A stretch of 64,000 bases of DNA, from the NCBI RefSeq assembly GCF_000023905.1, contig NC_013192.1, positions 62,001 to 126,000 on the forward strand, given 5' to 3'. Origin of the DNA: Leptotrichia buccalis C-1013-b. Its GTDB lineage: Bacteria > Fusobacteriota > Fusobacteriia > Fusobacteriales > Leptotrichiaceae. The notes under the pieces were generated by a model that had not been told where the DNA came from, ran no database searches, and was given only the letters and a program-made list of their open reading frames with translations. The position numbers and the translations under genes are program-made. Positions 1-64,000 of this stretch are shown one piece after another (the stretch's first letter is position 1; each line of letters opens with the position of its first letter).

Positions 1-982
1 TGTAAGAAATGAATATTACTGGGGAGAAAAACCTGCCGCTTCAGAAGTTGTAATAAAAGCTATTCCTGATAGTGAAACACTTGCACTTCAATTTGAATCA
101 GGTGATATTGACTTGATCTATGGAAACGGGTTAATCAGCCTAGATAGATTTGAAACATACAGACAAGATAAAAAATACACTACAGCCACTTCTGAACCAA
201 TGTCTACAAGAATGATACTTTTAAATACTACAAGCCCTATTTTAAAAGATCTTAAGGTAAGACAGGCATTAAGTCACGCCGTAGATAAGCAAAGCATAGC
301 AAAAAATATATTTGGTGGTATTGAAAAACCTGCTGATACGATTTTTGCACCAAATGTACCTCACACAAATGTAGAAGTTACAAAATATAATTTTGACTTG
401 GCAAAAGCACAGGCATTGCTTGATGAGGCAGGATGGAAAAAAGGTGCTGACGGTATGAGAGAAAAAGATGGTAAAAAAATGATTCTATCTTTCCCTTACA
501 TCAGTTCTAAAGTTACAGATAAAAATGTAGGAGAATACATTCAAGGAGAATGGAAAAAAATTGGTATCCAAGTTGACTTAAAGGCAATGGAAGAAAAAGC
601 ATACTGGGAAAATGCAACTACAAAAAATTATGACTTAATGTCTGACTATTCATGGGGTGCCCCTTGGGATCCACACGCTTACCTGACTGCAATGGCTGAT
701 GATTCAGTTAATGGAACAAATCCAGCTTATGCCGCACAGCTAGGCTTACCTATGAAAGCTGAGCTAGACAAAACTATCAGAGCTTTATTAATTGAACCTG
801 ATCAAACTAAATTAAACGAAATGTATAAATACGTATTAACTACTTTACAAGAGCAGGCCGTATATATTCCAATCAGTTATCAGGCTTTACTAAGCGTTTA
901 CAGAACAGGAGAACTGGAAGGCGTGAAATTTATGCCTGAAGAAAACAGGCTCCCTGTATGGACAACAGTAAAAGTAAAATAA
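1..982 (+). CDS. nikA: Nickel/peptide ABC transporter substrate-binding protein (5' end missing)
   Basis: The open frame runs from base 2, so the gene begins left of the window; about 326 C-terminal residues are seen. It is a family-5 extracellular solute-binding protein: the RQALSHAVDKQ stretch, the LLDEAGWKK motif and the closing VYIPISYQALLSVYR region fit NikA better than general OppA/DppA (in particular the TRMILLNTTSP segment). It would bind a nickel or other metal chelate outside the membrane and hand it to NikBC. The permease and ATPase genes follow on the same strand after a 224-base gap, which is long for one operon. Substrate is inferred; a short-peptide importer remains possible. 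Confidence 0.75.
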   Translation, partial: VRNEYYWGEKPAASEVVIKAIPDSETLALQFESGDIDLIYGNGLISLDRFETYRQDKKYTTATSEPMSTRMILLNTTSPILKDLKVRQALSHAVDKQSIAKNIFGGIEKPADTIFAPNVPHTNVEVTKYNFDLAKAQALLDEAGWKKGADGMREKDGKKMILSFPYISSKVTDKNVGEYIQGEWKKIGIQVDLKAMEEKAYWENATTKNYDLMSDYSWGAPWDPHAYLTAMADDSVNGTNPAYAAQLGLPMKAELDKTIRALLIEPDQTKLNEMYKYVLTTLQEQAVYIPISYQALLSVYRTGELEGVKFMPEENRLPVWTTVKVK

Positions 983-1093
983 ATTACAAATATTGAAATA
1001 ATAAAACCTCTTTAAAGCTGAACTCAGAAATTACAACTGCTTTAGCCATGCTAAACTACATTTTAAAAATAGAATAATTAGTTTGTTTCATAA

Positions 1094-1113
1094 CAAGGGG
1101 TCTTGACCCCTTG
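1094..1113. repeat. 20-bp palindrome, CAAGGGGT-CTTG-ACCCCTTG
   Basis: An 8-bp perfect stem with a CTTG loop lies between nikA and nikB. The same hairpin, exact or slightly changed, recurs near 24270, 26423, 33968 and 61010, where it is the core of two different MITE families. Here I see no flanking terminal repeats, so it is either a relic or a stand-alone hairpin. It may act as a transcription attenuator between nikA and nikBCDE. Confidence 0.7.
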
Positions 1114-1173
1114 CTAAAAAGAATTTATAACAAAACCATTATTTTAACAAGAAATAGTTCGATTTTAAAGAGG

Positions 1174-1189
1174 TTGAATATATATTCAA
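1174..1189. promoter_or_regulatory. Perfect 16-bp palindrome upstream of nikB
   Basis: TTGAATATATATTCAA is fully self-complementary and lies just before the nikB ribosome-binding site (AAGGG, about 1191-1196). The position would suit an operator or a short mRNA hairpin controlling nikBCDE. No matching regulator is seen in the window and the base composition is AT-rich, so chance is possible. Confidence 0.3.
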
Positions 1190-1206
1190 TTTTAAGGGAT
1201 GATTTT

Positions 1207-2151
1207 GTGATAAAAAAATTAATATCATTATTTTCGATTTTTCTGGCAATATCAGTTATCACATTTTTTCTTGTAAAACTGTCGCCAGGAGATCCTGCCC
1301 AAAATTATTTAAGGGCATCACATGTAAGCATAACCACAGAAACATTAGCAGCAACCAGAAAAAATCTGGGACTGGACAAACCTTTGCACATTCAGTATTT
1401 TAACTGGCTCACAGACATATTAAAAGGTGATTTTGGAACATCATATACAAAAAAAGCTCCTGTTACAGAACTTGTAAATGAAGCTATTGTTCCAACTTTT
1501 CAGCTTGGGATTTTCTCATTTGTAATTTTGATTATATTATCTCCTTTATTAGGAATCCTAAGCGCAATTAAGAGAAATACAGCTTTTGACTACATAATCC
1601 AAGTTTTATCGTACACAGGAGTATCTCTTCCCACTTTTTGGCTAGGCTATATACTAATTATTTTCTTTTCAGTTTCATTAAAAATCCTGCCTGTTTCAGG
1701 AAGAGGCGACTGGAAAAATTTTATATTGCCTTGCATAACGCTTGTACTGCCTTTAATTGCACAGACGACTTTTTTTATAAGAAAAAATATACTTGAAGAA
1801 ATGGAAAAAGCTCACGTTGAGAATGCGATCATTCGAGGTGTTTCCAAAAAAAGAATAATTCTCAACCACTTACTAAGAAATACATCTATTCCAATTATTA
1901 CAGTTCTAAGTTCAAATATTATGTATTTACTGACAGGAAGTGTATTAATTGAGGAAATTTTCGCTTGGCCGGGTATTGGAAAATTATTTACTACAGCAGT
2001 AAAAACTGGGGATTTTCCATTAATTCAAATTTGTCTTTTATTTTTTGGAGTAATGTCTATTATTGTAAATGAATTTACTCAAGTACTTGTAAAATATATG
2101 GATCCAAGATTAAGAATAAAAGAAAAATCCAAAGCTGGAGGTGTATTATAA
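1207..2151 (+). CDS. nikB: Nickel ABC transporter permease NikB
   Basis: Inner-membrane permease of the DppB/NikB family. The start is taken as GTG at 1207 because AAGGGAT sits 6 bases before it and the product is then 314 residues, the usual NikB length; the upstream TTG at 1111 lies inside a repeat and would add 32 atypical residues. The protein opens with a membrane segment (KKLISLFSIFLAISVITFF), then the periplasmic SPGDPA region, several more membrane helices and the cytoplasmic EAA loop (RGVSKKRIILNHLLRN) that contacts the ATPases. It is followed two bases later by nikC. Would form the channel for the metal or peptide captured by NikA. Confidence 0.8.
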   Translation: MIKKLISLFSIFLAISVITFFLVKLSPGDPAQNYLRASHVSITTETLAATRKNLGLDKPLHIQYFNWLTDILKGDFGTSYTKKAPVTELVNEAIVPTFQLGIFSFVILIILSPLLGILSAIKRNTAFDYIIQVLSYTGVSLPTFWLGYILIIFFSVSLKILPVSGRGDWKNFILPCITLVLPLIAQTTFFIRKNILEEMEKAHVENAIIRGVSKKRIILNHLLRNTSIPIITVLSSNIMYLLTGSVLIEEIFAWPGIGKLFTTAVKTGDFPLIQICLLFFGVMSIIVNEFTQVLVKYMDPRLRIKEKSKAGGVL

Positions 2152-2153
2152 TT

Positions 2154-2966
2154 ATGAAAAAAAGAAAATTATTTTGTTTTTCAGTATCATTACTTGCTGT
2201 ATTGATTTTCATTGCTATTTTTGCACCTTTACTTGCTCCTTATGATCCGCAGTTCACCGATATTTCACAAAAACTGCAGCTTCCAAGCAAAATTCATAAA
2301 CTGGGAACAGATCATATGGGAAGGGACGTTCTTTCAAGATTAATTTACGGAACAAGGCTATCACTTATGATTTCAGCCCTAATTACAGTTGTTACTTTAT
2401 GTATAAGCTTTCCTGTGGGAATTTTGGCAGGCTGGTTTGGAGGGAAACTAGATAAAATATTTTTATGGATTGTAAATGTCTTCATGGCTTTTCCGAGTTT
2501 TCTTTTGTCAATGGCATTTGTCGGCATTTTAGGACAAGGAATAGGAAACATTGTAATTGCTGTAAGCGCTGTTGAATGGATTTACTATGCAAGAATTTTA
2601 AGAAATACAGTTTCTAGCGTCAAACAGCAGGAGTATGTTCAGGCAGCACAGGCAATCGGAGCTTCGCCCTTTTTCATAATAAGAAAACATATTCTTCCTT
2701 TTGTTTTCAAGCCTGTCTTAATTGCAGCGCTAATGAATATTGGAAATATAATTTTAATGATTTCAGGATTTTCCTTTTTAGGAATAGGAGTGCAGCCAAA
2801 CATATCCGAATGGGGAATGATGCTAAACGACGCAAAGCCTTACTTCAGACGAATTCCAGGGCTGGTACTATATCCAGGACTTGCTATCTTCATAACAGTT
2901 TTAACATTTAACCTGTTAGGTGAAACTTTTGATAATAAAGGAATTAAAAAATTATGGAAAAATTAA
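2154..2966 (+). CDS. nikC: Nickel ABC transporter permease NikC
   Basis: Second permease subunit, 270 residues, DppC/NikC family. The N-terminal helix leads into APLLAPYDPQ, typical of this family, then LGTDHMGRDVLSRLIYGTR at the start of the transport domain, and the EAA loop QAAQAIGASPFFIIRKHILP. Starts two bases after nikB and overlaps the start of nikD by 13 bases, so the genes are translationally coupled. It pairs with NikB in the membrane. Confidence 0.82.
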   Translation: MKKRKLFCFSVSLLAVLIFIAIFAPLLAPYDPQFTDISQKLQLPSKIHKLGTDHMGRDVLSRLIYGTRLSLMISALITVVTLCISFPVGILAGWFGGKLDKIFLWIVNVFMAFPSFLLSMAFVGILGQGIGNIVIAVSAVEWIYYARILRNTVSSVKQQEYVQAAQAIGASPFFIIRKHILPFVFKPVLIAALMNIGNIILMISGFSFLGIGVQPNISEWGMMLNDAKPYFRRIPGLVLYPGLAIFITVLTFNLLGETFDNKGIKKLWKN

Positions 2967-3739
2967 ATATAAATGCACTAAAAGTCAGTATTGATAACAA
3001 AACAATCCTAAATGATATTTCATTTACATTACTCAAAGGGGAAACTCTCATTATCATTGGTGAGAGTGGTTCAGGAAAAACAATGCTTTCCAGACTATTA
3101 ATAGGAATAAAGCCTGATAATGCCAGCATAAATGGGAATATATTTTTTGATGGAAAAGATTTATTAAAAATATCAGAAAAGGAATGGAATGAATACCGAG
3201 GTAAAAAAATTTCATATATTTCCCAAAATCCTATGGCTGTGTTTAATCCTTTTCAAAATGTGGAATCTCACGCTGTGGAACTGTTTCAAAGCAGGCTTGG
3301 TTTGTCAAGAAAAGAATGTATAGACAAAATGATTGAGGAAATGAAAAAATTAAATCTTCCAAATCCAGAAGCATTAATGAAAAAATATCCATTCCAATTA
3401 AGTGGGGGAATGTTACAAAGAATAATGTTTTCAATGATGATTCAACTGGAACCTGAGCTCCTGATAGCCGACGAGCCTACTTCAGCCCTTGATTACTATA
3501 ATACTGAAAAAGTTACTGAATTACTTAAAAATCTACAATCTCAAAACACTTCACTTATAGTAATTACTCACGATTACAATCTTGCAAAAGAACTTGGTGG
3601 AAAAATAATTATTATGAAAAATGGAAATTTGATTGAAAAAGGTAATACTTTTGATATGTTAAAAAATCCTCAAAGTGACTACGGCAAATCATTAATATTA
3701 AGAAAACGTTACACAAGATACAAAAAAGAAGGAATTTAA
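2954..3739 (+). CDS. nikD: Nickel ABC transporter ATP-binding protein NikD
   Basis: ABC ATPase of 261 residues. Visible motifs: Walker A GESGSGKT, signature LSGGM, Walker B LLIADEPTSALD and the switch histidine in ITHD. The gene overlaps nikC by 13 bases and nikE starts one base after its stop. With NikE it makes the ATP-hydrolysing heterodimer of the importer. The order A-B-C-D-E and the sizes are as in the E. coli nik operon. Confidence 0.8.
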   Translation: MEKLNINALKVSIDNKTILNDISFTLLKGETLIIIGESGSGKTMLSRLLIGIKPDNASINGNIFFDGKDLLKISEKEWNEYRGKKISYISQNPMAVFNPFQNVESHAVELFQSRLGLSRKECIDKMIEEMKKLNLPNPEALMKKYPFQLSGGMLQRIMFSMMIQLEPELLIADEPTSALDYYNTEKVTELLKNLQSQNTSLIVITHDYNLAKELGGKIIIMKNGNLIEKGNTFDMLKNPQSDYGKSLILRKRYTRYKKEGI

Positions 3740-3740
3740 T

Positions 3741-4511
3741 ATGAAAAAATTAGTAATTGAAAATGTAAGCAAATACTATGATAAGAAAGCCATTTTGTCC
3801 AAAATAAATTTATTTGTTTCACAAAACGAATGTCTTGGTATTATGGGAGAAAGTGGTTCAGGAAAAAGTACATTAGCAAAATTGATTGTAGGACTGGAAC
3901 CCTTTGATGAAGGAAATATCATATTTAATAAAATATCATACAAAAATATCAATAAAAAGCAATTATCCTTAATTCATCGTAAAATTCAGCTAGTTTTTCA
4001 AAATGCTTTTGGTGCAGTAAATCCAAAATATACAGTAGAGGAAGTTTTGACTGAACCTCTAAAAATACACTACAAAAAGGAAATTTCATACGAGGAAATG
4101 AAAAAACGTGCAAAAAATTTTTTAAAAAAAGTAGGACTTGACCCTGAATTTATGTCACAAAAGTCCATTCAGCTAAGCGGAGGACAACTACAAAGAGTCT
4201 GTATCGCAAGAGCATTAATACTGGAACCTGAAATAATCATATTTGATGAATCTGTGAGCGGTCTTGATCCTATCATTCAGGAGCAAATACTTGAACTGCT
4301 TGGTTCACTAAAGGAAACTATGAATTTAACATACATTTTTGTTTCCCATGATTTTGAAGCTTGCTATTGTCTATGCGACAAAATAGCTATATTTGAAAAT
4401 GGAGAAATAGCCGATATTATTGAAAATCTTGATTCTCCTATCATAGTAAAAAATGAACGGATAAAACGTATTTTGGGAAAAGCTGTAGATTTTATTGAAA
4501 CTATTCAATAA
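3741..4511 (+). CDS. nikE: Nickel ABC transporter ATP-binding protein NikE
   Basis: Second ABC ATPase, 256 residues: Walker A GESGSGKST, signature LSGGQ, Walker B IIIFDESVSGLD, and the histidine of VSHD. Last gene of the operon; a terminator hairpin follows 40 bases downstream. The Walker B tail has ESVSGLD where many family members have EPTSALD, which is within the variation seen in NikE/OppF proteins. Confidence 0.8.
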   Translation: MKKLVIENVSKYYDKKAILSKINLFVSQNECLGIMGESGSGKSTLAKLIVGLEPFDEGNIIFNKISYKNINKKQLSLIHRKIQLVFQNAFGAVNPKYTVEEVLTEPLKIHYKKEISYEEMKKRAKNFLKKVGLDPEFMSQKSIQLSGGQLQRVCIARALILEPEIIIFDESVSGLDPIIQEQILELLGSLKETMNLTYIFVSHDFEACYCLCDKIAIFENGEIADIIENLDSPIIVKNERIKRILGKAVDFIETIQ

Positions 4512-4550
4512 ATTTATCTTTATAGTATTTTTCCATTTGAATAATACAAA

Positions 4551-4600
4551 AGGCTGTTATCACCTTTGTACAATGTAGTGACTAACAGCCTCTTTTTTTG
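4551..4600. terminator. Terminator between converging nik and eut operons
   Basis: A 9-bp stem (AGGCTGTTA at 4551-4559 with TAACAGCCT at 4583-4591) is followed on the plus strand by CTTTTTTT. On the minus strand the stem lies just past the eutQ stop, followed by a weak TTTTG stretch. It ends nikBCDE and may also stop the eut operon. Confidence 0.75.
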
Positions 4601-4601
4601 A

Positions 4602-5072
4602 TTATACTATTTTTTTTATAGTTTCTTCCCAATTTGCAGGATAAATTACATATAAAAATCTTGCAAAGTTAGGAGCACTAAATTTTATTTTTGAACCTTT
4701 AGGAATTAAAATGGCATCTCCTCTATTTCCTGTAACTTTATTTCCATCAACTATGATTTCTAATGTTCCATCTATTACATAGTCTATCTCGTCATAGTTC
4801 AATTCCCAATCAAATGTAGATTCTTCCATTTCCATAACTCCACAGCTTAATCTTCCACTTTCCTCAATTGAAAATACGTCTGTTAGGAATACTTTGTCAT
4901 TTGGATTTCCTGTATCAAATTTTTCTGGTTTTACAGTAGGAATTTTAACAACCCCAACTCCACTTTTATCAATATGTTTTTCAAATCCTCCAACTTTTTT
5001 CTTTAGTTCTTCTTGTACTACTTTTCTAAGTATTTTTTCTAATGTTTCTCTGTCTAAATTTTTTAAATCCAT
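4602..5072 (-). CDS. eutQ: Short EutQ (cupin acetate kinase-like) protein
   Basis: 156 residues with a C-terminal cupin fold region (EESTFDWELNYDEIDYVIDGTLEIIVDG, then GDAILIPKGSKIKFSAPNFARFLYV) as in EutQ. EutQ of enteric bacteria is about 230 residues and works as an acetate kinase in ethanolamine breakdown; this version lacks most of the N-terminal part. ATG 5072 is chosen because GGAGGAAAAAAC precedes it; the longer frame to 5132 runs through that ribosome-binding site. The first 25 residues (LDRETLEKILRKVVQEELKK) form an amphipathic helix resembling a microcompartment encapsulation peptide. Last gene of the eut operon, 25 bases after the broken HAD gene. Confidence 0.78.
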   Translation of the reverse strand: MDLKNLDRETLEKILRKVVQEELKKKVGGFEKHIDKSGVGVVKIPTVKPEKFDTGNPNDKVFLTDVFSIEESGRLSCGVMEMEESTFDWELNYDEIDYVIDGTLEIIVDGNKVTGNRGDAILIPKGSKIKFSAPNFARFLYVIYPANWEETIKKIV

Positions 5073-5097
5073 AGTTTTTTCCTCCCAAATTACTATA

Positions 5098-6243
5098 TTA
5101 ATTTTCAGGAACGAATAATCCTGTTTGTTCACTTCTTATTTGAATTAATGCTCTTGGATCTTTTGCTAAGTCGTCAAGTTTTCCTTTTCTTTTCATAAGA
5201 AGTAAAATTTTTGTACCTTTATATTCAGAAAGCATGTTAGCATCTCCTATACTGTCACCTGCAACTAAAATAGGATCTTTTCCACCATGTTTTGGTTTTA
5301 AGTATTTGTTTATTACTTCAACTTTTCCTTTAGTTTGTGTTTGTGGATAACCATGTTTGTATTCAGCTCTATATTTATTTCCATTCATTTCAAGACGCAT
5401 TCCGTAAACGCTGTCAGGACTTAAATTATATCCATAAGATTTGTCACTTGCGAAAACTTTTACTATATCTTCAAGAGAAGCCTAAACTATATACACTTTT
5501 ATACCATTTTTTTCAAATTCATGAAATAAATTAGCTGTTTCAGGCTGAGTTCTTAATCCACTCTTATATTCGTATTTTACTTTTCCAGCTTCACCTGTTA
5601 ACTTGTCACTTGATTCAAGAACATATTTCCCAAGTTTATTTCCTATTCCAAAATCATTAGCTTCTTTTGCCAATTTTTGCACTTCTTCTACAGTCATATT
5701 ATCAAACAAGTAAAGAACCCATGGATAAGCAATATCATGAGAAAAACTTCCACCTATTGCTTCATAAAGAAATGCCAATTTCCCTCTAAAGTCTTTAAAT
5801 TCTTCTGTAGCTTTTATTTTTTTCAAAGACATTTTTTTATCTTTTATATAATTATTATAAAGGAAAGTATATCTTTTATCTAAATCATTTGCTATTTTTG
5901 TAATATTAATAGCTTGCCCCTTCACATTTGAATATTCCTTGTCAAAATTATCTAATGGAATATCTTTTCTAATTGCCTTTGAAAAGGCAGCAGGTGTCAT
6001 TTCAAATTTCAAATTATCTATTTGGTATCTAAACAGATTTTCTTGAGTATCTTGATAAATTGATGTATAATCCCAGTCAAAAACAACATAGTTTCCTTTA
6101 TTCTTGTTTTCATCTATAAGTTTTGATAAGGCTTCCCTATTTTTGGGAACCCACCTTAATTCGTCTAAATTGGCAGCTGATAACACTAATGCCATAAGTA
6201 AAAATACCAATAATCCAATTAATTTTTTCACATTAAATTTCAT
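5098..6243 (-). pseudogene. Secreted HAD-family phosphatase, split by one in-frame TAG
   Basis: One continuous frame of about 381 codons is interrupted only by TAG at 5482-5484. It begins with a signal peptide (KKLIGLLVFLLMALVLSAAN) and carries the HAD motifs: motif I in VVFDWDYTS, motif IV in LVAGDSIGDANML. The amber codon falls in VYIV-stop-ASLEDIVKVF, where motif II of this superfamily has Ser/Thr; a TCG serine codon would need only C to A. Downstream sequence keeps the frame and motifs, so the mutation looks recent. It sits inside the eut operon between eutH and eutQ (gaps of 34 and 25 bases). A periplasmic phosphatase there could release ethanolamine from phosphoethanolamine, but that is inference. 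Suppression or a sequencing error would leave it functional. Confidence 0.85.
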
Positions 6244-6277
6244 CTTTTCTCTTCTTGGATAATATTATTTTATATTT

Positions 6278-7375
6278 TTATTTTGCAGATTCTTTTTTGC
6301 AGAATAATACTTTTGCTACAACTATCGCTGTTACTCCTGCCACTAATTTTCCAACTATCATTGGGAAAATCATTTGAGTATACTTTCCACCTTCAAATCC
6401 AGCTGTAAATCCTAAATGGTCTCCAAAGACGAATGCCGCACTTACTGCAAAAGCAATATTCATAACTTTTCCATTCGCATCCATATCTTTTAAAATTCCA
6501 AACATTGGAATATTATTAGCCAAAGTTGCAACTAATCCAGCCGCACCAACTTCATTCATTCCAAGTCCTTTTCCTAATACTTCAAGTGGTTTTCCAAATA
6601 CTTTTGTAATAAAATGTACCAATGGATATGCTCCAGCTAAAACTATTGCAATTCCTCCAACTGTTTCCAATCCTACATCAATTGATTTCATCCCTGGAAT
6701 TACAACAAAACCTGTTAATTTTTGAATAATTGCAGCCACTAACCCTATTGTAATTATAATTACCACAGCTTGACCAAAAACTTCAAATCCTTTTGTCATT
6801 TTTTCAGGCATAAAAATTAAACCTAAAATAATTAATGTAGCAACAATTATTATTGGTATCAAATTCACTAAAATCAATCCTATCGGGAATCCAGACACTA
6901 ATCCACCTGCAAGTACTCCTAACGGTATTGTAGTAATTCCAGCTAAAATTCCTTTTGCCAAAAATGGCTTGTCATCTTTTTCAATAATTCCTAATGCTAC
7001 TGGTATTGTAAACACGATAGTTGGTCCCATCATCGAACCTAATATAAATGCCGCTAATCTTCCAGCTTCTGGATTTTTAGCCATTTCTAATGCAAGTGGA
7101 GCTCCTCCCATATCATTTGCAAGAAGTGTTGTTGCAAACATAGCCGGATCTGCTCCTAATGCTGAATAAATTGGTCCTACTATTGGTGTCAAAAGATTTT
7201 TTAAAACTGGTGCTAAAGAAATAATCCCGACCATGGCAACCGCAAGTGAACCCATAGCCATTATTCCTTCTTCAAATTTTTCACCATATCCCAGTTTATT
7301 TCCAAATATCTTATCTATTCCACCAATTGCCATAAAAATAGTCATAATAATAATTATTATTTTATCTATTCCCAT
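6278..7375 (-). CDS. eutH: Ethanolamine permease EutH
   Basis: Polytopic membrane protein of 365 residues with about ten hydrophobic helices; MGSLAVAMVGIISLAPVL near the start, LANDMGGAPLA and VFGDHLGFTAGF are EutH signatures. EutH imports ethanolamine, mainly important at low pH or low substrate. ATG 7375 is used because GGGAGGAA precedes it; the frame extends 8 codons further but across that site. It is separated from eutL by 263 bases holding a terminator-like hairpin and a second hairpin next to the ribosome-binding site, so eutH may have its own control. Confidence 0.9.
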   Translation of the reverse strand: MGIDKIIIIIMTIFMAIGGIDKIFGNKLGYGEKFEEGIMAMGSLAVAMVGIISLAPVLKNLLTPIVGPIYSALGADPAMFATTLLANDMGGAPLALEMAKNPEAGRLAAFILGSMMGPTIVFTIPVALGIIEKDDKPFLAKGILAGITTIPLGVLAGGLVSGFPIGLILVNLIPIIIVATLIILGLIFMPEKMTKGFEVFGQAVVIIITIGLVAAIIQKLTGFVVIPGMKSIDVGLETVGGIAIVLAGAYPLVHFITKVFGKPLEVLGKGLGMNEVGAAGLVATLANNIPMFGILKDMDANGKVMNIAFAVSAAFVFGDHLGFTAGFEGGKYTQMIFPMIVGKLVAGVTAIVVAKVLFCKKESAK

Positions 7376-7391
7376 TTTACATTCCTCCCAA

Positions 7392-7425
7392 ATTTTCACT
7401 CAAATTTTCTATTTTAAGTGAAAAT
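7392..7425 (-). promoter_or_regulatory. Inverted repeat next to the eutH ribosome-binding site
   Basis: ATTTTCACT (7392-7400) and AGTGAAAAT (7417-7425) form a perfect 9-bp stem with a 16-base loop, immediately upstream of GGGAGG on the minus strand. It could be an operator or an mRNA hairpin that limits eutH translation. Function is inferred from position only. Confidence 0.4.
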
Positions 7426-7544
7426 ACTCAAAATTATGTTATATTTTTGTTAATTCCTATAAAATATTTTTTATTTGATTGTAAAAAATTGCAAATAAAA
7501 TTTATATTTAACTATAAGGTTTTTCACAAATATTTTAGAAAAAT

Positions 7545-7615
7545 ATAGAATTGCCTAATCAAAATAATTATTTATTTAATGGAAATAATGTTAAAAATTT
7601 ACAAGGCAATTCTAT
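7545..7615 (-). terminator. Long-loop terminator-like hairpin after eutL
   Basis: An 11-bp perfect stem (ATAGAATTGCC 7545-7555, GGCAATTCTAT 7605-7615) encloses 49 bases and is followed on the minus strand by ATTTTTCT. It starts 24 bases after the eutL stop. The long loop is unusual for an intrinsic terminator. It could be partial read-through control before eutH or a processing site. Confidence 0.55.
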
Positions 7616-7638
7616 TTTATATAATGATGATTTACTCA

Positions 7639-8292
7639 TTAATAATTTAATGGATTATCTGCTACAAATTTTACAGCTTCAGCGAACGCATCACAAGCAG
7701 CTTTACATGCAGATTGGCTTCCTGTCAAAAGTCCTCCACCAAAGTTTGTTTCTGAAGGCGGTCCATAAAATGCAACCAATCTCACATCAGCAGCTTTTAA
7801 TGCGACATCCAGAGCATACATTGCTTCTAATGGCGGTGCTATTAAGTAAGCCAAAGATTCACCTTCTGGAATTCCTGCAGTTTTTGACAAATAAGTTCCT
7901 GTTCTTGATATGCAATGTGCAAAATATGCGATGCTGTCATCATCATTTGCACTTATAAACGCTGCTTCATTTTCAATAAAATCAACTGCTGCGGCAAGTC
8001 CGCTTTTTACTTCAGCAGGAGTAGGTCCTGATAAAATTCCTATTACTTCTCCAGCCAGTTTTGTATTCGCATTTGCAGCTCCACCGTAGAATGATTTTCC
8101 ATAAGCTACATCCACAACGGCTTTTTTTGTAGCTTCATCCAAAGCAGTATATGTAACATCATCACAATCTGCCGTCAAAATCCCTATACTTCTATGTTCG
8201 TTTGGCAATCCTAATTCTTTAGCCATATCACTATCTACATTCGGAATTAATCTCACAGCTAATACATTAGCTTTTAATCTATCGCCTTTCAT
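7639..8292 (-). CDS. eutL: Microcompartment shell protein EutL (tandem BMC domain)
   Basis: 217 residues, the usual EutL length, with two circularly permuted BMC domains. Recognisable stretches are ANVLAVRLIPNVD at the start, SIGILTADCDDVTYTALDEA, and LVAFYGPPSETNFGGGLLTGS near the C-terminus. EutL trimers tile the shell and have a gated central pore thought to admit larger molecules. It follows eutC by 62 bases and precedes a hairpin. Confidence 0.95.
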   Translation of the reverse strand: MKGDRLKANVLAVRLIPNVDSDMAKELGLPNEHRSIGILTADCDDVTYTALDEATKKAVVDVAYGKSFYGGAANANTKLAGEVIGILSGPTPAEVKSGLAAAVDFIENEAAFISANDDDSIAYFAHCISRTGTYLSKTAGIPEGESLAYLIAPPLEAMYALDVALKAADVRLVAFYGPPSETNFGGGLLTGSQSACKAACDAFAEAVKFVADNPLNY

Positions 8293-8354
8293 TTTTCCTC
8301 CTAAAAATATTAATTTTATTTTTATTCTTAAATTTCAACTATTTAAATTATTTT

Positions 8355-9296
8355 TTATAATTTCAAATCTTGTCCACTTGCTTTTGCGTCAATTATTTTC
8401 TTGATTAATGTTGCAACGTGTGCCCCTGCTTCTGCTGATGGAGTTCCATCCTTATGAATATTTGACACAACTGTTCTTTTTGCTTCAGAAATTCCTGGAC
8501 GAGCCTTGTAAGTAATGTAGGCACTCATACTTTCTGCAGTTGTAAGTCCCGGACGTTCTCCGATTAATATGCACACAACTTCAGCGTTCAAGATTTCTCC
8601 AACATGATCTCCCGCTCCAACTCTTCCATATTTGATAAAGAACGGCGTACCAGTATCAATTCCATATCCTTTAAGCCCATTTAACATTGCAGGTATTATA
8701 TTTTTAGCATTCGCTTCAATCGCAGTTGAACTTAGTCCATCTGACACTACTATTTGCACTGTTGGATTTTTTTTACATTTTTCTTCTATGATTTTTATTC
8801 CTTCTTGCGAAATTTTTCTACCCAAGTCAGGACGTGTAATATATTGGTCTCTGCTTTCACATTCAGTAGTAATTTCAAATAATCCAAGTTCATCTAGAAA
8901 TTCTGTAGGAACGTCATTAAATACAGCATCTTGTGCAGCAGCGTGATCTGCTCTCAATCTTAACAAAACTTCCGTTCTCATTCTTGTTCCAGCTCTTCCG
9001 ATTCCTAGCCTTGCAGATGTTTTTTGTTTTAATTTCATATATTCTTCCCTGTCTTCAGGATTATCCACAAGCATCTGCTCTTTTACATTTATTTTTCCGA
9101 TATCCCTTACTTCTCCATTTACAATGTGTGGATTTTCACGTGGGTTTTCATCTTGGTCATAAGTGGAACTTGTGCTGACAACTGGTGTTTTTTCTTCCAT
9201 AACTGTGACAGGTGTTTCTTTTGCTGGCGTTTCCTCTATTTTTATTTCGCTTATTATTTTTTCAATTACGTCTTTTAGTTCTCTTTCTGATAACAT
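8355..9296 (-). CDS. eutC: Ethanolamine ammonia-lyase small subunit
   Basis: 313 residues; E. coli EutC has 295. Conserved stretches include [26 protein letters not shown] and [15 protein letters not shown], with [18 protein letters not shown] later. With EutB it forms the adenosylcobalamin-dependent lyase that turns ethanolamine into acetaldehyde and ammonia. Residues 1-20 ([18 protein letters not shown]) form an amphipathic helix, followed by a Pro/Glu/Thr-rich linker to about residue 55, a layout typical of cargo-targeting to the shell lumen. Starts 13 bases after eutB; GGGAGGAAAAA before the ATG supports the start. Confidence 0.95.
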
Positions 9297-9309
9297 TGAT
9301 TTTTCCTCC

Positions 9310-10674
9310 CTATTTTAAGAAAATTGAAGCATCTCCGGCTCTATCTGTAAGTTTTCCATCTTTCATTATTCCCATTTTTTCTAACCATTGTTCAAAAGGT
9401 TTTATAGGTCTTCTGTTACATATGTCTCTTAATGTAGCATCATCGTGATAAGAAGATGTTTGATAGTTAAGCATGATGTCGTCTCCCGCAGGAATAGCCA
9501 TAAAGTAGTTACATCCAGCAACTGTCAATAATATTTTCAAGTTTTCAATATCATTTTGATCCGCTTTCATATGGTTAGTGTAGCAAGCGTCAACTCCCAT
9601 TGAAATTCCTGTAAGTTTACCCATAAAATGATCTTCAAGTCCAGCTCTTATTACTTGTTTGCTGTTATAAAGATATTCTGGTCCAATAAATCCAACAACC
9701 GTATTTACAATAAATGGATCAAATTTTTTCGCAAATCCGTAACATCTTGCTTCCATTGTAACCTGATCGCATCCATGGTGTGCATCTGATGATAATTCTG
9801 AACCTTGTCCTGTTTCAAAGTACATTACGTTAGGTCCTGTTGCTGTTCCATGTTTTAATGCCAATTCTCTTGCTTCCTGAATCATATCTCCAGTTATACC
9901 AAATGCTTCATTTCCTTTTTCAGATCCTGCAATACTTTGGAAAATCAAGTCTGTAGGCGCTCCTCTTCTAACTGCTTCCATTTGTGTAGTTACATGAGCC
10001 AATACACATATTTGTGTAGGAATTTCCCATTTAGTTTTTATTTCATGAAATCTGTGCAATACTCTCATAACACTGTCAACACTGTCATCAACTGGGTTTA
10101 ACCCTAACAATGCGTCTCCTTGCCCAAAGCTAAGCCCCTCATACGTAGAAAGCATAATTCCATCTGGATCATCAGTTGTGTGATTAGGCTGCAATCTTGT
10201 TGCAAGTATTCCATCTCCACCTATTTCAGTATTACAGAATTTTTTAATTCTTATTTTGCTTGCTCCTTGAATAAGATCCATGTTACTCATAAGTTTAGCA
10301 ACTGCTGCTACCATTTCACTTGTAAGACCTTTACTAATTCTCTTTATGTCGTCACCACTTGTATGAGAGTCTAAAATCCATTCTCTTAATTCACTTACAG
10401 TCCAGTTTTTTATTTCTCCATAAATTTTTTCATTTACAGCATCCTGTATAATTCTTGTAACTTCATCTTCTTCATAAGGTACTGCAGGATTATTTCTCAA
10501 ATCTCTCAATGTTAATTCAGCCAGTACAGCTTTTGCGGCAACTCTTTCTTCCGCTGTGCTTGCACTTACTCCAGCAAGTTCATCTCCTGATCTAAATTCA
10601 CTTGCTTTATTTTGCACATCTTTTACAGATTTAAATTCATACGTATGTCCAAATAATTTAGTTTTTAATACCAT
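9310..10674 (-). CDS. eutB: Ethanolamine ammonia-lyase large subunit
   Basis: 454 residues, matching the family length (about 453). TIM-barrel catalytic subunit; visible conserved parts are [40 protein letters not shown] and [20 protein letters not shown]. Works with EutC on adenosylcobalamin. Lies between eutA and eutC, the classical order. Confidence 0.97.
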
Positions 10675-10704
10675 TGTTACATGCCACCTCTCTAAATTTT
10701 TTAT

Positions 10705-12135
10705 TTAATAACTGAATACCAATGTTTTTATTACAACAGGCAATACATTTCCATTTCCTAGTGGCGCCCCTATGTCAATATAATCTCCATCTCTCACTTT
10801 TACACTGTCTATGCAAATTATATCGTAACCATCAAGCGCAAGTTTCATACATTGTCCCAATACTTTTGCCATATCGTTTTCAACTATAACGATTACAGGA
10901 TGAGTTTTGTTATGTTTTCTTTTTATAACATCTGAAATTACCGAAGATAGCTCCATTATGTCGGTATATGCCATATTGTGTTTCCCTTTAAAGGCAAGTG
11001 CTACATTTTCAATTTCATTTTCAGAATTAAACCAGTTTAGTTTCCCTTCAATAACCTTTCCTAATTCATTATGTGGCAAACTTTCATCCGATTCTGACAG
11101 TTTCAATACAGGAATATTTTTTATTGGAAAAATTCCTTCAGTATAAGTTATTGTACTTCCACTTATTTCTGTCGTATGGCTTCCTGCACCAACTACTGTC
11201 GCTCCAATTGTTTCACTTAATTTTAGAGGCTCTATATTTAACTCTTTTAGGACTTTTACCAGTTCCTCTCCAAGTACTACCCCTATATCGTTATATTTGT
11301 ACAAGTCCTTTTCAGTTTTTCCATAAACAAAATCTGCAACTCCTCCAGTAAATGAATAATGCTCAATGTTGTTATTATGTTTTCTGAAATCTTTATATGT
11401 TACTATTTTATGGTACAAATCTGTTTTTGGCAAAAGTTCAATACTTTCAAGAACAAGCTGTGCCATTCTTCTCGTTATTTTTCTCAAATCCTGCTCGTTT
11501 ATTTTTCTGCCTAATTCCAATTTTATATTTACATCATCAGCAATATCATACATTTTTTTGAAAATATAACGTGTATTCCCGTTTTCATCAAATTTTATAA
11601 GTCTTCCTCCGATGTCAAGACAAGTGGTATCTTCCACTTCCCCTCTATTGAAAACTACAATGTTTGTAGTTCCTCCTCCGATGTCAAAGTTTACGATACT
11701 TGTATTTTTCTGTTCGGAATATCCATAAGCTCCCGAACCTTTTCCAGCAATAATGCTTTCCAAATCAGGTCCTGCTGTTGCAACGACGAAATCTCCTGCC
11801 ATTCCACTAAGAATTTGCAGTACTTCCTTCGCATTTTCCTTTCTTGCAGTATCTCCTGTTATTATTACAGCTCCTGTCGAAACATCCTTGTATTGTATAT
11901 TGGCTTTTCTGTATTCAGATTCTATTATTTCCTTAACTTTTTTTGCGTCTATTTTTGTTTCATTTTCTAATGGAGTAATATAAATTTCGCTTCTATATAC
12001 AACTTCTTTTCCTATTATTTTAAGCTGAGGCGCTGTAAATGCAGTTCCTCTGTTTTCTATATAAATTTTTGAGAAAATAAGCTGCGTAGTAGAAGTTCCA
12101 ATATCTATTCCCACACTTAATATTTCTTCTATCAT
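10705..12135 (-). CDS. eutA: Ethanolamine ammonia-lyase reactivating factor EutA
   Basis: 476 residues with an actin-like ATPase fold: the phosphate loops [17 protein letters not shown] and [15 protein letters not shown], then [11 protein letters not shown]. EutA swaps damaged cobalamin out of EutBC at the cost of ATP. ATG 12135 is preferred because AAAGGGG lies 9 bases upstream; a longer frame adds eight codons. Located between eutW and eutB. Confidence 0.93.
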
Positions 12136-12180
12136 TATGCTAGACCCCTTTGTCTTCATTGATATTTAAATACTCACAAA

Positions 12181-13584
12181 TCAATTTTCAAATCCAAAAC
12201 TTATTTCAGTTCCTTTTTTTCCAGTTTTTATATCCAGATTTCCATAAAGTTTTTCCTTTACAAGACTTTTTACTATTCGTAGTCCAATGCTTCCTTTTTC
12301 AAAGTCCTTTTCATCCATTCCAATTCCATCATCACTTATGGAAATATGGGATTTCATCTCTCCTCTTTTCACTTTAATTGTTATATGTCCTTTGTCCCGC
12401 TTCTTAAAAGCATGCTTTATACAATTTTCCACAAGTTCATTCACTATAAGGGCAATAGTTGTAGCCTTATCTGAATTAATTTCAAAGTTATCTCCTATTA
12501 CATCTATTTTCAATTTCAGATGCCCTTCCAGATTTTCTCTCACCGAATTTTTCAGAATTTTATTTATGACTTCCTTTATTTTCAGCTCATCAAGTCCATT
12601 TTGAGCAAGCAGCTCGTGAGTTACCGAAATACTCAAAATCCTGTTAATACTATCGCTAAATGCAGCCTTTACAGCTTTATCCTCTGTTTTTCTTGCCTGT
12701 ATCCTAAGCAAACTTGCTATTGTCTGCAAATTATTTTTCACTCTATGATGTATTTCCTTGATTACAACTGATTTTAAGACAAGTTCTTTTTCCTTGATTT
12801 TAATTTCGGTAATGTCCTTAATAAACAAAACTACATTTTTAACATTTTTTGTTTCCTTTACCAAGATATATTCCAGACTTAAAACCATATTTGAGATATT
12901 TATATCGGATTTTTCTTTGACTTGTCCACTTAGCACATCTTCAAATTCAACATTGTCAATTACAATATTGTCAAACTTTTCTCCAAGGAAAAAATCCTTA
13001 TAGCCTATCTTCCTGTACACATATTTCGCTCTAGAATTAGCATATATGCACACGCCTTCTTCATTAAAAATTATAATTCCATCATTAATGTAGTCAATTA
13101 TTTTTCGCTCCCGCAGCATTCCAACGGAACTCATAAGAATGTCATCAGTTGCATTGTTTAAAAAACTTAGCTCCTTATTGATATTTTCTTCATTCATGCC
13201 TTCCTCAACTATAAGAACGGCTATCACTTCTCCATTTGTTCTATCACTTCTTATAGGCACTACATTTTGTGTAACGCTTTTATTTTCTTGCGTTAATGCT
13301 TTATAATCTCTTGACGGATGTCCAGTTTCTAGTGTTCTTAATACTGCTGGCTCATTTTTTCTATAAGCAAATTTCCCTACAACGCTTTGGGTGTAACTTG
13401 ATCCTTTTCTTGGATTTGCTTCAGCAACCACAATCGCCGTATCCCTATTTTCCGTCATACAGTCAATAAATACGTCCGCCTTTAGCAGCTTGCTCATAAC
13501 AGGCAGCCCTTCACATATTTTTTCCAGCTTTTCAATATCTTTATTTGAAAGGTTTGTATATTGTTTACATATCGTTCTAAGCAT
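12181..13584 (-). CDS. eutW: Ethanolamine-sensing histidine kinase EutW
   Basis: About 467 residues. The N-terminal 140 residues form a sensor region of the kind found in EutW/PdtaS kinases, a PAS-like segment follows (INDGIIIFNEEGVCIYANSRA), then a HisKA_2 phosphoacceptor box (EIHHRVKNNLQTIASLL) and the ATP-binding N box (NELVENCIKHAF) and G box (SDDGIGMDEKD). No membrane segment, so it should sense cytoplasmic ethanolamine. The gene overlaps the 3' end of eutV. Two ATGs lie six bases apart; 13584 has the better spaced GGAG, 13590 is the alternative. Confidence 0.9.
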   Translation of the reverse strand: MLRTICKQYTNLSNKDIEKLEKICEGLPVMSKLLKADVFIDCMTENRDTAIVVAEANPRKGSSYTQSVVGKFAYRKNEPAVLRTLETGHPSRDYKALTQENKSVTQNVVPIRSDRTNGEVIAVLIVEEGMNEENINKELSFLNNATDDILMSSVGMLRERKIIDYINDGIIIFNEEGVCIYANSRAKYVYRKIGYKDFFLGEKFDNIVIDNVEFEDVLSGQVKEKSDINISNMVLSLEYILVKETKNVKNVVLFIKDITEIKIKEKELVLKSVVIKEIHHRVKNNLQTIASLLRIQARKTEDKAVKAAFSDSINRILSISVTHELLAQNGLDELKIKEVINKILKNSVRENLEGHLKLKIDVIGDNFEINSDKATTIALIVNELVENCIKHAFKKRDKGHITIKVKRGEMKSHISISDDGIGMDEKDFEKGSIGLRIVKSLVKEKLYGNLDIKTGKKGTEISFGFEN

Positions 13585-14155
13585 TTTCATCTCCAGATAA
13601 AATTATAATATCAGATATTTTTCCCATATCGCATCTTTTATTCATGCTAAGCGTCCTTATATACTCGTATGCCTCCTTTTCCGTAAAATCTCTTGTTTTC
13701 ATCAGAATACTCTTGGCAATATCTATTTTTTTTCTGTCTTCCAGTTTTTGACTCGTTTTTAAATATTTTTTTTCCAGTTCCTCGAATTCTTCTTGCTTGT
13801 TAAATATAATTTCAAGATTTGGAATAAAAGATTTTTCATCAATAGGCTTTACAATATATCCTATTATTCCTATATTTTTAGCTTCTTCTATAAAATCCTT
13901 ACTGGAATAGGCTGTAAGTAAAACAACACCTCTAGACAATTTCTCCTTTGTTATTACTTTCGCTGCTTTCAGTCCGTCCAGTATAGGCATTTTAATATCC
14001 ATTATTACAAAATCTGGTTTATATTTTCTGCTTTGTTCTATTGCATCAAATCCATCTCCTGCCTCAGCAACTACATCGTAATTTGCTTCCCTAAGTATCT
14101 CGCAAATATCCATTCTTGTTATCGGTTCATCGTCTACAACTATTATTTTTCTCAT
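13577..14155 (-). CDS. eutV: ANTAR-domain response regulator EutV
   Basis: 192 residues. Receiver domain: acidic pair in IVVDDEPITRMD, phosphoacceptor Asp in FVIMDIKMPILDG, Thr in LLTAYS and Lys in YIVKPID. A coiled-coil linker follows, then a C-terminal ANTAR domain (DIAKSILMKTRDFTEKEAYEYIR). EutV binds RNA hairpins in eut leaders and prevents a terminator from forming when phosphorylated by EutW. A candidate target is seen at 22101-22156. Confidence 0.93.
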   Translation of the reverse strand: MRKIIVVDDEPITRMDICEILREANYDVVAEAGDGFDAIEQSRKYKPDFVIMDIKMPILDGLKAAKVITKEKLSRGVVLLTAYSSKDFIEEAKNIGIIGYIVKPIDEKSFIPNLEIIFNKQEEFEELEKKYLKTSQKLEDRKKIDIAKSILMKTRDFTEKEAYEYIRTLSMNKRCDMGKISDIIILSGDENA

Positions 14156-14176
14156 CTTTTTCTCTTTTCCTAAAAT

Positions 14177-15295
14177 TTAATATAAATCTGTCAATAACTG
14201 CTTCATTTCAATTCTGCTAAATCTTCGTGGATTTTCTCCTGTACACATATCATTTTCTATTTGATCAATTATGCCTTCCATTTCATCAAAATATTGTTCT
14301 TTCGGGATTCCAAGTTCACTTAAACTGTTTGGTATTCCCATTTTAGCTGCTCTCATTTTAATAGCCTTTGCCAGTATCTCCACACCTTCTACATCTTCTT
14401 TAGGAGAAAATCCTAACGCTTCCACAATTTCCCTGTAATATTTTGCCGCATTTTTATTTCGTGCATTAAATTGTATAACTTCTGACATGATTACAGCATT
14501 TAATCTTCCATGCGGTTTATGAAATCTTGCTCCCAGAGAATGTGCTATGCTGTGATTTATTCCCAATCCTGCATTACTAAATGCAACTCCCGCCATACAA
14601 GAGGCAATCTGTAAATTAATTCTTTCTTTTTCCAGTTGCGGATTTTCAAAATTACTTACCAAGTCAGCAAATACTGTCTTTATCGCTCCAATGGCAAATG
14701 TATTTGTAAATAAGTTTCTAGATTTTGAAACATATGCTTCTATAGCATGTGTCAAAACATCCATTCCTGTGTCCGCAATTATTGATGGTGAAAGAGTTTT
14801 TATAAATTCTGGATTTAAGATTGCTATATCGGGCAGCATTTCGCTATCGCTTAGCGGTATTTTTTTATCTTTCGTTGTAACAACTGCATAAGATGTCACT
14901 TCTGAACCTGTTCCGCTCGTTGTTGGAATAGCAATGAATTTTGGCTTTTTATTTTGTCCCATTGCCCTTTTTATCTGATTTGTAAAATAAATCATTGATT
15001 TGCAGGCATCTATTGGTGAACCTCCTCCAAGTGCTATTATGCAGTCGGGATCATGTGCACTTAATTCCAGCATTCCCTTTATAATTTCCTCATCAGTGGG
15101 ATCAGGCTTCACATCCGAATATACTTTGGCTTCTATTCCTCGCGATTTTAAGATATTTGTCACTTTATTTATGACTTTCAGTTTTACCATATTTTCATCT
15201 GTAACTAAAAATACTTTTTCCATTTCCAGTGTTCTTAATATATCCAAAGAATTAGCGCCATAATGAATATCCGGTTTTATTTGAAATAACCCCAT
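14177..15295 (-). CDS. eutG: Iron-containing alcohol dehydrogenase EutG
   Basis: 372 residues of the Fe-dependent group III ADH family: nucleotide-binding GGGSPIDACKSM, and the metal-ligand regions GMDVLTHAIEAYVS and GLGINHSIAHSLGARFHKPHG. It reduces acetaldehyde to ethanol and regenerates NAD+ inside the compartment. ATG 15295 follows AAGGAAG by 8 bases; a GTG at 15304 would lie on top of that site. Between the 98-residue gene and eutV. Confidence 0.88.
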   Translation of the reverse strand: MGLFQIKPDIHYGANSLDILRTLEMEKVFLVTDENMVKLKVINKVTNILKSRGIEAKVYSDVKPDPTDEEIIKGMLELSAHDPDCIIALGGGSPIDACKSMIYFTNQIKRAMGQNKKPKFIAIPTTSGTGSEVTSYAVVTTKDKKIPLSDSEMLPDIAILNPEFIKTLSPSIIADTGMDVLTHAIEAYVSKSRNLFTNTFAIGAIKTVFADLVSNFENPQLEKERINLQIASCMAGVAFSNAGLGINHSIAHSLGARFHKPHGRLNAVIMSEVIQFNARNKNAAKYYREIVEALGFSPKEDVEGVEILAKAIKMRAAKMGIPNSLSELGIPKEQYFDEMEGIIDQIENDMCTGENPRRFSRIEMKQLLTDLY

Positions 15296-15315
15296 TGACT
15301 CCACTTCCTTTCTTT

Positions 15316-15612
15316 TTATAGTAATTCTTTTAATTTGGATAATATTTTTTGGACTGTTTCAGAATCCGTTATTTTAAATTCTTTTGTAATTATGTCAATA
15401 ACTTTTTTCTCAAAATTCTGACAGTCTTTTTTTATTTCATTTTTCATTTTACTTTCTGATTCACAGCAACATTTTTCATATTTTACTCCAATTCCCTTAT
15501 CCCTTATTATGTCCTTTGCTCCTGGAGTAATAATCATATCAGCTTGAATCACAAGTTCATTTTCTTGAACATATTCAAAAAGATTTTTTACCGTAATCAA
15601 TCTTTTTCTCAT
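15316..15612 (-). CDS. 98-residue eut-operon protein resembling the EutQ/EutT N-terminal domain
   Basis: The first 45 residues share a pattern with the start of EutT in this operon and with EutQ N-termini: KRLITVKNLFEY, then MIITPGAKDIIRDKGIGV (EutT here has DILTPSAREYLNVKKIDY). A cysteine cluster (KCCCESES) and a later Cys follow, and the protein ends in an amphipathic helix (DSETVQKILSKLKELL) like an encapsulation peptide. Fits tightly between eutN and eutG (4 and 20 bases). Not a known named Eut protein to me. It could be the detached N-terminal part of EutQ, which is missing from eutQ at the operon end. Confidence 0.7.
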   Translation of the reverse strand: MRKRLITVKNLFEYVQENELVIQADMIITPGAKDIIRDKGIGVKYEKCCCESESKMKNEIKKDCQNFEKKVIDIITKEFKITDSETVQKILSKLKELL

Positions 15613-15616
15613 TTTT

Positions 15617-15886
15617 TTACTCCTTTTCCGATTCCAAACTGTCTATTATTCCTACGATAGTCGCATCTACTGGGGTTTCAGCATCGAATATATGTCTTGC
15701 AGAACTTCCTGTAACAATTATCACTTTGTCGTCTTGTCCAGCACCAATGTAATCTGCTGCCACCATTTTTCTGCTTCCACGTCCTTCATCTGTCCCTTCC
15801 ACTTCAACTACCATTAGTTTTAGTCCTTTCAGTTTTTCATCCTTCCTTGTTGCCCAGACATTATCCACAACTTTTCCAATTAACAT
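15617..15886 (-). CDS. eutN: Microcompartment vertex protein EutN
   Basis: 89 residues starting MLIGKVVDNVWATRKDEKL, with the conserved VAADYIGAGQDDKVIIVTGSSAR centre typical of EutN/CcmL pentamers that cap shell vertices. The start at 15886 follows AAAGAAGG; the frame extends ten codons further into the upstream gene. One base separates it from the next gene upstream. Confidence 0.93.
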   Translation of the reverse strand: MLIGKVVDNVWATRKDEKLKGLKLMVVEVEGTDEGRGSRKMVAADYIGAGQDDKVIIVTGSSARHIFDAETPVDATIVGIIDSLESEKE

Positions 15887-15887
15887 A

Positions 15888-16532
15888 TTATTGCCTTCTT
15901 TCATAGCATAATTCAATACTATTTTCTTTTATATAATCCATCGCAAGGGAAGTTATTTTAGATTTTGCATCAACTTCAAGCGTCTGATTTTTTAATTTCA
16001 GCTTTCTGAGCCTTCTTTCTGTTACCAAGCCTTTCAAATAAACTTTTTCTTTCGTACAAAAAACATTTTTAACTTCCGTTCTTTTTACAACCTTTATTCC
16101 AAATTCCCTGACTTTATCAAGATACCCGTCATAAAGATTGATTAATGCAGCAGGTTTGGTATATTTTTTATATTCCAGCCCTTCTTCCACAAGTACAACT
16201 TCCCCATCGTTAAAAAGAAATTCCGTTATAACACTTTTTCTCCCTTGTGAAAGCTCAATCAGCTCATTTATCCCAAGAGTTGACACTACAAGTCTTTTTT
16301 TATTTTCACATTGTCCGATTTCTTCCCAAGTGCTGTCTAATTTTATGTTTTCCATAAATGATGCTTCTTTTTTCAATTCATCCTTCAAAACTTCATCATT
16401 TCCCAAAAAAGCTGTTACTACTGATTTTTTAGAAATAATCTCGTTATTTTCAGATAATTTTTGATTTTCTCTTTTGGCAATTTCCTTTAACACTTCCCTT
16501 GCAAGCACTTCTATCAATTTCTGAGTATCCAT
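15888..16532 (-). CDS. Conserved ethanolamine-utilisation protein (TIGR02536-like)
   Basis: 214 residues, lying between pduL and eutN as in other Gram-positive and fusobacterial eut operons. I recognise it as the uncharacterised eut family (TIGR02536) by place, size and features such as TKPAALINLYDGYLDKV and GLVTERRLRKLK. Residues 1-22 (DTQKLIEVLAREVLKEIAKR) make an amphipathic helix like an encapsulation peptide, so the protein may be luminal. No catalytic motif is evident. Function unknown. Confidence 0.7.
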   Translation of the reverse strand: MDTQKLIEVLAREVLKEIAKRENQKLSENNEIISKKSVVTAFLGNDEVLKDELKKEASFMENIKLDSTWEEIGQCENKKRLVVSTLGINELIELSQGRKSVITEFLFNDGEVVLVEEGLEYKKYTKPAALINLYDGYLDKVREFGIKVVKRTEVKNVFCTKEKVYLKGLVTERRLRKLKLKNQTLEVDAKSKITSLAMDYIKENSIELCYERRQ

Positions 16533-16551
16533 TTTATCTCCTTACAACGCC

Positions 16552-17187
16552 TTATTTTTCAATACTTCCAGTCATTCCTGAAGTATACCCGCAGGAATTG
16601 GCTTCATCAAAGTCTATGTGCATGCTCAGTCTAAAACTGTCCCTTACTCTTATTAAAACATCATCAAATATTAACGGCCTGTCACTGTGAATTTTCACTT
16701 TTACAGTTTCGCCGTCTTTTACAGAAAGTCTTTTTGCATCTTCATTTGTCATATGAATATGTCTTTTGGCAACAATAACACCTTTATCCAGCTGTACATA
16801 TTTATCTCCTACACCTAGCAGTATTCCCGGCGTTCCTTCAATTTTTCCACTTTCCCTTATCACTCCCTTGACTCCTATTTGACGGCAGTCAGTAAGCGAT
16901 AATTCCACTTGCGAAAAACTTCTGCAAGGTCCTAATACTACAACATTGGAAAATTCTCCTTTTGGACCAATCACTCTGACTCTTTCCTTTGCCGCAAATT
17001 GTCCTGGCTGTGATAAATCCTTTGCTGGAGTAAGTTCATAACCTTTTCCAAAAAGTGCTTCCACATGCTCCTTCGTAAGATGTACATGACGCCCTGAAGC
17101 CTCAACCATAAAGGTATCATCCTTTTCTGCACCTAGAATTTCCTGTAATTTTTCTCTTATTATTCTCTCCAATTCATTTCTGTCCAT
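16552..17187 (-). CDS. pduL: Phosphotransacylase PduL-type (EutD function)
   Basis: 211 residues with the two zinc-binding beta-barrel halves of PduL: ASGRHVHLTKEHV near the start and VAKRHIHMTNEDA in the second half. It converts acetyl-CoA to acetyl-phosphate and recycles CoA inside the shell, replacing the unrelated EutD of enterics. The first 19 residues (RNELERIIREKLQEILG) are a typical N-terminal encapsulation helix. Follows eutT by 21 bases. Confidence 0.93.
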   Translation of the reverse strand: MDRNELERIIREKLQEILGAEKDDTFMVEASGRHVHLTKEHVEALFGKGYELTPAKDLSQPGQFAAKERVRVIGPKGEFSNVVVLGPCRSFSQVELSLTDCRQIGVKGVIRESGKIEGTPGILLGVGDKYVQLDKGVIVAKRHIHMTNEDAKRLSVKDGETVKVKIHSDRPLIFDDVLIRVRDSFRLSMHIDFDEANSCGYTSGMTGSIEK

Positions 17188-17208
17188 AGCATCTCCCGAA
17201 ATTTGAGA

Positions 17209-17991
17209 TTATTTATAATCTCCATTATTTGCTTTTAGCATCATCAAGTACAATATACTGCTCAAACGGTTCAATGCTTTCAGCATATCCAGCCTTTCCA
17301 CTTTTCCTTCCTTGTAAAAAGCTTCCACCGCAGCAAGCTCACATTCCCTTGAAAGAGCTCTCAGATAATTTAAATCTATAACTGATTCATCATAATCTAT
17401 ATTTATTTCAAACAAATGCCCCGTCTTAAAATATTTTACTGTATTATGAGTTATGTCTTTTAATGTATCTATATCGTATCCTAGAACATTCCTTTCCTGA
17501 AATTCCATATCTGTCATTTCACTTATGAATAAATCTCTTACAAATCTGTATGTCTGTGCAAAATCACTTTCCAGCTTTTTATTTTTTTCATATTTTTTCC
17601 AATATTTTATTATTTCAGCCTGTAAAATATCAAATTTTCCTCTTAAAATAATTCTCTTATGATTTTTTACAACTAGATTGTCTCCAAAAAGCTGAGTCAT
17701 ATATTCAGGTTTTTTGTCGTAAATTGCTCCTGTAAAATAATCTCTGTATTGTCTTTTTGGAGAAATTTTTTCTTCAGATTTCTTGACTTGAGAAACTTCA
17801 GATTTTTTTTCATCGTTTTCTTTTTTCTCTATAGCTTTTTCCTGAGATTTTTTAATTCGATAATCAATTTTTTTCACATTTAAATATTCTCTGGCTGATG
17901 GTGTAAGGATGTCTTTTTCAGTTATTCGTACTTTTTCAAGATGCCCTTCCTTTTCTAATTTTCTAAGCATTCCTTCTGTTATAACAGGCAT
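17209..17991 (-). CDS. eutT: Cobalamin adenosyltransferase EutT
   Basis: 260 residues. N-terminus VITEGMLRK...ILTPSAREYL and the C-terminal LKALNRLSSILYLMML helix are EutT hallmarks. It makes adenosylcobalamin for EutBC. The cysteine motif (HX11CCX2C) that binds metal in enteric EutT is absent: the only cysteine is in SRECELAAVEAF. A metal-independent EutT class lacking this motif has been described in Listeria and relatives; this looks like the same class. A Lys/Glu/Ser-rich linker (about residues 45-85) separates the two parts. Confidence 0.88.
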   Translation of the reverse strand: MPVITEGMLRKLEKEGHLEKVRITEKDILTPSAREYLNVKKIDYRIKKSQEKAIEKKENDEKKSEVSQVKKSEEKISPKRQYRDYFTGAIYDKKPEYMTQLFGDNLVVKNHKRIILRGKFDILQAEIIKYWKKYEKNKKLESDFAQTYRFVRDLFISEMTDMEFQERNVLGYDIDTLKDITHNTVKYFKTGHLFEINIDYDESVIDLNYLRALSRECELAAVEAFYKEGKVERLDMLKALNRLSSILYLMMLKANNGDYK

Positions 17992-18008
17992 TTTTTATCA
18001 CACCCTAT

Positions 18009-19487
18009 CTATTTTTTATAAATTCCATCCAATACTTGTCTTATGATACTTTCTATATCATTTTCGCTAACTTTTGAATTACTAGTGTCAGTATTTAATT
18101 CACATGCACAAGTACAAACACCTTCATTTTTCAATTCTTCCAGCTCTTTTGTCCCATAAGCTACTCTTCTAATATTTATTAGATTTAGAGGTCCTATATT
18201 GTCAGAAGTTGCACTTCCTCCAACTGTTCCACATCCTAATGTGAATGCAGGTATAAGATTTGTCGTAGCTCCTACTCCTCCAAGTGCCGCAGGTGTGTTT
18301 ACAAGCAATCTTGAAACTGGTTTTTTCAATGAAAATTCTCTTATGATATTTTCGTTGTTTGTGTGCATTGACATTGTATGCCCGATTCCTTCGTTTTGAA
18401 GAATTTCTATACATTTTTCACATGCTTTTTCCCAAGTTTCTTCTGTATAAAATCCTAGTACTGGACACAATTTTTCCCTTGAATAAGGATTGAAGTGTGA
18501 AACTTCTGTTTCTTCAGAAATTAGAACTTTTGTAGTTACAGGAACTGTTATTCCCGCCATTGCAGCTACATATAAGGCTGTTTTTCCTACTATTTTTGGA
18601 TTCATTGTGTTGTTGGCTCTCATTAGAATTTTTCCAACTTTTTCTCTTTCATCCTTGTTCAAGAAATATGCGCCTTGTCGTTTCAGTTCATCTGCAACTT
18701 GATGTTTTATTACTTCTTCTGTAACAATTGACTGTTCTGACGCACAAATTACTCCATTGTCAAAAGTTTTACTGTCTATTATTCTTTTAACTGCTTTTCT
18801 AATGTCTGCACTTCTTTCAATAAATGAAGGTCCATTTCCAGGTCCTACTCCTATAGCAGGTGTTCCAGAACTGTAAGCAGCCTTTACCATTGCTTCTCCA
18901 CCTGTTGCCAAAATCAATGAAGTCTTTTTATGTTTCATAAGCTCTTGTGTAGCTTGTAATGTAGGTGTTTTTATAACTCCAATTAATCCTTTTGGAGCAC
19001 CTTTTCTTTCAGCAGCTCTTATTAAATATTCTGCGGTTTTTAATATAGAGTCTTTCGCATTTGGATGCGGACTTACAATTACCGCATTTCCTGCTTTTAA
19101 TGAAATCATTATTTTGTATATTGTTGTAGACGTAGGGTTTGTAGAAGGAATTAATGCTGCGATTATTCCCATTGGAACCCCTATTTCTGTTATTCTTTTT
19201 TCTTTATCGTCGTTAATGATTCCTCTTGTTTTTAAATCTTTTATAGTTTCATAAACACCTACTGACGCTAGTCTATTTTTTAGCACCTTATCTTCCCAAC
19301 GTCCAAATCCTGTTTCTTCATTAGCCAATTTTGCCAGTTCTACTTCGTGTTTTTGAGCTTCTTCACAGATTTCCTTAACTATTTCATCAATCTGGCTTTG
19401 AGAAAATTGGCTGTATTCTTCAAAAGCTTTACTCGCAGCAGCAAGCAAATCTCTTACTTCCTGTATCGATTGCAAATCTTTATCCAT
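18009..19487 (-). CDS. eutE: CoA-acylating acetaldehyde dehydrogenase EutE
   Basis: 492 residues, aldehyde dehydrogenase superfamily. NAD/CoA-binding region with IALIPSTNPTSTTIYK and VSPHPNAKDS; catalytic cysteine in SKTFDNGVICASEQS. Turns acetaldehyde plus CoA into acetyl-CoA. The C-terminus (ENDIESIIRQVLDGIYKK) after a Cys/Ser-rich linker is an encapsulation-type helix, placed C-terminally here. Located between eutM and eutT. Confidence 0.95.
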   Translation of the reverse strand: MDKDLQSIQEVRDLLAAASKAFEEYSQFSQSQIDEIVKEICEEAQKHEVELAKLANEETGFGRWEDKVLKNRLASVGVYETIKDLKTRGIINDDKEKRITEIGVPMGIIAALIPSTNPTSTTIYKIMISLKAGNAVIVSPHPNAKDSILKTAEYLIRAAERKGAPKGLIGVIKTPTLQATQELMKHKKTSLILATGGEAMVKAAYSSGTPAIGVGPGNGPSFIERSADIRKAVKRIIDSKTFDNGVICASEQSIVTEEVIKHQVADELKRQGAYFLNKDEREKVGKILMRANNTMNPKIVGKTALYVAAMAGITVPVTTKVLISEETEVSHFNPYSREKLCPVLGFYTEETWEKACEKCIEILQNEGIGHTMSMHTNNENIIREFSLKKPVSRLLVNTPAALGGVGATTNLIPAFTLGCGTVGGSATSDNIGPLNLINIRRVAYGTKELEELKNEGVCTCACELNTDTSNSKVSENDIESIIRQVLDGIYKK

Positions 19488-19527
19488 AATCTTTCCTTTC
19501 TGTAAATAACTACTGTTTTAGTTATTC

Positions 19528-19833
19528 CTATTCTGTTACAGCTTCTTCAACTGTTTTTGCTTTAGGCAATATAGCTTCAATTTCAGTATGAGGTCTTGGA
19601 ATTACATGAATTGAAATCAATTCTCCTACTCTTTCTGCAGCAGCAGCTCCCGCATCAGTTGCAGCTTTCACCGCTCCCACATCTCCTCTTACCAATACTG
19701 TCACTAATCCGCCACCAACATGCTCTTTCCCAATCAATGTTACATTGGCTGCTTTTACCATCGCATCTGCAGCTTCTATTGCCGCTACTAATCCTTTAGT
19801 TTCTATCATTCCTAACGCATTTAATGTTGCCAT
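19528..19833 (-). CDS. eutM: Microcompartment shell protein EutM, copy 3 of the operon
   Basis: 101-residue single BMC domain ([39 protein letters not shown]). Nearly identical to the two copies at 21384 and 21727 over the first 80 residues, but its tail is longer ([20 protein letters not shown]). Hexamers form the flat shell facets. The start codon lies inside the 3' end of the eutK-like gene (13-base overlap), and the AAGGAGGAAG site is within that gene's last codons, implying coupled translation. Confidence 0.96.
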
Positions 19834-20555
19834 TGTGCTTCCTCCTTATTATTTTTTATCAAAATTTCTATCAGTTTTTTCTTAGGCATTGTTTTTATTT
19901 GATTCCAAGTGTAGCCTAATTTGCAGCTATTTACCATTTTTTTTAAATCAATTACTTTCATACCCTGATATTGCTTTTTTAATTTTTCTGCTTCATCATC
20001 TTCTTTTTCAACTTCTATTTCGAAAACTTCTATTTTTTCCTGAATATCATTATTTTGATCTAATTTTTCAGCTGGATTTTCAACTTTTTCATAAACTTCA
20101 GCTATCTCTGTAACTTTTTCATTTATTTCTTTATTTTGTTCTTCGTCAAAATTTTCATTTTTACTTTCATTTATTATTTCTTCTGTTATTTCTTCGGTTG
20201 AAATTTTTTCCGTTGCTTTTTTCTCAATAGTTGTATCTTTAACAACTGATTTGTTTTCAATTTTTTGTTTTTTCTCCTTATTTCCTAAATCACTTATCAA
20301 GATTTTTTTTGTTTCCGAATCAATTCTTGCGATAACATTACTGCTCAGGAAATTACCAAGTCTTTTTGCACTTTCCGTAGCGGCATCAACTGCTGCTGTT
20401 ACAGCCGACACATCTCCTGCTACTTCAATCGTTACAATTCCGCCTTTTACATAATAGCAGTTCATAAGAGTTACATTAGCGGCTTTCAATGCGGCATCCG
20501 CTGCTTCTATTGCAGTTACAAGACCTAGTGTTTCTACGTATCCGTATGAATCCAT
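19821..20555 (-). CDS. EutK-like shell protein: BMC domain, charged linker, new C-terminal domain
   Basis: 244 residues. Residues 1-95 are a BMC domain ([40 protein letters not shown]). Residues 96-195 are a Glu/Lys-rich, probably disordered linker. The last 45 residues ([17 protein letters not shown]... [11 protein letters not shown]) look like a small helical Rho-N/SAP-type fold. Enteric EutK also joins a BMC domain to a C-terminal nucleic-acid-binding winged helix, but the sequence here is different. Lies between eutP and eutM. May tether RNA/DNA or cargo to the shell; that is inference. Confidence 0.8.
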
Positions 20556-20569
20556 CTATTTATCACCTT

Positions 20570-21004
20570 CTAACTCTCGGAATCTTCTTCCAGATATTTG
20601 ACAAGTTCCTCAATTCCTTTATTTTCATAAGCACTTACAATAAAAACTTTTTCCGCTCCCGCCATTTCCAATATTTCTTTTGCTTTTTCAGGATTTCCAC
20701 CTAAATCAGTTTTGGTTACAATTCCAATTACAGGCTTTGAAAAGGCTGTTGCAAAGTTTGGGGGAAATATATTACGCTCTTCATCGCAGGCTTGCACCAT
20801 TCCTACAACATCACAGTCATAGGAACTTACAATTAATGCTTTGTAAAGCATTCTATTTTCCATATATTCACCGGGAGTGTCAAGTATATCATTTGAATAT
20901 GTAAGCATTTGAGTTTTTTCATATTCTATGTCCAATCCATGTATTCTTTGAGTCAATGTTGTTTTACCACACATGGACTTTCCAATTAAAAGTATTTTTT
21001 TCAA
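20570..21004 (-). CDS. eutP: EutP/PduV-family small GTPase-like protein
   Basis: 144 residues. P-loop GKSMCGKTTL and the G3-like ILDTPGEYMENRMLY, then VTKTDLGG as the base-recognition motif. EutP family proteins have been linked to acetate kinase activity (EutP) and compartment positioning (PduV). Sits between eutS and the eutK-like gene with 2 and 14-base spacing. Confidence 0.9.
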   Translation of the reverse strand: MKKILLIGKSMCGKTTLTQRIHGLDIEYEKTQMLTYSNDILDTPGEYMENRMLYKALIVSSYDCDVVGMVQACDEERNIFPPNFATAFSKPVIGIVTKTDLGGNPEKAKEILEMAGAEKVFIVSAYENKGIEELVKYLEEDSES

Positions 21005-21006
21005 TT

Positions 21007-21357
21007 TTATGACCTCGTTATTTGAGTTATACTAAATCTTAGTACATTTTGAAAGTATGAAACTACTTCATTTACAGCAGCTTCTATACTTCCAACATCT
21101 CCACTAATAACAACAGACCCAGTAAATCTATCGACAAATCCTATCTCCACTTCAGCACTCTTTGTAGCCAAATCTGCCGCAATTATTGCCGCTTCTCCTG
21201 GAGTGATTGTTAAAATTCCGATGGCATTTACCTTGTTTTCATGAAGCCCTATTTTTTTTGATAAATCTCTTTGAGGATTTGCAATTATATGAGCCAGTGT
21301 CAATTGCCTACCGGGCACATATTCCTGTATCATTCTCTGTTTTTTTTCTTCTTCCAT
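21007..21357 (-). CDS. eutS: Microcompartment shell protein EutS
   Basis: 116 residues, permuted BMC domain: [17 protein letters not shown] at the N-terminus is diagnostic for EutS/PduU, followed by [20 protein letters not shown]. EutS hexamers are bent and may shape shell edges. Follows eutM copy 2 by 26 bases and precedes eutP by 2. Confidence 0.96.
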
Positions 21358-21383
21358 TTGACAAATCCTTTCTAAAATTTTTT

Positions 21384-21659
21384 CTATCTAGGCAATATTG
21401 TTTCAACTTCTGAATGTGGACGCGGAATTACATGAATTGAAATCAGTTCTCCTACTCTTTCAGCAGCAGCAGCCCCTGCATCAGTTGCAGCCTTAACAGC
21501 TCCTACATCTCCTCTTACAAGCACTGTTACAAGTCCTCCACCTACGTGTTCTTTTCCAATCAATGTCACATTCGCAGCTTTTACCATCGCATCAGCTGCT
21601 TCTATTGCAGCTACTAATCCTTTAGTTTCTATCATTCCTAGTGCATTTAATGTTGCCAT
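21384..21659 (-). CDS. eutM: Microcompartment shell protein EutM, copy 2
   Basis: 91 residues; differs from copy 1 by a single Val/Ile change near the C-terminus (VGELI versus VGELV). The start at ATG 21659 follows GGGAGGTAAGAG; a longer frame with 11 extra codons crosses that site. The 67-base spacer to copy 1 fits a tandem duplication. Confidence 0.96.
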
Positions 21660-21726
21660 AGCTCTTACCTCCCAAAATTTTTTAATTTTCAAATTCTTTA
21701 ATAATAACTATTTTTTGTTTTTAAAA

Positions 21727-22002
21727 TTATCTTGGTAAAATAGTTTCAACTTCTGAATGTGGACGTGGAATTACATGAATTGAAACTAGTTCTCCCACTC
21801 TTTCAGCAGCAGCAGCCCCTGCATCAGTTGCAGCCTTAACAGCCCCTACATCTCCTCTTACAAGCACTGTTACAAGTCCTCCACCTACGTGTTCTTTCCC
21901 AATTAATGTCACATTCGCAGCTTTTACCATTGCATCCGCTGCTTCTATTGCAGCTACTAATCCTTTTGTTTCTATCATTCCTAACGCATTTAATGTTGCC
22001 AT
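21727..22002 (-). CDS. eutM: Microcompartment shell protein EutM, copy 1 (first gene of eut operon)
   Basis: 91 residues, canonical BMC hexamer protein, first gene after the eut leader. AGGAGGAAAGAT precedes the ATG. Together with copies 2 and 3 it would give three gene doses of the major facet protein. Confidence 0.96.
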
Positions 22003-22053
22003 ATCTTTCCTCCTGAAATTATTTTTTATTTGACAAATAATTTAACTTTAAAT

Positions 22054-22062
22054 TCACCTCCT
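22054..22062 (-). promoter_or_regulatory. Perfect Shine-Dalgarno sequence without an open frame
   Basis: AGGAGGTGA on the minus strand, about 52 bases before the eutM start, matches the 16S 3' end fully, but no frame of useful length starts behind it. It may be a remnant of a lost gene or a ribosome-loading site in the leader. Confidence 0.4.
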
Positions 22063-22100
22063 CATCTAAAATTATGTATAAACTATTAATTATAATTAGT

Positions 22101-22156
22101 GAAAAATAAAAAAGGAACTAAAAAATCAAATAATTTTTCAAGCTCCTTTGCTCCAA
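22101..22156 (-). promoter_or_regulatory. EutV (ANTAR) target hairpin overlapping a terminator in the eut leader
   Basis: On the minus strand the leader contains AGCAAAGGAGC (22142-22152), which fits the ANTAR-target consensus AGCAANGRRGC: stem AGC/GCU with hexaloop AAAGGA carrying A at position 1 and G at 4. The same bases form the left arm of a longer imperfect hairpin (AAGGAGCTTGAAAAAT with ATTTTTTAGTTCCTT) followed by TTTTATTTTT. This is the mutually exclusive antiterminator/terminator layout known for EutV. A first hairpin (P1) may be the weak AAATAT/ATATTT stem just upstream; its loop is not canonical. Confidence 0.75.
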
Positions 22157-22256
22157 AATATTATTGTACCATTTTATATTTAATAATTCATATTTTACAA
22201 TTAATAATGTTTTATTTAAAAAGTTTTCTACATCATTGTAATTAACTTTCACTTTG

Positions 22257-22284
22257 AGTATACTATGATTTTTAATTTTGTCAA
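22257..22284 (-). promoter_or_regulatory. eut operon promoter
   Basis: Minus-strand TTGACA (22284-22279), 16-base spacer, TATACT (22262-22257). Predicted start near 22250 gives a leader of about 250 bases before eutM. It is divergent from the riboswitch promoter at 22420. Confidence 0.8.
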
Positions 22285-22419
22285 TAGCTTTGAAAAAATT
22301 TTTTTAAAATTATATTTAAGTTGATATGATTACATTTAAAAATACGTTTAAAATTGAACCGAAACAGCTTAAAGTAATAATATTAAATTTAAAAAAATAT
22401 AATTGTGGGGAAATATATC

Positions 22420-22447
22420 TTGACAAATATAAAAAAGAGAGTGTACT
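22420..22447 (+). promoter_or_regulatory. Promoter of cobalamin riboswitch copy 1
   Basis: TTGACA, 16-base spacer, TGTACT. The intact copy at 27554 has TATACT in the same place, so the -10 box here has changed A to G and is probably weaker. Confidence 0.6.
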
Positions 22448-22454
22448 AATAGTA

Positions 22455-22606
22455 AAGAATTATAGGTGTTTTACAAACTTAATAAGGAAATCGGTTAGAA
22501 TCCGATACAGCCCCCACTACTGTGAAACTGACGAAAGTACACAAAACCACTGAAATATTTTGGGAAGGGTATAAGTAGGATGAAGTTAGTCAGGAGACTT
22601 GCCTAA
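22455..22606 (+). ncRNA. Cobalamin riboswitch, copy 1 (orphaned)
   Basis: Contains the B12-box set: TATAGGTG, AATCGGTTAGAATCCGATACAGCCCCC, ACTACTGTGA, GAAGTTAGTCAGGAGACTTGCC. Strongly similar to the copy at 27593. Here the aptamer runs almost directly into the cbiM start (TTAGAGAAGGAGAGAAA), without the ~170-base segment with terminator that follows copy 2, and the cbiM behind it is truncated. It lies divergently from the eut promoter. Confidence 0.93.
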
Positions 22607-22636
22607 GGTTAAATTAAATTTAGAGAAGGAGAGAAA

Positions 22637-22833
22637 ATGAAAAAGAGAATATTATTGTTTTTAGTTTTAATCAGTATGCTGTTAATAGGTGTAAATGGTT
22701 ATTCAATGCACATTATGGAAGGTTTTTTACCTTTAAATTGGGTTATAGTATGGTTTGCGGTTTGTATTCCGTTCTGGATTATAGGGATAAAGAAACTTCA
22801 GGCTGCCTCTAAAGGAAGCGTGAAGGATAAAGA
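22637..22833 (+). pseudogene. Truncated cbiM (first ~65 codons)
   Basis: The first 65 codons match the intact cbiM at 27960 almost exactly ([17 protein letters not shown] present), then similarity ends abruptly after SKGSVKDK at about 22832. The open frame continues to 22912 only by reading an unrelated ATPase remnant in the wrong frame. The product would keep the cobalt-site N-terminus and two membrane helices but not the channel. Confidence 0.88.
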
Positions 22834-23141
22834 GCAATTTCGCTTGAGCCGGAGATACTTATATGCGACGAGGCAACTTCCGCGCTTGATGTTTCCATTC
22901 AAAAAAACATAGTGGAACTTCTTGTAAGGCTGCAAAAAGAAAAAAACATAACAATGATTTTTATATGTCATGACATAGCATTAATAGAATCTTTTGCACA
23001 CGAAATTGTAGTAATGTACCACGGAGATGTAGTAGAAGTAATAGAAGGCGGACAAATTTCTGAAAAAGCAAAACATCCATATACGAATCGTTATTAAGCG
23101 CAATTTTTCCTGTGCGTGGAGAAATGGTCGAAGTTAAGTAG
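22834..23141 (+). pseudogene. 3' remnant of an Opp/Nik-type ABC ATPase
   Basis: Starts at the Walker B region (EPEILICDEATSALDVSIQ), continues through the switch histidine (MIFICHDIALIESF) to the family's C-terminal KHPYT; a 1-base shift near 23090 then separates ESLLSAIFPVRGEMVEVK. Walker A and signature are gone. It is joined directly to the cbiM fragment, so a deletion fused two loci. Its sequence is closer to OppF/NikE types than to CbiO and is not a copy of nikD or nikE seen here. Confidence 0.85.
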
Positions 23142-23221
23142 TTTTACTGTTGTTTATATAACAAAAGTTTTATTTTTTATAATTTTTATGCTATAATAGT
23201 TATATATATTTATGTATAGGG

Positions 23222-23485
23222 GTGATAAAAATGAGTAAAACAACTTATGCATTTAAATTAGACGATAATTTAAAATTTGATTTGGAAAATGTATGCGAAG
23301 AATTGGGAATAACACTACCTGTTTTTTTTACAATGGCAGCCAAAAAATTGGTTAGAGAGAGAAAACTGGAAATTGACTTGTCAGAAAAAGATGATTATTT
23401 CTACAGTGAAGAAAATATTACAAGACTTCTAAAAGCAAAGGAACAAATTGAAAAAACTGGTGGAACAGTTCACGAGGTGCTGTAA
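23222..23485 (+). CDS. RelB/DinJ-family antitoxin
   Basis: 87 residues with the N-terminal ribbon-helix-helix pattern of DinJ/RelB (TYAFKLDDNLKFDLENVCEELGITLPVFF) and an acidic C-terminal toxin-binding part. Its stop overlaps the start of the next gene (TAATG). A TATAAT box at 23192-23197 lies upstream. Would neutralise the YoeB-like toxin and repress the pair. Confidence 0.85.
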   Translation: MIKMSKTTYAFKLDDNLKFDLENVCEELGITLPVFFTMAAKKLVRERKLEIDLSEKDDYFYSEENITRLLKAKEQIEKTGGTVHEVL

Positions 23486-23748
23486 TGGTAAAAAGATGGT
23501 CTGATGAAGCATGGGAAGATTTTCTTTTCTGGCAGAAAAATGATAAGAAAGTTTTCAAAAAAATATTGGAACTTATAAAAGACATTGATAGAAATGGATA
23601 TACTGGTATCGGAAAACCTGAAGGCTTGAAGCATGAACTATCTGGCTACTGGAGCAGGAGAATTAATGAAGGAAATAGAATTGTTTATAAAATAGAAAAT
23701 GGTGAAATCTGGTTTTTGCAATGCGGTTCTCATTATAAGAAAAAATAA
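23485..23748 (+). CDS. yoeB: Txe/YoeB-family mRNA interferase toxin
   Basis: 87 residues, YoeB size. KPEGLKHELSGYWSRRINE, NRIVYKI and the C-terminal CGSHYKKK carry the conserved Glu/Arg/His region of this ribosome-dependent mRNA cleaving toxin. Second gene of the pair with a DinJ/RelB-type antitoxin, a mixed pairing that is common. Confidence 0.88.
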   Translation: MVKRWSDEAWEDFLFWQKNDKKVFKKILELIKDIDRNGYTGIGKPEGLKHELSGYWSRRINEGNRIVYKIENGEIWFLQCGSHYKKK

Positions 23749-23750
23749 AA

Positions 23751-23778
23751 AGGGTGGAAAAATTTTCTGCCTTTTTTT
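23751..23778 (+). terminator. Probable terminator after the YoeB gene
   Basis: AGGGTGGAAAA and TTTTCTGCCT form an imperfect stem followed by TTTTTTT. Confidence 0.5.
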
Positions 23779-23960
23779 GAGTTTGGTTTAAATAAGTTTC
23801 ATTGAATTATTAAATATTTTTGACAAGTATTTTTTGATTGAGTGTGTCACAGTAACACGAGGAAATTTAAAAATATATGAGAAATTTTTTTAAGAAGAAA
23901 TTGGATTTTGAGCAACTTGGATTTATAAAAAAAAATATTAAAATATAGGAGATAGTCAAA

Positions 23961-24229
23961 ATGAAAATAAAACTACGATTACAATCAGAAATCCTGATGA
24001 TTTTGAATTAGACTTATTTGAGTCTTTTTGCAGTGTTCCAATTATTATAGATAATAAAATGATTATAGGGACTCATACTACAAATTTAGATTTATCGGAT
24101 AGCACGTACAATCAATTACCTGAAACTTTAAAAGAAGTGTTAAATCGGCATCAAACTAGAAATTTTTATTTAAAGTCTTCTTTATTAACAATAACAGGAT
24201 TAACAGCATACAGTAGACCTGTTCGATAA
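23961..24229 (+). pseudogene. Unrecognised gene remnant cut by a MITE
   Basis: An ATG with GGAG upstream at 23961 opens a frame that ends after 17 codons. If one base is lost near 23970, a coding-like frame of about 85 residues appears (TITIRNPDDFELDLFESF; LPETLKEVLNRHQTRNFYLK) that runs into the MITE at 24216, which supplies the stop. So it has a frameshift at the start and a replaced C-terminus. I do not recognise the family. The rest of 23779-23960 shows no feature. Confidence 0.5.
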
Positions 24230-24323
24230 CTATATATATTTAGAATTTAATAAAACAAATATTCTAAAGCAAGGGGTCTTGACCCCTTGTGAAAATAAAA
24301 AAACTTAGGTTATCGAACACATC
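24216..24323 (+). mobile_element. MITE, family A, copy 1
   Basis: 108 bp with 15-bp terminal inverted repeats (GACCTGTTCGATAAC against GTTATCGAACACATC, two mismatches) flanked by TA on both sides, and the CAAGGGGT-CTTG-ACCCCTTG hairpin in the middle (24270-24289). No coding capacity. TA duplication points to mobilisation by an IS630/Tc1-mariner type transposase elsewhere in the genome. Confidence 0.8.
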
Positions 24324-24426
24324 TATTGAGATACTCACAAAAAAGTATGTTATTCATATCAAATGAAATAAATGTTAAAATATCAATTAACAGGCAGATA
24401 AATAAAAACAAGGAGAAAAAATAAAG

Positions 24427-25746
24427 ATGAAAGACTTAACAAAAGGAAATGAACTGAAAACAATAATTTATTTTTCTTTGCCAATTTTAATAGGAAATTT
24501 ATTTCAGCAGATTTACAATATTTCAGACACAATCATTGTGGGAAATTTTTTAGGAAAGGAAAGCCTTGCGGCTGTAGGCTCAAGTTATCAGATTAATGTA
24601 CTTATAATAGCTGTTTCGATAGGAATTTCATTAGGGACAAGCATTCTAATTTCCCAATATTTTGGTGCAAAAGATATGGACAATTTGAAAATCACGGCAA
24701 ATACAGGATTTATCTTTTCCATAATTTTATCTCTTATTGTTACAACACTAGGTTTTTTACTGTCAAACAATATTTTAATTTTAATTAATGTTCCGCAAAA
24801 ATTGTTACTGGAGGCAAATATCTATTTAAAAATTATTTTTATTGGAGTTGTCCCAACTTTTGGCTATAATTCCCTCACAAATACGCTAAAAGGCGTAGGT
24901 GATTCAAAAACGCCGACTTATATCTTAATTACCGCAGTGATTTTAAATATTATCCTAGATATATTTTTTGTAGCAGTACTAAATTCTGGAGTTGCAGGAG
25001 CGGCAATTGCAACTGTTATTTCACAGTTTGTTTCTTTTTTTCTTTGCTTATTTTATATAAAATTTAAATATCCAAATTTAATTTTTCAAAAACATTATTT
25101 CAACTTAAATTTTAATATTTTAAAAGAAATACTGATTATTGGAATGCCAGCAATGTTACAGCAAGTTTTAATCAGCCTAGGATTTATTGTTATTCAAATT
25201 CTTGTAAATGGATTTGGAACAGACTGTATTGCAGCTTTTATTTCTGCTTCCAGAATTGACTCCTTTGCAGAATTGCCATCCATAAATTTAGGACAGGCGT
25301 TGATGACTTTTACAGCCCAAAACTATGGAGCCAAAAAAATGGATAGAATAATTAAAGGTGGAAAAGATAGCCTAATTTTAGGAATCTCATTTTCCATCAT
25401 AATCTCAATTATTATTTTTATTTTTCCAGCATTCTTTATTTCAATATTTAACCGAAATCCCGAAGTGATTTTTATAGGAAATCAATATTTACGTATAATT
25501 TCAGCATTTTACGTAATTTTCTGCACAATGCAAATACTAAATGGATTGCTACTAGGCTACGGAAAATCCTTAGTTCCACTAATAGCCTCTATCACTTCAT
25601 TTTGTATGTTTCAAGTGCCTCTAGCCATTTTGCTTTCCAAAACATCGTTAGGCTATAACGGAATTTGGATTGCCGCACCGATAGGCTGGACAGGAGGACT
25701 GCTAATTCGAGTGTGGTATTTTATAAAAATTTCTAAAAAAATATAG
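24427..25746 (+). CDS. MATE-family multidrug efflux transporter
   Basis: 439 residues with twelve hydrophobic segments in two similar halves; LPILIGNLFQQIYNISDTIIVGNFLG and LAAVGSSYQI are typical of bacterial MATE (DinF/NorM-like) proteins. Exports cationic drugs or metabolites with Na+ or H+. GGAGAAAAA precedes the ATG. A HxlR regulator gene follows 83 bases downstream and may control it. Confidence 0.9.
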   Translation: MKDLTKGNELKTIIYFSLPILIGNLFQQIYNISDTIIVGNFLGKESLAAVGSSYQINVLIIAVSIGISLGTSILISQYFGAKDMDNLKITANTGFIFSIILSLIVTTLGFLLSNNILILINVPQKLLLEANIYLKIIFIGVVPTFGYNSLTNTLKGVGDSKTPTYILITAVILNIILDIFFVAVLNSGVAGAAIATVISQFVSFFLCLFYIKFKYPNLIFQKHYFNLNFNILKEILIIGMPAMLQQVLISLGFIVIQILVNGFGTDCIAAFISASRIDSFAELPSINLGQALMTFTAQNYGAKKMDRIIKGGKDSLILGISFSIIISIIIFIFPAFFISIFNRNPEVIFIGNQYLRIISAFYVIFCTMQILNGLLLGYGKSLVPLIASITSFCMFQVPLAILLSKTSLGYNGIWIAAPIGWTGGLLIRVWYFIKISKKI

Positions 25747-25829
25747 AAAAAATAAAAGAATTGTAGTAAAATCAAGATTATTTGGTGTTTTTTAAAATTT
25801 CAAATAATTTCATTGAAAGGAAAATTTAT

Positions 25830-26144
25830 ATGGAAGAAAAAATTTACACTTGTCCGCTGGAATTAACTCAAAAAATATTATCAAAAAAATGGACAGTCAT
25901 CATATTATGGCTTTTAAGACACGGAAAAGTCAGAACAAAAGATTTCAAAAATCAAATAAAAGGCAGCAACGAAAAAATGATTATCAAGCATCTAAACTAT
26001 TTAATCAAAGAAAAACTTATAGAAAAACGGGAATACAATGTTTACCCAAAAAAGACAGAATATATCCTCTCAGAAAAAGGAAAAGATTTATTGCCTATTT
26101 TGGAACTTATGCAAAGTTATGGGAAAAAATATTATGCTAAATGA
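25830..26144 (+). CDS. HxlR-family transcriptional regulator
   Basis: 104 residues. CPLELTQKILSKKWTVIILW is the HxlR opening with the conserved first cysteine, followed by the winged-helix (MIIKHLNYLIKEKLIEKRE; KKTEYILSEKGKDLLPIL). ATG 25830 follows GAAAGGAAAA; a frame extends upstream without a ribosome-binding site. Probably senses thiol-reactive or toxic compounds and controls the adjacent MATE gene. Confidence 0.88.
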   Translation: MEEKIYTCPLELTQKILSKKWTVIILWLLRHGKVRTKDFKNQIKGSNEKMIIKHLNYLIKEKLIEKREYNVYPKKTEYILSEKGKDLLPILELMQSYGKKYYAK

Positions 26145-26364
26145 AAATTTGATAGTATACAAAAAAGATGATAAATAATCAGTTATTTAGACTATTTAAT
26201 ATTATCTTTTTAATTTTATTTTTTATTATTTTTTTGAATAACATATATTGTATGATTATGAAAAATATTTATTAATAATCTATGAAATTTAAATAAAAAT
26301 CCTTATCTAAACACTTAAAAATTATATTCAAATTTTTTTAACAAGGCTGTAAAATTAATTATTA

Positions 26365-26476
26365 GACCTGTTCGACAACTAACTATATGTACTTGTAATT
26401 TAATAAAACAAATATTCTGAAACAAGGGGGTCTTGACTCTTTGTGAAAATAAAAAACTTAAGTTATCGAACACATA
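26365..26476 (+). mobile_element. MITE, family A, copy 2
   Basis: 112 bp, same orientation and sequence family as 24216-24323: GACCTGTTCGACAAC at the left, GTTATCGAACACATA at the right, TA on each side, and a mutated central hairpin (CAAGGGGGTCTTGACTCTTTG). Copies 1 and 2 bracket the MATE and HxlR genes. Confidence 0.78.
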
Positions 26477-26477
26477 T

Positions 26478-26780
26478 AGTATAGGCATAGATGTCAATAA
26501 AAAAGTAAATGCAATACATGGAGGAAAAATTTTTGATAACTTTGATAAAGAAAGAGGGTATACTATGATAACTTGTGCTTGCTATTTTCCATCAGGAAGT
26601 ATGGCAATACATTTTCAGGCATTGGGAGATATTTTTTTAGAATTTGATTTAAAAGATGTTTTTTTTCTAAATGATGTTAAAGAATTTTATGAAATTTCAG
26701 AGCTGGAATATAAAGAAAGTGATGAGATAAATAATCAAGATTATAATGAAATTACAGCAATTATATGTGGTAAAAAGTAA
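26478..26780 (+). pseudogene. Unrecognised gene remnant, 5' part replaced by a MITE
   Basis: The open frame crosses from MITE copy 2 into coding-like sequence beginning SIGIDVNKKVNAIHGG and ending EITAIICGKK, about 100 residues. Its native start is lost; an internal ATG at 26565 with GAGGG upstream could give 71 residues. No family recognised. Bases 26145-26364 contain no gene that I can support. Confidence 0.45.
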
Positions 26781-26864
26781 TAAAAAATCTTGAAAAATTG
26801 AAAATTATCTTTTAACTTAATAAATTTGAATAATAGTTGTAAAAGACAGTGATTATTTTATATA

Positions 26865-26913
26865 TTGACAAATAAAATAACGAGTGATACTATTGTAATA
26901 TAAATATTACAAT
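26865..26913 (+). promoter_or_regulatory. Promoter with palindromic operator of the second toxin-antitoxin pair
   Basis: TTGACA (26865-26870), 17 bases, TACTAT (26888-26893). Overlapping the -10 box is a perfect palindrome, ATTGTAATA-TAAA-TATTACAAT (26892-26913), just before the ribosome-binding site. Position and symmetry fit autorepression by the downstream antitoxin. Confidence 0.7.
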
Positions 26914-26927
26914 TGGAGGGATAAAAA

Positions 26928-27155
26928 ATGCCAACATTATCGTTAAGGATGGAGAAAGAGGATTTGGAATTTTTAAAGGAATATGCGAGCATAAATAACC
27001 TTAATATGTCATCTTTTGTTCGGAATTTAATTTTAGATAAAATATACGATGAAATAACTGAAGAAGATGAAAAAAGAATATTGAAAAGATGGAAAAATTC
27101 AAAATCTGAAAAAACTGCTTCTGCTGAAGAAGTTTTCAAAAGGCTAGGATTATAA
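26928..27155 (+). CDS. Ribbon-helix-helix antitoxin (RelB-like)
   Basis: 75 residues: an RHH DNA-binding opening (LSLRMEKEDLEFLKEYASIN, NMSSFVRNLIL) and an acidic/basic tail ending FKRLGL typical of DUF6290-type RelB antitoxins. Preceded by GGAGGG. Overlaps the toxin gene by one base (TAATGG). Confidence 0.82.
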   Translation: MPTLSLRMEKEDLEFLKEYASINNLNMSSFVRNLILDKIYDEITEEDEKRILKRWKNSKSEKTASAEEVFKRLGL

Positions 27156-27472
27156 TGGAAAAAAGATTTTACGAAGTTAAATTTACTGAATCTGCAGAAA
27201 AGGATTTAAAAAAATTGATCAAATCAAACAAAGCCATAGCTAAGCTTATAAAAAAATGGATTTCAGATAATTTAATAGATACACAAAATCCAAAACAAAG
27301 AGGAAAAGCATTAACAGGAAACTTAAAAGGATTATGGAGATACAGGATAGGTTCCTATAGAATTGTAGCTGAAATAAAGGGTAAAGTTTTACTAATATTA
27401 ATTATAGAAATTTCAGATAGAAAGGAAACTTACAAAAATAAAAAAACATATAAAGATAGTAAACTAAAATAA
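27155..27472 (+). CDS. relE: RelE/ParE-family toxin
   Basis: 105 residues. YEVKFTESAEKDLKKL at the start and GNLKGLWRYRIGSYRIVAEI in the centre are RelE-type; ends with ISDRKETYKNK. Likely a ribosome-dependent mRNA interferase. Paired with the RHH antitoxin upstream. No relation in sequence to the YoeB pair 3.7 kb away. Confidence 0.86.
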   Translation: MEKRFYEVKFTESAEKDLKKLIKSNKAIAKLIKKWISDNLIDTQNPKQRGKALTGNLKGLWRYRIGSYRIVAEIKGKVLLILIIEISDRKETYKNKKTYKDSKLK

Positions 27473-27553
27473 AGCTAATTTGAAGTATTAGTAGATACTC
27501 AGTATATTTTGTTATAATGTTTATCTTGTTTATAAAATATTTTTATACTAAGC

Positions 27554-27581
27554 TTGACAAATATAAAAAATAGAGTATACT
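27554..27581 (+). promoter_or_regulatory. Promoter of cobalamin riboswitch copy 2
   Basis: TTGACA, 16-base spacer, TATACT, about 12 bases before the aptamer starts. Confidence 0.75.
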
Positions 27582-27592
27582 AATAATAGAGA

Positions 27593-27750
27593 AATTATAG
27601 GTGTTTTTACAAACTTAATAAGGAAATCGGTTAGAATCCGATACAGCCCCCACTACTGTGAAGCTGACGAAAGTATACAAAACCACTGAGATATCTTGGA
27701 TATTTTGGGAAGGGTACGAGTAGGATGAAGTTAGTCAGGAGACTTGCCTA
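27593..27750 (+). ncRNA. Cobalamin riboswitch, copy 2 (controls cbiMNQO)
   Basis: Same B12 aptamer elements as copy 1 with few changes, plus a short insertion (GATATCTTG) in one peripheral stem. It is followed by about 140 bases and a terminator hairpin at 27893, so high adenosylcobalamin would be expected to lower cobalt transporter expression. Confidence 0.95.
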
Positions 27751-27892
27751 ATAATTTTTTATATAAAATTTTCTGGGAAGGGAAGATTTAATATACATCA
27801 ATGTAAAAATAAATCAATGGTGATTTGTTCCATAAGCGTACTATACGATGGTGATATAGTTATTGTTGTGGAAGTTTTGACGTGTATTGGCT

Positions 27893-27915
27893 TCAGCTTT
27901 GGCTGATTTTTTTTT
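27893..27915 (+). terminator. Terminator in the riboswitch expression platform
   Basis: TCAGC-TTTG-GCTGA followed by nine T. It lies 45 bases before the cbiM start and is absent after riboswitch copy 1. Confidence 0.75.
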
Positions 27916-27959
27916 GGAACTTGCCGAAGGTTAAAATTAAATTTAGAGAAGGAGAGAAA

Positions 27960-28667
27960 ATGAAAAAGAGAACATTATTGTTTTTGGTTTTAACCAGTAT
28001 GCTGTTAATAGGCGTAAATGGTTATTCAATGCACATTATGGAAGGTTTTTTACCACTAAATTGGGTTATAGTATGGTTTGCGGTTTGTATTCCGTTCTGG
28101 ATAATAGGAATAAAGAAGCTTCAATCTGTTTCTAAAGGGAGCGTACGGGAAAAAATGACGCTTGCATTAGCGGGTGCGTTTATATTTGTATTGTCTGCAC
28201 TAAAAATTCCATCAGTTACAGGAAGTTCGTCACATCCTACAGGAGTAGGGCTATCTGCTATATTATACGGACCTTTTGTAACTTCCATTCTTGGAACAAT
28301 CGTATTAATATTTCAAGCAGGATTGCTTGCACACGGAGGATTTACAACTTTGGGAGCAAACGCTGTTTCAATGGCAATTGCAGGACCAATTGTATCATAT
28401 TTAGTGTATAAAGGATTTGAGAAAAAGAATAAGGCGTTAGCGGTATTTTTGGCAGCGGCGTTAGGAGATCTTGCGACTTATGTGGTAACATCAATTCAGC
28501 TTGCACTTGCATATCCATCTCCACAAGGTGGAGTAGTTGCTTCATTTATCAAATTTGGAGCGGTATTTGCAGTAACTCAGGTTCCTCTTGCAGTTATCGA
28601 AGGGCTACTTACAAACGTGGTGATGAATATACTTGAAAAATATAACGTAAAAGAGGTGGAAGCTTAA
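27960..28667 (+). CDS. cbiM: Cobalt ECF transporter S component CbiM
   Basis: 235 residues. A cleavable first segment is followed by MHIMEGFLP, the metal-binding N-terminus of CbiM, then about six membrane helices ([19 protein letters not shown] is conserved). Captures Co2+ for the CbiMNQO importer. ATG 27960 follows AGAAGGAGAG; the open frame extends upstream through the riboswitch terminator and is not used. Overlaps cbiN by one base. Confidence 0.95.
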
Positions 28668-28969
28668 TGTCGGAAAATAAAAACAAAAGTGTATTTAAAA
28701 AGAATATTATTTTAATAATTGCAATAATTTTAATAGGTGTTATTCCTTTATTTCTCGTAAAATCTGAATTTGGCGGATCTGATGACAAGGGAGAAGAAGT
28801 AATAAAAACTATAAAACCTGATTATGAGCCATGGGCTAAAAATTTAATAGAATTACCAGGAGATGAAACTGAAAGTCTGCTGTTTGCATTACAGGCGGCA
28901 TTAGGTGCAGGAATTGTAGGGTATGTATTAGGCTATTTCAAAGGTGAAAGAAAAAATGCTAATAGATAA
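28667..28969 (+). CDS. cbiN: Cobalt transporter subunit CbiN
   Basis: 100 residues, two membrane helices (IILIIAIILIGVIPLFLV; AALGAGIVGYVLGYF) around a periplasmic loop with DYEPWAKNL, as in CbiN. Small subunit needed for CbiM activity. Its 3' end overlaps cbiQ. Confidence 0.93.
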   Translation: MSENKNKSVFKKNIILIIAIILIGVIPLFLVKSEFGGSDDKGEEVIKTIKPDYEPWAKNLIELPGDETESLLFALQAALGAGIVGYVLGYFKGERKNANR

Positions 28970-29648
28970 GGTATCTTACACAAATCCCATAAAAAATATA
29001 AACCCCGGAGTAAAGTTTATATTGTCAATGACGACATTAGTATTTTTACTTTATACTGGAAGTAAAATAGTATTTGTTTTTAATTTTATACTGTTTAATT
29101 TACTTCTTTTGTTTGTCGTAAAAGTGAAAATAGGTGACTTGTTAAAGCTGAACTTTATTCCGGCTTTATTTATTTTAACAACTGTAATTTCCTTGCTGTT
29201 TATAAAAGCGGATATATGGACATTTTTGCTACGTTCATTTTCCTCGATAGCTGTAGTTTATTTCCTTATTTGTTCTACTCCAATTATAGATTTGGACTAT
29301 ATATTTGCAAAGCTGAAATTTCCTAAAATATTTAGGGAAATGTTTTTACTAATTTACAGATATATATTTTTATTATTTGAAAATAAGGAAAAATTACATA
29401 ATGCACAGGAAGTAAGACTAGGATACAGCAGTTTTAAAAATGGGATGAAATCATTTCCAATGCTAGTAGTTGCTATATTAAAAAAAACATACTACTATAA
29501 TCTGAATTCTATAAAGGCTGTGGAATCAAGAATGGGAAAGGAATTTATTTTTTCTCATAGAAAATATAAAAAAATTGGGTTTGAAATAATATTCGTAATA
29601 ATAATAGTTATAATAAATTTATATTTGGTGGTAAAATACAATGCTTAG
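28956..29648 (+). CDS. cbiQ: Cobalt ECF transporter T component CbiQ
   Basis: 230 residues. Starts MLIDKVSYTNPIKNINPGVK; several membrane helices; a coupling-helix region AVESRMGKEF near the C-terminus corresponds to the ARG-type motif of T components. ATG 28956 has AAAGGTG upstream, within the end of cbiN. Overlaps cbiO by 8 bases. Confidence 0.92.
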   Translation: MLIDKVSYTNPIKNINPGVKFILSMTTLVFLLYTGSKIVFVFNFILFNLLLLFVVKVKIGDLLKLNFIPALFILTTVISLLFIKADIWTFLLRSFSSIAVVYFLICSTPIIDLDYIFAKLKFPKIFREMFLLIYRYIFLLFENKEKLHNAQEVRLGYSSFKNGMKSFPMLVVAILKKTYYYNLNSIKAVESRMGKEFIFSHRKYKKIGFEIIFVIIIVIINLYLVVKYNA

Positions 29649-30447
29649 ACTTGAAAATATAACTTTTTCATACGACGAAGAAACAGAGGCTCTAAAAGAT
29701 GTGACTTTGAATATTGAAAAAGGGAAAAAAACATTATTTCTTGGGGAAAATGGCTCAGGAAAATCAACATTATTTTTAATAATGAATGGACTTTTGAAAG
29801 CACAAAAGGGAAATATTTATTTTGAAGAGAAAAAAATAGAGCATAAAAAGAAAAATCTCGAAGAATTGAGAAAAAAAGTCGGGATAATTTTTCAGGATCC
29901 TGAAATACAGATTTTTGCACCTTTAGTATTTCAGGAAGTAGCTTACGGACCTGAAAATCTTGGATATTCTAAAGAGGAAGTAGAAAAAAATGTAAACAGG
30001 GCAATGAAAGAAATCAATATAACAGATTTAAAAGATAGACCTTGTCATCATCTGAGCTATGGACAGAAAAAAAGAGTCTCAATAGCTGCAATTACGGCAA
30101 TGGAGCCAGAACTTCTTATTCTAGATGAGCCAACTGCATGGCTTGATTCTAAAAATACAAAAAGAGTATCAGAAATTCTAGATAATTTTTCCAAAGCAGG
30201 AAAAACAATGGTGGTATCAACGCACGATACAGATTTTGCCTATGAATTTGCTGACTATATCTATGTCCTTGAAAAAGGGAGAATTGTACGGCAAGGGAGC
30301 AGGGACGAGGTTTTTGAGGATTTTGAATTTTTGAAGAAATTAAATTTGAATATTCCAAATGTACTGAAAATAAAAAGTTATCTCAAGTATAAAAATCTTG
30401 ATGAAAATGATTATTATAAATTTTTGGAGGAAAAAAACTTGCTATGA
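29641..30447 (+). CDS. cbiO: Cobalt ECF transporter ATPase CbiO
   Basis: 268 residues. Walker A GENGSGKST, Q-loop region FQDPEIQIFAPLVFQEVAYG typical of ECF ATPases, signature LSYGQKKRVSIA, Walker B LLILDEPTAWLD, switch histidine in STHD. The C-terminal extension is family-typical. Overlaps cbiA by 4 bases. Confidence 0.94.
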   Translation: MLRLENITFSYDEETEALKDVTLNIEKGKKTLFLGENGSGKSTLFLIMNGLLKAQKGNIYFEEKKIEHKKKNLEELRKKVGIIFQDPEIQIFAPLVFQEVAYGPENLGYSKEEVEKNVNRAMKEINITDLKDRPCHHLSYGQKKRVSIAAITAMEPELLILDEPTAWLDSKNTKRVSEILDNFSKAGKTMVVSTHDTDFAYEFADYIYVLEKGRIVRQGSRDEVFEDFEFLKKLNLNIPNVLKIKSYLKYKNLDENDYYKFLEEKNLL

Positions 30448-31787
30448 AAAAATTACTTATATCAGGAGCAATGAGCGGCAGTGGAAAGACTACGGTAAGC
30501 AGCATATTGATGTCAGCTTTTGAAAATGTGGCACCTTTTAAGGTTGGTCCAGACTACATCGATCCTGGTTATCATGAGTTGTTTACAGGGAATAAATCTC
30601 GTAATTTAGATGCTTTTATGTTTGATGATAAAACATTAAGACATATATTTGAAACAGGAGCAAAAGGGAGCAATATCGCTATAGTCGAGGGAGTTATGGG
30701 ACTTTATGACGGAATTGGGCATGAAAAGGATAATTTTAGCACAGCTCACGTATCAAGAATTCTTGATATTCCAGTAATTCTAGTGGTTAATGCAAAAGGA
30801 ATTTCCACAAGTATAGCTGCTGAAGTTTTAGGATTCAAATTATTTGATGAAAATGTTAAAGTAAAGGGAATTATCTTAAACAATGTTTCTTCTGAGAAAC
30901 TATATTTAAACTTAAAGGAAGCGGTAGAAAGATTTACGGGAATAGAATGCGTAGGATATTTGCCGAAAAATGAGAAATTATCGGTGGAAAGTAGACATCT
31001 GGGATTAAAACAGGCTTTTGAATTGAAAGGCTCAAAAGAACTTGAGGAAAAAAAACAGCTGTTTAAGGAAATTGCACAAAATTGCTTAGATTTAGAAAAA
31101 ATTTACGAAATAGCAGAAGAATTTGAAACAAAAAGCAGTATGGACAGTTTTGAGCCAATAATGGACTTAAAGAATAAATATAAAGGGAAACGTGTTGGAG
31201 TCGCTAAAGATGGTGCATTTTCATTTTACTATGAGTCAAATCTGGAACTGATGAGATTTTCGGGATTAGAAATAGTAGAATTTAGTCCTGTAAAAGATGA
31301 AAAAATACCAGAAAATCTTGATATGATTTATTTTGGCGGAGGTTATCCCGAACTTTACTGGAAAGAATTGTCTGAAAATGTTTCTATGAAGGAAAGCATA
31401 AGACAGGCTTATGAAAACGGAGTAAAAATCTATGGAGAATGTGGCGGATTTATTTATTTAACCAACAAGCTGAATTTGCTAGACGGAAATAGCGGGAATT
31501 TCTGTGGAATTATAGATGTGGAAATTTCTATGAAAAATAGGCTGAATATCGGAAGGTTTGGTTACATAAATATAAAAACTGAAAATGGAATTCATACAAA
31601 AGGACACGAATTTCATTATTCAGAAATTTCTGTAGATAATGAAAAAGAAAAATTTTATAAAATAGAAAAAAATGATGGAAGAAATTGGGTTTGCGGATAT
31701 AGAAAAAATAGTCTTCTAGCGGGTTATCCACACATTTCTTTTTATTCAAATATAAAATTTTTCAAATATTTAATTGAAAAATTGTAA
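30444..31787 (+). CDS. cbiA: Cobyrinate a,c-diamide synthase CbiA
   Basis: 447 residues. ATP-binding domain SGAMSGSGKTTVSS and KVGPDYIDPGYH; C-terminal glutamine amidotransferase domain with catalytic Cys in IYGECGGFIYL and FGGGYPELYWK. Amidates cobyrinate at positions a and c. Last gene of the cbiMNQOA set; a 258-base gap follows. Confidence 0.93.
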   Translation: MKKLLISGAMSGSGKTTVSSILMSAFENVAPFKVGPDYIDPGYHELFTGNKSRNLDAFMFDDKTLRHIFETGAKGSNIAIVEGVMGLYDGIGHEKDNFSTAHVSRILDIPVILVVNAKGISTSIAAEVLGFKLFDENVKVKGIILNNVSSEKLYLNLKEAVERFTGIECVGYLPKNEKLSVESRHLGLKQAFELKGSKELEEKKQLFKEIAQNCLDLEKIYEIAEEFETKSSMDSFEPIMDLKNKYKGKRVGVAKDGAFSFYYESNLELMRFSGLEIVEFSPVKDEKIPENLDMIYFGGGYPELYWKELSENVSMKESIRQAYENGVKIYGECGGFIYLTNKLNLLDGNSGNFCGIIDVEISMKNRLNIGRFGYINIKTENGIHTKGHEFHYSEISVDNEKEKFYKIEKNDGRNWVCGYRKNSLLAGYPHISFYSNIKFFKYLIEKL

Positions 31788-31862
31788 AAAAAGCTATCTA
31801 AAATTTAAAAAATAATATATAATTGTATAGTAAAACTATTTAAAAATCGAACTAATCAAAGT

Positions 31863-31922
31863 TATAGTCAATCCACTTGAAAATTGTTGTAAAACTGTTA
31901 AAAAAGCAATGGATTGGCTATA
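31863..31922. repeat. Inverted repeat between cbiA and cbiC
   Basis: TATAGTCAATCCA and TGGATTGGCTATA (one mismatch) enclose 34 bases. No T-run follows, so it is not a standard terminator; it may be a small mobile-element relic or an RNA hairpin. Otherwise 31788-32045 shows only the GGAGGG site of cbiC. Confidence 0.45.
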
Positions 31923-32045
31923 GATATAGCAAAAGATTTATTCTAGTTTTAAACTGGAATTGCTGTATTTAAAATTTAAACTTAAAATATTGTTTGATTT
32001 TTTTTTAGTTTAAAAACATAAAAAAATATTGGAGGGAATCAATTT

Positions 32046-32690
32046 ATGTCGTATATTAAGGATCCGAAAGGGATAGAAGTAAGAAGTTTTGAAATGATTA
32101 CGGAAGGATTAGGGAACAAGGTAGACCACTTTGCTGAAAATGAGAAGCCAATTGTGAAAAGACTGGTGCACACTACTGGAGATTTTGGGTATGCAGATAT
32201 TACAGAGTTTCATAATGATGCGGTAAATTCGGCTATGGAAGCTATAAAATCAGGGTGCAAGATATATTGTGATACAAATATGATTGTTACTGGATTAAAT
32301 AAAATAGGTCTTGCGAAATTTGGATGTTCAGCATATTGTCTTGTAAATGATGAAGAAGTGGCAAAAGAAGCTAAGGAAAGAGGAATTACAAGATCGATGG
32401 TTGGAATTGAAAGAGCAGTGAAAGATAAGGATACAAAAATATTTTTGATTGGAAATGCTCCAACAGCATTATTTAAACTTCTTGAAGAAATAAGCAAGGA
32501 AGGGGCAGAAAAGCCTAAACTTATTGCAGGAGTACCAGTAGGATTTGTTGGATGTCCTGAATCAAAAGCCGCACTTTCAGATTATGATGTGCCATTTATA
32601 AGAACTAACGGTACAAAAGGTGGAAGTACAGTAGCTGTGGCAGTATTACATGGAATACTGTATCAAATGTTTGAAAGAGACAGATATTAA
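32046..32690 (+). CDS. cbiC: Cobalt-precorrin-8 methylmutase CbiC
   Basis: 214 residues. KRLVHTTGDFGYAD contains the conserved catalytic histidine; AGVPVGFVGCPESKAAL and RTNGTKGGSTVAVA are CbiC/CobH signatures. Moves a methyl from C-11 to C-12 of the corrin ring. GGAGGG precedes the ATG. Followed closely by cbiD. Confidence 0.94.
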   Translation: MSYIKDPKGIEVRSFEMITEGLGNKVDHFAENEKPIVKRLVHTTGDFGYADITEFHNDAVNSAMEAIKSGCKIYCDTNMIVTGLNKIGLAKFGCSAYCLVNDEEVAKEAKERGITRSMVGIERAVKDKDTKIFLIGNAPTALFKLLEEISKEGAEKPKLIAGVPVGFVGCPESKAALSDYDVPFIRTNGTKGGSTVAVAVLHGILYQMFERDRY

Positions 32691-32721
32691 AAAAACTACT
32701 AACAAAGGGAAGGAAGTAAAA

Positions 32722-33846
32722 ATGGAAGAATACGTATATTTTAACGGTAGAAAACTAAGATATGGCTATACAACGGGAAGTTCTGCAACAGCAGCCACGA
32801 AAGCTGCACTTATGTATCTTCTGCAAGATGGAGAACAGGATATACCAGAAGTAACTATCGGACTTCCCTCAGGAAAATCTATAACAATAAAAGTAGATTC
32901 ATTAAAAAAAGCAGATAACTATGCGCTTGCATCGGTTTTAAAGGATGGGGGAGATGATCCCGACGTTACTCACGGACTTCAGATTTTTTCAAAGGTAAGT
33001 TTGCGTGATGATGCAAAAATAAATATTTTTGGTGGGATAGGAGTAGGGAAAGTTACCAAAAAAGGTCTTCCCATCTCTCCTGGAAATTCTGCAATAAATC
33101 CTACTCCTTTAAAAATGATAAGAGCGGCGGTGGAAAGTGTTCTTCCAACTGGAAAAGGTGCAGATATAGAAATTTTTGTGCCAAAAGGCGAAGAAACTGC
33201 AAAAAAAACATTGAATGCAAAACTTGGAATTATCGGTGGAATTTCAATTCTTGGTACAACGGGAATAGTAAAGCCGATGTCGGAAGACGCATGGAAAGCA
33301 TCGCTTGCCATTGAATTGAAGATGGCTCTTGAAAATGCTGAAAATGGTGAGGCAATATTTCTATTTGGAAACAGGGGGAAAAAATATTTAACTGACAATT
33401 TTGAGGATAATACTTCATTATCTGTTGTAATAAGTAATTTTGTGGGCTATATGTTTGACAGGGCGTGCGAATTTGAGGCAAGAAAAATTTACTTTATTGG
33501 TGAACTTGGAAAATTTGTAAAAGTTGCAGGCGGGATATTTCATACACATAGCAGAGTTTCTGATGCCAAAATGGAAATACTCGCTGCAAATGCGCTGCTT
33601 GTAGGCGAAAGCATGGAAAACCTTAAAAAGATAATGGCTTCCAACACAACCGAAGAAGCTACAAAATACATTGAAAAAACAGAAGTTTACGATCTTCTGG
33701 CAAAAAAAGCCAAACAGAAATGTGAAGAATATTGCCGAAGAAACGGCTGGGATCTGGAAGTAGAAACACTTATTATTTCTGCTGAAAGAAAAGAGCTGGG
33801 AAGCAGTAAGAAGTTTTTTGATAATTTTAAAAGAAAAGGGCTTTAA
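32722..33846 (+). CDS. cbiD: Cobalt-precorrin-5B C1-methyltransferase CbiD, 3' end fused to a cbiT remnant
   Basis: 374 residues. RYGYTTGSSATAATKAAL and HGLQIF, KGLPISPGNSAINPTP are CbiD. ATG 32722 follows GGAAGG; an upstream frame would start inside cbiC. The expected CbiD end is around ERKELGSS; the next residues (KKFFDNFKRKGL) belong to a CbiT-like tail whose reading is then lost by a frameshift, giving the stop. The catalytic part is complete, so activity may remain. Confidence 0.85.
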   Translation: MEEYVYFNGRKLRYGYTTGSSATAATKAALMYLLQDGEQDIPEVTIGLPSGKSITIKVDSLKKADNYALASVLKDGGDDPDVTHGLQIFSKVSLRDDAKINIFGGIGVGKVTKKGLPISPGNSAINPTPLKMIRAAVESVLPTGKGADIEIFVPKGEETAKKTLNAKLGIIGGISILGTTGIVKPMSEDAWKASLAIELKMALENAENGEAIFLFGNRGKKYLTDNFEDNTSLSVVISNFVGYMFDRACEFEARKIYFIGELGKFVKVAGGIFHTHSRVSDAKMEILAANALLVGESMENLKKIMASNTTEEATKYIEKTEVYDLLAKKAKQKCEEYCRRNGWDLEVETLIISAERKELGSSKKFFDNFKRKGL

Positions 33847-33934
33847 GGATATAGAAGTTGTTACGGTTGTTGTTAGCAGATTGAAAAAATCAGACTATAC
33901 TATGATGTTTGAAAAAAATACTATTTGTATAATA
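33802..33934 (+). pseudogene. 3' remnant of cbiT (precorrin C15-methyltransferase)
   Basis: After allowing a one-base shift near 33831, the sequence reads FFDNFKEKGFKDIEVVTVVV, then SRLKKSDYTMMFEKNTICII, which resembles the last ~40 residues of CbiT. It follows directly on cbiD codons and ends at a MITE. The main part of cbiT (SAM site) is not in the window. Confidence 0.55.
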
Positions 33935-34022
33935 GACCTGTTAGACAGCCTAAGTTTTTTATTTTCACAAGGGGTTTAATACCCCTTGTTTCAGAATATT
34001 TGTTTTATCAAATTCTAAATGC
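33935..34022 (-). mobile_element. MITE, family A, copy 3 (decayed)
   Basis: Reverse orientation relative to copies 1 and 2. TA plus GACCTGTTAGACAGCC at the left, then the shared inner sequence (CCTAAGTTTTTTATTTTCAC, a modified hairpin CAAGGGG-TTTAATA-CCCCTTG, TTTCAGAATATTTGTTTTAT, AAATTCTAAAT). The other terminal repeat is lost or diverged. Bases 34023-34238 carry only two direct copies of ATAGGATTACATTCC (34085 and 34165) and a TATAAT-like box before the next gene. Confidence 0.7.
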
Positions 34023-34238
34023 AAGTTTAATTAAATTTATGAAGAAATAAAAGCTGGAAAAACCTCATTGATAATTTTTAAATTATAGGATTACATTCCT
34101 TTAAAAAATAAAAATTCCGAAATTTAAGGAATATATTCCTTAAAATTTGTTAATTCATAAAAAAATAGGATTACATTCCACAAAAATTGATTTTTAAATA
34201 AAAAAGGGGTATAATTTAAAAGGAAATGAGGTGTTAAA

Positions 34239-35477
34239 ATGATAAGAATAGATCGAAAAGAATATTTAGATTTTTTAGTAAAATCAAAAGACAGACAGAT
34301 AATAAAGGTCGTATCTGGTGTAAGAAGATGTGGAAAATCCACTCTCTTTGAGATATATAAAGATTTTCTGCTTGAAAATGGAGTTGCAAAAAATCAGATT
34401 ATATCCATAAATTTTGAAGATATGGATTATGAAGAACTTACAGATTACAAAAAACTTTACGAATATATAAAATCTAAAATGATTAAAGATAAAAGGAATT
34501 ATATATTTTTAGATGAAATTCAGCATGTGGATAAATTTGAAAAAGTTGTAGACAGCCTTTTTATAAAAGAAAATACAGACCTGTATATAACAGGTTCTAA
34601 TGCCTATTTTATGTCGAGCGAGCTGGCAACCCTTTTAAGTGGGCGTTATATAGAACTGAAAATGTTGCCTTTATCATTTAAGGAGTATTATCAGGCTAAA
34701 TTAGAGTATGAAAAACTGGAGCAGAAGGAAAATAGGACATCAAAAACACTTATACAATATTATAATGAATATATAGTAAACAGTTCGTTTCCTTATACTT
34801 TACAGTTAGACAGTGATTTGAAAAATATACATGAATATTTAAGCGGAATATATAACTCAGTGCTTTTGAAAGATATAGTTGCAAGATTGAAAATTTCAGA
34901 TGTAATGAGACTTGAAAGTGTTGTGAAGTATGTATTTGATAATATCGGTAATTTAACTTCGCTTTCAAAGATAGCGAATACCCTAACTTCAATGGGAAGA
35001 AAAACGGATGCAAAAACCATTGAAAAGTATATTAGAGGGCTTACTGACAGTTTACTTGTGCATGAAGTTAGCAGATACAATATAAAAGGGAAAGAATTCC
35101 TGTCCACATTATCAAAATATTATGTTGCAGATTTAGGACTCAGACAGATGATTTTAGGTAATAGAAATATAGATATGGGTCATATACTGGAAAATGTAAT
35201 TTATCTTGAACTGCTTAGAAGAAAAGGCAATGTATATGTCGGGCAGTTTGATAAAAACGAAATTGACTTTGTTGTTATTAATTCAAATGAAATTGAGTAT
35301 TATCAGGTCGCTTTGACAGTTTTAGATGAAAACACTTTAAAAAGGGAACTGGATACCTTTAAAAATATTAAGGATAACTATCCGAAGTATCTTATAACCT
35401 TAGATGATGTAATGGTAAATACTGACTATGACGGAATAAAGGTTGTAAATGCTCTGGAGTGGTTGTTGGAAGTTTAA
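34239..35477 (+). CDS. AAA family ATPase with DUF4143 (AAA_14) domain
   Basis: 412 residues. Walker A VSGVRRCGKSTLF, Walker B NYIFLDEIQHVDKF, then a SNAYFMSSELATLLSGRYIE sensor region, a winged-helix part, and the C-terminal DUF4143 segment with an endonuclease-like core (GQFDKNEIDFVVI; EYYQVAL). These proteins are common in accessory regions of fusobacteria and Bacteroides; role unknown, possibly stress or defence related. Sits between cobalamin fragments. Confidence 0.88.
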   Translation: MIRIDRKEYLDFLVKSKDRQIIKVVSGVRRCGKSTLFEIYKDFLLENGVAKNQIISINFEDMDYEELTDYKKLYEYIKSKMIKDKRNYIFLDEIQHVDKFEKVVDSLFIKENTDLYITGSNAYFMSSELATLLSGRYIELKMLPLSFKEYYQAKLEYEKLEQKENRTSKTLIQYYNEYIVNSSFPYTLQLDSDLKNIHEYLSGIYNSVLLKDIVARLKISDVMRLESVVKYVFDNIGNLTSLSKIANTLTSMGRKTDAKTIEKYIRGLTDSLLVHEVSRYNIKGKEFLSTLSKYYVADLGLRQMILGNRNIDMGHILENVIYLELLRRKGNVYVGQFDKNEIDFVVINSNEIEYYQVALTVLDENTLKRELDTFKNIKDNYPKYLITLDDVMVNTDYDGIKVVNALEWLLEV

Positions 35478-35489
35478 TGATGTCTAAAA

Positions 35490-35776
35490 CGTATTTATGC
35501 TATTACTGATGTGTTTAATGGAAAATTATATATTGGTTCAGCTTATGGCAATGATTGTTTACTAAATAGATGGAGTATGTTAATAATTTAACTGGAGGAA
35601 ATGTAGAACTAAAAAAAGTTTTAGAGGAAAAAGGTGAAAAATATATTCAAACTAACTTTAAGTACTCTATACTTGAAATTTTTGATACCAAGACAAAACA
35701 GGAATATATATTAGAACGAGAAAATTATTGGAAAAAAGTTTTTGAAACTAAAAAATTTGGAATGAATAAAAATTAG
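35490..35776 (+). pseudogene. GIY-YIG nuclease-family remnant
   Basis: Reading RIYAITDVFNGKLYIGSAYG shows the GIY-YIG core (IYAI...LYIGSAYG) and LLNRW; a frameshift near 35567 is needed to reach YVNNLTGGNVELKKVLEE and the closing KKFGMNKN, which is typical of this family's C-terminus. A TGA lies just before the visible start, so the N-terminus is missing. Non-functional as it stands. Confidence 0.7.
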
Positions 35777-35786
35777 AGGAGAAAAA

Positions 35787-36479
35787 ATGGCTAGTAAATT
35801 AGGTAAATTCTATGGAATAGGAGTAGGAGTAGGAGATCCTGAAAATATAACAGTTAAAGCAACAAAAAGACTGCATGAAGTAGATGTGATAGTACTGCCT
35901 GAGGCAAAAAGCGGAGAAGGAAGTACAGCCTTTAATATTGTAAAAGAATATGTAAAACCAGAAGTAGAGCAATTATTTCTGGAGTTTCCTATGATAAAGG
36001 ATGTGGAAGCGAGAAAAGTTTTTAGAAAAAATAATGCGGATGTAATAAGTGCTGAATTGGAAAAAGGTAAAAATGTAGCGTTTTTAACAATAGGTGATCC
36101 AATGACTTATAGCACTTATACTTATGTATTGGAACATATTTCAGATGATGTGGAAGTTGAAACTATTGCGGGAATAACTTCGTTTAACAGTATTGCGGCA
36201 AGGCTTAATATACCGCTGATGATTGGAGATGAAGATTTAAAAGTAGTTTCTGTCAATAGAAAGACTGATGTTTATAAAGAAATTGAAAATAATCAAAATT
36301 TAGTGTTAATGAAAATTAGCCGAGATTTTGAAAAAATAAAAAAAGCGATTATTGAAACAGGAAATAAAGAAAATATAGTTATTGTTTCAAACTGTGGAAA
36401 AGAAAATGAAGAAATTATTACAGATATTGAAAATGTTGAAAGTGTACATTATTTTTCTACATTAATTCTAAAAAAATAG
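35787..36479 (+). CDS. cbiL: Cobalt-precorrin-2 C20-methyltransferase CbiL
   Basis: 230 residues, SAM-dependent tetrapyrrole methylase family: YGIGVGVGDPENITVKA, VIVLPEAKSGEGSTA and FLTIGDPMTYSTYTYV are CbiL/CobI signatures. Adds the C-20 methyl. Starts 10 bases after the GIY-YIG remnant with GAGGAG upstream. It is separated from cbiD by 1.9 kb of unrelated DNA. Confidence 0.92.
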   Translation: MASKLGKFYGIGVGVGDPENITVKATKRLHEVDVIVLPEAKSGEGSTAFNIVKEYVKPEVEQLFLEFPMIKDVEARKVFRKNNADVISAELEKGKNVAFLTIGDPMTYSTYTYVLEHISDDVEVETIAGITSFNSIAARLNIPLMIGDEDLKVVSVNRKTDVYKEIENNQNLVLMKISRDFEKIKKAIIETGNKENIVIVSNCGKENEEIITDIENVESVHYFSTLILKK

Positions 36480-36490
36480 GGAATAGATGA

Positions 36491-37399
36491 ATGGAAAAGA
36501 TTTCTAAAAGCGTAAAAAAGTTAAAACCTAAAATAATAATATTTATAGTTTTACAAATTTTATTATTTATGTATTATTTCTGGATTGGAAAATATGATTG
36601 GGATTATGGTTTTGATTTGCCATACCGTATAGTTTTTGAAGGAATATTTTCGGTAGTAGTAGGCGTATTTTTTGGTTTAATATTTTATTTATTAGGAAAA
36701 AGTGAAGAATATGAAAATGATAAAATTTTGAAATTGCCAATATTTTTTATAATTTTGTCAATGATATTACTATTTAGAATAGATATTATGGGAGTTATAA
36801 AATTATGTTTTTTCAACGGATTATTCATTTTAGGAATATTTAGAAGTAAAATAGAGATTAGAAGTTATTTGTTTAAAGTTTCTAAAATTACATTATGGTT
36901 TGTTGTAATGTACTTTTTAATACCAATTTATATATTCTTTTTTCCAAATGCTTTTATGATTTTTTTTGCAATAATAGAAAGTATTTTTGGAATTGATAAA
37001 AGCTTTAGTCAATATATAACTTTAATTTCATTTTTTATTACTAATTTCTTTTTTGGATTTTTTATAAAAAAATATTTTGATAAAGAAGAAATTGAAGTTG
37101 TAAGAATATTGACAATAGCAGCCTGTCTAATAATTATGGGAATATTTATTTTTATGGGCTTTAATTGGTATAAAGAAGACTATCACGCAATAATTTATAC
37201 TTTCCCCTACAAAGTTTTGATGTATTTTGAAGAAGGGGAAAATAGTGTCGAAAAATTTGGGATTATAAAGACATTAGAGTCGAGGTACTTTGTTTATGCG
37301 ATGATTGTTAATATGGGATTTTATTTGGGAACTTTGAAAATAAATAATAAAAATAAAAGGAAAAATTGTGTTGAAAACAAGATTGATGGGGATATTTAA
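36491..37399 (+). CDS. Multipass membrane protein of unknown function
   Basis: 302 residues with eight or so hydrophobic helices; charged short loops, e.g. WIGKYDWDYGFDLPYR after helix 1 and FNWYKEDYHAIIYTFPYK before the last. The layout is like the DUF4153 group of fusobacterial membrane proteins, but I am not sure. Starts 11 bases after cbiL and may be co-transcribed. Confidence 0.7.
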   Translation: MEKISKSVKKLKPKIIIFIVLQILLFMYYFWIGKYDWDYGFDLPYRIVFEGIFSVVVGVFFGLIFYLLGKSEEYENDKILKLPIFFIILSMILLFRIDIMGVIKLCFFNGLFILGIFRSKIEIRSYLFKVSKITLWFVVMYFLIPIYIFFFPNAFMIFFAIIESIFGIDKSFSQYITLISFFITNFFFGFFIKKYFDKEEIEVVRILTIAACLIIMGIFIFMGFNWYKEDYHAIIYTFPYKVLMYFEEGENSVEKFGIIKTLESRYFVYAMIVNMGFYLGTLKINNKNKRKNCVENKIDGDI

Positions 37400-37445
37400 T
37401 AAGAAGTAGTTAAAATTTAAGAACTAAAAGAAAGAAGGAATTATT

Positions 37446-38128
37446 ATGAAAAAATATTATTTATTTTGTTACTTGGAGTAGCAATTCAAGGACTAGCAGA
37501 AACAATTGTAAAAGGAACTTATGATACGAAGAAAAAAAGATACATAGAATTAAGTCAAATTTTTGAAAAGGAAATAAATTTGAGTTATGTATTGCCAAGT
37601 GATAAAAAGAATATAGTAACGTATAAAACTGAAAATTATGATATTTTAGTGAGAAAAAGTGATTTATTGGAATTATACAATAAAAATAGAGATAAAAAAG
37701 AAAAGAATATAAAAAATAGTATTTCAGATAAAGATAAAAAATTGGATTATGTCCGTAATTATATTGCTGAATTGGTCGAAAACAATAGGGCAGTTATTTA
37801 TGAAAGAAAAACAAAAAAAGAAATAAAAAATATTGTAAAAGTAAAATACAATAACGATATTTACTATGATGCGGGAAGAGGTTCAAATTACGATGGTTAT
37901 AAATTTTATACAGATAAAAGTTTGTCGCAGGAAATCATGAAATTTGATATTATAACACAATTTGGAGTTGCACTCCACAGCAGTTTGGGAGATAATCCGT
38001 ATAATAGGGAATTGACAGAAAAGGAAAAAGAGTATAGAGAAAAAAATGGAAATCATTTTGAAGAATTAAAGGGATTGTATGAGAAAGCCGTTCAAAATCC
38101 GAATGTTGAACAAAAAATTAGTTATTAG
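37446..38128 (+). pseudogene. Secreted hypothetical protein with a frameshift in its signal peptide
   Basis: A ribosome-binding site (AGAAGGA) and ATG 37446 open a frame that stops at 37479. With one extra A in the A6 run 37449-37454 the product would read MKKILFILLLGVAIQGLAET, a good signal peptide with a GLA cleavage site, continuing into the 220-residue frame at 37466. Homopolymer length change could be phase variation, decay or a sequencing error. The mature part is Lys/Asn-rich with no known domain. Confidence 0.7.
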
Positions 38129-38188
38129 TTAAATATGTTTGATAAGTTATAAATTATTTTTAGAATTTAATATAAATAGGGGGTTAAA

Positions 38189-39256
38189 ATGGGTAAAATT
38201 GAAAAAGGAATTGAGAGTAATATGGTTTATTTGCAAATCAAAGAATTGATGGAAAATGCAAGGAAACAGGTATCTGTAAAGATTAATAATATTCTTGTGC
38301 AGACTTATTGGAAAATTGGGAAAATTATTATAGAAGATGAACAGAAAAATAATGAGAGGGCGGAATACGGGAAAAAACTTTTAAAAGAATTGTCAAAAAA
38401 ATTGACAAAAGAATATGGAAAGGGCTTTTCAAAATCAAATTTATTTAATATGAGAAAATTTTATTTGAAATATCAAAAATTCCAGACAGTGTCTGGAAAA
38501 TTGAGCTGGTCCCATTATTGTGAGATTTTGAGTATATCTGATGATAAAGAAAGAGCATTTTATGAAAGGGAATGTGAAAATTCAAGATGGTCTGTTCGAG
38601 AATTAAAAAGGCAAATTTCAACATCATTATATCAAAGATTACTGCTTTCTTCTGGAGAAATAAATAAGAAAAAAGTTTTGGAATTGTCAAAAGTAGGAAA
38701 TGTTATTCAAAAACCACAAGATATAATAAAAGATCCATATGTATTTGAGTTTTTAGGACTTCCTGAAGATAAATCCTTATTGGAAAGTGATTTGGAAGCT
38801 TCTCTTGTAAAACATATAGAAAAATTTTTGCTTGAACTTGGAAAAGGTTTTATGTTTGTAGGTTCTCAATATCGGATAACTCTGGGGAATAATCATTATT
38901 ATGCGGATATGGTTTTTTATAATAAAGTTCTTAGAAGTTATGTTTTGATAGAGCTGAAAACTTCTAAATTAATGCCTGAAGCTGTGGGTCAGATGAATAT
39001 GTACTTAAACTATTTTAAGGCAGAAGTAAATGATGAGTTTGACAATGAGCCAGTTGGAATAATTTTGTGCACAGATAAAGAAAATGGTATTCAGTCTGAA
39101 TATGCACTAGGTGGACTTTCTAATCAGATTTTTGCTTCAAAATACACGTTGTATATTCCTAATAAGGAAGTGTTTGAAAATGAGGTGGAAAAAGTTTTGA
39201 GGGAGTATAATAAGAAAATAAAATTAAAAGGAATAGAGAATGATAATTATGAATAA
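38189..39256 (+). CDS. YhcG/DUF1016 PD-(D/E)XK nuclease family protein
   Basis: 355 residues. N-terminal DUF1016 domain (VKINNILVQTYWKIGKIIIE; GKGFSKSNLFNMRKFYL), C-terminal nuclease core with YYADMVFYNK and VLIELKTSKLMPEAVGQMN (Asp, then E-x-K). Family members occur near restriction and RNA-processing systems; no restriction genes are beside it here. Its 3' end overlaps the next gene by 17 bases. Confidence 0.88.
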   Translation: MGKIEKGIESNMVYLQIKELMENARKQVSVKINNILVQTYWKIGKIIIEDEQKNNERAEYGKKLLKELSKKLTKEYGKGFSKSNLFNMRKFYLKYQKFQTVSGKLSWSHYCEILSISDDKERAFYERECENSRWSVRELKRQISTSLYQRLLLSSGEINKKKVLELSKVGNVIQKPQDIIKDPYVFEFLGLPEDKSLLESDLEASLVKHIEKFLLELGKGFMFVGSQYRITLGNNHYYADMVFYNKVLRSYVLIELKTSKLMPEAVGQMNMYLNYFKAEVNDEFDNEPVGIILCTDKENGIQSEYALGGLSNQIFASKYTLYIPNKEVFENEVEKVLREYNKKIKLKGIENDNYE

Positions 39257-39581
39257 AAAAGAATTACCGAAGTGTTCTGTTGAAATAACGCTTTCTTTAA
39301 TTTCTAATAAATGGAAAATACTTATAATAAGAGATTTACTCGATGGAACAAAAAGATTTGGAGAGTTGAGAAAATCTATAAACGGAATTTCTAATAAAGT
39401 TTTGACATACAATTTAAGAGAAATGGAGGAGGACAATCTTCTTATAAGAAAGATTTATCCTGAAGTTCCTCCAAAAGTTGAATATTCTCTTACTGAAACA
39501 GGGTACAGCTTAAAACCAATACTGGAAAGTATGGATAAATGGGGTATAAATTACAGAGAAAAACAAAATACGAATAACTGA
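39240..39581 (+). CDS. HxlR-family transcriptional regulator
   Basis: 113 residues: LPKCSVEITLSLISNKWKIL with the family cysteine, then winged helix (NGISNKVLTYNLREMEEDNL; YSLTETGYSLKPILESM). ATG 39240 lies 7 bases after AAGGA and overlaps the YhcG gene. Converges with a pyridoxamine-oxidase-like gene that it could control. Confidence 0.88.
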   Translation: MIIMNKKELPKCSVEITLSLISNKWKILIIRDLLDGTKRFGELRKSINGISNKVLTYNLREMEEDNLLIRKIYPEVPPKVEYSLTETGYSLKPILESMDKWGINYREKQNTNN

Positions 39582-39597
39582 AATTGTATCAAATTAA

Positions 39598-40011
39598 TTA
39601 TAGTTTTTCAATTTTAAAATTTTCATTGGTATAAGTTTTTAAATCAAAAGTCCTGATTTCTTCTACATTAATATAAAAAAGTTCAAAAATAGGATTGTCA
39701 GGAGTTTTAAAAAGTTCTTTTATTGCTGGATATTCATTTAAAACTCTTGTTTTAAGATCAATATCATCAGTAAAATGAATATTTCCATTTACGGATATAA
39801 ATGATAAATAATCTTTTGAATGAGAGAGAAAAGAAACGTAAGGACATTTTTTTAACTGTTTATAAACGTTTTTATTATTTGTAGTTGCAAGATATACATT
39901 ATTTTTTTCAGAAAACAGATATTGTAAAATTCTTGTTTTAGGTTTATTATCATTGAGTGTAGCTAAAATTCCGTAAGAGTTTTCTTTTAATATTTTATTA
40001 TAATCAACCAT
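39598..40011 (-). CDS. Pyridoxamine 5'-phosphate oxidase-family (flavin-binding) protein
   Basis: 137 residues of the PNPOx-like split barrel: YGILATLNDNKPKTRILQYL, VYLATTNNKNVYKQLKKCPY and a short IEEIRTFDL end. Usually binds FMN or F420-like cofactor; exact substrate unknown. GGAGG precedes the ATG; upstream GTTAGCTAAC (about 40041-40050) is a palindrome that may be an operator. Confidence 0.82.
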   Translation of the reverse strand: MVDYNKILKENSYGILATLNDNKPKTRILQYLFSEKNNVYLATTNNKNVYKQLKKCPYVSFLSHSKDYLSFISVNGNIHFTDDIDLKTRVLNEYPAIKELFKTPDNPIFELFYINVEEIRTFDLKTYTNENFKIEKL

Positions 40012-40288
40012 TTTAATTTCCTCCAGATATATTTTTTTGAGTTAGCTAACTATGTTAATTATAGCTTAAAACAGAAAAATTGTGAAGAAGGCACATTTTT
40101 ATTACGAAGTAACAAAATGGTAACTTTAAAAAAGGGGAAAGTGCTATATTAAATTTTATTTATCAAATAACAATGTGTGGCTTATGAAATATGCAGGAAG
40201 TAAATATTTGATATTTGAAAAGCAAAAATAGTTAAAAATAATAATTTATAATTTGATGAAAAATAAATAACATGAAAAGAGAAAAAAG

Positions 40289-40935
40289 TTGGAAATAAAA
40301 AAAGTCTATGATGATAAGGATTGGTATGAAGAATATATTCAAGTTTTAAAAGACGGAAAAGAAATTCATTATGGTGAAAGTTTTGATTTGCCGAAATATG
40401 AAAATGGAAATTATGTGGAAATATAGAGTATTACAAATTTTTTAAAATTTATTTAAAAAAATGGGAAGATAAAATTTATTTTATTCCAAAGTATAATTTT
40501 TGTAATGAGAAGGTATACGGATATTCACCGTTGGAATTTTTGGAAAATGATATAAAAGAAATTTTAGAGAATAAGGAAGAAATTAATAAAATCAAGAAAT
40601 TGACAATAAAGGATATTTTGTGTGAATGGGTATGTAATAGTCAGTTTAGAGAATTTTGCAATAGTTTTGAAGATTATCAGAAAAAATTGGTTAATGAAAT
40701 TTATTTTGTGGATAACGAGATAATTAATAACGACATTTCAGGAAAATTTGAAAAGATTTTTGAAATAAAAAACAAAAAAATAGAAAAAATAAATGTTGAA
40801 GAAGTTGAAAAACTTGATAAAATATCCGTTTATCTTGAAAATGGGAAAGTCTGGGAAGCATTTTTTAAGAAAGATAAAAAAATATATTTGAATACAGAAA
40901 TATCAGTAAGTTTTGAAATAAATGAAATATTATAA
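40289..40935 (+). pseudogene. Broken hypothetical gene
   Basis: A first frame (EIKKVYDDKDWYEEYIQVLK, ending NGNYVEI) stops at TAG near 40425. Two bases later in phase, a second frame continues (EYYKFFKIYLKKWEDKIYFI) to the end SVSFEINEIL at 40935. A 2-base duplication (TA) explains the break. Family not recognised. Bases 40012-40288 hold only the promoter side of the minus-strand gene. Confidence 0.55.
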
Positions 40936-40961
40936 AAATAAAAAAAGAAAGAGGTAATTTT

Positions 40962-41723
40962 ATGAAAAAAGTATACTTCATAGGAGCAGGACCAGGAGAT
41001 CCTGAATTGATTACAGTAAAAGGGCAAAGAATCGTAAAAGAAGCAGATGTAATAATTTATGCTGGATCATTGGTTCCAAAAGAGGTTATTGATTGCCATA
41101 AGGATGGAGCTGAAATTTATAATTCCGCTTCAATGAATTTGGATGAAGTGATGGAAGTTACGATAAAGGCACACAAAAAAGGGAAGCTGGTAGCAAGAGT
41201 GCATACTGGAGATCCGAGCATTTATGGTGCAATAAGGGAACAAATGGATATTCTGGATGAATATGGGATTGAATATGAAGTAATTCCAGGAGTGAGTTCA
41301 TTTGTGGCTGCTGCTGCTGCAATAAAAAAAGAATTTACCTTGCCAGATGTGAGCCAGACAATAATTTGTACAAGACTAGAAGGAAGAACATCTGTTCCTG
41401 AAGCAGAAAGTCTTGAAAGCCTTGCTTCACATAAATGTTCGATGGCAATATTCCTATCTGTACAAATGATTGATGAAGTTGTAAAAAGATTATTAAAACA
41501 TTATGATAAAACAACACCAATTGCAATTGTTCAAAGAGCAACTTGGGAAGATCAGAAAATTGTTATGGGAACATTAGAAACAATTGCTGAACTTGTGAAA
41601 AAGGAAAAAATTACAAAAACGGCACAAATTCTTGTAGGAAACTTTATGGGAAATGAATATTCTAAGTCTAAACTTTACGACAAGGCATTTTCGCATGAGT
41701 TTAGAAAAGGAATTGAAGAATAA
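40962..41723 (+). CDS. cbiF: Cobalt-precorrin-4 C11-methyltransferase CbiF
   Basis: 253 residues; SAM-dependent methylase: YFIGAGPGDPELITVKG, IYAGSLVPKE, ARVHTGDPSIYGAIREQ and IPGVSSFVAAAAA are CbiF/CobM hallmarks. Methylates C-11 of the ring, the step before CbiG/CbiD. GAAAGAGG precedes the ATG. Stands apart from the other cbi genes; a small secreted protein gene overlaps its stop. Confidence 0.95.
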   Translation: MKKVYFIGAGPGDPELITVKGQRIVKEADVIIYAGSLVPKEVIDCHKDGAEIYNSASMNLDEVMEVTIKAHKKGKLVARVHTGDPSIYGAIREQMDILDEYGIEYEVIPGVSSFVAAAAAIKKEFTLPDVSQTIICTRLEGRTSVPEAESLESLASHKCSMAIFLSVQMIDEVVKRLLKHYDKTTPIAIVQRATWEDQKIVMGTLETIAELVKKEKITKTAQILVGNFMGNEYSKSKLYDKAFSHEFRKGIEE

Positions 41724-41995
41724 TGAAAAAACTAATAACAATAATTCTATTTATATTTTCCATGCAAATTTTTGCAGAGCAGTATCAAGTAATAAAACAA
41801 AAAAATGTTACTTTATCAAAAGAGCAGATTGAGGTGGAAAATAAAAAAATTGAAAAAATGTTATATAATTATGATAATGAAAAGCCAAAGAAAATATTAG
41901 AATCTAAACTTCCTCAATTAAAAAATAAATTTAATAAAAACGCACCTATGGAATTAAGTGAGTTTTTTCCAAAAATTCAAAAATTCAAAAATTAA
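41723..41995 (+). CDS. Small secreted protein
   Basis: 90 residues: signal peptide (KKLITIILFIFSMQIFAEQ) and a Lys-rich mature part (KIEKMLYNYDNEKPKKILE). It starts within the stop of cbiF (TAATG), so it is translationally coupled. Not recognised. The same kind of signal peptide occurs in the genes at 37446, 43758 and 44500. Confidence 0.65.
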   Translation: MKKLITIILFIFSMQIFAEQYQVIKQKNVTLSKEQIEVENKKIEKMLYNYDNEKPKKILESKLPQLKNKFNKNAPMELSEFFPKIQKFKN

Positions 41996-42043
41996 TAAAT
42001 GAAATTTTTTTTAATATTGTTTAATGTATAAGGACTTGGAAAT

Positions 42044-43072
42044 ATGAAAATTATAAAACTTGAAAATCAGAAAAATGATTCTTTTTTTGAAGCAGAATGT
42101 TTTTTGCATATTGGAGAAGCAGAAGAAGATAAAAATTATGTGGCATTTGATTTGAGAAGGGAAGATGATCCGCTGTATAGCTGTTCTTATTATGATTTTG
42201 AGAAAGAAAAGGGAGACAAAATATTTCATTGTTTTGATGGGCAGGATTATTCGTGGAAATGTTATGAAAATGAAGTTACGAATGATGAAAAATTGAAAAA
42301 TGAAATTTTAGGAAATTATGATATTTTGAGAAACAGCACAATTAGATATTTGAAAGAAATAATTCATAAAAATAAAGTTGTTTTTTCAAAAAAATTAATT
42401 GAACTTCTTGAGAAAATAAAAGCGGGAGAAAAAATAAACAAGAAGGAATTTCGGGTAGAACTGAAAAAAGTTGGACTGTATAAATCAATTTGGAAAGAAA
42501 AAACAGAAATTTTTGATGATGTTGTAAAACGGGAAATTGGTTTTGAGAAGATAATAAAATTTATTGAAAAAAATAATGTGAATAGGATTGTATTTGATAA
42601 TAACGAGTTTTTAGAAAATGAAGAAATAGGAAAATTTATTAAAGAATATACAATTGTAGAATTTCGTGATTTTAAGCCAATTAAAGATTTTGATATGATA
42701 AAAATGACTTTGGAAGAATGGAATAATCTCAAGAAATGGAAAAAATTGGAAGTAGAAAATAATATTATTGAAATTGAAGAAAAAGATTTTGAAAAAGATG
42801 TTCCGATTTATAGATTAAACGGGAGAAAAATAAATGCAAAAATAGAAATTACAGATTTTGTGGAAATTAAAAATAATTTTCTTTGTTATTTTAATAAATG
42901 GTTTAGCAAGGGAAAAAACGATAATTTAATAGAAAAGGCAGTTATAAAAGGTGTTATACGAGATGGGAGAAAGTTTTATAACTGGATTTTTTTTGATAGA
43001 AATAATAAGATTGTAACAAGAGAAGAATATGATGAATTTGGGAAAAGGTGTGATTTGAAAAATAAGAGTTAA
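42044..43072 (+). CDS. Hypothetical cytoplasmic protein
   Basis: 342 residues, rich in Lys, Glu, Asn and aromatic residues; no signal or membrane segment. Stretches such as LYSCSYYDFEKEKGDKIFHC and GRKFYNWIFFDRNNKIVTRE are noted. Not recognised. In composition it resembles the broken gene at 40289, but I cannot show homology. Confidence 0.65.
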   Translation: MKIIKLENQKNDSFFEAECFLHIGEAEEDKNYVAFDLRREDDPLYSCSYYDFEKEKGDKIFHCFDGQDYSWKCYENEVTNDEKLKNEILGNYDILRNSTIRYLKEIIHKNKVVFSKKLIELLEKIKAGEKINKKEFRVELKKVGLYKSIWKEKTEIFDDVVKREIGFEKIIKFIEKNNVNRIVFDNNEFLENEEIGKFIKEYTIVEFRDFKPIKDFDMIKMTLEEWNNLKKWKKLEVENNIIEIEEKDFEKDVPIYRLNGRKINAKIEITDFVEIKNNFLCYFNKWFSKGKNDNLIEKAVIKGVIRDGRKFYNWIFFDRNNKIVTREEYDEFGKRCDLKNKS

Positions 43073-43143
43073 AAAATATGTAAAATAGTAAAAAAATAAC
43101 ATGATTAAAGAAACTGATAATAGTTTGATAATCATGTTTTTAT

Positions 43144-43602
43144 TTATATTTTGCTATCGAAATATCTTTGTAACATTTGAAGTTTTAACCGTGAAATTGG
43201 GCCTACAATTAGCAATTGCAACGGCAGGGCGGCAATAAAATTCATTCCCCATCCAATAAAATAGGCACTTACAATATTTTGCGGTATTTCAGGACGCATT
43301 AACAAGCCAAAAATAGACATAAATGTAACCATTCCTATAACCATTAAAAGCGAAATTGCTAAAATAATCTGTAATTTAATATTTTTATCAATTGGAAATT
43401 TGAAAGCAATCTTCTTTGCAACAGGTCCGACGATAACTGTATCAAAGAAAAAAGCAACAATAAATCCTGGAATTAATCCAATCGCAAATTTTGCAAAGCT
43501 CAATTTTCCAACAAGGGCCAAATTATAGGCACTCATTCCACAAACCATTAAAAAACACATTGTAACTCCAAAAATAATTCCTTCTTTCTTATTTCTAGGC
43601 AT
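43144..43602 (-). CDS. DUF2798-family membrane protein
   Basis: 152 residues with four membrane helices in two repeats: PRNKKEGIIFGVTMCFLMVC and IGLIPGFIVAFFFDTVIVGP, then LVGPISRLKLQML near the end, a pattern of the DUF2798 family. ATG 43602 follows GGAGGATTTA. Function unknown. Confidence 0.78.
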   Translation of the reverse strand: MPRNKKEGIIFGVTMCFLMVCGMSAYNLALVGKLSFAKFAIGLIPGFIVAFFFDTVIVGPVAKKIAFKFPIDKNIKLQIILAISLLMVIGMVTFMSIFGLLMRPEIPQNIVSAYFIGWGMNFIAALPLQLLIVGPISRLKLQMLQRYFDSKI

Positions 43603-43757
43603 TAAATCCTCCTTCAAAATTATAAATTTCCTATATTATATCACATAAATTATTTTTTCGTAAGTTTTTGCGTTTTAAAATAATTTTTAATTTTAATATT
43701 TCATAAAAATATGTTATACTCTTGTAAGGAAGCTAAAACATAGAATAAGGAGATTTT

Positions 43758-44444
43758 ATGAAAAAAGTATTGTTTGCACTAATGCTAGTAATAATGGGAA
43801 ATACTTTTACAGCAACAGTATCAAGAAATTTAAAAACAGCAGCTAGAGTATCAGAAAATGAGAGAAAAGAAATGGAAAATGCAATTCAAAAGGAGATTCA
43901 GCCCTTTGTACATTTCGTTATGAATGCTGGAATTTCAGAGGCGAGAAAACAGCTTAGTGAAGAAGCATTTGATAAATTGTTTGGAAAAGATTATGTTATA
44001 AGTAATTCCTTGAAAAATGAAATCACAGAAAAATACATTGATGAAATAGTAAAATTCACATTAAAAGGAGTAGAACCAAGAGTTGTAATAAAAAAAATTG
44101 ATTATGTTTCTCAAAATGAAGTGCAAGTAAATTATGATATAAAAATTAAAAATTTAGAAAAATTTTGGGATATATTAGAATTGGATGATGGAACGGAAAG
44201 AAAAATTATAAAAAAAATGGGAATTAAAAATGAAGATGAAATAGAAAGAGTTATGAAAAATAAAGGGAATGACGAATTAAAGAGAAAATATTATTATATA
44301 TTTCTTGAAGAAATGGTAAATTTCATTAATGAAAAAGCAAAGGGATTCAAAGAGGAAGAAACTTTGCTGGAAGATATGTCAGTTACAGTAAAAAAAGTGA
44401 ATAACAAATGGAAAATAGAAAATTTAGAAAATAACTTTAATTAA
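43758..44444 (+). CDS. Secreted protein, tandem paralogue 1
   Basis: 228 residues: signal peptide (KKVLFALMLVIMGNTFTAT), then a helical, Lys/Glu-rich region; ends VNNKWKIENLENN. Shares layout and several positions with the next gene (VQVNYDIKIK versus VQVFYDIKIK; NKWKIENL versus GVWKIEGL). The short VWKIEGL ending is like secreted DUF-type proteins with an NTF2-like or DUF4878 fold, not confirmed. AAGGAG precedes the ATG. Confidence 0.72.
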   Translation: MKKVLFALMLVIMGNTFTATVSRNLKTAARVSENERKEMENAIQKEIQPFVHFVMNAGISEARKQLSEEAFDKLFGKDYVISNSLKNEITEKYIDEIVKFTLKGVEPRVVIKKIDYVSQNEVQVNYDIKIKNLEKFWDILELDDGTERKIIKKMGIKNEDEIERVMKNKGNDELKRKYYYIFLEEMVNFINEKAKGFKEEETLLEDMSVTVKKVNNKWKIENLENNFN

Positions 44445-44499
44445 AAAAATATGGTATAATTAAATGAAAACTAAAATAAATGTAAAGTGAGGAGATTTT

Positions 44500-45165
44500 A
44501 TGAAAAAAATATTATTTTTGATTATGTTAGTTGTATTAGGAAATAGTTTTGCCGCACCTTCCAAAAATTCTAAGATTGGAAGTGTGTCAAATGAAATAAC
44601 AGCAAACGAAAAAAAAGAAGTTGAAAGAGTGCTGCAGAAAGAGCTTCAATCTATTATGAACGAAATAGTAGGTGCAGAATTATCAGAAATTGCAAAAATA
44701 ATTGGTAACCAAATATTTGATAAAGAATCTAATATAAGTGCTTCTGCAAAAAATAGAATTATTCAAAAATTTTCAAAAGAATACATATCAATGGCATTAA
44801 ATAACATTGATACAAAGATTGATATCAAACAGTTTAAAAATCTTCCAAATAACAAAGTTCAGGTCTTCTATGATATAAAAATAAAGGATATATCAAAAAT
44901 ATCACTTGAAAGCAAAAAGGAAATGGAAGAAAAGGTTTTAAAAAATCTAGGATATAAAAGTCAAGATGAAATAAAGAAAATTTTGATGAGTTCATCAAAT
45001 GATGCTAAAAAAGAAAAAATTTATGAAAGCATATTACAGGAATCTTTAAAAATAGTAGGAGAAAAAATGAAAAATATCAAAGCTGAGGCATTTTTAGTTA
45101 AAGATGCCGCAACTACATTCGTAAAAAGAAATGGTGTATGGAAAATTGAAGGTTTAAATAATTAA
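44500..45165 (+). CDS. Secreted protein, tandem paralogue 2
   Basis: 221 residues: signal peptide (KKILFLIMLVVLGNSFAAP) and a mature region related to paralogue 1, 55 bases downstream of it with GAGGAG as ribosome-binding site. A stem-loop follows the stop. Function unknown; likely periplasmic. Confidence 0.72.
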   Translation: MKKILFLIMLVVLGNSFAAPSKNSKIGSVSNEITANEKKEVERVLQKELQSIMNEIVGAELSEIAKIIGNQIFDKESNISASAKNRIIQKFSKEYISMALNNIDTKIDIKQFKNLPNNKVQVFYDIKIKDISKISLESKKEMEEKVLKNLGYKSQDEIKKILMSSSNDAKKEKIYESILQESLKIVGEKMKNIKAEAFLVKDAATTFVKRNGVWKIEGLNN

Positions 45166-45174
45166 TTTAGCAAA

Positions 45175-45219
45175 AAAGTCTGTCTTAGAAATTAAAATTA
45201 TTATAATAGGACAGACTTT
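45175..45219. terminator. Stem-loop after the tandem secreted genes
   Basis: AAAGTCTGTC pairs perfectly with GACAGACTTT over 10 bp. The plus-strand tail is weak in T; the minus-strand tail has TTTTTT. Probably ends the upstream genes. Confidence 0.55.
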
Positions 45220-45316
45220 ATTCAAATTGCTAGAATACTCTTTAAAAAAAATAATTGTTGCACTTGACTTGACAATATACCTAAAAAAATAATTTTAAAA
45301 ATTATAAAATAAAGTG

Positions 45317-45345
45317 TTGACAAATTGAATTTTTTTTTGTATAAT
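45317..45345 (+). promoter_or_regulatory. Promoter of tRNA-Gln
   Basis: Consensus TTGACA, 17 bases, TATAAT, 24 bases before the tRNA. Confidence 0.85.
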
Positions 45346-45369
45346 AATTACTGTCTTAAGGAAAATTGT

Positions 45370-45444
45370 TGGGCTGTCGCCAAGCGGTAAGGCACTGGAC
45401 TTTGACTCCAGCATGCAATGGTTCGAATCCATTCAGCCCAGCCA
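45370..45444 (+). tRNA. tRNA-Gln (anticodon TTG)
   Basis: 75 bases with TGGGCTG/CAGCCCA acceptor stem, CTGGA-CTTTGAC-TCCAG anticodon arm, GGTTCGAATCC T arm and encoded CCA. Single tRNA with own promoter and terminator. Confidence 0.95.
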
Positions 45445-45473
45445 TTTAAAAATAAATTATATGTATAAATATG

Positions 45474-45498
45474 CTACTGGTTACAGTAGTTTTTTTTT
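45474..45498 (+). terminator. Terminator after tRNA-Gln
   Basis: CTACTG-GTTA-CAGTAG followed by nine T. Confidence 0.85.
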
Positions 45499-45572
45499 GC
45501 TAAAAATTATTATCAAATACTTACACTTAAAATTGAAATTAAATTATATAAAAAAACTATAAAATTTATTAA

Positions 45573-46685
<1,113 letters not shown>

Positions 46686-46719
46686 TTGATTTTAAACCGA
46701 AATCTTAAAAATTAACTTT

Positions 46720-46753
46720 GAAAATCGGCTAGAAATGGTCGGTTTTCTTTTTT
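46720..46753 (+). terminator. Terminator after gapA
   Basis: GAAAATCG and CGGTTTTC (one G-T pair) with a 12-base loop, followed by TTTTTT. Confidence 0.75.
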
Positions 46754-46933
46754 GTATTATAAAAAATTAATATATTTATTTTTAAATTTCTATTTTTTTA
46801 AATATGTGTTATACTATAATAAAATTATTTTAAAACCAAACTAAAAGGTTACTATTATCTTGTTTAACTATGAATTTTTAGATATTTAAAGAGGTTCAAG
46901 TATACTTTATAAAATTGAAAGGAAATATAGTTT

Positions 46934-47701
46934 ATGGAAAAAGGGATTGTTGTTGCAAGTTATGGAACTGTACATACCGAGACATTAAAAAAAACAATTG
47001 AGGTTATAGAAAATAACGTAAAGAAAAAATATGGAGAAAAGAATTTTGAACGTGCATTTACGTCTAAAAGAGTATGCCATAAACTGAAAACTGAAAAAAA
47101 TTATTTAGTCTTTAATTATGAAGAAGCTCTGAATGCTTTAAAAAATAAGGGTTTTAATAATATTGTAACACTGTCACTTCATATTTTGGATGGAGTTGAG
47201 TACAAAAAATTGAATAATAAATACGGAAAAATTTCAGAACCGTTATTGTTTGTGGAAGAAGATTATGAAAAAATTGTTGAAAATGAGGAATTTAATGATA
47301 CAAAAGGCAATGATGCAATTATTTTTGTAGGACACGGTTCAGAAGATATTTCGGATAAAAGTTATGAAAAGTTACAGAAAAAATATGAAAAAGCTGGAAA
47401 AAACAATATTTTTATTGGAACAATTGAAGGAAAGATTCAAATTTCAGATATTTTAGAGAAATTACAAAATACAGATTATAAAAAAATACTAATAAAACCT
47501 TTTTTAATAGTTGCTGGAAAACATGCAAAAAAAGACATTATGTCAGATACTGAAAATTCATGGAAAACAATTCTTGAAAAAAATGGATATACTGTGGAAA
47601 CAGAATTAGTAGGAATGGGAGAATATCAATTTATTCAGGAAATGTTTATGAAAAAGCTGGAAAAAATATTATATATAAATAAAGGAGAGATTTATGGTTA
47701 A
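46934..47701 (+). CDS. cbiK: Sirohydrochlorin cobaltochelatase CbiK
   Basis: 255 residues of the class II chelatase family: VVASYGTVHTETLKKTI at the start, the metal-binding His in IIFVGHGSED, and a second one in TLSLHILDGVEY. Inserts Co2+ into sirohydrochlorin at the start of the anaerobic B12 route. AAAGGAAA precedes the ATG; overlaps the cupin gene by 8 bases. Confidence 0.92.
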   Translation: MEKGIVVASYGTVHTETLKKTIEVIENNVKKKYGEKNFERAFTSKRVCHKLKTEKNYLVFNYEEALNALKNKGFNNIVTLSLHILDGVEYKKLNNKYGKISEPLLFVEEDYEKIVENEEFNDTKGNDAIIFVGHGSEDISDKSYEKLQKKYEKAGKNNIFIGTIEGKIQISDILEKLQNTDYKKILIKPFLIVAGKHAKKDIMSDTENSWKTILEKNGYTVETELVGMGEYQFIQEMFMKKLEKILYINKGEIYG

Positions 47702-48368
47702 AATAGAAGTTGCAAAACCAATAAACTTTAACAGGCTTATTACTTCTAAAGAAGCTGAAGTGGTAAGTATGCGAATTTTAAATCAGCCAAACAGCTATAT
47801 TTCTTTATTTTCTTTAGCAAAAGATGAGGAAATAACAGCAGAAGCTATGCTTGGAAACCGTTATTATTATTGCTTTAATGGTAATGGAGAGATTTTTATT
47901 GAAAATAATAAGAAAACAATTTCCAATGGAGATTTTCTTGAAATAACAGCAAATCATAATTACTCTATCGAAGCAAGGGATAATTTGAAGTTAATTGAAA
48001 TTGGAGAAAAGATAGGAGATGGAAATATGGAAAATAAGACATTAAAAATGCTGGAAAGTGCAAGTGCTTTTAATCTTGCTGAAGTTGTTGAATATCAGGA
48101 AGGAAAAATTGTAAGTAAAAATTTAGTGGCAAAACCAAATTTAGTAATGACAATTATGTCTTTTTGGAAAGGTGAGAGCCTTGATCCACATAAAGCACCT
48201 GGAGATGCTTTGGTTACTGTGCTCGATGGGGAAGGAAAATATTATGTTGATGGAAAACCATTTATTGTGAAAAAAGGTGAAAGTGCAGTTCTTCCTGCAA
48301 ATATACCTCACGCTGTAGAAGCTGAAACAGAAAATTTCAAAATGTTATTAATACTTGTTAAAGAATAA
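47694..48368 (+). CDS. Bicupin protein coupled to cbiK
   Basis: 224 residues in two cupin halves. The N-terminal half (to about residue 105) is degenerate; the second starts near an internal Met (NKTLKMLESASAFNLAEVVE) and has the cupin pattern LDPHKAPGDALVTVLDGEG, VKKGESAVLPANIPHAVE with His residues for a metal. Overlaps cbiK by 8 bases, so it may work with it, for example in metal handling; that is inference. Confidence 0.75.
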   Translation: MVKIEVAKPINFNRLITSKEAEVVSMRILNQPNSYISLFSLAKDEEITAEAMLGNRYYYCFNGNGEIFIENNKKTISNGDFLEITANHNYSIEARDNLKLIEIGEKIGDGNMENKTLKMLESASAFNLAEVVEYQEGKIVSKNLVAKPNLVMTIMSFWKGESLDPHKAPGDALVTVLDGEGKYYVDGKPFIVKKGESAVLPANIPHAVEAETENFKMLLILVKE

Positions 48369-48392
48369 GAATTTTATCAAAAAAATTATATA

Positions 48393-48801
48393 ATACTATT
48401 TCCCGTTTAAATAGCGAATGTTTAATAAATTTTGAATTACATACTATTTAGTAAGGAATTAAAACTTTTTGTCCTTAACATAGTTTCTATTTTATAATGG
48501 GATTTAGTATTAGATTATTTTATTTAATATTAGTTTTTACTATTTTTATTAGGTTTTTTTCGCAGGATTGCTCATTGCCGCAAATCCTTATCTTGCAGTA
48601 AAGGTTTATCCTGATAATTAAAATTGTGGCAAGATTGCTACGCAATACCTATGGCTAGACTACGACTTTTATTTGCCTAACTCCGAAACTCCTCCTTACA
48701 GTCGTCAGACAGTCGTAGCTGAACAAATAAAAGCTCCGTCGGTTTTTATCGTTTGTTGAAAAAGCTTGTAATAAATTCGTTATTTAAATGGGGTTTAGTA
48801 T
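48393..48801. mobile_element. MITE-like element, family B, compound copy
   Basis: Starts ATACTATTTCCCGTTTAAATAGCGAAT; the reverse complement of its end is ATACTAAACCCCATTTAAATAACGAAT, giving ~27-bp imperfect terminal repeats over 409 bp. A second inner end (ATGGGATTTAGTAT, to 48510) could mark a 118-bp unit like the one at 60965. The inner part 48550-48770 is richer in GC and contains a pairable segment (ACTACGACTTTTATTTG against CAAATAAAAGC). No gene is seen in 48369-48928. Confidence 0.6.
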
Positions 48802-48928
48802 AAATTAGACGTATTGACCACAAAAGTCTGGACAAATTTAATTCTTATTTTATAAAAATTGTGATATAATAATCTAAAATTATAACTTTGCTGTTAAAAT
48901 TCAAAAAATTTTAAAATTTGGAGAAAAT

Positions 48929-49804
48929 ATGGAAAATAAAAAAAATATGAAAAAGTTTTACGATACAATCGCAGAAAAATATGATTTTATTTTTTCGCTT
49001 TCAGATGTTCAGAAGAATTTTTTTCAAAAATATATTACAGGGAAAAAAGTGCTTGATGTGGGAGCTGCAACAGGTAATTTGTCAAAATTTCTAAAAAATG
49101 AAGGATATGATGTAATTTCGATTGATATAAATGAAAAATTGATTGAGCAGGCTAGAGAAAAAAATGTTGATGTAAAAAATTTGGATATGATGAGAATTGA
49201 TGAATTAAGAAAATTTGACACAATAATAAATGTTGGAAATACGTTACCGCATTTGAATAGCAAAGATGAGATTTTTTTATTTTTAAAAAAGGCTTATTCA
49301 CAGCTTGAAAATAATGGGAAACTGATTATTCAACTAGGGCGTGTCTGAAAACTATCAAAATGATGAATTTTTAATAAATTTTTCCAAAATCAAAAATAAT
49401 AAATACTGATTTTATCGTGATTTGTATAATTTATAAAATCAAAAAAACATTAAATATAACATAGATTTTGAGTTTTCAGACACAGTCTAATAAATTTTTA
49501 TAAATTTTTTGAAAATCAAAAATCTGAATCTGATTTTTTGGGAAATTTACCATTGATTGAAAATGAAAATGTGAAATTTGAGCGTTATTATTACAAAAAT
49601 TCTGATAATAATGTGATTTTTAAAACTATTTTGGATGATAAGTTTGAAAATGATGAAATTTTAACAAATGTTAATTATTTTGATTTTATGAAATTTTTTG
49701 AGCAATTAGGAATAAGCAATGTAAAAGTATTTGGTGGCTTTAATGAATCTGAGTTTATCTTGGAAAAATCACAGCCGTTAATATTTGTGATTACAAAAAA
49801 ATAA
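48929..49804 (+). pseudogene. SAM-dependent methyltransferase gene interrupted by a MITE
   Basis: The 5' part (136 codons to 49336) has a class I methyltransferase fold: YDTIAEKYDFIFSL, motif I VLDVGAATGNLSKFL, motif II SIDINEKLIEQARE, INVGNTLPHL. The 3' part (from 49490) reads INFYKFFENQKSESDF to the end. Removing the 150-bp element and one CTA copy restores a single 240-residue frame. The substrate is unknown. Interrupted product ends 139 residues in. Confidence 0.85.
49337..49486. mobile_element. MITE, family C, inserted in a methyltransferase gene
   Basis: 150 bp with terminal repeats sharing 13 perfect bases (GTGTCTGAAAACT and AGTTTTCAGACAC) and flanking CTA on both sides (49334-49336 and 49487-49489) as target duplication. 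Non-coding, AT-rich. Terminal repeats of this GTGTCTGAAAACT type are seen in IS5-group elements, which would supply the transposase. Confidence 0.82.
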
Positions 49805-49972
49805 TTAAATTTAGTTGGAAATATGTTGTAAATGTATGAATTTTTGTAAGAATTAGATAGGATTTTAAATAAAAAAATAGAGTATAAGTTCTCTTGAAAT
49901 AATGTAAATAAACAATAAAGGAGGAATTTGTAATAATTAATGAATGTAATTATTATAAAGTAAAAAATAAAA

Positions 49973-50488
49973 ATGATGGAATCTTTTAAAAATTTTATAA
50001 AGGTAACTTTGATTGGAGCTCCACTTTTAAACAAAATGATTGGAATATTTCTTATATCAATGCTGCCTATAATTGAGCTTCGTGGTGCAATACCGATTGG
50101 AGCGGCTATTGGCTTACCTTGGTATTTGAATATGATTGTTTCGATTATTGGAAATATGCTTCCTGTACCATTTATTCTGCTGTTTTCAGTAAAAGCTTTT
50201 GAATTTATGAAAAAACATAATATTATGGTAAAATTTATTGAAAAAATAGAAAATCGTGCGAAAAAGCGAAGTGAAGGACTTGCAACAGGAGAATTTATTG
50301 GCTTAATGCTGTTTGTAGCAATTCCATTTCCAGGAACAGGTGCTTGGACAGGTGCATTAATTGCGGCGTTGCTTCAATTTAATAGAAAAAGATCATTTTT
50401 TTACATTGGATTAGGAGTCGTAATAGCTTCAGTAATAATGACTTTAGCGTCTTATGGTGTAATAAGCCTTTTTGTACCGAAACATTAA
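49973..50488 (+). CDS. COG2426 small multidrug export/membrane protein
   Basis: 171 residues, four to five membrane helices; MLPIIELRGAIPIGAAIGLPW and AIPFPGTGAWTGALIAALL are signature stretches of the Sm_multidrug_ex family. Role uncertain (annotated as export protein). Ends shortly before the tmRNA promoter. Confidence 0.85.
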   Translation: MMESFKNFIKVTLIGAPLLNKMIGIFLISMLPIIELRGAIPIGAAIGLPWYLNMIVSIIGNMLPVPFILLFSVKAFEFMKKHNIMVKFIEKIENRAKKRSEGLATGEFIGLMLFVAIPFPGTGAWTGALIAALLQFNRKRSFFYIGLGVVIASVIMTLASYGVISLFVPKH

Positions 50489-50505
50489 AAAAATTAAAAT
50501 GGCTG

Positions 50506-50534
50506 TTGAAAAATAAATGTTTTTATGATAGAAT
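50506..50534 (+). promoter_or_regulatory. Promoter of ssrA
   Basis: TTGAAA, 17 bases, TAGAAT, about 28 bases before the RNA 5' end. Confidence 0.6.
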
Positions 50535-50562
50535 GACTTGAAAATTAAAAATAAATAATTAA

Positions 50563-50901
50563 GGGAATGTTTTGGTTTCGACAGGATAAAAAGATTATTA
50601 TTGGCAAGTAAGCGGGAGCTTTAAAATCCAACTTAAAAATAATCGGAAACGATAATTACGCATTAGCTGCCTAAGATAGCAGCTCATCTCTTTTGGGAAC
50701 GCCATTTTTCCATTAGATGATGTCATTTTTAATGGCTTACTCAAATGTATGATTATGTCATTTGGGGAAATCTTATAATCTCGCCTTTAGACTTTTGTCT
50801 GTTTAATATCTAACGGTTAAAGCGTTAAATAGACTAAACTTGTAGAAGATAGTAAGAACTTTTTATTTTGGACACGGGTTCGATTCCCGTCATTTCCACC
50901 A
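50563..50901 (+). ncRNA. ssrA: tmRNA (ssrA)
   Basis: 339 bases. GGGAATG at the 5' end pairs with CATTTCC at the 3' end, followed by ACCA; GGTTTCGACAGG and GGGTTCGATTCCCG are the conserved tRNA-like parts. The tag frame ends ...NDNYALAA-stop (stop near 50670), the usual proteolysis tag. Rescues stalled ribosomes with SmpB. Confidence 0.96.
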
Positions 50902-50941
50902 AAACAGAAAATAAAAATCGAATTATTAAATAAACTGTAAG

Positions 50942-50968
50942 CGAGTTGCATAACTCGTTTTTTCTTTT
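50942..50968 (+). terminator. Terminator after ssrA
   Basis: CGAGTT-GCAT-AACTCG followed by TTTTTTCTTTTTT. Confidence 0.85.
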
Positions 50969-51101
50969 TTGAAAATACTTTATTGAAAAAAATAAAATAT
51001 TAATATATAATGGATTTATAAAAAGAATTGGAAGCGAAAGGAGAGTGTAATTTTAGGTCAAAGTATTATTTTGAGAATAAAAATTACAATTTATAAATAA
51101 A

Positions 51102-53024
51102 ATGAGAAATTATGATGTAATCGTAGTTGGTGCTGGACACGCGGGAATTGAAGCAGCATTGGCATCAGCTAGATTAGGGCTGAAAACAGCGGTTTTTACA
51201 ATAACGCTTGACAATATAGGAGTTATGTCCTGTAATCCATCAGTTGGAGGACCTGCAAAAAGCCATCTGGCTAAGGAAGTTGACGCATTAGGCGGAGAAA
51301 TTGGACGAAATATGGATAAAAGCTTTGTACAAATGAGAATTCTGAATACAAAAAAAGGACCAGCAGTTCGTTCGTTAAGGGCTCAGGCAGATAGAAAAAT
51401 TTACGCAAGGGAAATGAAAAAAACAATAGAAAATCAGCAAAACTTAGATACTGTTCAAGATATTGTTACAGAATTAATTGTTGAAGAAATTGAAATTTTA
51501 GAAGGAAATTCTAAAAGAATTGAAAAAGTTATAAAAGGGATAAGAACTAAGACAGGAATGGAGTTTTTTGCAAAGGCAGTTGTACTTGCAACAGGAACAT
51601 TCTTGAGAGGACTTTTATACATTGGAGATAAAAGGGTGAAAGGTGGAAGAATGGGAGAGTTATCAGCAGATGACCTGACAGATTCCCTGAAATCTTTAGG
51701 ATTTAAAATGGATAGATTCAAGACAGGGACACCTCCTAGACTTGATATTAGAACATTAAATCTGGAAAAATTGGAAGAACAGCCAGGAATAACAGATATT
51801 CCATTAAAATTTTCAATGAGAACTCCAAATGATGAAGTTTTGGAAAAACCTCAATTATCCTGCTATTTAACACGGACAAATGAAACAACGCATAAAATAA
51901 TACTCGATAATCTGGACAAAGCGCCAATGTATAATGGAAGTATAAGCAGCACAGGACCAAGATACTGTCCATCAATTGAAGATAAAGTTGTAAAATTTAA
52001 TGATAAAGACAGTCATCATCTGTTTTTGGAACCAGAAGGATTTGACACGGCAGAAGTCTACATAAGTGGACTTTCCACAAGTTATCCCGCTAGTTTGCAG
52101 CAAAAGATAGTAAATACAATTGAAGGACTCGAAAATGCCCATATAATGCGATACGGGTATGCGGTGGAATACGATATTGTAGACCCTAGCGAACTTGACT
52201 ACACTCTTGAAACTCGTAAAGTAAAAGGACTTTATCTGTCTGGGCAGCTAAATGGTACAAGCGGTTATGAAGAGGCAGCCGCACAGGGAATTATCGCAGG
52301 AATTAATGCAGCTTTGAAGATTAAAGGACAAGAGCCGTTTATTTTAGACAGAGAAAGTTCATACATTGGGACAATGATAGATGATTTAATAAATAAGGAA
52401 TTGTTTGAACCGTATAGAATGTTTACAGCAAGATCTGAGTTCCGCCTTATTTTACGTGAAGACAACGCTGATATAAGACTTTCTGAAAAAGCTTATAAAA
52501 TCGGACTTCTTGATAAAAAGTATTACGATATTGTACAGGAAAAGAAAAAAAATGTTAAAAAAACAATAGAAAACCTTGAAAATATAAAACTAGGAAGCAG
52601 TAACCAAAGGCTCATGGAAATTCTTGATAAATACAATGAAAGTCTAAAAAGTGGAACAACTTTAAAGGAAATTTTACGCCGTCCAAAAGTTACATATCAG
52701 GATATAAAATATATCGCTGAAATCATTGAAAATGTGCCAAATCTAAATTTTGACGATGAAACTGAATACCAAATTGAAGTTCAGACAAAATATGAGGGCT
52801 ACATCGCCAAAGCTATCCAAATTATGGAAAAACAGCAAAAATTGGATGATAAAAAAATTCCTAAAAATTTTGACTATGACAGCATGAAAGGAATTACAAG
52901 GGAAGCAAAGCAGAGATTAAAGGAAAATAGACCATATAATGTAGGACAGGCATCTAGAATGTCTGGAGTAACACCAGCAGATATTTCTGTGCTGCTCATG
53001 TATTTAGATGGAGTTTTAAAATAA
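51102..53024 (+). CDS. mnmG: tRNA uridine 5-carboxymethylaminomethyl modification enzyme MnmG
   Basis: 640 residues. FAD-binding VVGAGHAGIEAALASARLG, then MSCNPSVGGPAKSHLAKE and LSGQLNGTSGYEEAAAQG, all MnmG. With MnmE it modifies the wobble uridine of several tRNAs. Followed by rsmG, the common gidA-gidB pair. Confidence 0.97.
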   Translation: MRNYDVIVVGAGHAGIEAALASARLGLKTAVFTITLDNIGVMSCNPSVGGPAKSHLAKEVDALGGEIGRNMDKSFVQMRILNTKKGPAVRSLRAQADRKIYAREMKKTIENQQNLDTVQDIVTELIVEEIEILEGNSKRIEKVIKGIRTKTGMEFFAKAVVLATGTFLRGLLYIGDKRVKGGRMGELSADDLTDSLKSLGFKMDRFKTGTPPRLDIRTLNLEKLEEQPGITDIPLKFSMRTPNDEVLEKPQLSCYLTRTNETTHKIILDNLDKAPMYNGSISSTGPRYCPSIEDKVVKFNDKDSHHLFLEPEGFDTAEVYISGLSTSYPASLQQKIVNTIEGLENAHIMRYGYAVEYDIVDPSELDYTLETRKVKGLYLSGQLNGTSGYEEAAAQGIIAGINAALKIKGQEPFILDRESSYIGTMIDDLINKELFEPYRMFTARSEFRLILREDNADIRLSEKAYKIGLLDKKYYDIVQEKKKNVKKTIENLENIKLGSSNQRLMEILDKYNESLKSGTTLKEILRRPKVTYQDIKYIAEIIENVPNLNFDDETEYQIEVQTKYEGYIAKAIQIMEKQQKLDDKKIPKNFDYDSMKGITREAKQRLKENRPYNVGQASRMSGVTPADISVLLMYLDGVLK

Positions 53025-53089
53025 ATCTAGCTATTTTAAAATCAAACTAAAGAAAATTTTTATATATTAATGAAACATAAGGAGAAAAA

Positions 53090-53812
53090 GTGGAAAATAT
53101 AAACGAAGAAGCCAATTTAAGAGAATATTTCTTAAACTTGCTTTCAAAATCAGAAATTAAAATGCCAAACGAAAAAATTACACAAATGCTGAAATTTTTA
53201 GAACTTTTATATAACAAAAATCAAATTATGAATTTAACAGCAATTCGCGATAAAAAAGGAATGTTGGAAAAACATTTTATAGATTCCTTACTTTTAACAA
53301 AAGTTATAAATGATGATGAAAAATCTTTTATAGATGTGGGAACAGGTGCTGGATTTCCTGGGCTTGTACTTGCCATTTATTACCCAGAGAAAAAGTATTT
53401 GTTAGTAGATTCAGTAAGGAAAAAAATAGAATTCATAAATGAAGTAATAAAAGAATTAAATTTACAGAATGTAACCACAAGTTTTGAACGTTCAGAAGAA
53501 TTAATAAAAGATAAAAGAGAAAGTTTTGATGTTGCACTTTGCCGAGGAGTAGCAAATTTGAGGATAATACTGGAGTATATGATTCCATTCATAAAAGTAA
53601 ATGGACGATTTTTACCGCAAAAATTAAACCTAAACGAAGTAGAAGAATCAAAAAATGCTTTAAAGATTCTAAATTCAAAAATAAACAAAACATTTGAATT
53701 TAAACTTCCAGAAAGCAAAGATACAAGAATAATATTGGAAATTATAAAACTTCAAAAAACAAATGTAAAATATCCTAGAAAAGTAGGGATACCGGTAAAG
53801 AAACCTCTATAA
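53090..53812 (+). CDS. rsmG: 16S rRNA (guanine-527-N7) methyltransferase RsmG
   Basis: 240 residues. SAM motif SFIDVGTGAGFPGLVLAIYY; KHFIDSLLL and CRGVANLRIILEYMIPF also typical. Starts with GTG behind GGAGAAAAA. Lies just upstream of the rRNA operon whose product it methylates. Confidence 0.95.
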   Translation: MENINEEANLREYFLNLLSKSEIKMPNEKITQMLKFLELLYNKNQIMNLTAIRDKKGMLEKHFIDSLLLTKVINDDEKSFIDVGTGAGFPGLVLAIYYPEKKYLLVDSVRKKIEFINEVIKELNLQNVTTSFERSEELIKDKRESFDVALCRGVANLRIILEYMIPFIKVNGRFLPQKLNLNEVEESKNALKILNSKINKTFEFKLPESKDTRIILEIIKLQKTNVKYPRKVGIPVKKPL

Positions 53813-53845
53813 TTACAAAAAACCAAATTTTTTGAAAAAAAGTAG

Positions 53846-53874
53846 TTGACAAATAAATTTAATTATGATAACAT
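53846..53874 (+). promoter_or_regulatory. rRNA operon promoter
   Basis: TTGACA, 17 bases, TAACAT (with TATGAT overlapping upstream), about 150 bases before the 16S start. Confidence 0.7.
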
Positions 53875-54030
53875 ATATCTTGTCGATACAAAAAGGTATC
53901 AAAGGACAATGATATTAAGAATAGAAGAAGCAATAAGTGTAAAAGATAAATATTAATGTCAAGAACTCTTGTCTATAAGATAAGATTCTCGTCAAGACAA
54001 AAGGTGAAATTAAATATATGAAAATATATT

Positions 54031-55542
<1,512 letters not shown>

Positions 55543-55588
55543 TAAGGAGTAACAAACACTGCTTCTTCTTATGTCTATGTTCATTATT

Positions 55589-58597
<3,009 letters not shown>

Positions 58598-58618
58598 CTT
58601 GACAATTTAATTCTTGAA

Positions 58619-58732
58619 GTTTGGTGATGTTAGCAGCAGGGATACACCCGGTTACATTTCGAACCCGGCAGTTAAGTCTGTTTACGCCTAAAATACTTGG
58701 ATTCGTCCCGGGAAAATAGGTAGTTGCCAAAC
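58619..58732 (+). rRNA. rrf: 5S ribosomal RNA
   Basis: GTTTGG...CCAAAC terminal helix, with ACACCCGGTTACATTTCGAACCCGG, the standard loop B/C core split here by position. About 114 bases. Confidence 0.95.
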
Positions 58733-58747
58733 TTTTTTCTTTTGTGT

Positions 58748-58824
58748 GTCTCCGTAGCTCAGCCGGTTAGAGCATCTGACTGTTAATCAGAGGGTCGTTG
58801 GTTCGAGTCCAACCGGGGACGCCA
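58748..58824 (+). tRNA. tRNA-Asn (anticodon GTT)
   Basis: 77 bases: GTCTCCG/CGGGGAC acceptor, CTGACTGTTAATCAG anticodon arm, GTTCGAGTCC T loop and encoded CCA. Last gene of the rRNA operon. Bases 58825-59094 show no further gene. Confidence 0.96.
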
Positions 58825-59094
58825 TTTTTTTTATTTTTCTTTTCTATACTTCCACTTCATAGCATATCACTTACAGTTAGTTATTTTTTAAATAATATTT
58901 TTAATTTTAAAATTGTTATTTTTTTTAAAATTTGATATACTTAATAATGATTTCATTTATAAAATTAAGAAATTATTTTGTTTAAATTCATTATTCTGAT
59001 ATTTTTCAGATATATGCTAATTTATAATAAAATTTTTTTAAGTTGAACTAAATAGAAATTAAGTATGATTTATTGGAAAGGTAGATGTTAGAAT

Positions 59095-60789
59095 ATGAAA
59101 TTTAATGAATATGAGTATGAACATTTAGATTTAGAGAAAATAAAAGAGAATTTTTCGGAGTTAATAGAGAGTTTTGGAAAGGCAGAAAATGTGGAAGTAC
59201 AGATTGAGGCATTTGATAAAATTATAAAGCTGAGAAATCATATTGAAACTATGCAGACGCTTGTTTCGATTCGGCATAGTATTGATACAAATGATGAATT
59301 TTATGATAAGGAAAACGAGTATATGGATGAAATTAGTCCAATTTTGTTTGGATTTACTAATGATTTTTATAAAGCGCTTGTCAATTCAAAATTTAAAGAT
59401 GAACTCATCAAGAAATACGGGAAATTGCTGTTCGACTTAGCAGAAAATACATTGAAAGTTTTCTCGAACGAGATTATTCCAGATGCACAGGAAGAAAATA
59501 GATTATCTAGCAAATATTCAAAATTGATTGCCAGTGCAAAAATTGATTTTGATGGAAAAGAGCTTAATTTATCGCAAATGGTTCCTTACACTCAATCTAA
59601 AGACAGAAATGTAAGAATTGAGGCGGCAAAGAAAGTGGCTCATTTTTTTGCTGAAAATCAAGAAAAATTTGACAATATTTATGATTCACTTGTAAAAGTG
59701 AGAACTAAAATGGCACAGAAAATGGGATACAAAAATTATGTGGAATTTGGGTATAAACAACTTTCAAGACTGGAATATGATGCAAAAATGGTGGAAGGTT
59801 ACAGAAAGCAAGTACTTGAAAACATTGTTCCACTGCATACTGAACTTCGTAAAAGACAGGAAAAAAGACTGGGAGTGGAAAAACTTAGATTTTATGACGA
59901 GGCTATAAAATTTAATTCTGGAAATGCTGATCCGCATGGTTCGCCTGAGTGGATTCTGAGTCATGGGAAAATGATGTATAAGGAATTGTCGAAGGAAACT
60001 GATGAGTTTTTTACATTTATGACTGAGAATAATTTGCTTGACTTGCTTTCTAAAAAAGGAAAGATGAGTGGCGGATACTGTACTTATATTCCAGAACATA
60101 AGGCACCGTTTATTTTTGCCAATTTTAATGGGACTGCACATGATATTGATGTTTTAACGCACGAAGCAGGGCATGCTTTTCAAGTTTATCAAAGCCGAGG
60201 TTTTGATGTGCCTGAATATTTATGGCCGACTTACGAGGCTTGTGAAATTCATTCAATGAGTATGGAATTTTTAACTTGGCCGTGGATGGACTTGTTCTTT
60301 GAAAATGATACAGAAAAATACAAGTTTATTCATTTATCAGAAGCGCTTTTATTCATTCCTTACGGGGTAACTGTCGATGAATTTCAACATTGGGTTTATG
60401 AAAATCCAGACGTTACGCCACAGCAGCGTCGTGAAAAATGGCTTGAAATTGAGAAAAAATATTTACCAACTAGAGATTATGGGGAAATTGAAGAATTAAA
60501 AAATGGAATTTTCTGGTTTAGACAAGGGCATATTTTTAGCTCACCATTTTATTACATTGACTATACATTAGCTCAAGTGTGTGCTTTCCAATTCTGGATA
60601 AAATCAAGGGAAGACAAGGAAAAGGCATGGCAGGATTATTTAAATTTGTGTAAACTTGGTGGAAGCAAATCGTTCTTTGGATTAATGAAGTCGGCTAACT
60701 TGAAAAATCCGTTTGAAGAAGGGACAATAGCAGCTGTGATTCCGAAAATTAAGGAATATTTGGATAGTGTTGATGATATGAATTTGTAA
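59095..60789 (+). CDS. M3-family oligoendopeptidase (PepF-like)
   Basis: 564 residues. Zinc site HEAGH in DVLTHEAGHAFQVYQ with the third ligand Glu in YEACEIHSMSMEFL. Cytoplasmic; cleaves short peptides of roughly 5-17 residues. Size and motifs fit the M3 oligoendopeptidase F group. No operon partner. Confidence 0.93.
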   Translation: MKFNEYEYEHLDLEKIKENFSELIESFGKAENVEVQIEAFDKIIKLRNHIETMQTLVSIRHSIDTNDEFYDKENEYMDEISPILFGFTNDFYKALVNSKFKDELIKKYGKLLFDLAENTLKVFSNEIIPDAQEENRLSSKYSKLIASAKIDFDGKELNLSQMVPYTQSKDRNVRIEAAKKVAHFFAENQEKFDNIYDSLVKVRTKMAQKMGYKNYVEFGYKQLSRLEYDAKMVEGYRKQVLENIVPLHTELRKRQEKRLGVEKLRFYDEAIKFNSGNADPHGSPEWILSHGKMMYKELSKETDEFFTFMTENNLLDLLSKKGKMSGGYCTYIPEHKAPFIFANFNGTAHDIDVLTHEAGHAFQVYQSRGFDVPEYLWPTYEACEIHSMSMEFLTWPWMDLFFENDTEKYKFIHLSEALLFIPYGVTVDEFQHWVYENPDVTPQQRREKWLEIEKKYLPTRDYGEIEELKNGIFWFRQGHIFSSPFYYIDYTLAQVCAFQFWIKSREDKEKAWQDYLNLCKLGGSKSFFGLMKSANLKNPFEEGTIAAVIPKIKEYLDSVDDMNL

Positions 60790-60964
60790 TTTGCTTTTAG
60801 CAAAACTTCTAGTTTATTTCTTTTGTTTACAGTAGGATATTTATAGTTCATAATATATTTTCTTTTGATAATGTTTTTATGATTACTAATATTCTAAAAA
60901 AATTATTATGAGTTTCTATTTATCTTAAATATATCATACAATCTATGAACTTAAGTTTTGTTTT

Positions 60965-61079
60965 ATACTATTTCCCGTTTAAACAGTAGACTGGTTATGA
61001 ATTTCTTTGCAAGGGGTCAAGACCCCTTGTTCACAAATAATATAAAATATAACTTCTATTTTTAAACATGATTTAGTAT
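60965..61079. mobile_element. MITE, family B, simple copy
   Basis: 115 bp with ATACTATTTCCCGTTTAAA at the left and, in reverse complement at the right, ATACTAAATCATGTTTAAA. The centre holds GCAAGGGGTCAAGACCCCTTGT (61010-61029), the hairpin of family A in opposite orientation. It lies directly before the nuclease-helicase gene. The gap 60790-60964 has no other feature. Confidence 0.72.
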
Positions 61080-61113
61080 TATATAATAAATAATGTTAGG
61101 AGGTTATTATAAA

Positions 61114-62967
61114 ATGAACCATAGTACTCTGATTTTAAAAGTTAAAAATATTATAAATTCTAATGATACTACTGCTTATATTAACAAGTTAGGAACTATT
61201 TTAAGAAATAAAAAAATTGATGAAAAAGATATGAGTATAAGTGAATCTCAAGTAAAAGCATGGAAAGATTGTTTTAAATTTTTAAAAGAGAATCTTACAG
61301 GCATCAATAAAAATATTGATTTATTATTTGAATATAGTTTGCCAGGAACTATTCATGAACGTCCTGACGTCATTATCCTTACAGAAAAAAAATTGATTAT
61401 ATTAGAATTTAAAAGAAAAAAAAGACCTGAAAATGAAGATATTAGCCAAGTTTTAAGATATAAAGAATGGATCAAAAATTTTCATTCTACAACAAAAGAG
61501 AGAAATCTTAAAATTAAAGAATATATTGTCTGTACCTTTCCATATAGCAATCCTTATCAAGAGAGAGGTGTCAATATTTTAACTTCTGAAAATTTTAATG
61601 ATACATTAAAAAAGGAACTTGAAAGAGAAAAGGAAACTACACCTAGCATTATTAATAAATGGATACATTCAAGTATGACAATAATGCCAGATATGTTAAA
61701 AGCAATAGAACTTCTATATAAAGAAAATAAACTTCCTTACATTTCTGACGTAAATAAACAATGTCTCAATACAGTTAAAGAATATATGAGAGAAGTTTAT
61801 CAAAATTCTAAAATTAAAAAGAAAAATACTAAATTAGTAATTGTTGTTGATGGTGTTCCAGGAGCTGGAAAAACAGCATTAGGATTTAATATCATTCATA
61901 CTGCTAATAAAAAAGGAAAATTAAATGCTGTTTATATAACAGGAAATGGACCTTTAGTTGACGTTCTTAGTTATCAACTAAACAACATTATAGAAAACCG
62001 TGCTGCTGCTCCAAACATTATAAGAAGTATGAAAAATTTTAAGAGTAAACATAATAACAATAATGATGATAAAAATGTAAAAATATTAGTGTTTGATGAA
62101 GCTCAACGTGCTTGGAATAAACATGAAAATAATGAATCAGAACCTAAAATTTTACTTGAAGCTGGAAATCAAATAGCAAATAAATATGGATATGCAATAA
62201 TTCTAGTTTTATTTGGAAATAAACAATACATATATAAAGGTGAAGAAGGTGGACTATCTTTGTGGCTTAAAGCAATAGAGGAGAGTGAAGATTGGAATAT
62301 TCTACTTTCAGATAATCTAAACAAACAGATTGATAAAAATGAATTTACTAAAAAAGAAAGAAGAAGGGTTGATAAAAGATTATACCTATCTACTTCTATT
62401 AGAGGGAATTCTAATGATTGTAGTAAGTGGGTGAATAAAATCATTTCAGATGAAAGTATTGAGGATATAAAAAAAGAATTTGAAAAAATAAATAATACAT
62501 CATTTACAATCTATTTAACACGTTCTCAGGAAAAGGTTAAAAGTTACTGTGAAAAATTAGATGAGAACAAATCATTTGGAATTTTTGTATCTAATTTTAG
62601 TTCAGAAAAAAATATTATTTTTAATAACCGTGATAATACTGCATATGGTAAATGGTTTTTAGGAGAAAGTAAGAATCTCTCAACATATTGTTCTGTTTTT
62701 GGGTGCCAAGGATTAGAGCTAGATTATCCAATAATAAAATTTAGTGATGATTATACCAGAAAAAATGGAAAATGGATTTACGGTGGTAAGAAATATGAAA
62801 ATGCAATAAATAGTAAAATATATCAAAATCCTGAGGATATAGTCGAAAATAATTACAGAGTCCTTTTAACTAGAGGAAGATATGGAATGATATTATTTAT
62901 TCCAGAAAATAAAATTTTTGATGAGACATATGAATATTTTAAATCTATGGGAATAAAAGAATTATAG
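61114..62967 (+). CDS. Nuclease-helicase fusion: PD-(D/E)XK-like N-terminus plus DUF2075 ATPase
   Basis: 617 residues. Around residues 80-100 is a restriction-like core (ERPDVIILTEKKLIILEFKR: Asp85, Glu98, Lys100). Walker A GVPGAGKTAL at 247-256, Walker B KILVFDEAQRAW (Asp328, Glu329), a later LSTSIRGNS and the SF1-like C-terminal motif YRVLLTRGRYGMILF. DUF2075 proteins are relatives of SF1 helicases, often found in defence islands. Stands alone behind a MITE. ATG 61114 follows AGGAGG. Antiviral role is inference. Confidence 0.85.
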   Translation: MNHSTLILKVKNIINSNDTTAYINKLGTILRNKKIDEKDMSISESQVKAWKDCFKFLKENLTGINKNIDLLFEYSLPGTIHERPDVIILTEKKLIILEFKRKKRPENEDISQVLRYKEWIKNFHSTTKERNLKIKEYIVCTFPYSNPYQERGVNILTSENFNDTLKKELEREKETTPSIINKWIHSSMTIMPDMLKAIELLYKENKLPYISDVNKQCLNTVKEYMREVYQNSKIKKKNTKLVIVVDGVPGAGKTALGFNIIHTANKKGKLNAVYITGNGPLVDVLSYQLNNIIENRAAAPNIIRSMKNFKSKHNNNNDDKNVKILVFDEAQRAWNKHENNESEPKILLEAGNQIANKYGYAIILVLFGNKQYIYKGEEGGLSLWLKAIEESEDWNILLSDNLNKQIDKNEFTKKERRRVDKRLYLSTSIRGNSNDCSKWVNKIISDESIEDIKKEFEKINNTSFTIYLTRSQEKVKSYCEKLDENKSFGIFVSNFSSEKNIIFNNRDNTAYGKWFLGESKNLSTYCSVFGCQGLELDYPIIKFSDDYTRKNGKWIYGGKKYENAINSKIYQNPEDIVENNYRVLLTRGRYGMILFIPENKIFDETYEYFKSMGIKEL

Positions 62968-63142
62968 GTATAATTTTTTATTACACTTGATTATATACTT
63001 GAACCTGTACAAAATTAAACTATTAAAAATCATATAAACTTATGGTTTGAACAAAATAGTCATAGCTTTTGAGTTCAGTTTTAAATCAGTTTTACCATAC
63101 AATACACCTAAAAATAAATTTAAAGATATTTATATTTTCCTA

Positions 63143-63171
63143 TTGATTTTAGAAAGAATTAGTGCTATAAT
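63143..63171 (+). promoter_or_regulatory. Promoter of cysK
   Basis: TTGATT, 17 bases, TATAAT, about 63 bases before the start codon. Confidence 0.6.
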
Positions 63172-63233
63172 AATTGTAGATACAAATTAATAAAATAAAA
63201 AATAAATATATTTAAATATGGAGGTAATTTATA

Positions 63234-64000
63234 ATGATTTATGAAAATATTTTAGATTTAATTGGAAACACACCTGTGGTGAAATTAAACTTTTTAAATG
63301 AAGAAAATGTTGCTGATATTTATGTTAAGCTGGAAAAATATAATATTGGTGGGAGTGTAAAGGATAGAGCAGCTCTTGGAATGATAGAAGCGGCTGAAAA
63401 AGAAGGAAAATTACAACCAGGTGGGACAATTGTTGAACCTACTTCTGGGAATACTGGAATTGCGTTAGCTTTAATTGGAAAAGCAAAAGGATACAGAGTA
63501 GTAATTGTAATGCCTGACTCAATGAGTGTGGAAAGAAGAAGCATTTTAGCAGCTTACGGAGCAGAGTTAATTTTAACAGAAGGTGCTAAAGGAATGAAAG
63601 GTGCAATTGCAGAAGCTGAAAAATTAGCAGCTGAAAATGGATATTTCCTACCTCAACAATTTGAAAATTCTGCAAATCCTGCAAAACATTATGAAACTAC
63701 AGCAAAAGAAATTTTGGATGATTTTCCGCAAATCGACGCTTTTATTTCAGGAGTTGGAACAGCAGGAACTTTATCAGGAGTTGGAAAAAGATTGAAGGAG
63801 GAACGTCCTGGTGTTCAAGTGTTTGCTGTTGAACCTGCAACATCTGCTGTGTTATCTGGAGAACAACCTGGAAAGCATTTCCAACAGGGACTTGGTGCTG
63901 GATTTATTCCTGGGAATTATGATCCTAAACTTGTAGATGAAATTATAAAAATAACAAATGAAGAAGCTATTGAGTTTGCAACAAGAGCTTCAAAGGAAAA
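63234..64000 (+). CDS. cysK: Cysteine synthase (3' end beyond window)
   Basis: The visible 255 codons read without a stop to the window end. Pyridoxal-phosphate lysine in YNIGGSVKDRAAL, substrate loop PTSGNTGIALA, and GVGTAGTLSGVGK phosphate-binding loop. Makes cysteine from O-acetylserine and sulfide. GGAGG precedes the ATG. No partner gene is visible. Confidence 0.95.
   Translation, partial: MIYENILDLIGNTPVVKLNFLNEENVADIYVKLEKYNIGGSVKDRAALGMIEAAEKEGKLQPGGTIVEPTSGNTGIALALIGKAKGYRVVIVMPDSMSVERRSILAAYGAELILTEGAKGMKGAIAEAEKLAAENGYFLPQQFENSANPAKHYETTAKEILDDFPQIDAFISGVGTAGTLSGVGKRLKEERPGVQVFAVEPATSAVLSGEQPGKHFQQGLGAGFIPGNYDPKLVDEIIKITNEEAIEFATRASKE

What the first reader, a model, noticed from the sequence alone, without database searches (positions are those of the whole stretch)
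5482..5484. Single amber codon splits a secreted HAD phosphatase inside the eut operon
Everything else of a 381-codon frame is intact, including signal peptide, motif I (DWDYT) and motif IV (GDSIGDAN). The TAG sits exactly at the motif II serine position (VYIV-stop-ASLED). A TCG to TAG change is one substitution. It is either a very recent loss, a suppressed or recoded codon, or a sequence error; all are informative for a gene in a metabolic operon.
Basis: partly seen in the sequence, partly recalled or inferred. Interest (0 to 1): 0.7.

Follow-up and report, generated by a model that had tools for sequence, protein, structure and literature searches.

The report
Amber-broken phosphatase in ethanolamine operon
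In the mouth bacterium Leptotrichia buccalis, a gene for a secreted phosphatase that probably frees ethanolamine for the ethanolamine-degrading operon around it has recently been broken by an ordinary premature stop codon at an active-site position; most related bacteria keep the gene whole.

Summary
In detail: window 5482-5484 reads TAG on the - strand, codon 254 of an otherwise open 381-codon frame between eutH and eutQ. All 23 relatives aligned have Ser or Thr there. The five intact Leptotrichia orthologues use TCA, so TAG differs at two adjacent bases; 'TCG, one substitution' is not what relatives show. The position equals catalytic Ser166 of Pseudomonas phosphatase PchP. Recoding is unsupported: none of 46 tRNAs reads UAG, RF1 is intact, PylS is absent. 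Codons after the stop still look constrained, so the loss is recent or, less likely, a sequence error. A second Leptotrichia genome lost the gene independently by deletion. The intact gene occurs only in eut+ genomes, mostly inside the operon. It is probably a periplasmic phosphoethanolamine phosphatase, not the phosphate acetyltransferase proposed in PMC6620236, since most of these operons also carry EutD/PduL. Verdict: ordinary recent nonsense pseudogene; modest interest.

The parts
5098..6243 (-). PchP-like secreted HAD phosphatase gene, 381 codons plus TAA, interrupted at codon 254
5482..5484 (-). in-frame TAG at the motif II serine position (codon 254; equals PchP Ser166)
6175..6243 (-). 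predicted Sec signal peptide (about codons 1-23, no lipobox)
   Evidence: read from sequence; hydrophobic core scored
6064..6078 (-). HAD motif I DWDYT (D56, D58, T60 = PchP D31, D33, T35)
5323..5325 (-). K307, aligned with PchP K242 (lost from the truncated product)
5242..5256 (-). acidic motif with D330 and D334 = PchP D262, D267 (lost from the truncated product)
4602..5072 (-). eutQ-like gene, last in the operon, starts about 25 bases after the phosphatase stop codon
6278..7375 (-). eutH ethanolamine permease, immediately upstream of the phosphatase
7639..17991 (-). eutL, eutC, eutB, eutA, sensor kinase, response regulator, Fe-alcohol dehydrogenase, small ORF, eutN, TIGR02536 protein, eutD (PduL type), eutT, all open frames
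18009..22003 (-). eutE, shell-protein genes (three eutM-like and one longer BMC protein), eutP, eutS
   Evidence: eutM-like genes read from sequence

Best explanation
The frame is a recently formed nonsense pseudogene in this L. buccalis strain. The intact gene, kept in related species, encodes a periplasmic HAD phosphatase of the PchP type. Its most likely role (inferred, about 65%) is to cleave phosphoethanolamine outside the cytoplasm so that ethanolamine enters through EutH, the neighbouring permease, and is broken down by the Eut microcompartment. TAG is read as an ordinary stop by normal release factor 1. The 253-residue product keeps motif I but lacks the motif II serine, the lysine and both acidic aspartates, so it should be inactive. 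Shown: the stop, conservation of Ser/Thr there, intact relatives, no UAG-reading tRNA, linkage to eut. Inferred: substrate, inactivity, periplasmic location.
For: Stop present and the only one in the frame. Ser/Thr in 23/23 relatives, TCA in 5/5 Leptotrichia. Sequence matches to 4gxt (E 5e-49) and PchP 4as2 (E 8e-16), with codon 254 aligned to Ser166; mutagenesis shows Ser166, Lys242, Asp262 and Asp267 matter, and PchP cleaves phosphorylethanolamine (PMC3170909). 46 tRNAs, none with a CTA anticodon; 46 + 15 rRNAs = the 61 RNA genes of the genome paper. RF1 intact, no PylS above cut-off. Downstream codons: 4 private silent and at most 1 private amino-acid change, against 77% non-silent expected if neutral (P = 0.012). 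Close homologue in 17 genomes, all among the 35 of 96 with eutB (P = 1.5e-9; genus level 2e-5), in varying positions within the operon. No second copy in the genome. 86 pseudogenes reported for this genome, so broken genes are common.
Against: Only one assembly of the species was available, so the base call was not checked on reads. Two adjacent base differences are less expected than one. The frame carries no second lesion. The recency test rests on few changes. Substrate was not tested, and three genomes of one genus (g9) have the gene away from eut.
Confidence: 0.82

Rival explanations
1. The TAG is an error in the 2009 Sanger/454 genome sequence and the gene is intact in the strain.
For: Rest of the frame is flawless and still looks constrained. 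Only one assembly seen. The difference can also be written as one missing and one extra base (GTTTCAGC versus GTTTAGGC).
Against: Finished genome, 9.7x Sanger plus 42x 454, stated error below 1 in 100,000 (PMC3035221). Two errors within three bases are needed, or one error on top of a silent change.
Confidence: 0.1
2. UAG is suppressed or recoded so that full-length enzyme is made.
For: Downstream coding sequence remains conserved.
Against: No tRNA with a CTA anticodon among 46; RF1 intact; no PylS; TAG ends 8 of 43 ORFs of 150+ codons in the window, this one included; relatives have plain Ser/Thr codons. Near-cognate readthrough would put Gln, Tyr or Lys at a catalytic serine (general knowledge).
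Confidence: 0.03
3. The two halves are separate, functional products (split enzyme or re-initiation at the ATG at 5400).
For: A 100-codon ORF with an ATG start follows the stop.
Against: No relative is split. The second ORF starts 28 codons after the stop, so the motif II residue belongs to neither half.
Confidence: 0.02
4. The HAD protein is a phosphate acetyltransferase of the Eut pathway, as predicted for Fusobacteria in PMC6620236, so the stop would impair making acetyl phosphate (a rival for the function of the gene, not for the stop).
For: Present in eut clusters of Fusobacteria lacking other phosphotransacetylase genes according to that paper; G028 here has two HAD copies and no PduL match nearby.
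Against: All 17 homologues from eut+ genomes have an N-terminal hydrophobic segment typical of secretion, whereas acetyl-CoA is cytoplasmic. L. buccalis and 10 of 13 other HAD+ eut clusters also show EutD of the PduL type in the stretch read. All PchP phosphatase residues are conserved.
Confidence: 0.07

Closest known systems
Phosphorylcholine phosphatase PchP of Pseudomonas aeruginosa (PDB 4as2, 4as3)
   Same: HAD superfamily, secreted, the same seven catalytic positions in intact orthologues, glutamate 43 (here E68) near the alkylammonium site
   Different: About 50 residues longer, low overall identity, Gln67 where PchP has Glu42; encoded in eut operons rather than under choline control; substrate untested
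4gxt, protein of unknown function from Anaerococcus prevotii
   Same: Closest solved structure by sequence (E 5e-49) and by fold search (E 9.5e-15), same motif II VSAS
   Different: No assigned function; its genome context was not examined
HAD protein of fusobacterial eut clusters (PMC6620236, PMC11796344)
   Same: PF12710 protein in Fusobacteria eut loci, reported 28% identical to PchP
   Different: Named there a predicted phosphate acetyltransferase or simply a hydrolase; orthology to the F. nucleatum gene itself was not tested
Ordinary nonsense pseudogenes of bacterial genomes
   Same: Single premature stop, remaining frame intact, relatives whole
   Different: Nothing beyond the stop falling on an active-site codon

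Membership tests
PchP-like HAD phosphatase | Sequence relation to PchP or 4gxt | tested here: met
   phmmer E 7.6e-16 and 5.1e-49; Pfam HAD PF12710 above cut-off
PchP-like HAD phosphatase | Catalytic residues D31, D33, T35, S166, K242, D262, D267 present | tested here: not met
   All present in the intact orthologues; in L. buccalis S166 is a stop and the three residues after it are not translated. The gene belongs to the family; this allele is a broken member
PchP-like HAD phosphatase | Secretion signal | tested here: met
   Hydrophobic N-terminal segment in L. buccalis and all homologues from eut+ genomes; not a dedicated signal-peptide predictor
PchP-like HAD phosphatase | Hydrolysis of phosphocholine or phosphoethanolamine | not testable with these tools
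   needs an enzyme assay
Recoded or suppressed UAG codon | tRNA able to read UAG | tested here: not met
   46 tRNAs, none with CTA
Recoded or suppressed UAG codon | Loss or change of RF1, or pyrrolysine machinery | tested here: not met
   RF1 intact, PylS below cut-off
Nonsense pseudogene | Close relatives carry an uninterrupted frame with a sense codon at the site | tested here: met
Nonsense pseudogene | Stop confirmed in the organism rather than in one assembly | not testable with these tools
   no reads or second isolate available
Eut phosphate acetyltransferase (proposed in PMC6620236) | Found where no other phosphotransacetylase is in the cluster | tested here: not met
   EutD/PduL lies in the same operon in L. 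buccalis (NF040837 above cut-off) and in most HAD+ operons

The most novel reading that the evidence does not exclude
The UAG is read through at a useful rate, inserting an acceptable residue at the catalytic position, so that L. buccalis makes a small, regulated amount of active phosphatase without any dedicated suppressor tRNA.
Probability: 0.02. Interest if true: 0.65.

Novelty: new member of a known kind. Interest (0 to 1): 0.27.

Why it matters
By itself a recent nonsense mutation is common. The useful part is what surrounds it: a secreted PchP-like phosphatase is tied to eut across Fusobacteriales, which suggests these bacteria can feed on phosphoethanolamine as well as free ethanolamine, and argues against a published acetyltransferase assignment. 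Two Leptotrichia (one by nonsense, one by deletion) have lost it while keeping eut, giving natural comparison pairs to test that idea.

Tried and rejected
The '1 TAG' reported inside prfA looked at first like a broken RF1, which would have supported readthrough; reading the locus showed that the stop lies just upstream of the ATG and RF1 is an intact 360-residue frame (close species show a TAA at the same kind of place). PylS hits were weak and below cut-off, as in most of the control genomes. The AlphaFold model (10 sequences, mean pLDDT 59) was too poor for active-site reasoning; its fold search only confirmed 4gxt. Neighbours of the non-eut homologues in Tepidanaerobacter and in one g9 genome gave no functional hint. 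An exact search of viral contigs for the TAG-bearing site found nothing, as expected.

Full report
What is there. Window 5482-5484 reads CTA on the + strand, TAG on the - strand, at codon 254 of a frame that runs 6243 to 5098 and is otherwise open for 381 codons. The frame starts with a Sec-type signal peptide and has HAD motif I DWDYT and the acidic motif GDSIGD. The window belongs to a complete single-contig genome of 2,465,610 bases, the size published for Leptotrichia buccalis C-1013-b (PMC3035221). It is the only match of its kind in that genome.

Surroundings. The gene is the next-to-last cistron of a full eut operon on the - strand, between eutH (permease) and eutQ, with eutL, C, B, A, a two-component system, an alcohol dehydrogenase, eutN, eutD (PduL type), eutT, eutE, shell proteins, eutP and eutS upstream, all open.

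Relatives. Of 13 Leptotrichia genomes, seven have eutB and eutH. Five of them have the phosphatase intact at 90-97% identity, L. buccalis has it with the stop, and the seventh, G010, has only a 92-base remnant of the 3' end between eutH and eutQ, 79% identical, so it lost the gene by deletion. Position 254 is Ser or Thr in all 23 aligned relatives, and TCA in all five Leptotrichia orthologues.

What the site is. phmmer against solved structures gives 4gxt (E 5e-49) and PchP 4as2 (E 8e-16), and in the second alignment codon 254 falls on Ser166. In PchP, Asp31, Asp33, Thr35, Ser166, Lys242, Asp262 and Asp267 were shown important by mutagenesis, and the enzyme releases ethanolamine from phosphorylethanolamine (PMC3170909). 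The stop removes Ser166 and the three catalytic residues after it.

Is UAG read here? ARAGORN on all 46 Rfam tRNA matches gives no CTA anticodon; 46 tRNAs plus 15 rRNAs equal the 61 RNA genes in the genome paper. RF1 is intact; the reported TAG in it lies just before its start codon. PylS is absent. TAG is an ordinary terminator in the window, 8 of 43 long ORFs. Nothing supports recoding.

How old is the loss? On the L. buccalis branch, codons after the stop show four private silent changes and at most one private amino-acid change, against an expected 77% amino-acid-changing under neutrality (P = 0.012). The count of five rests on my sorting of ambiguous codons: at 266, 315 and 317 the L. buccalis residue equals that of the outgroup, so those changes are placed on the other branch. 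Numbers are small, but they fit constraint up to recently. A sequence error is the main remaining alternative; the published error rate is below 1 in 100,000 with 51.7x coverage, and two nearby errors (or one error plus a silent change) would be needed. The same paper reports 86 pseudogenes, so another broken gene is unremarkable.

What the intact gene probably does. In 96 genomes of the order, 17 have a close homologue and all 17 are among the 35 with eutB (P = 1.5e-9; by genus P = 2e-5; genomes are not independent). In 13 genomes other than L. buccalis it lies in the eut cluster, next to different neighbours (eutH/eutQ, alcohol dehydrogenase, eutM/eutE, eutE/eutT), which suggests a functional tie rather than one inherited order; three genomes of genus g9 carry it elsewhere. 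All 17 have an N-terminal hydrophobic segment typical of secretion. Together with the PchP residues this points to a periplasmic phosphoethanolamine phosphatase feeding EutH. A 2019 survey proposed that the fusobacterial eut HAD protein is a phosphate acetyltransferase (PMC6620236); the presence of EutD/PduL in the same operon and the secretion signal argue against that, at least for these species. Substrate remains untested.

Verdict. Observation confirmed; reading partly supported. A recent nonsense pseudogene, with a sequence error as the main rival; the eut-linked phosphatase and its repeated loss are the more useful points.

Noticed in passing
L082:6921-7010 (G010:C2): 92-base remnant of the phosphatase 3' end between eutH and eutQ in another Leptotrichia genome with an otherwise present eut operon: an independent deletion of the same gene.
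   Followed up: yes
window 6278-7375 and the eutH genes of G001 (L085) and G003 (L083): eutH of G001 and G003 is only 80-81% identical to L. buccalis EutH while their phosphatase next door is 97% identical and EutB 98-99%; suggests replacement of eutH by recombination in one lineage.
   Followed up: no
L090:8737-10997 (G028:C3): Tandem pair of eut-linked phosphatase genes (77% and about 50% identical to the L. buccalis frame) in a genome whose eut cluster shows no PduL match.
   Followed up: no
window 22447-22620: Cobalamin riboswitch on the + strand just beyond the start of the eut operon (Rfam RF00174, 92.9 bits).
   Followed up: partly
window 19521-19833, 21387-21661, 21730-22003: Three nearly alike EutM-type shell-protein genes in one eut operon (read from sequence).
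   Followed up: no
L038-L042: Shorter (about 318 residues) PchP-like proteins without a secretion signal in other members of the family that lack eutB; a possible cytoplasmic branch.
   Followed up: partly
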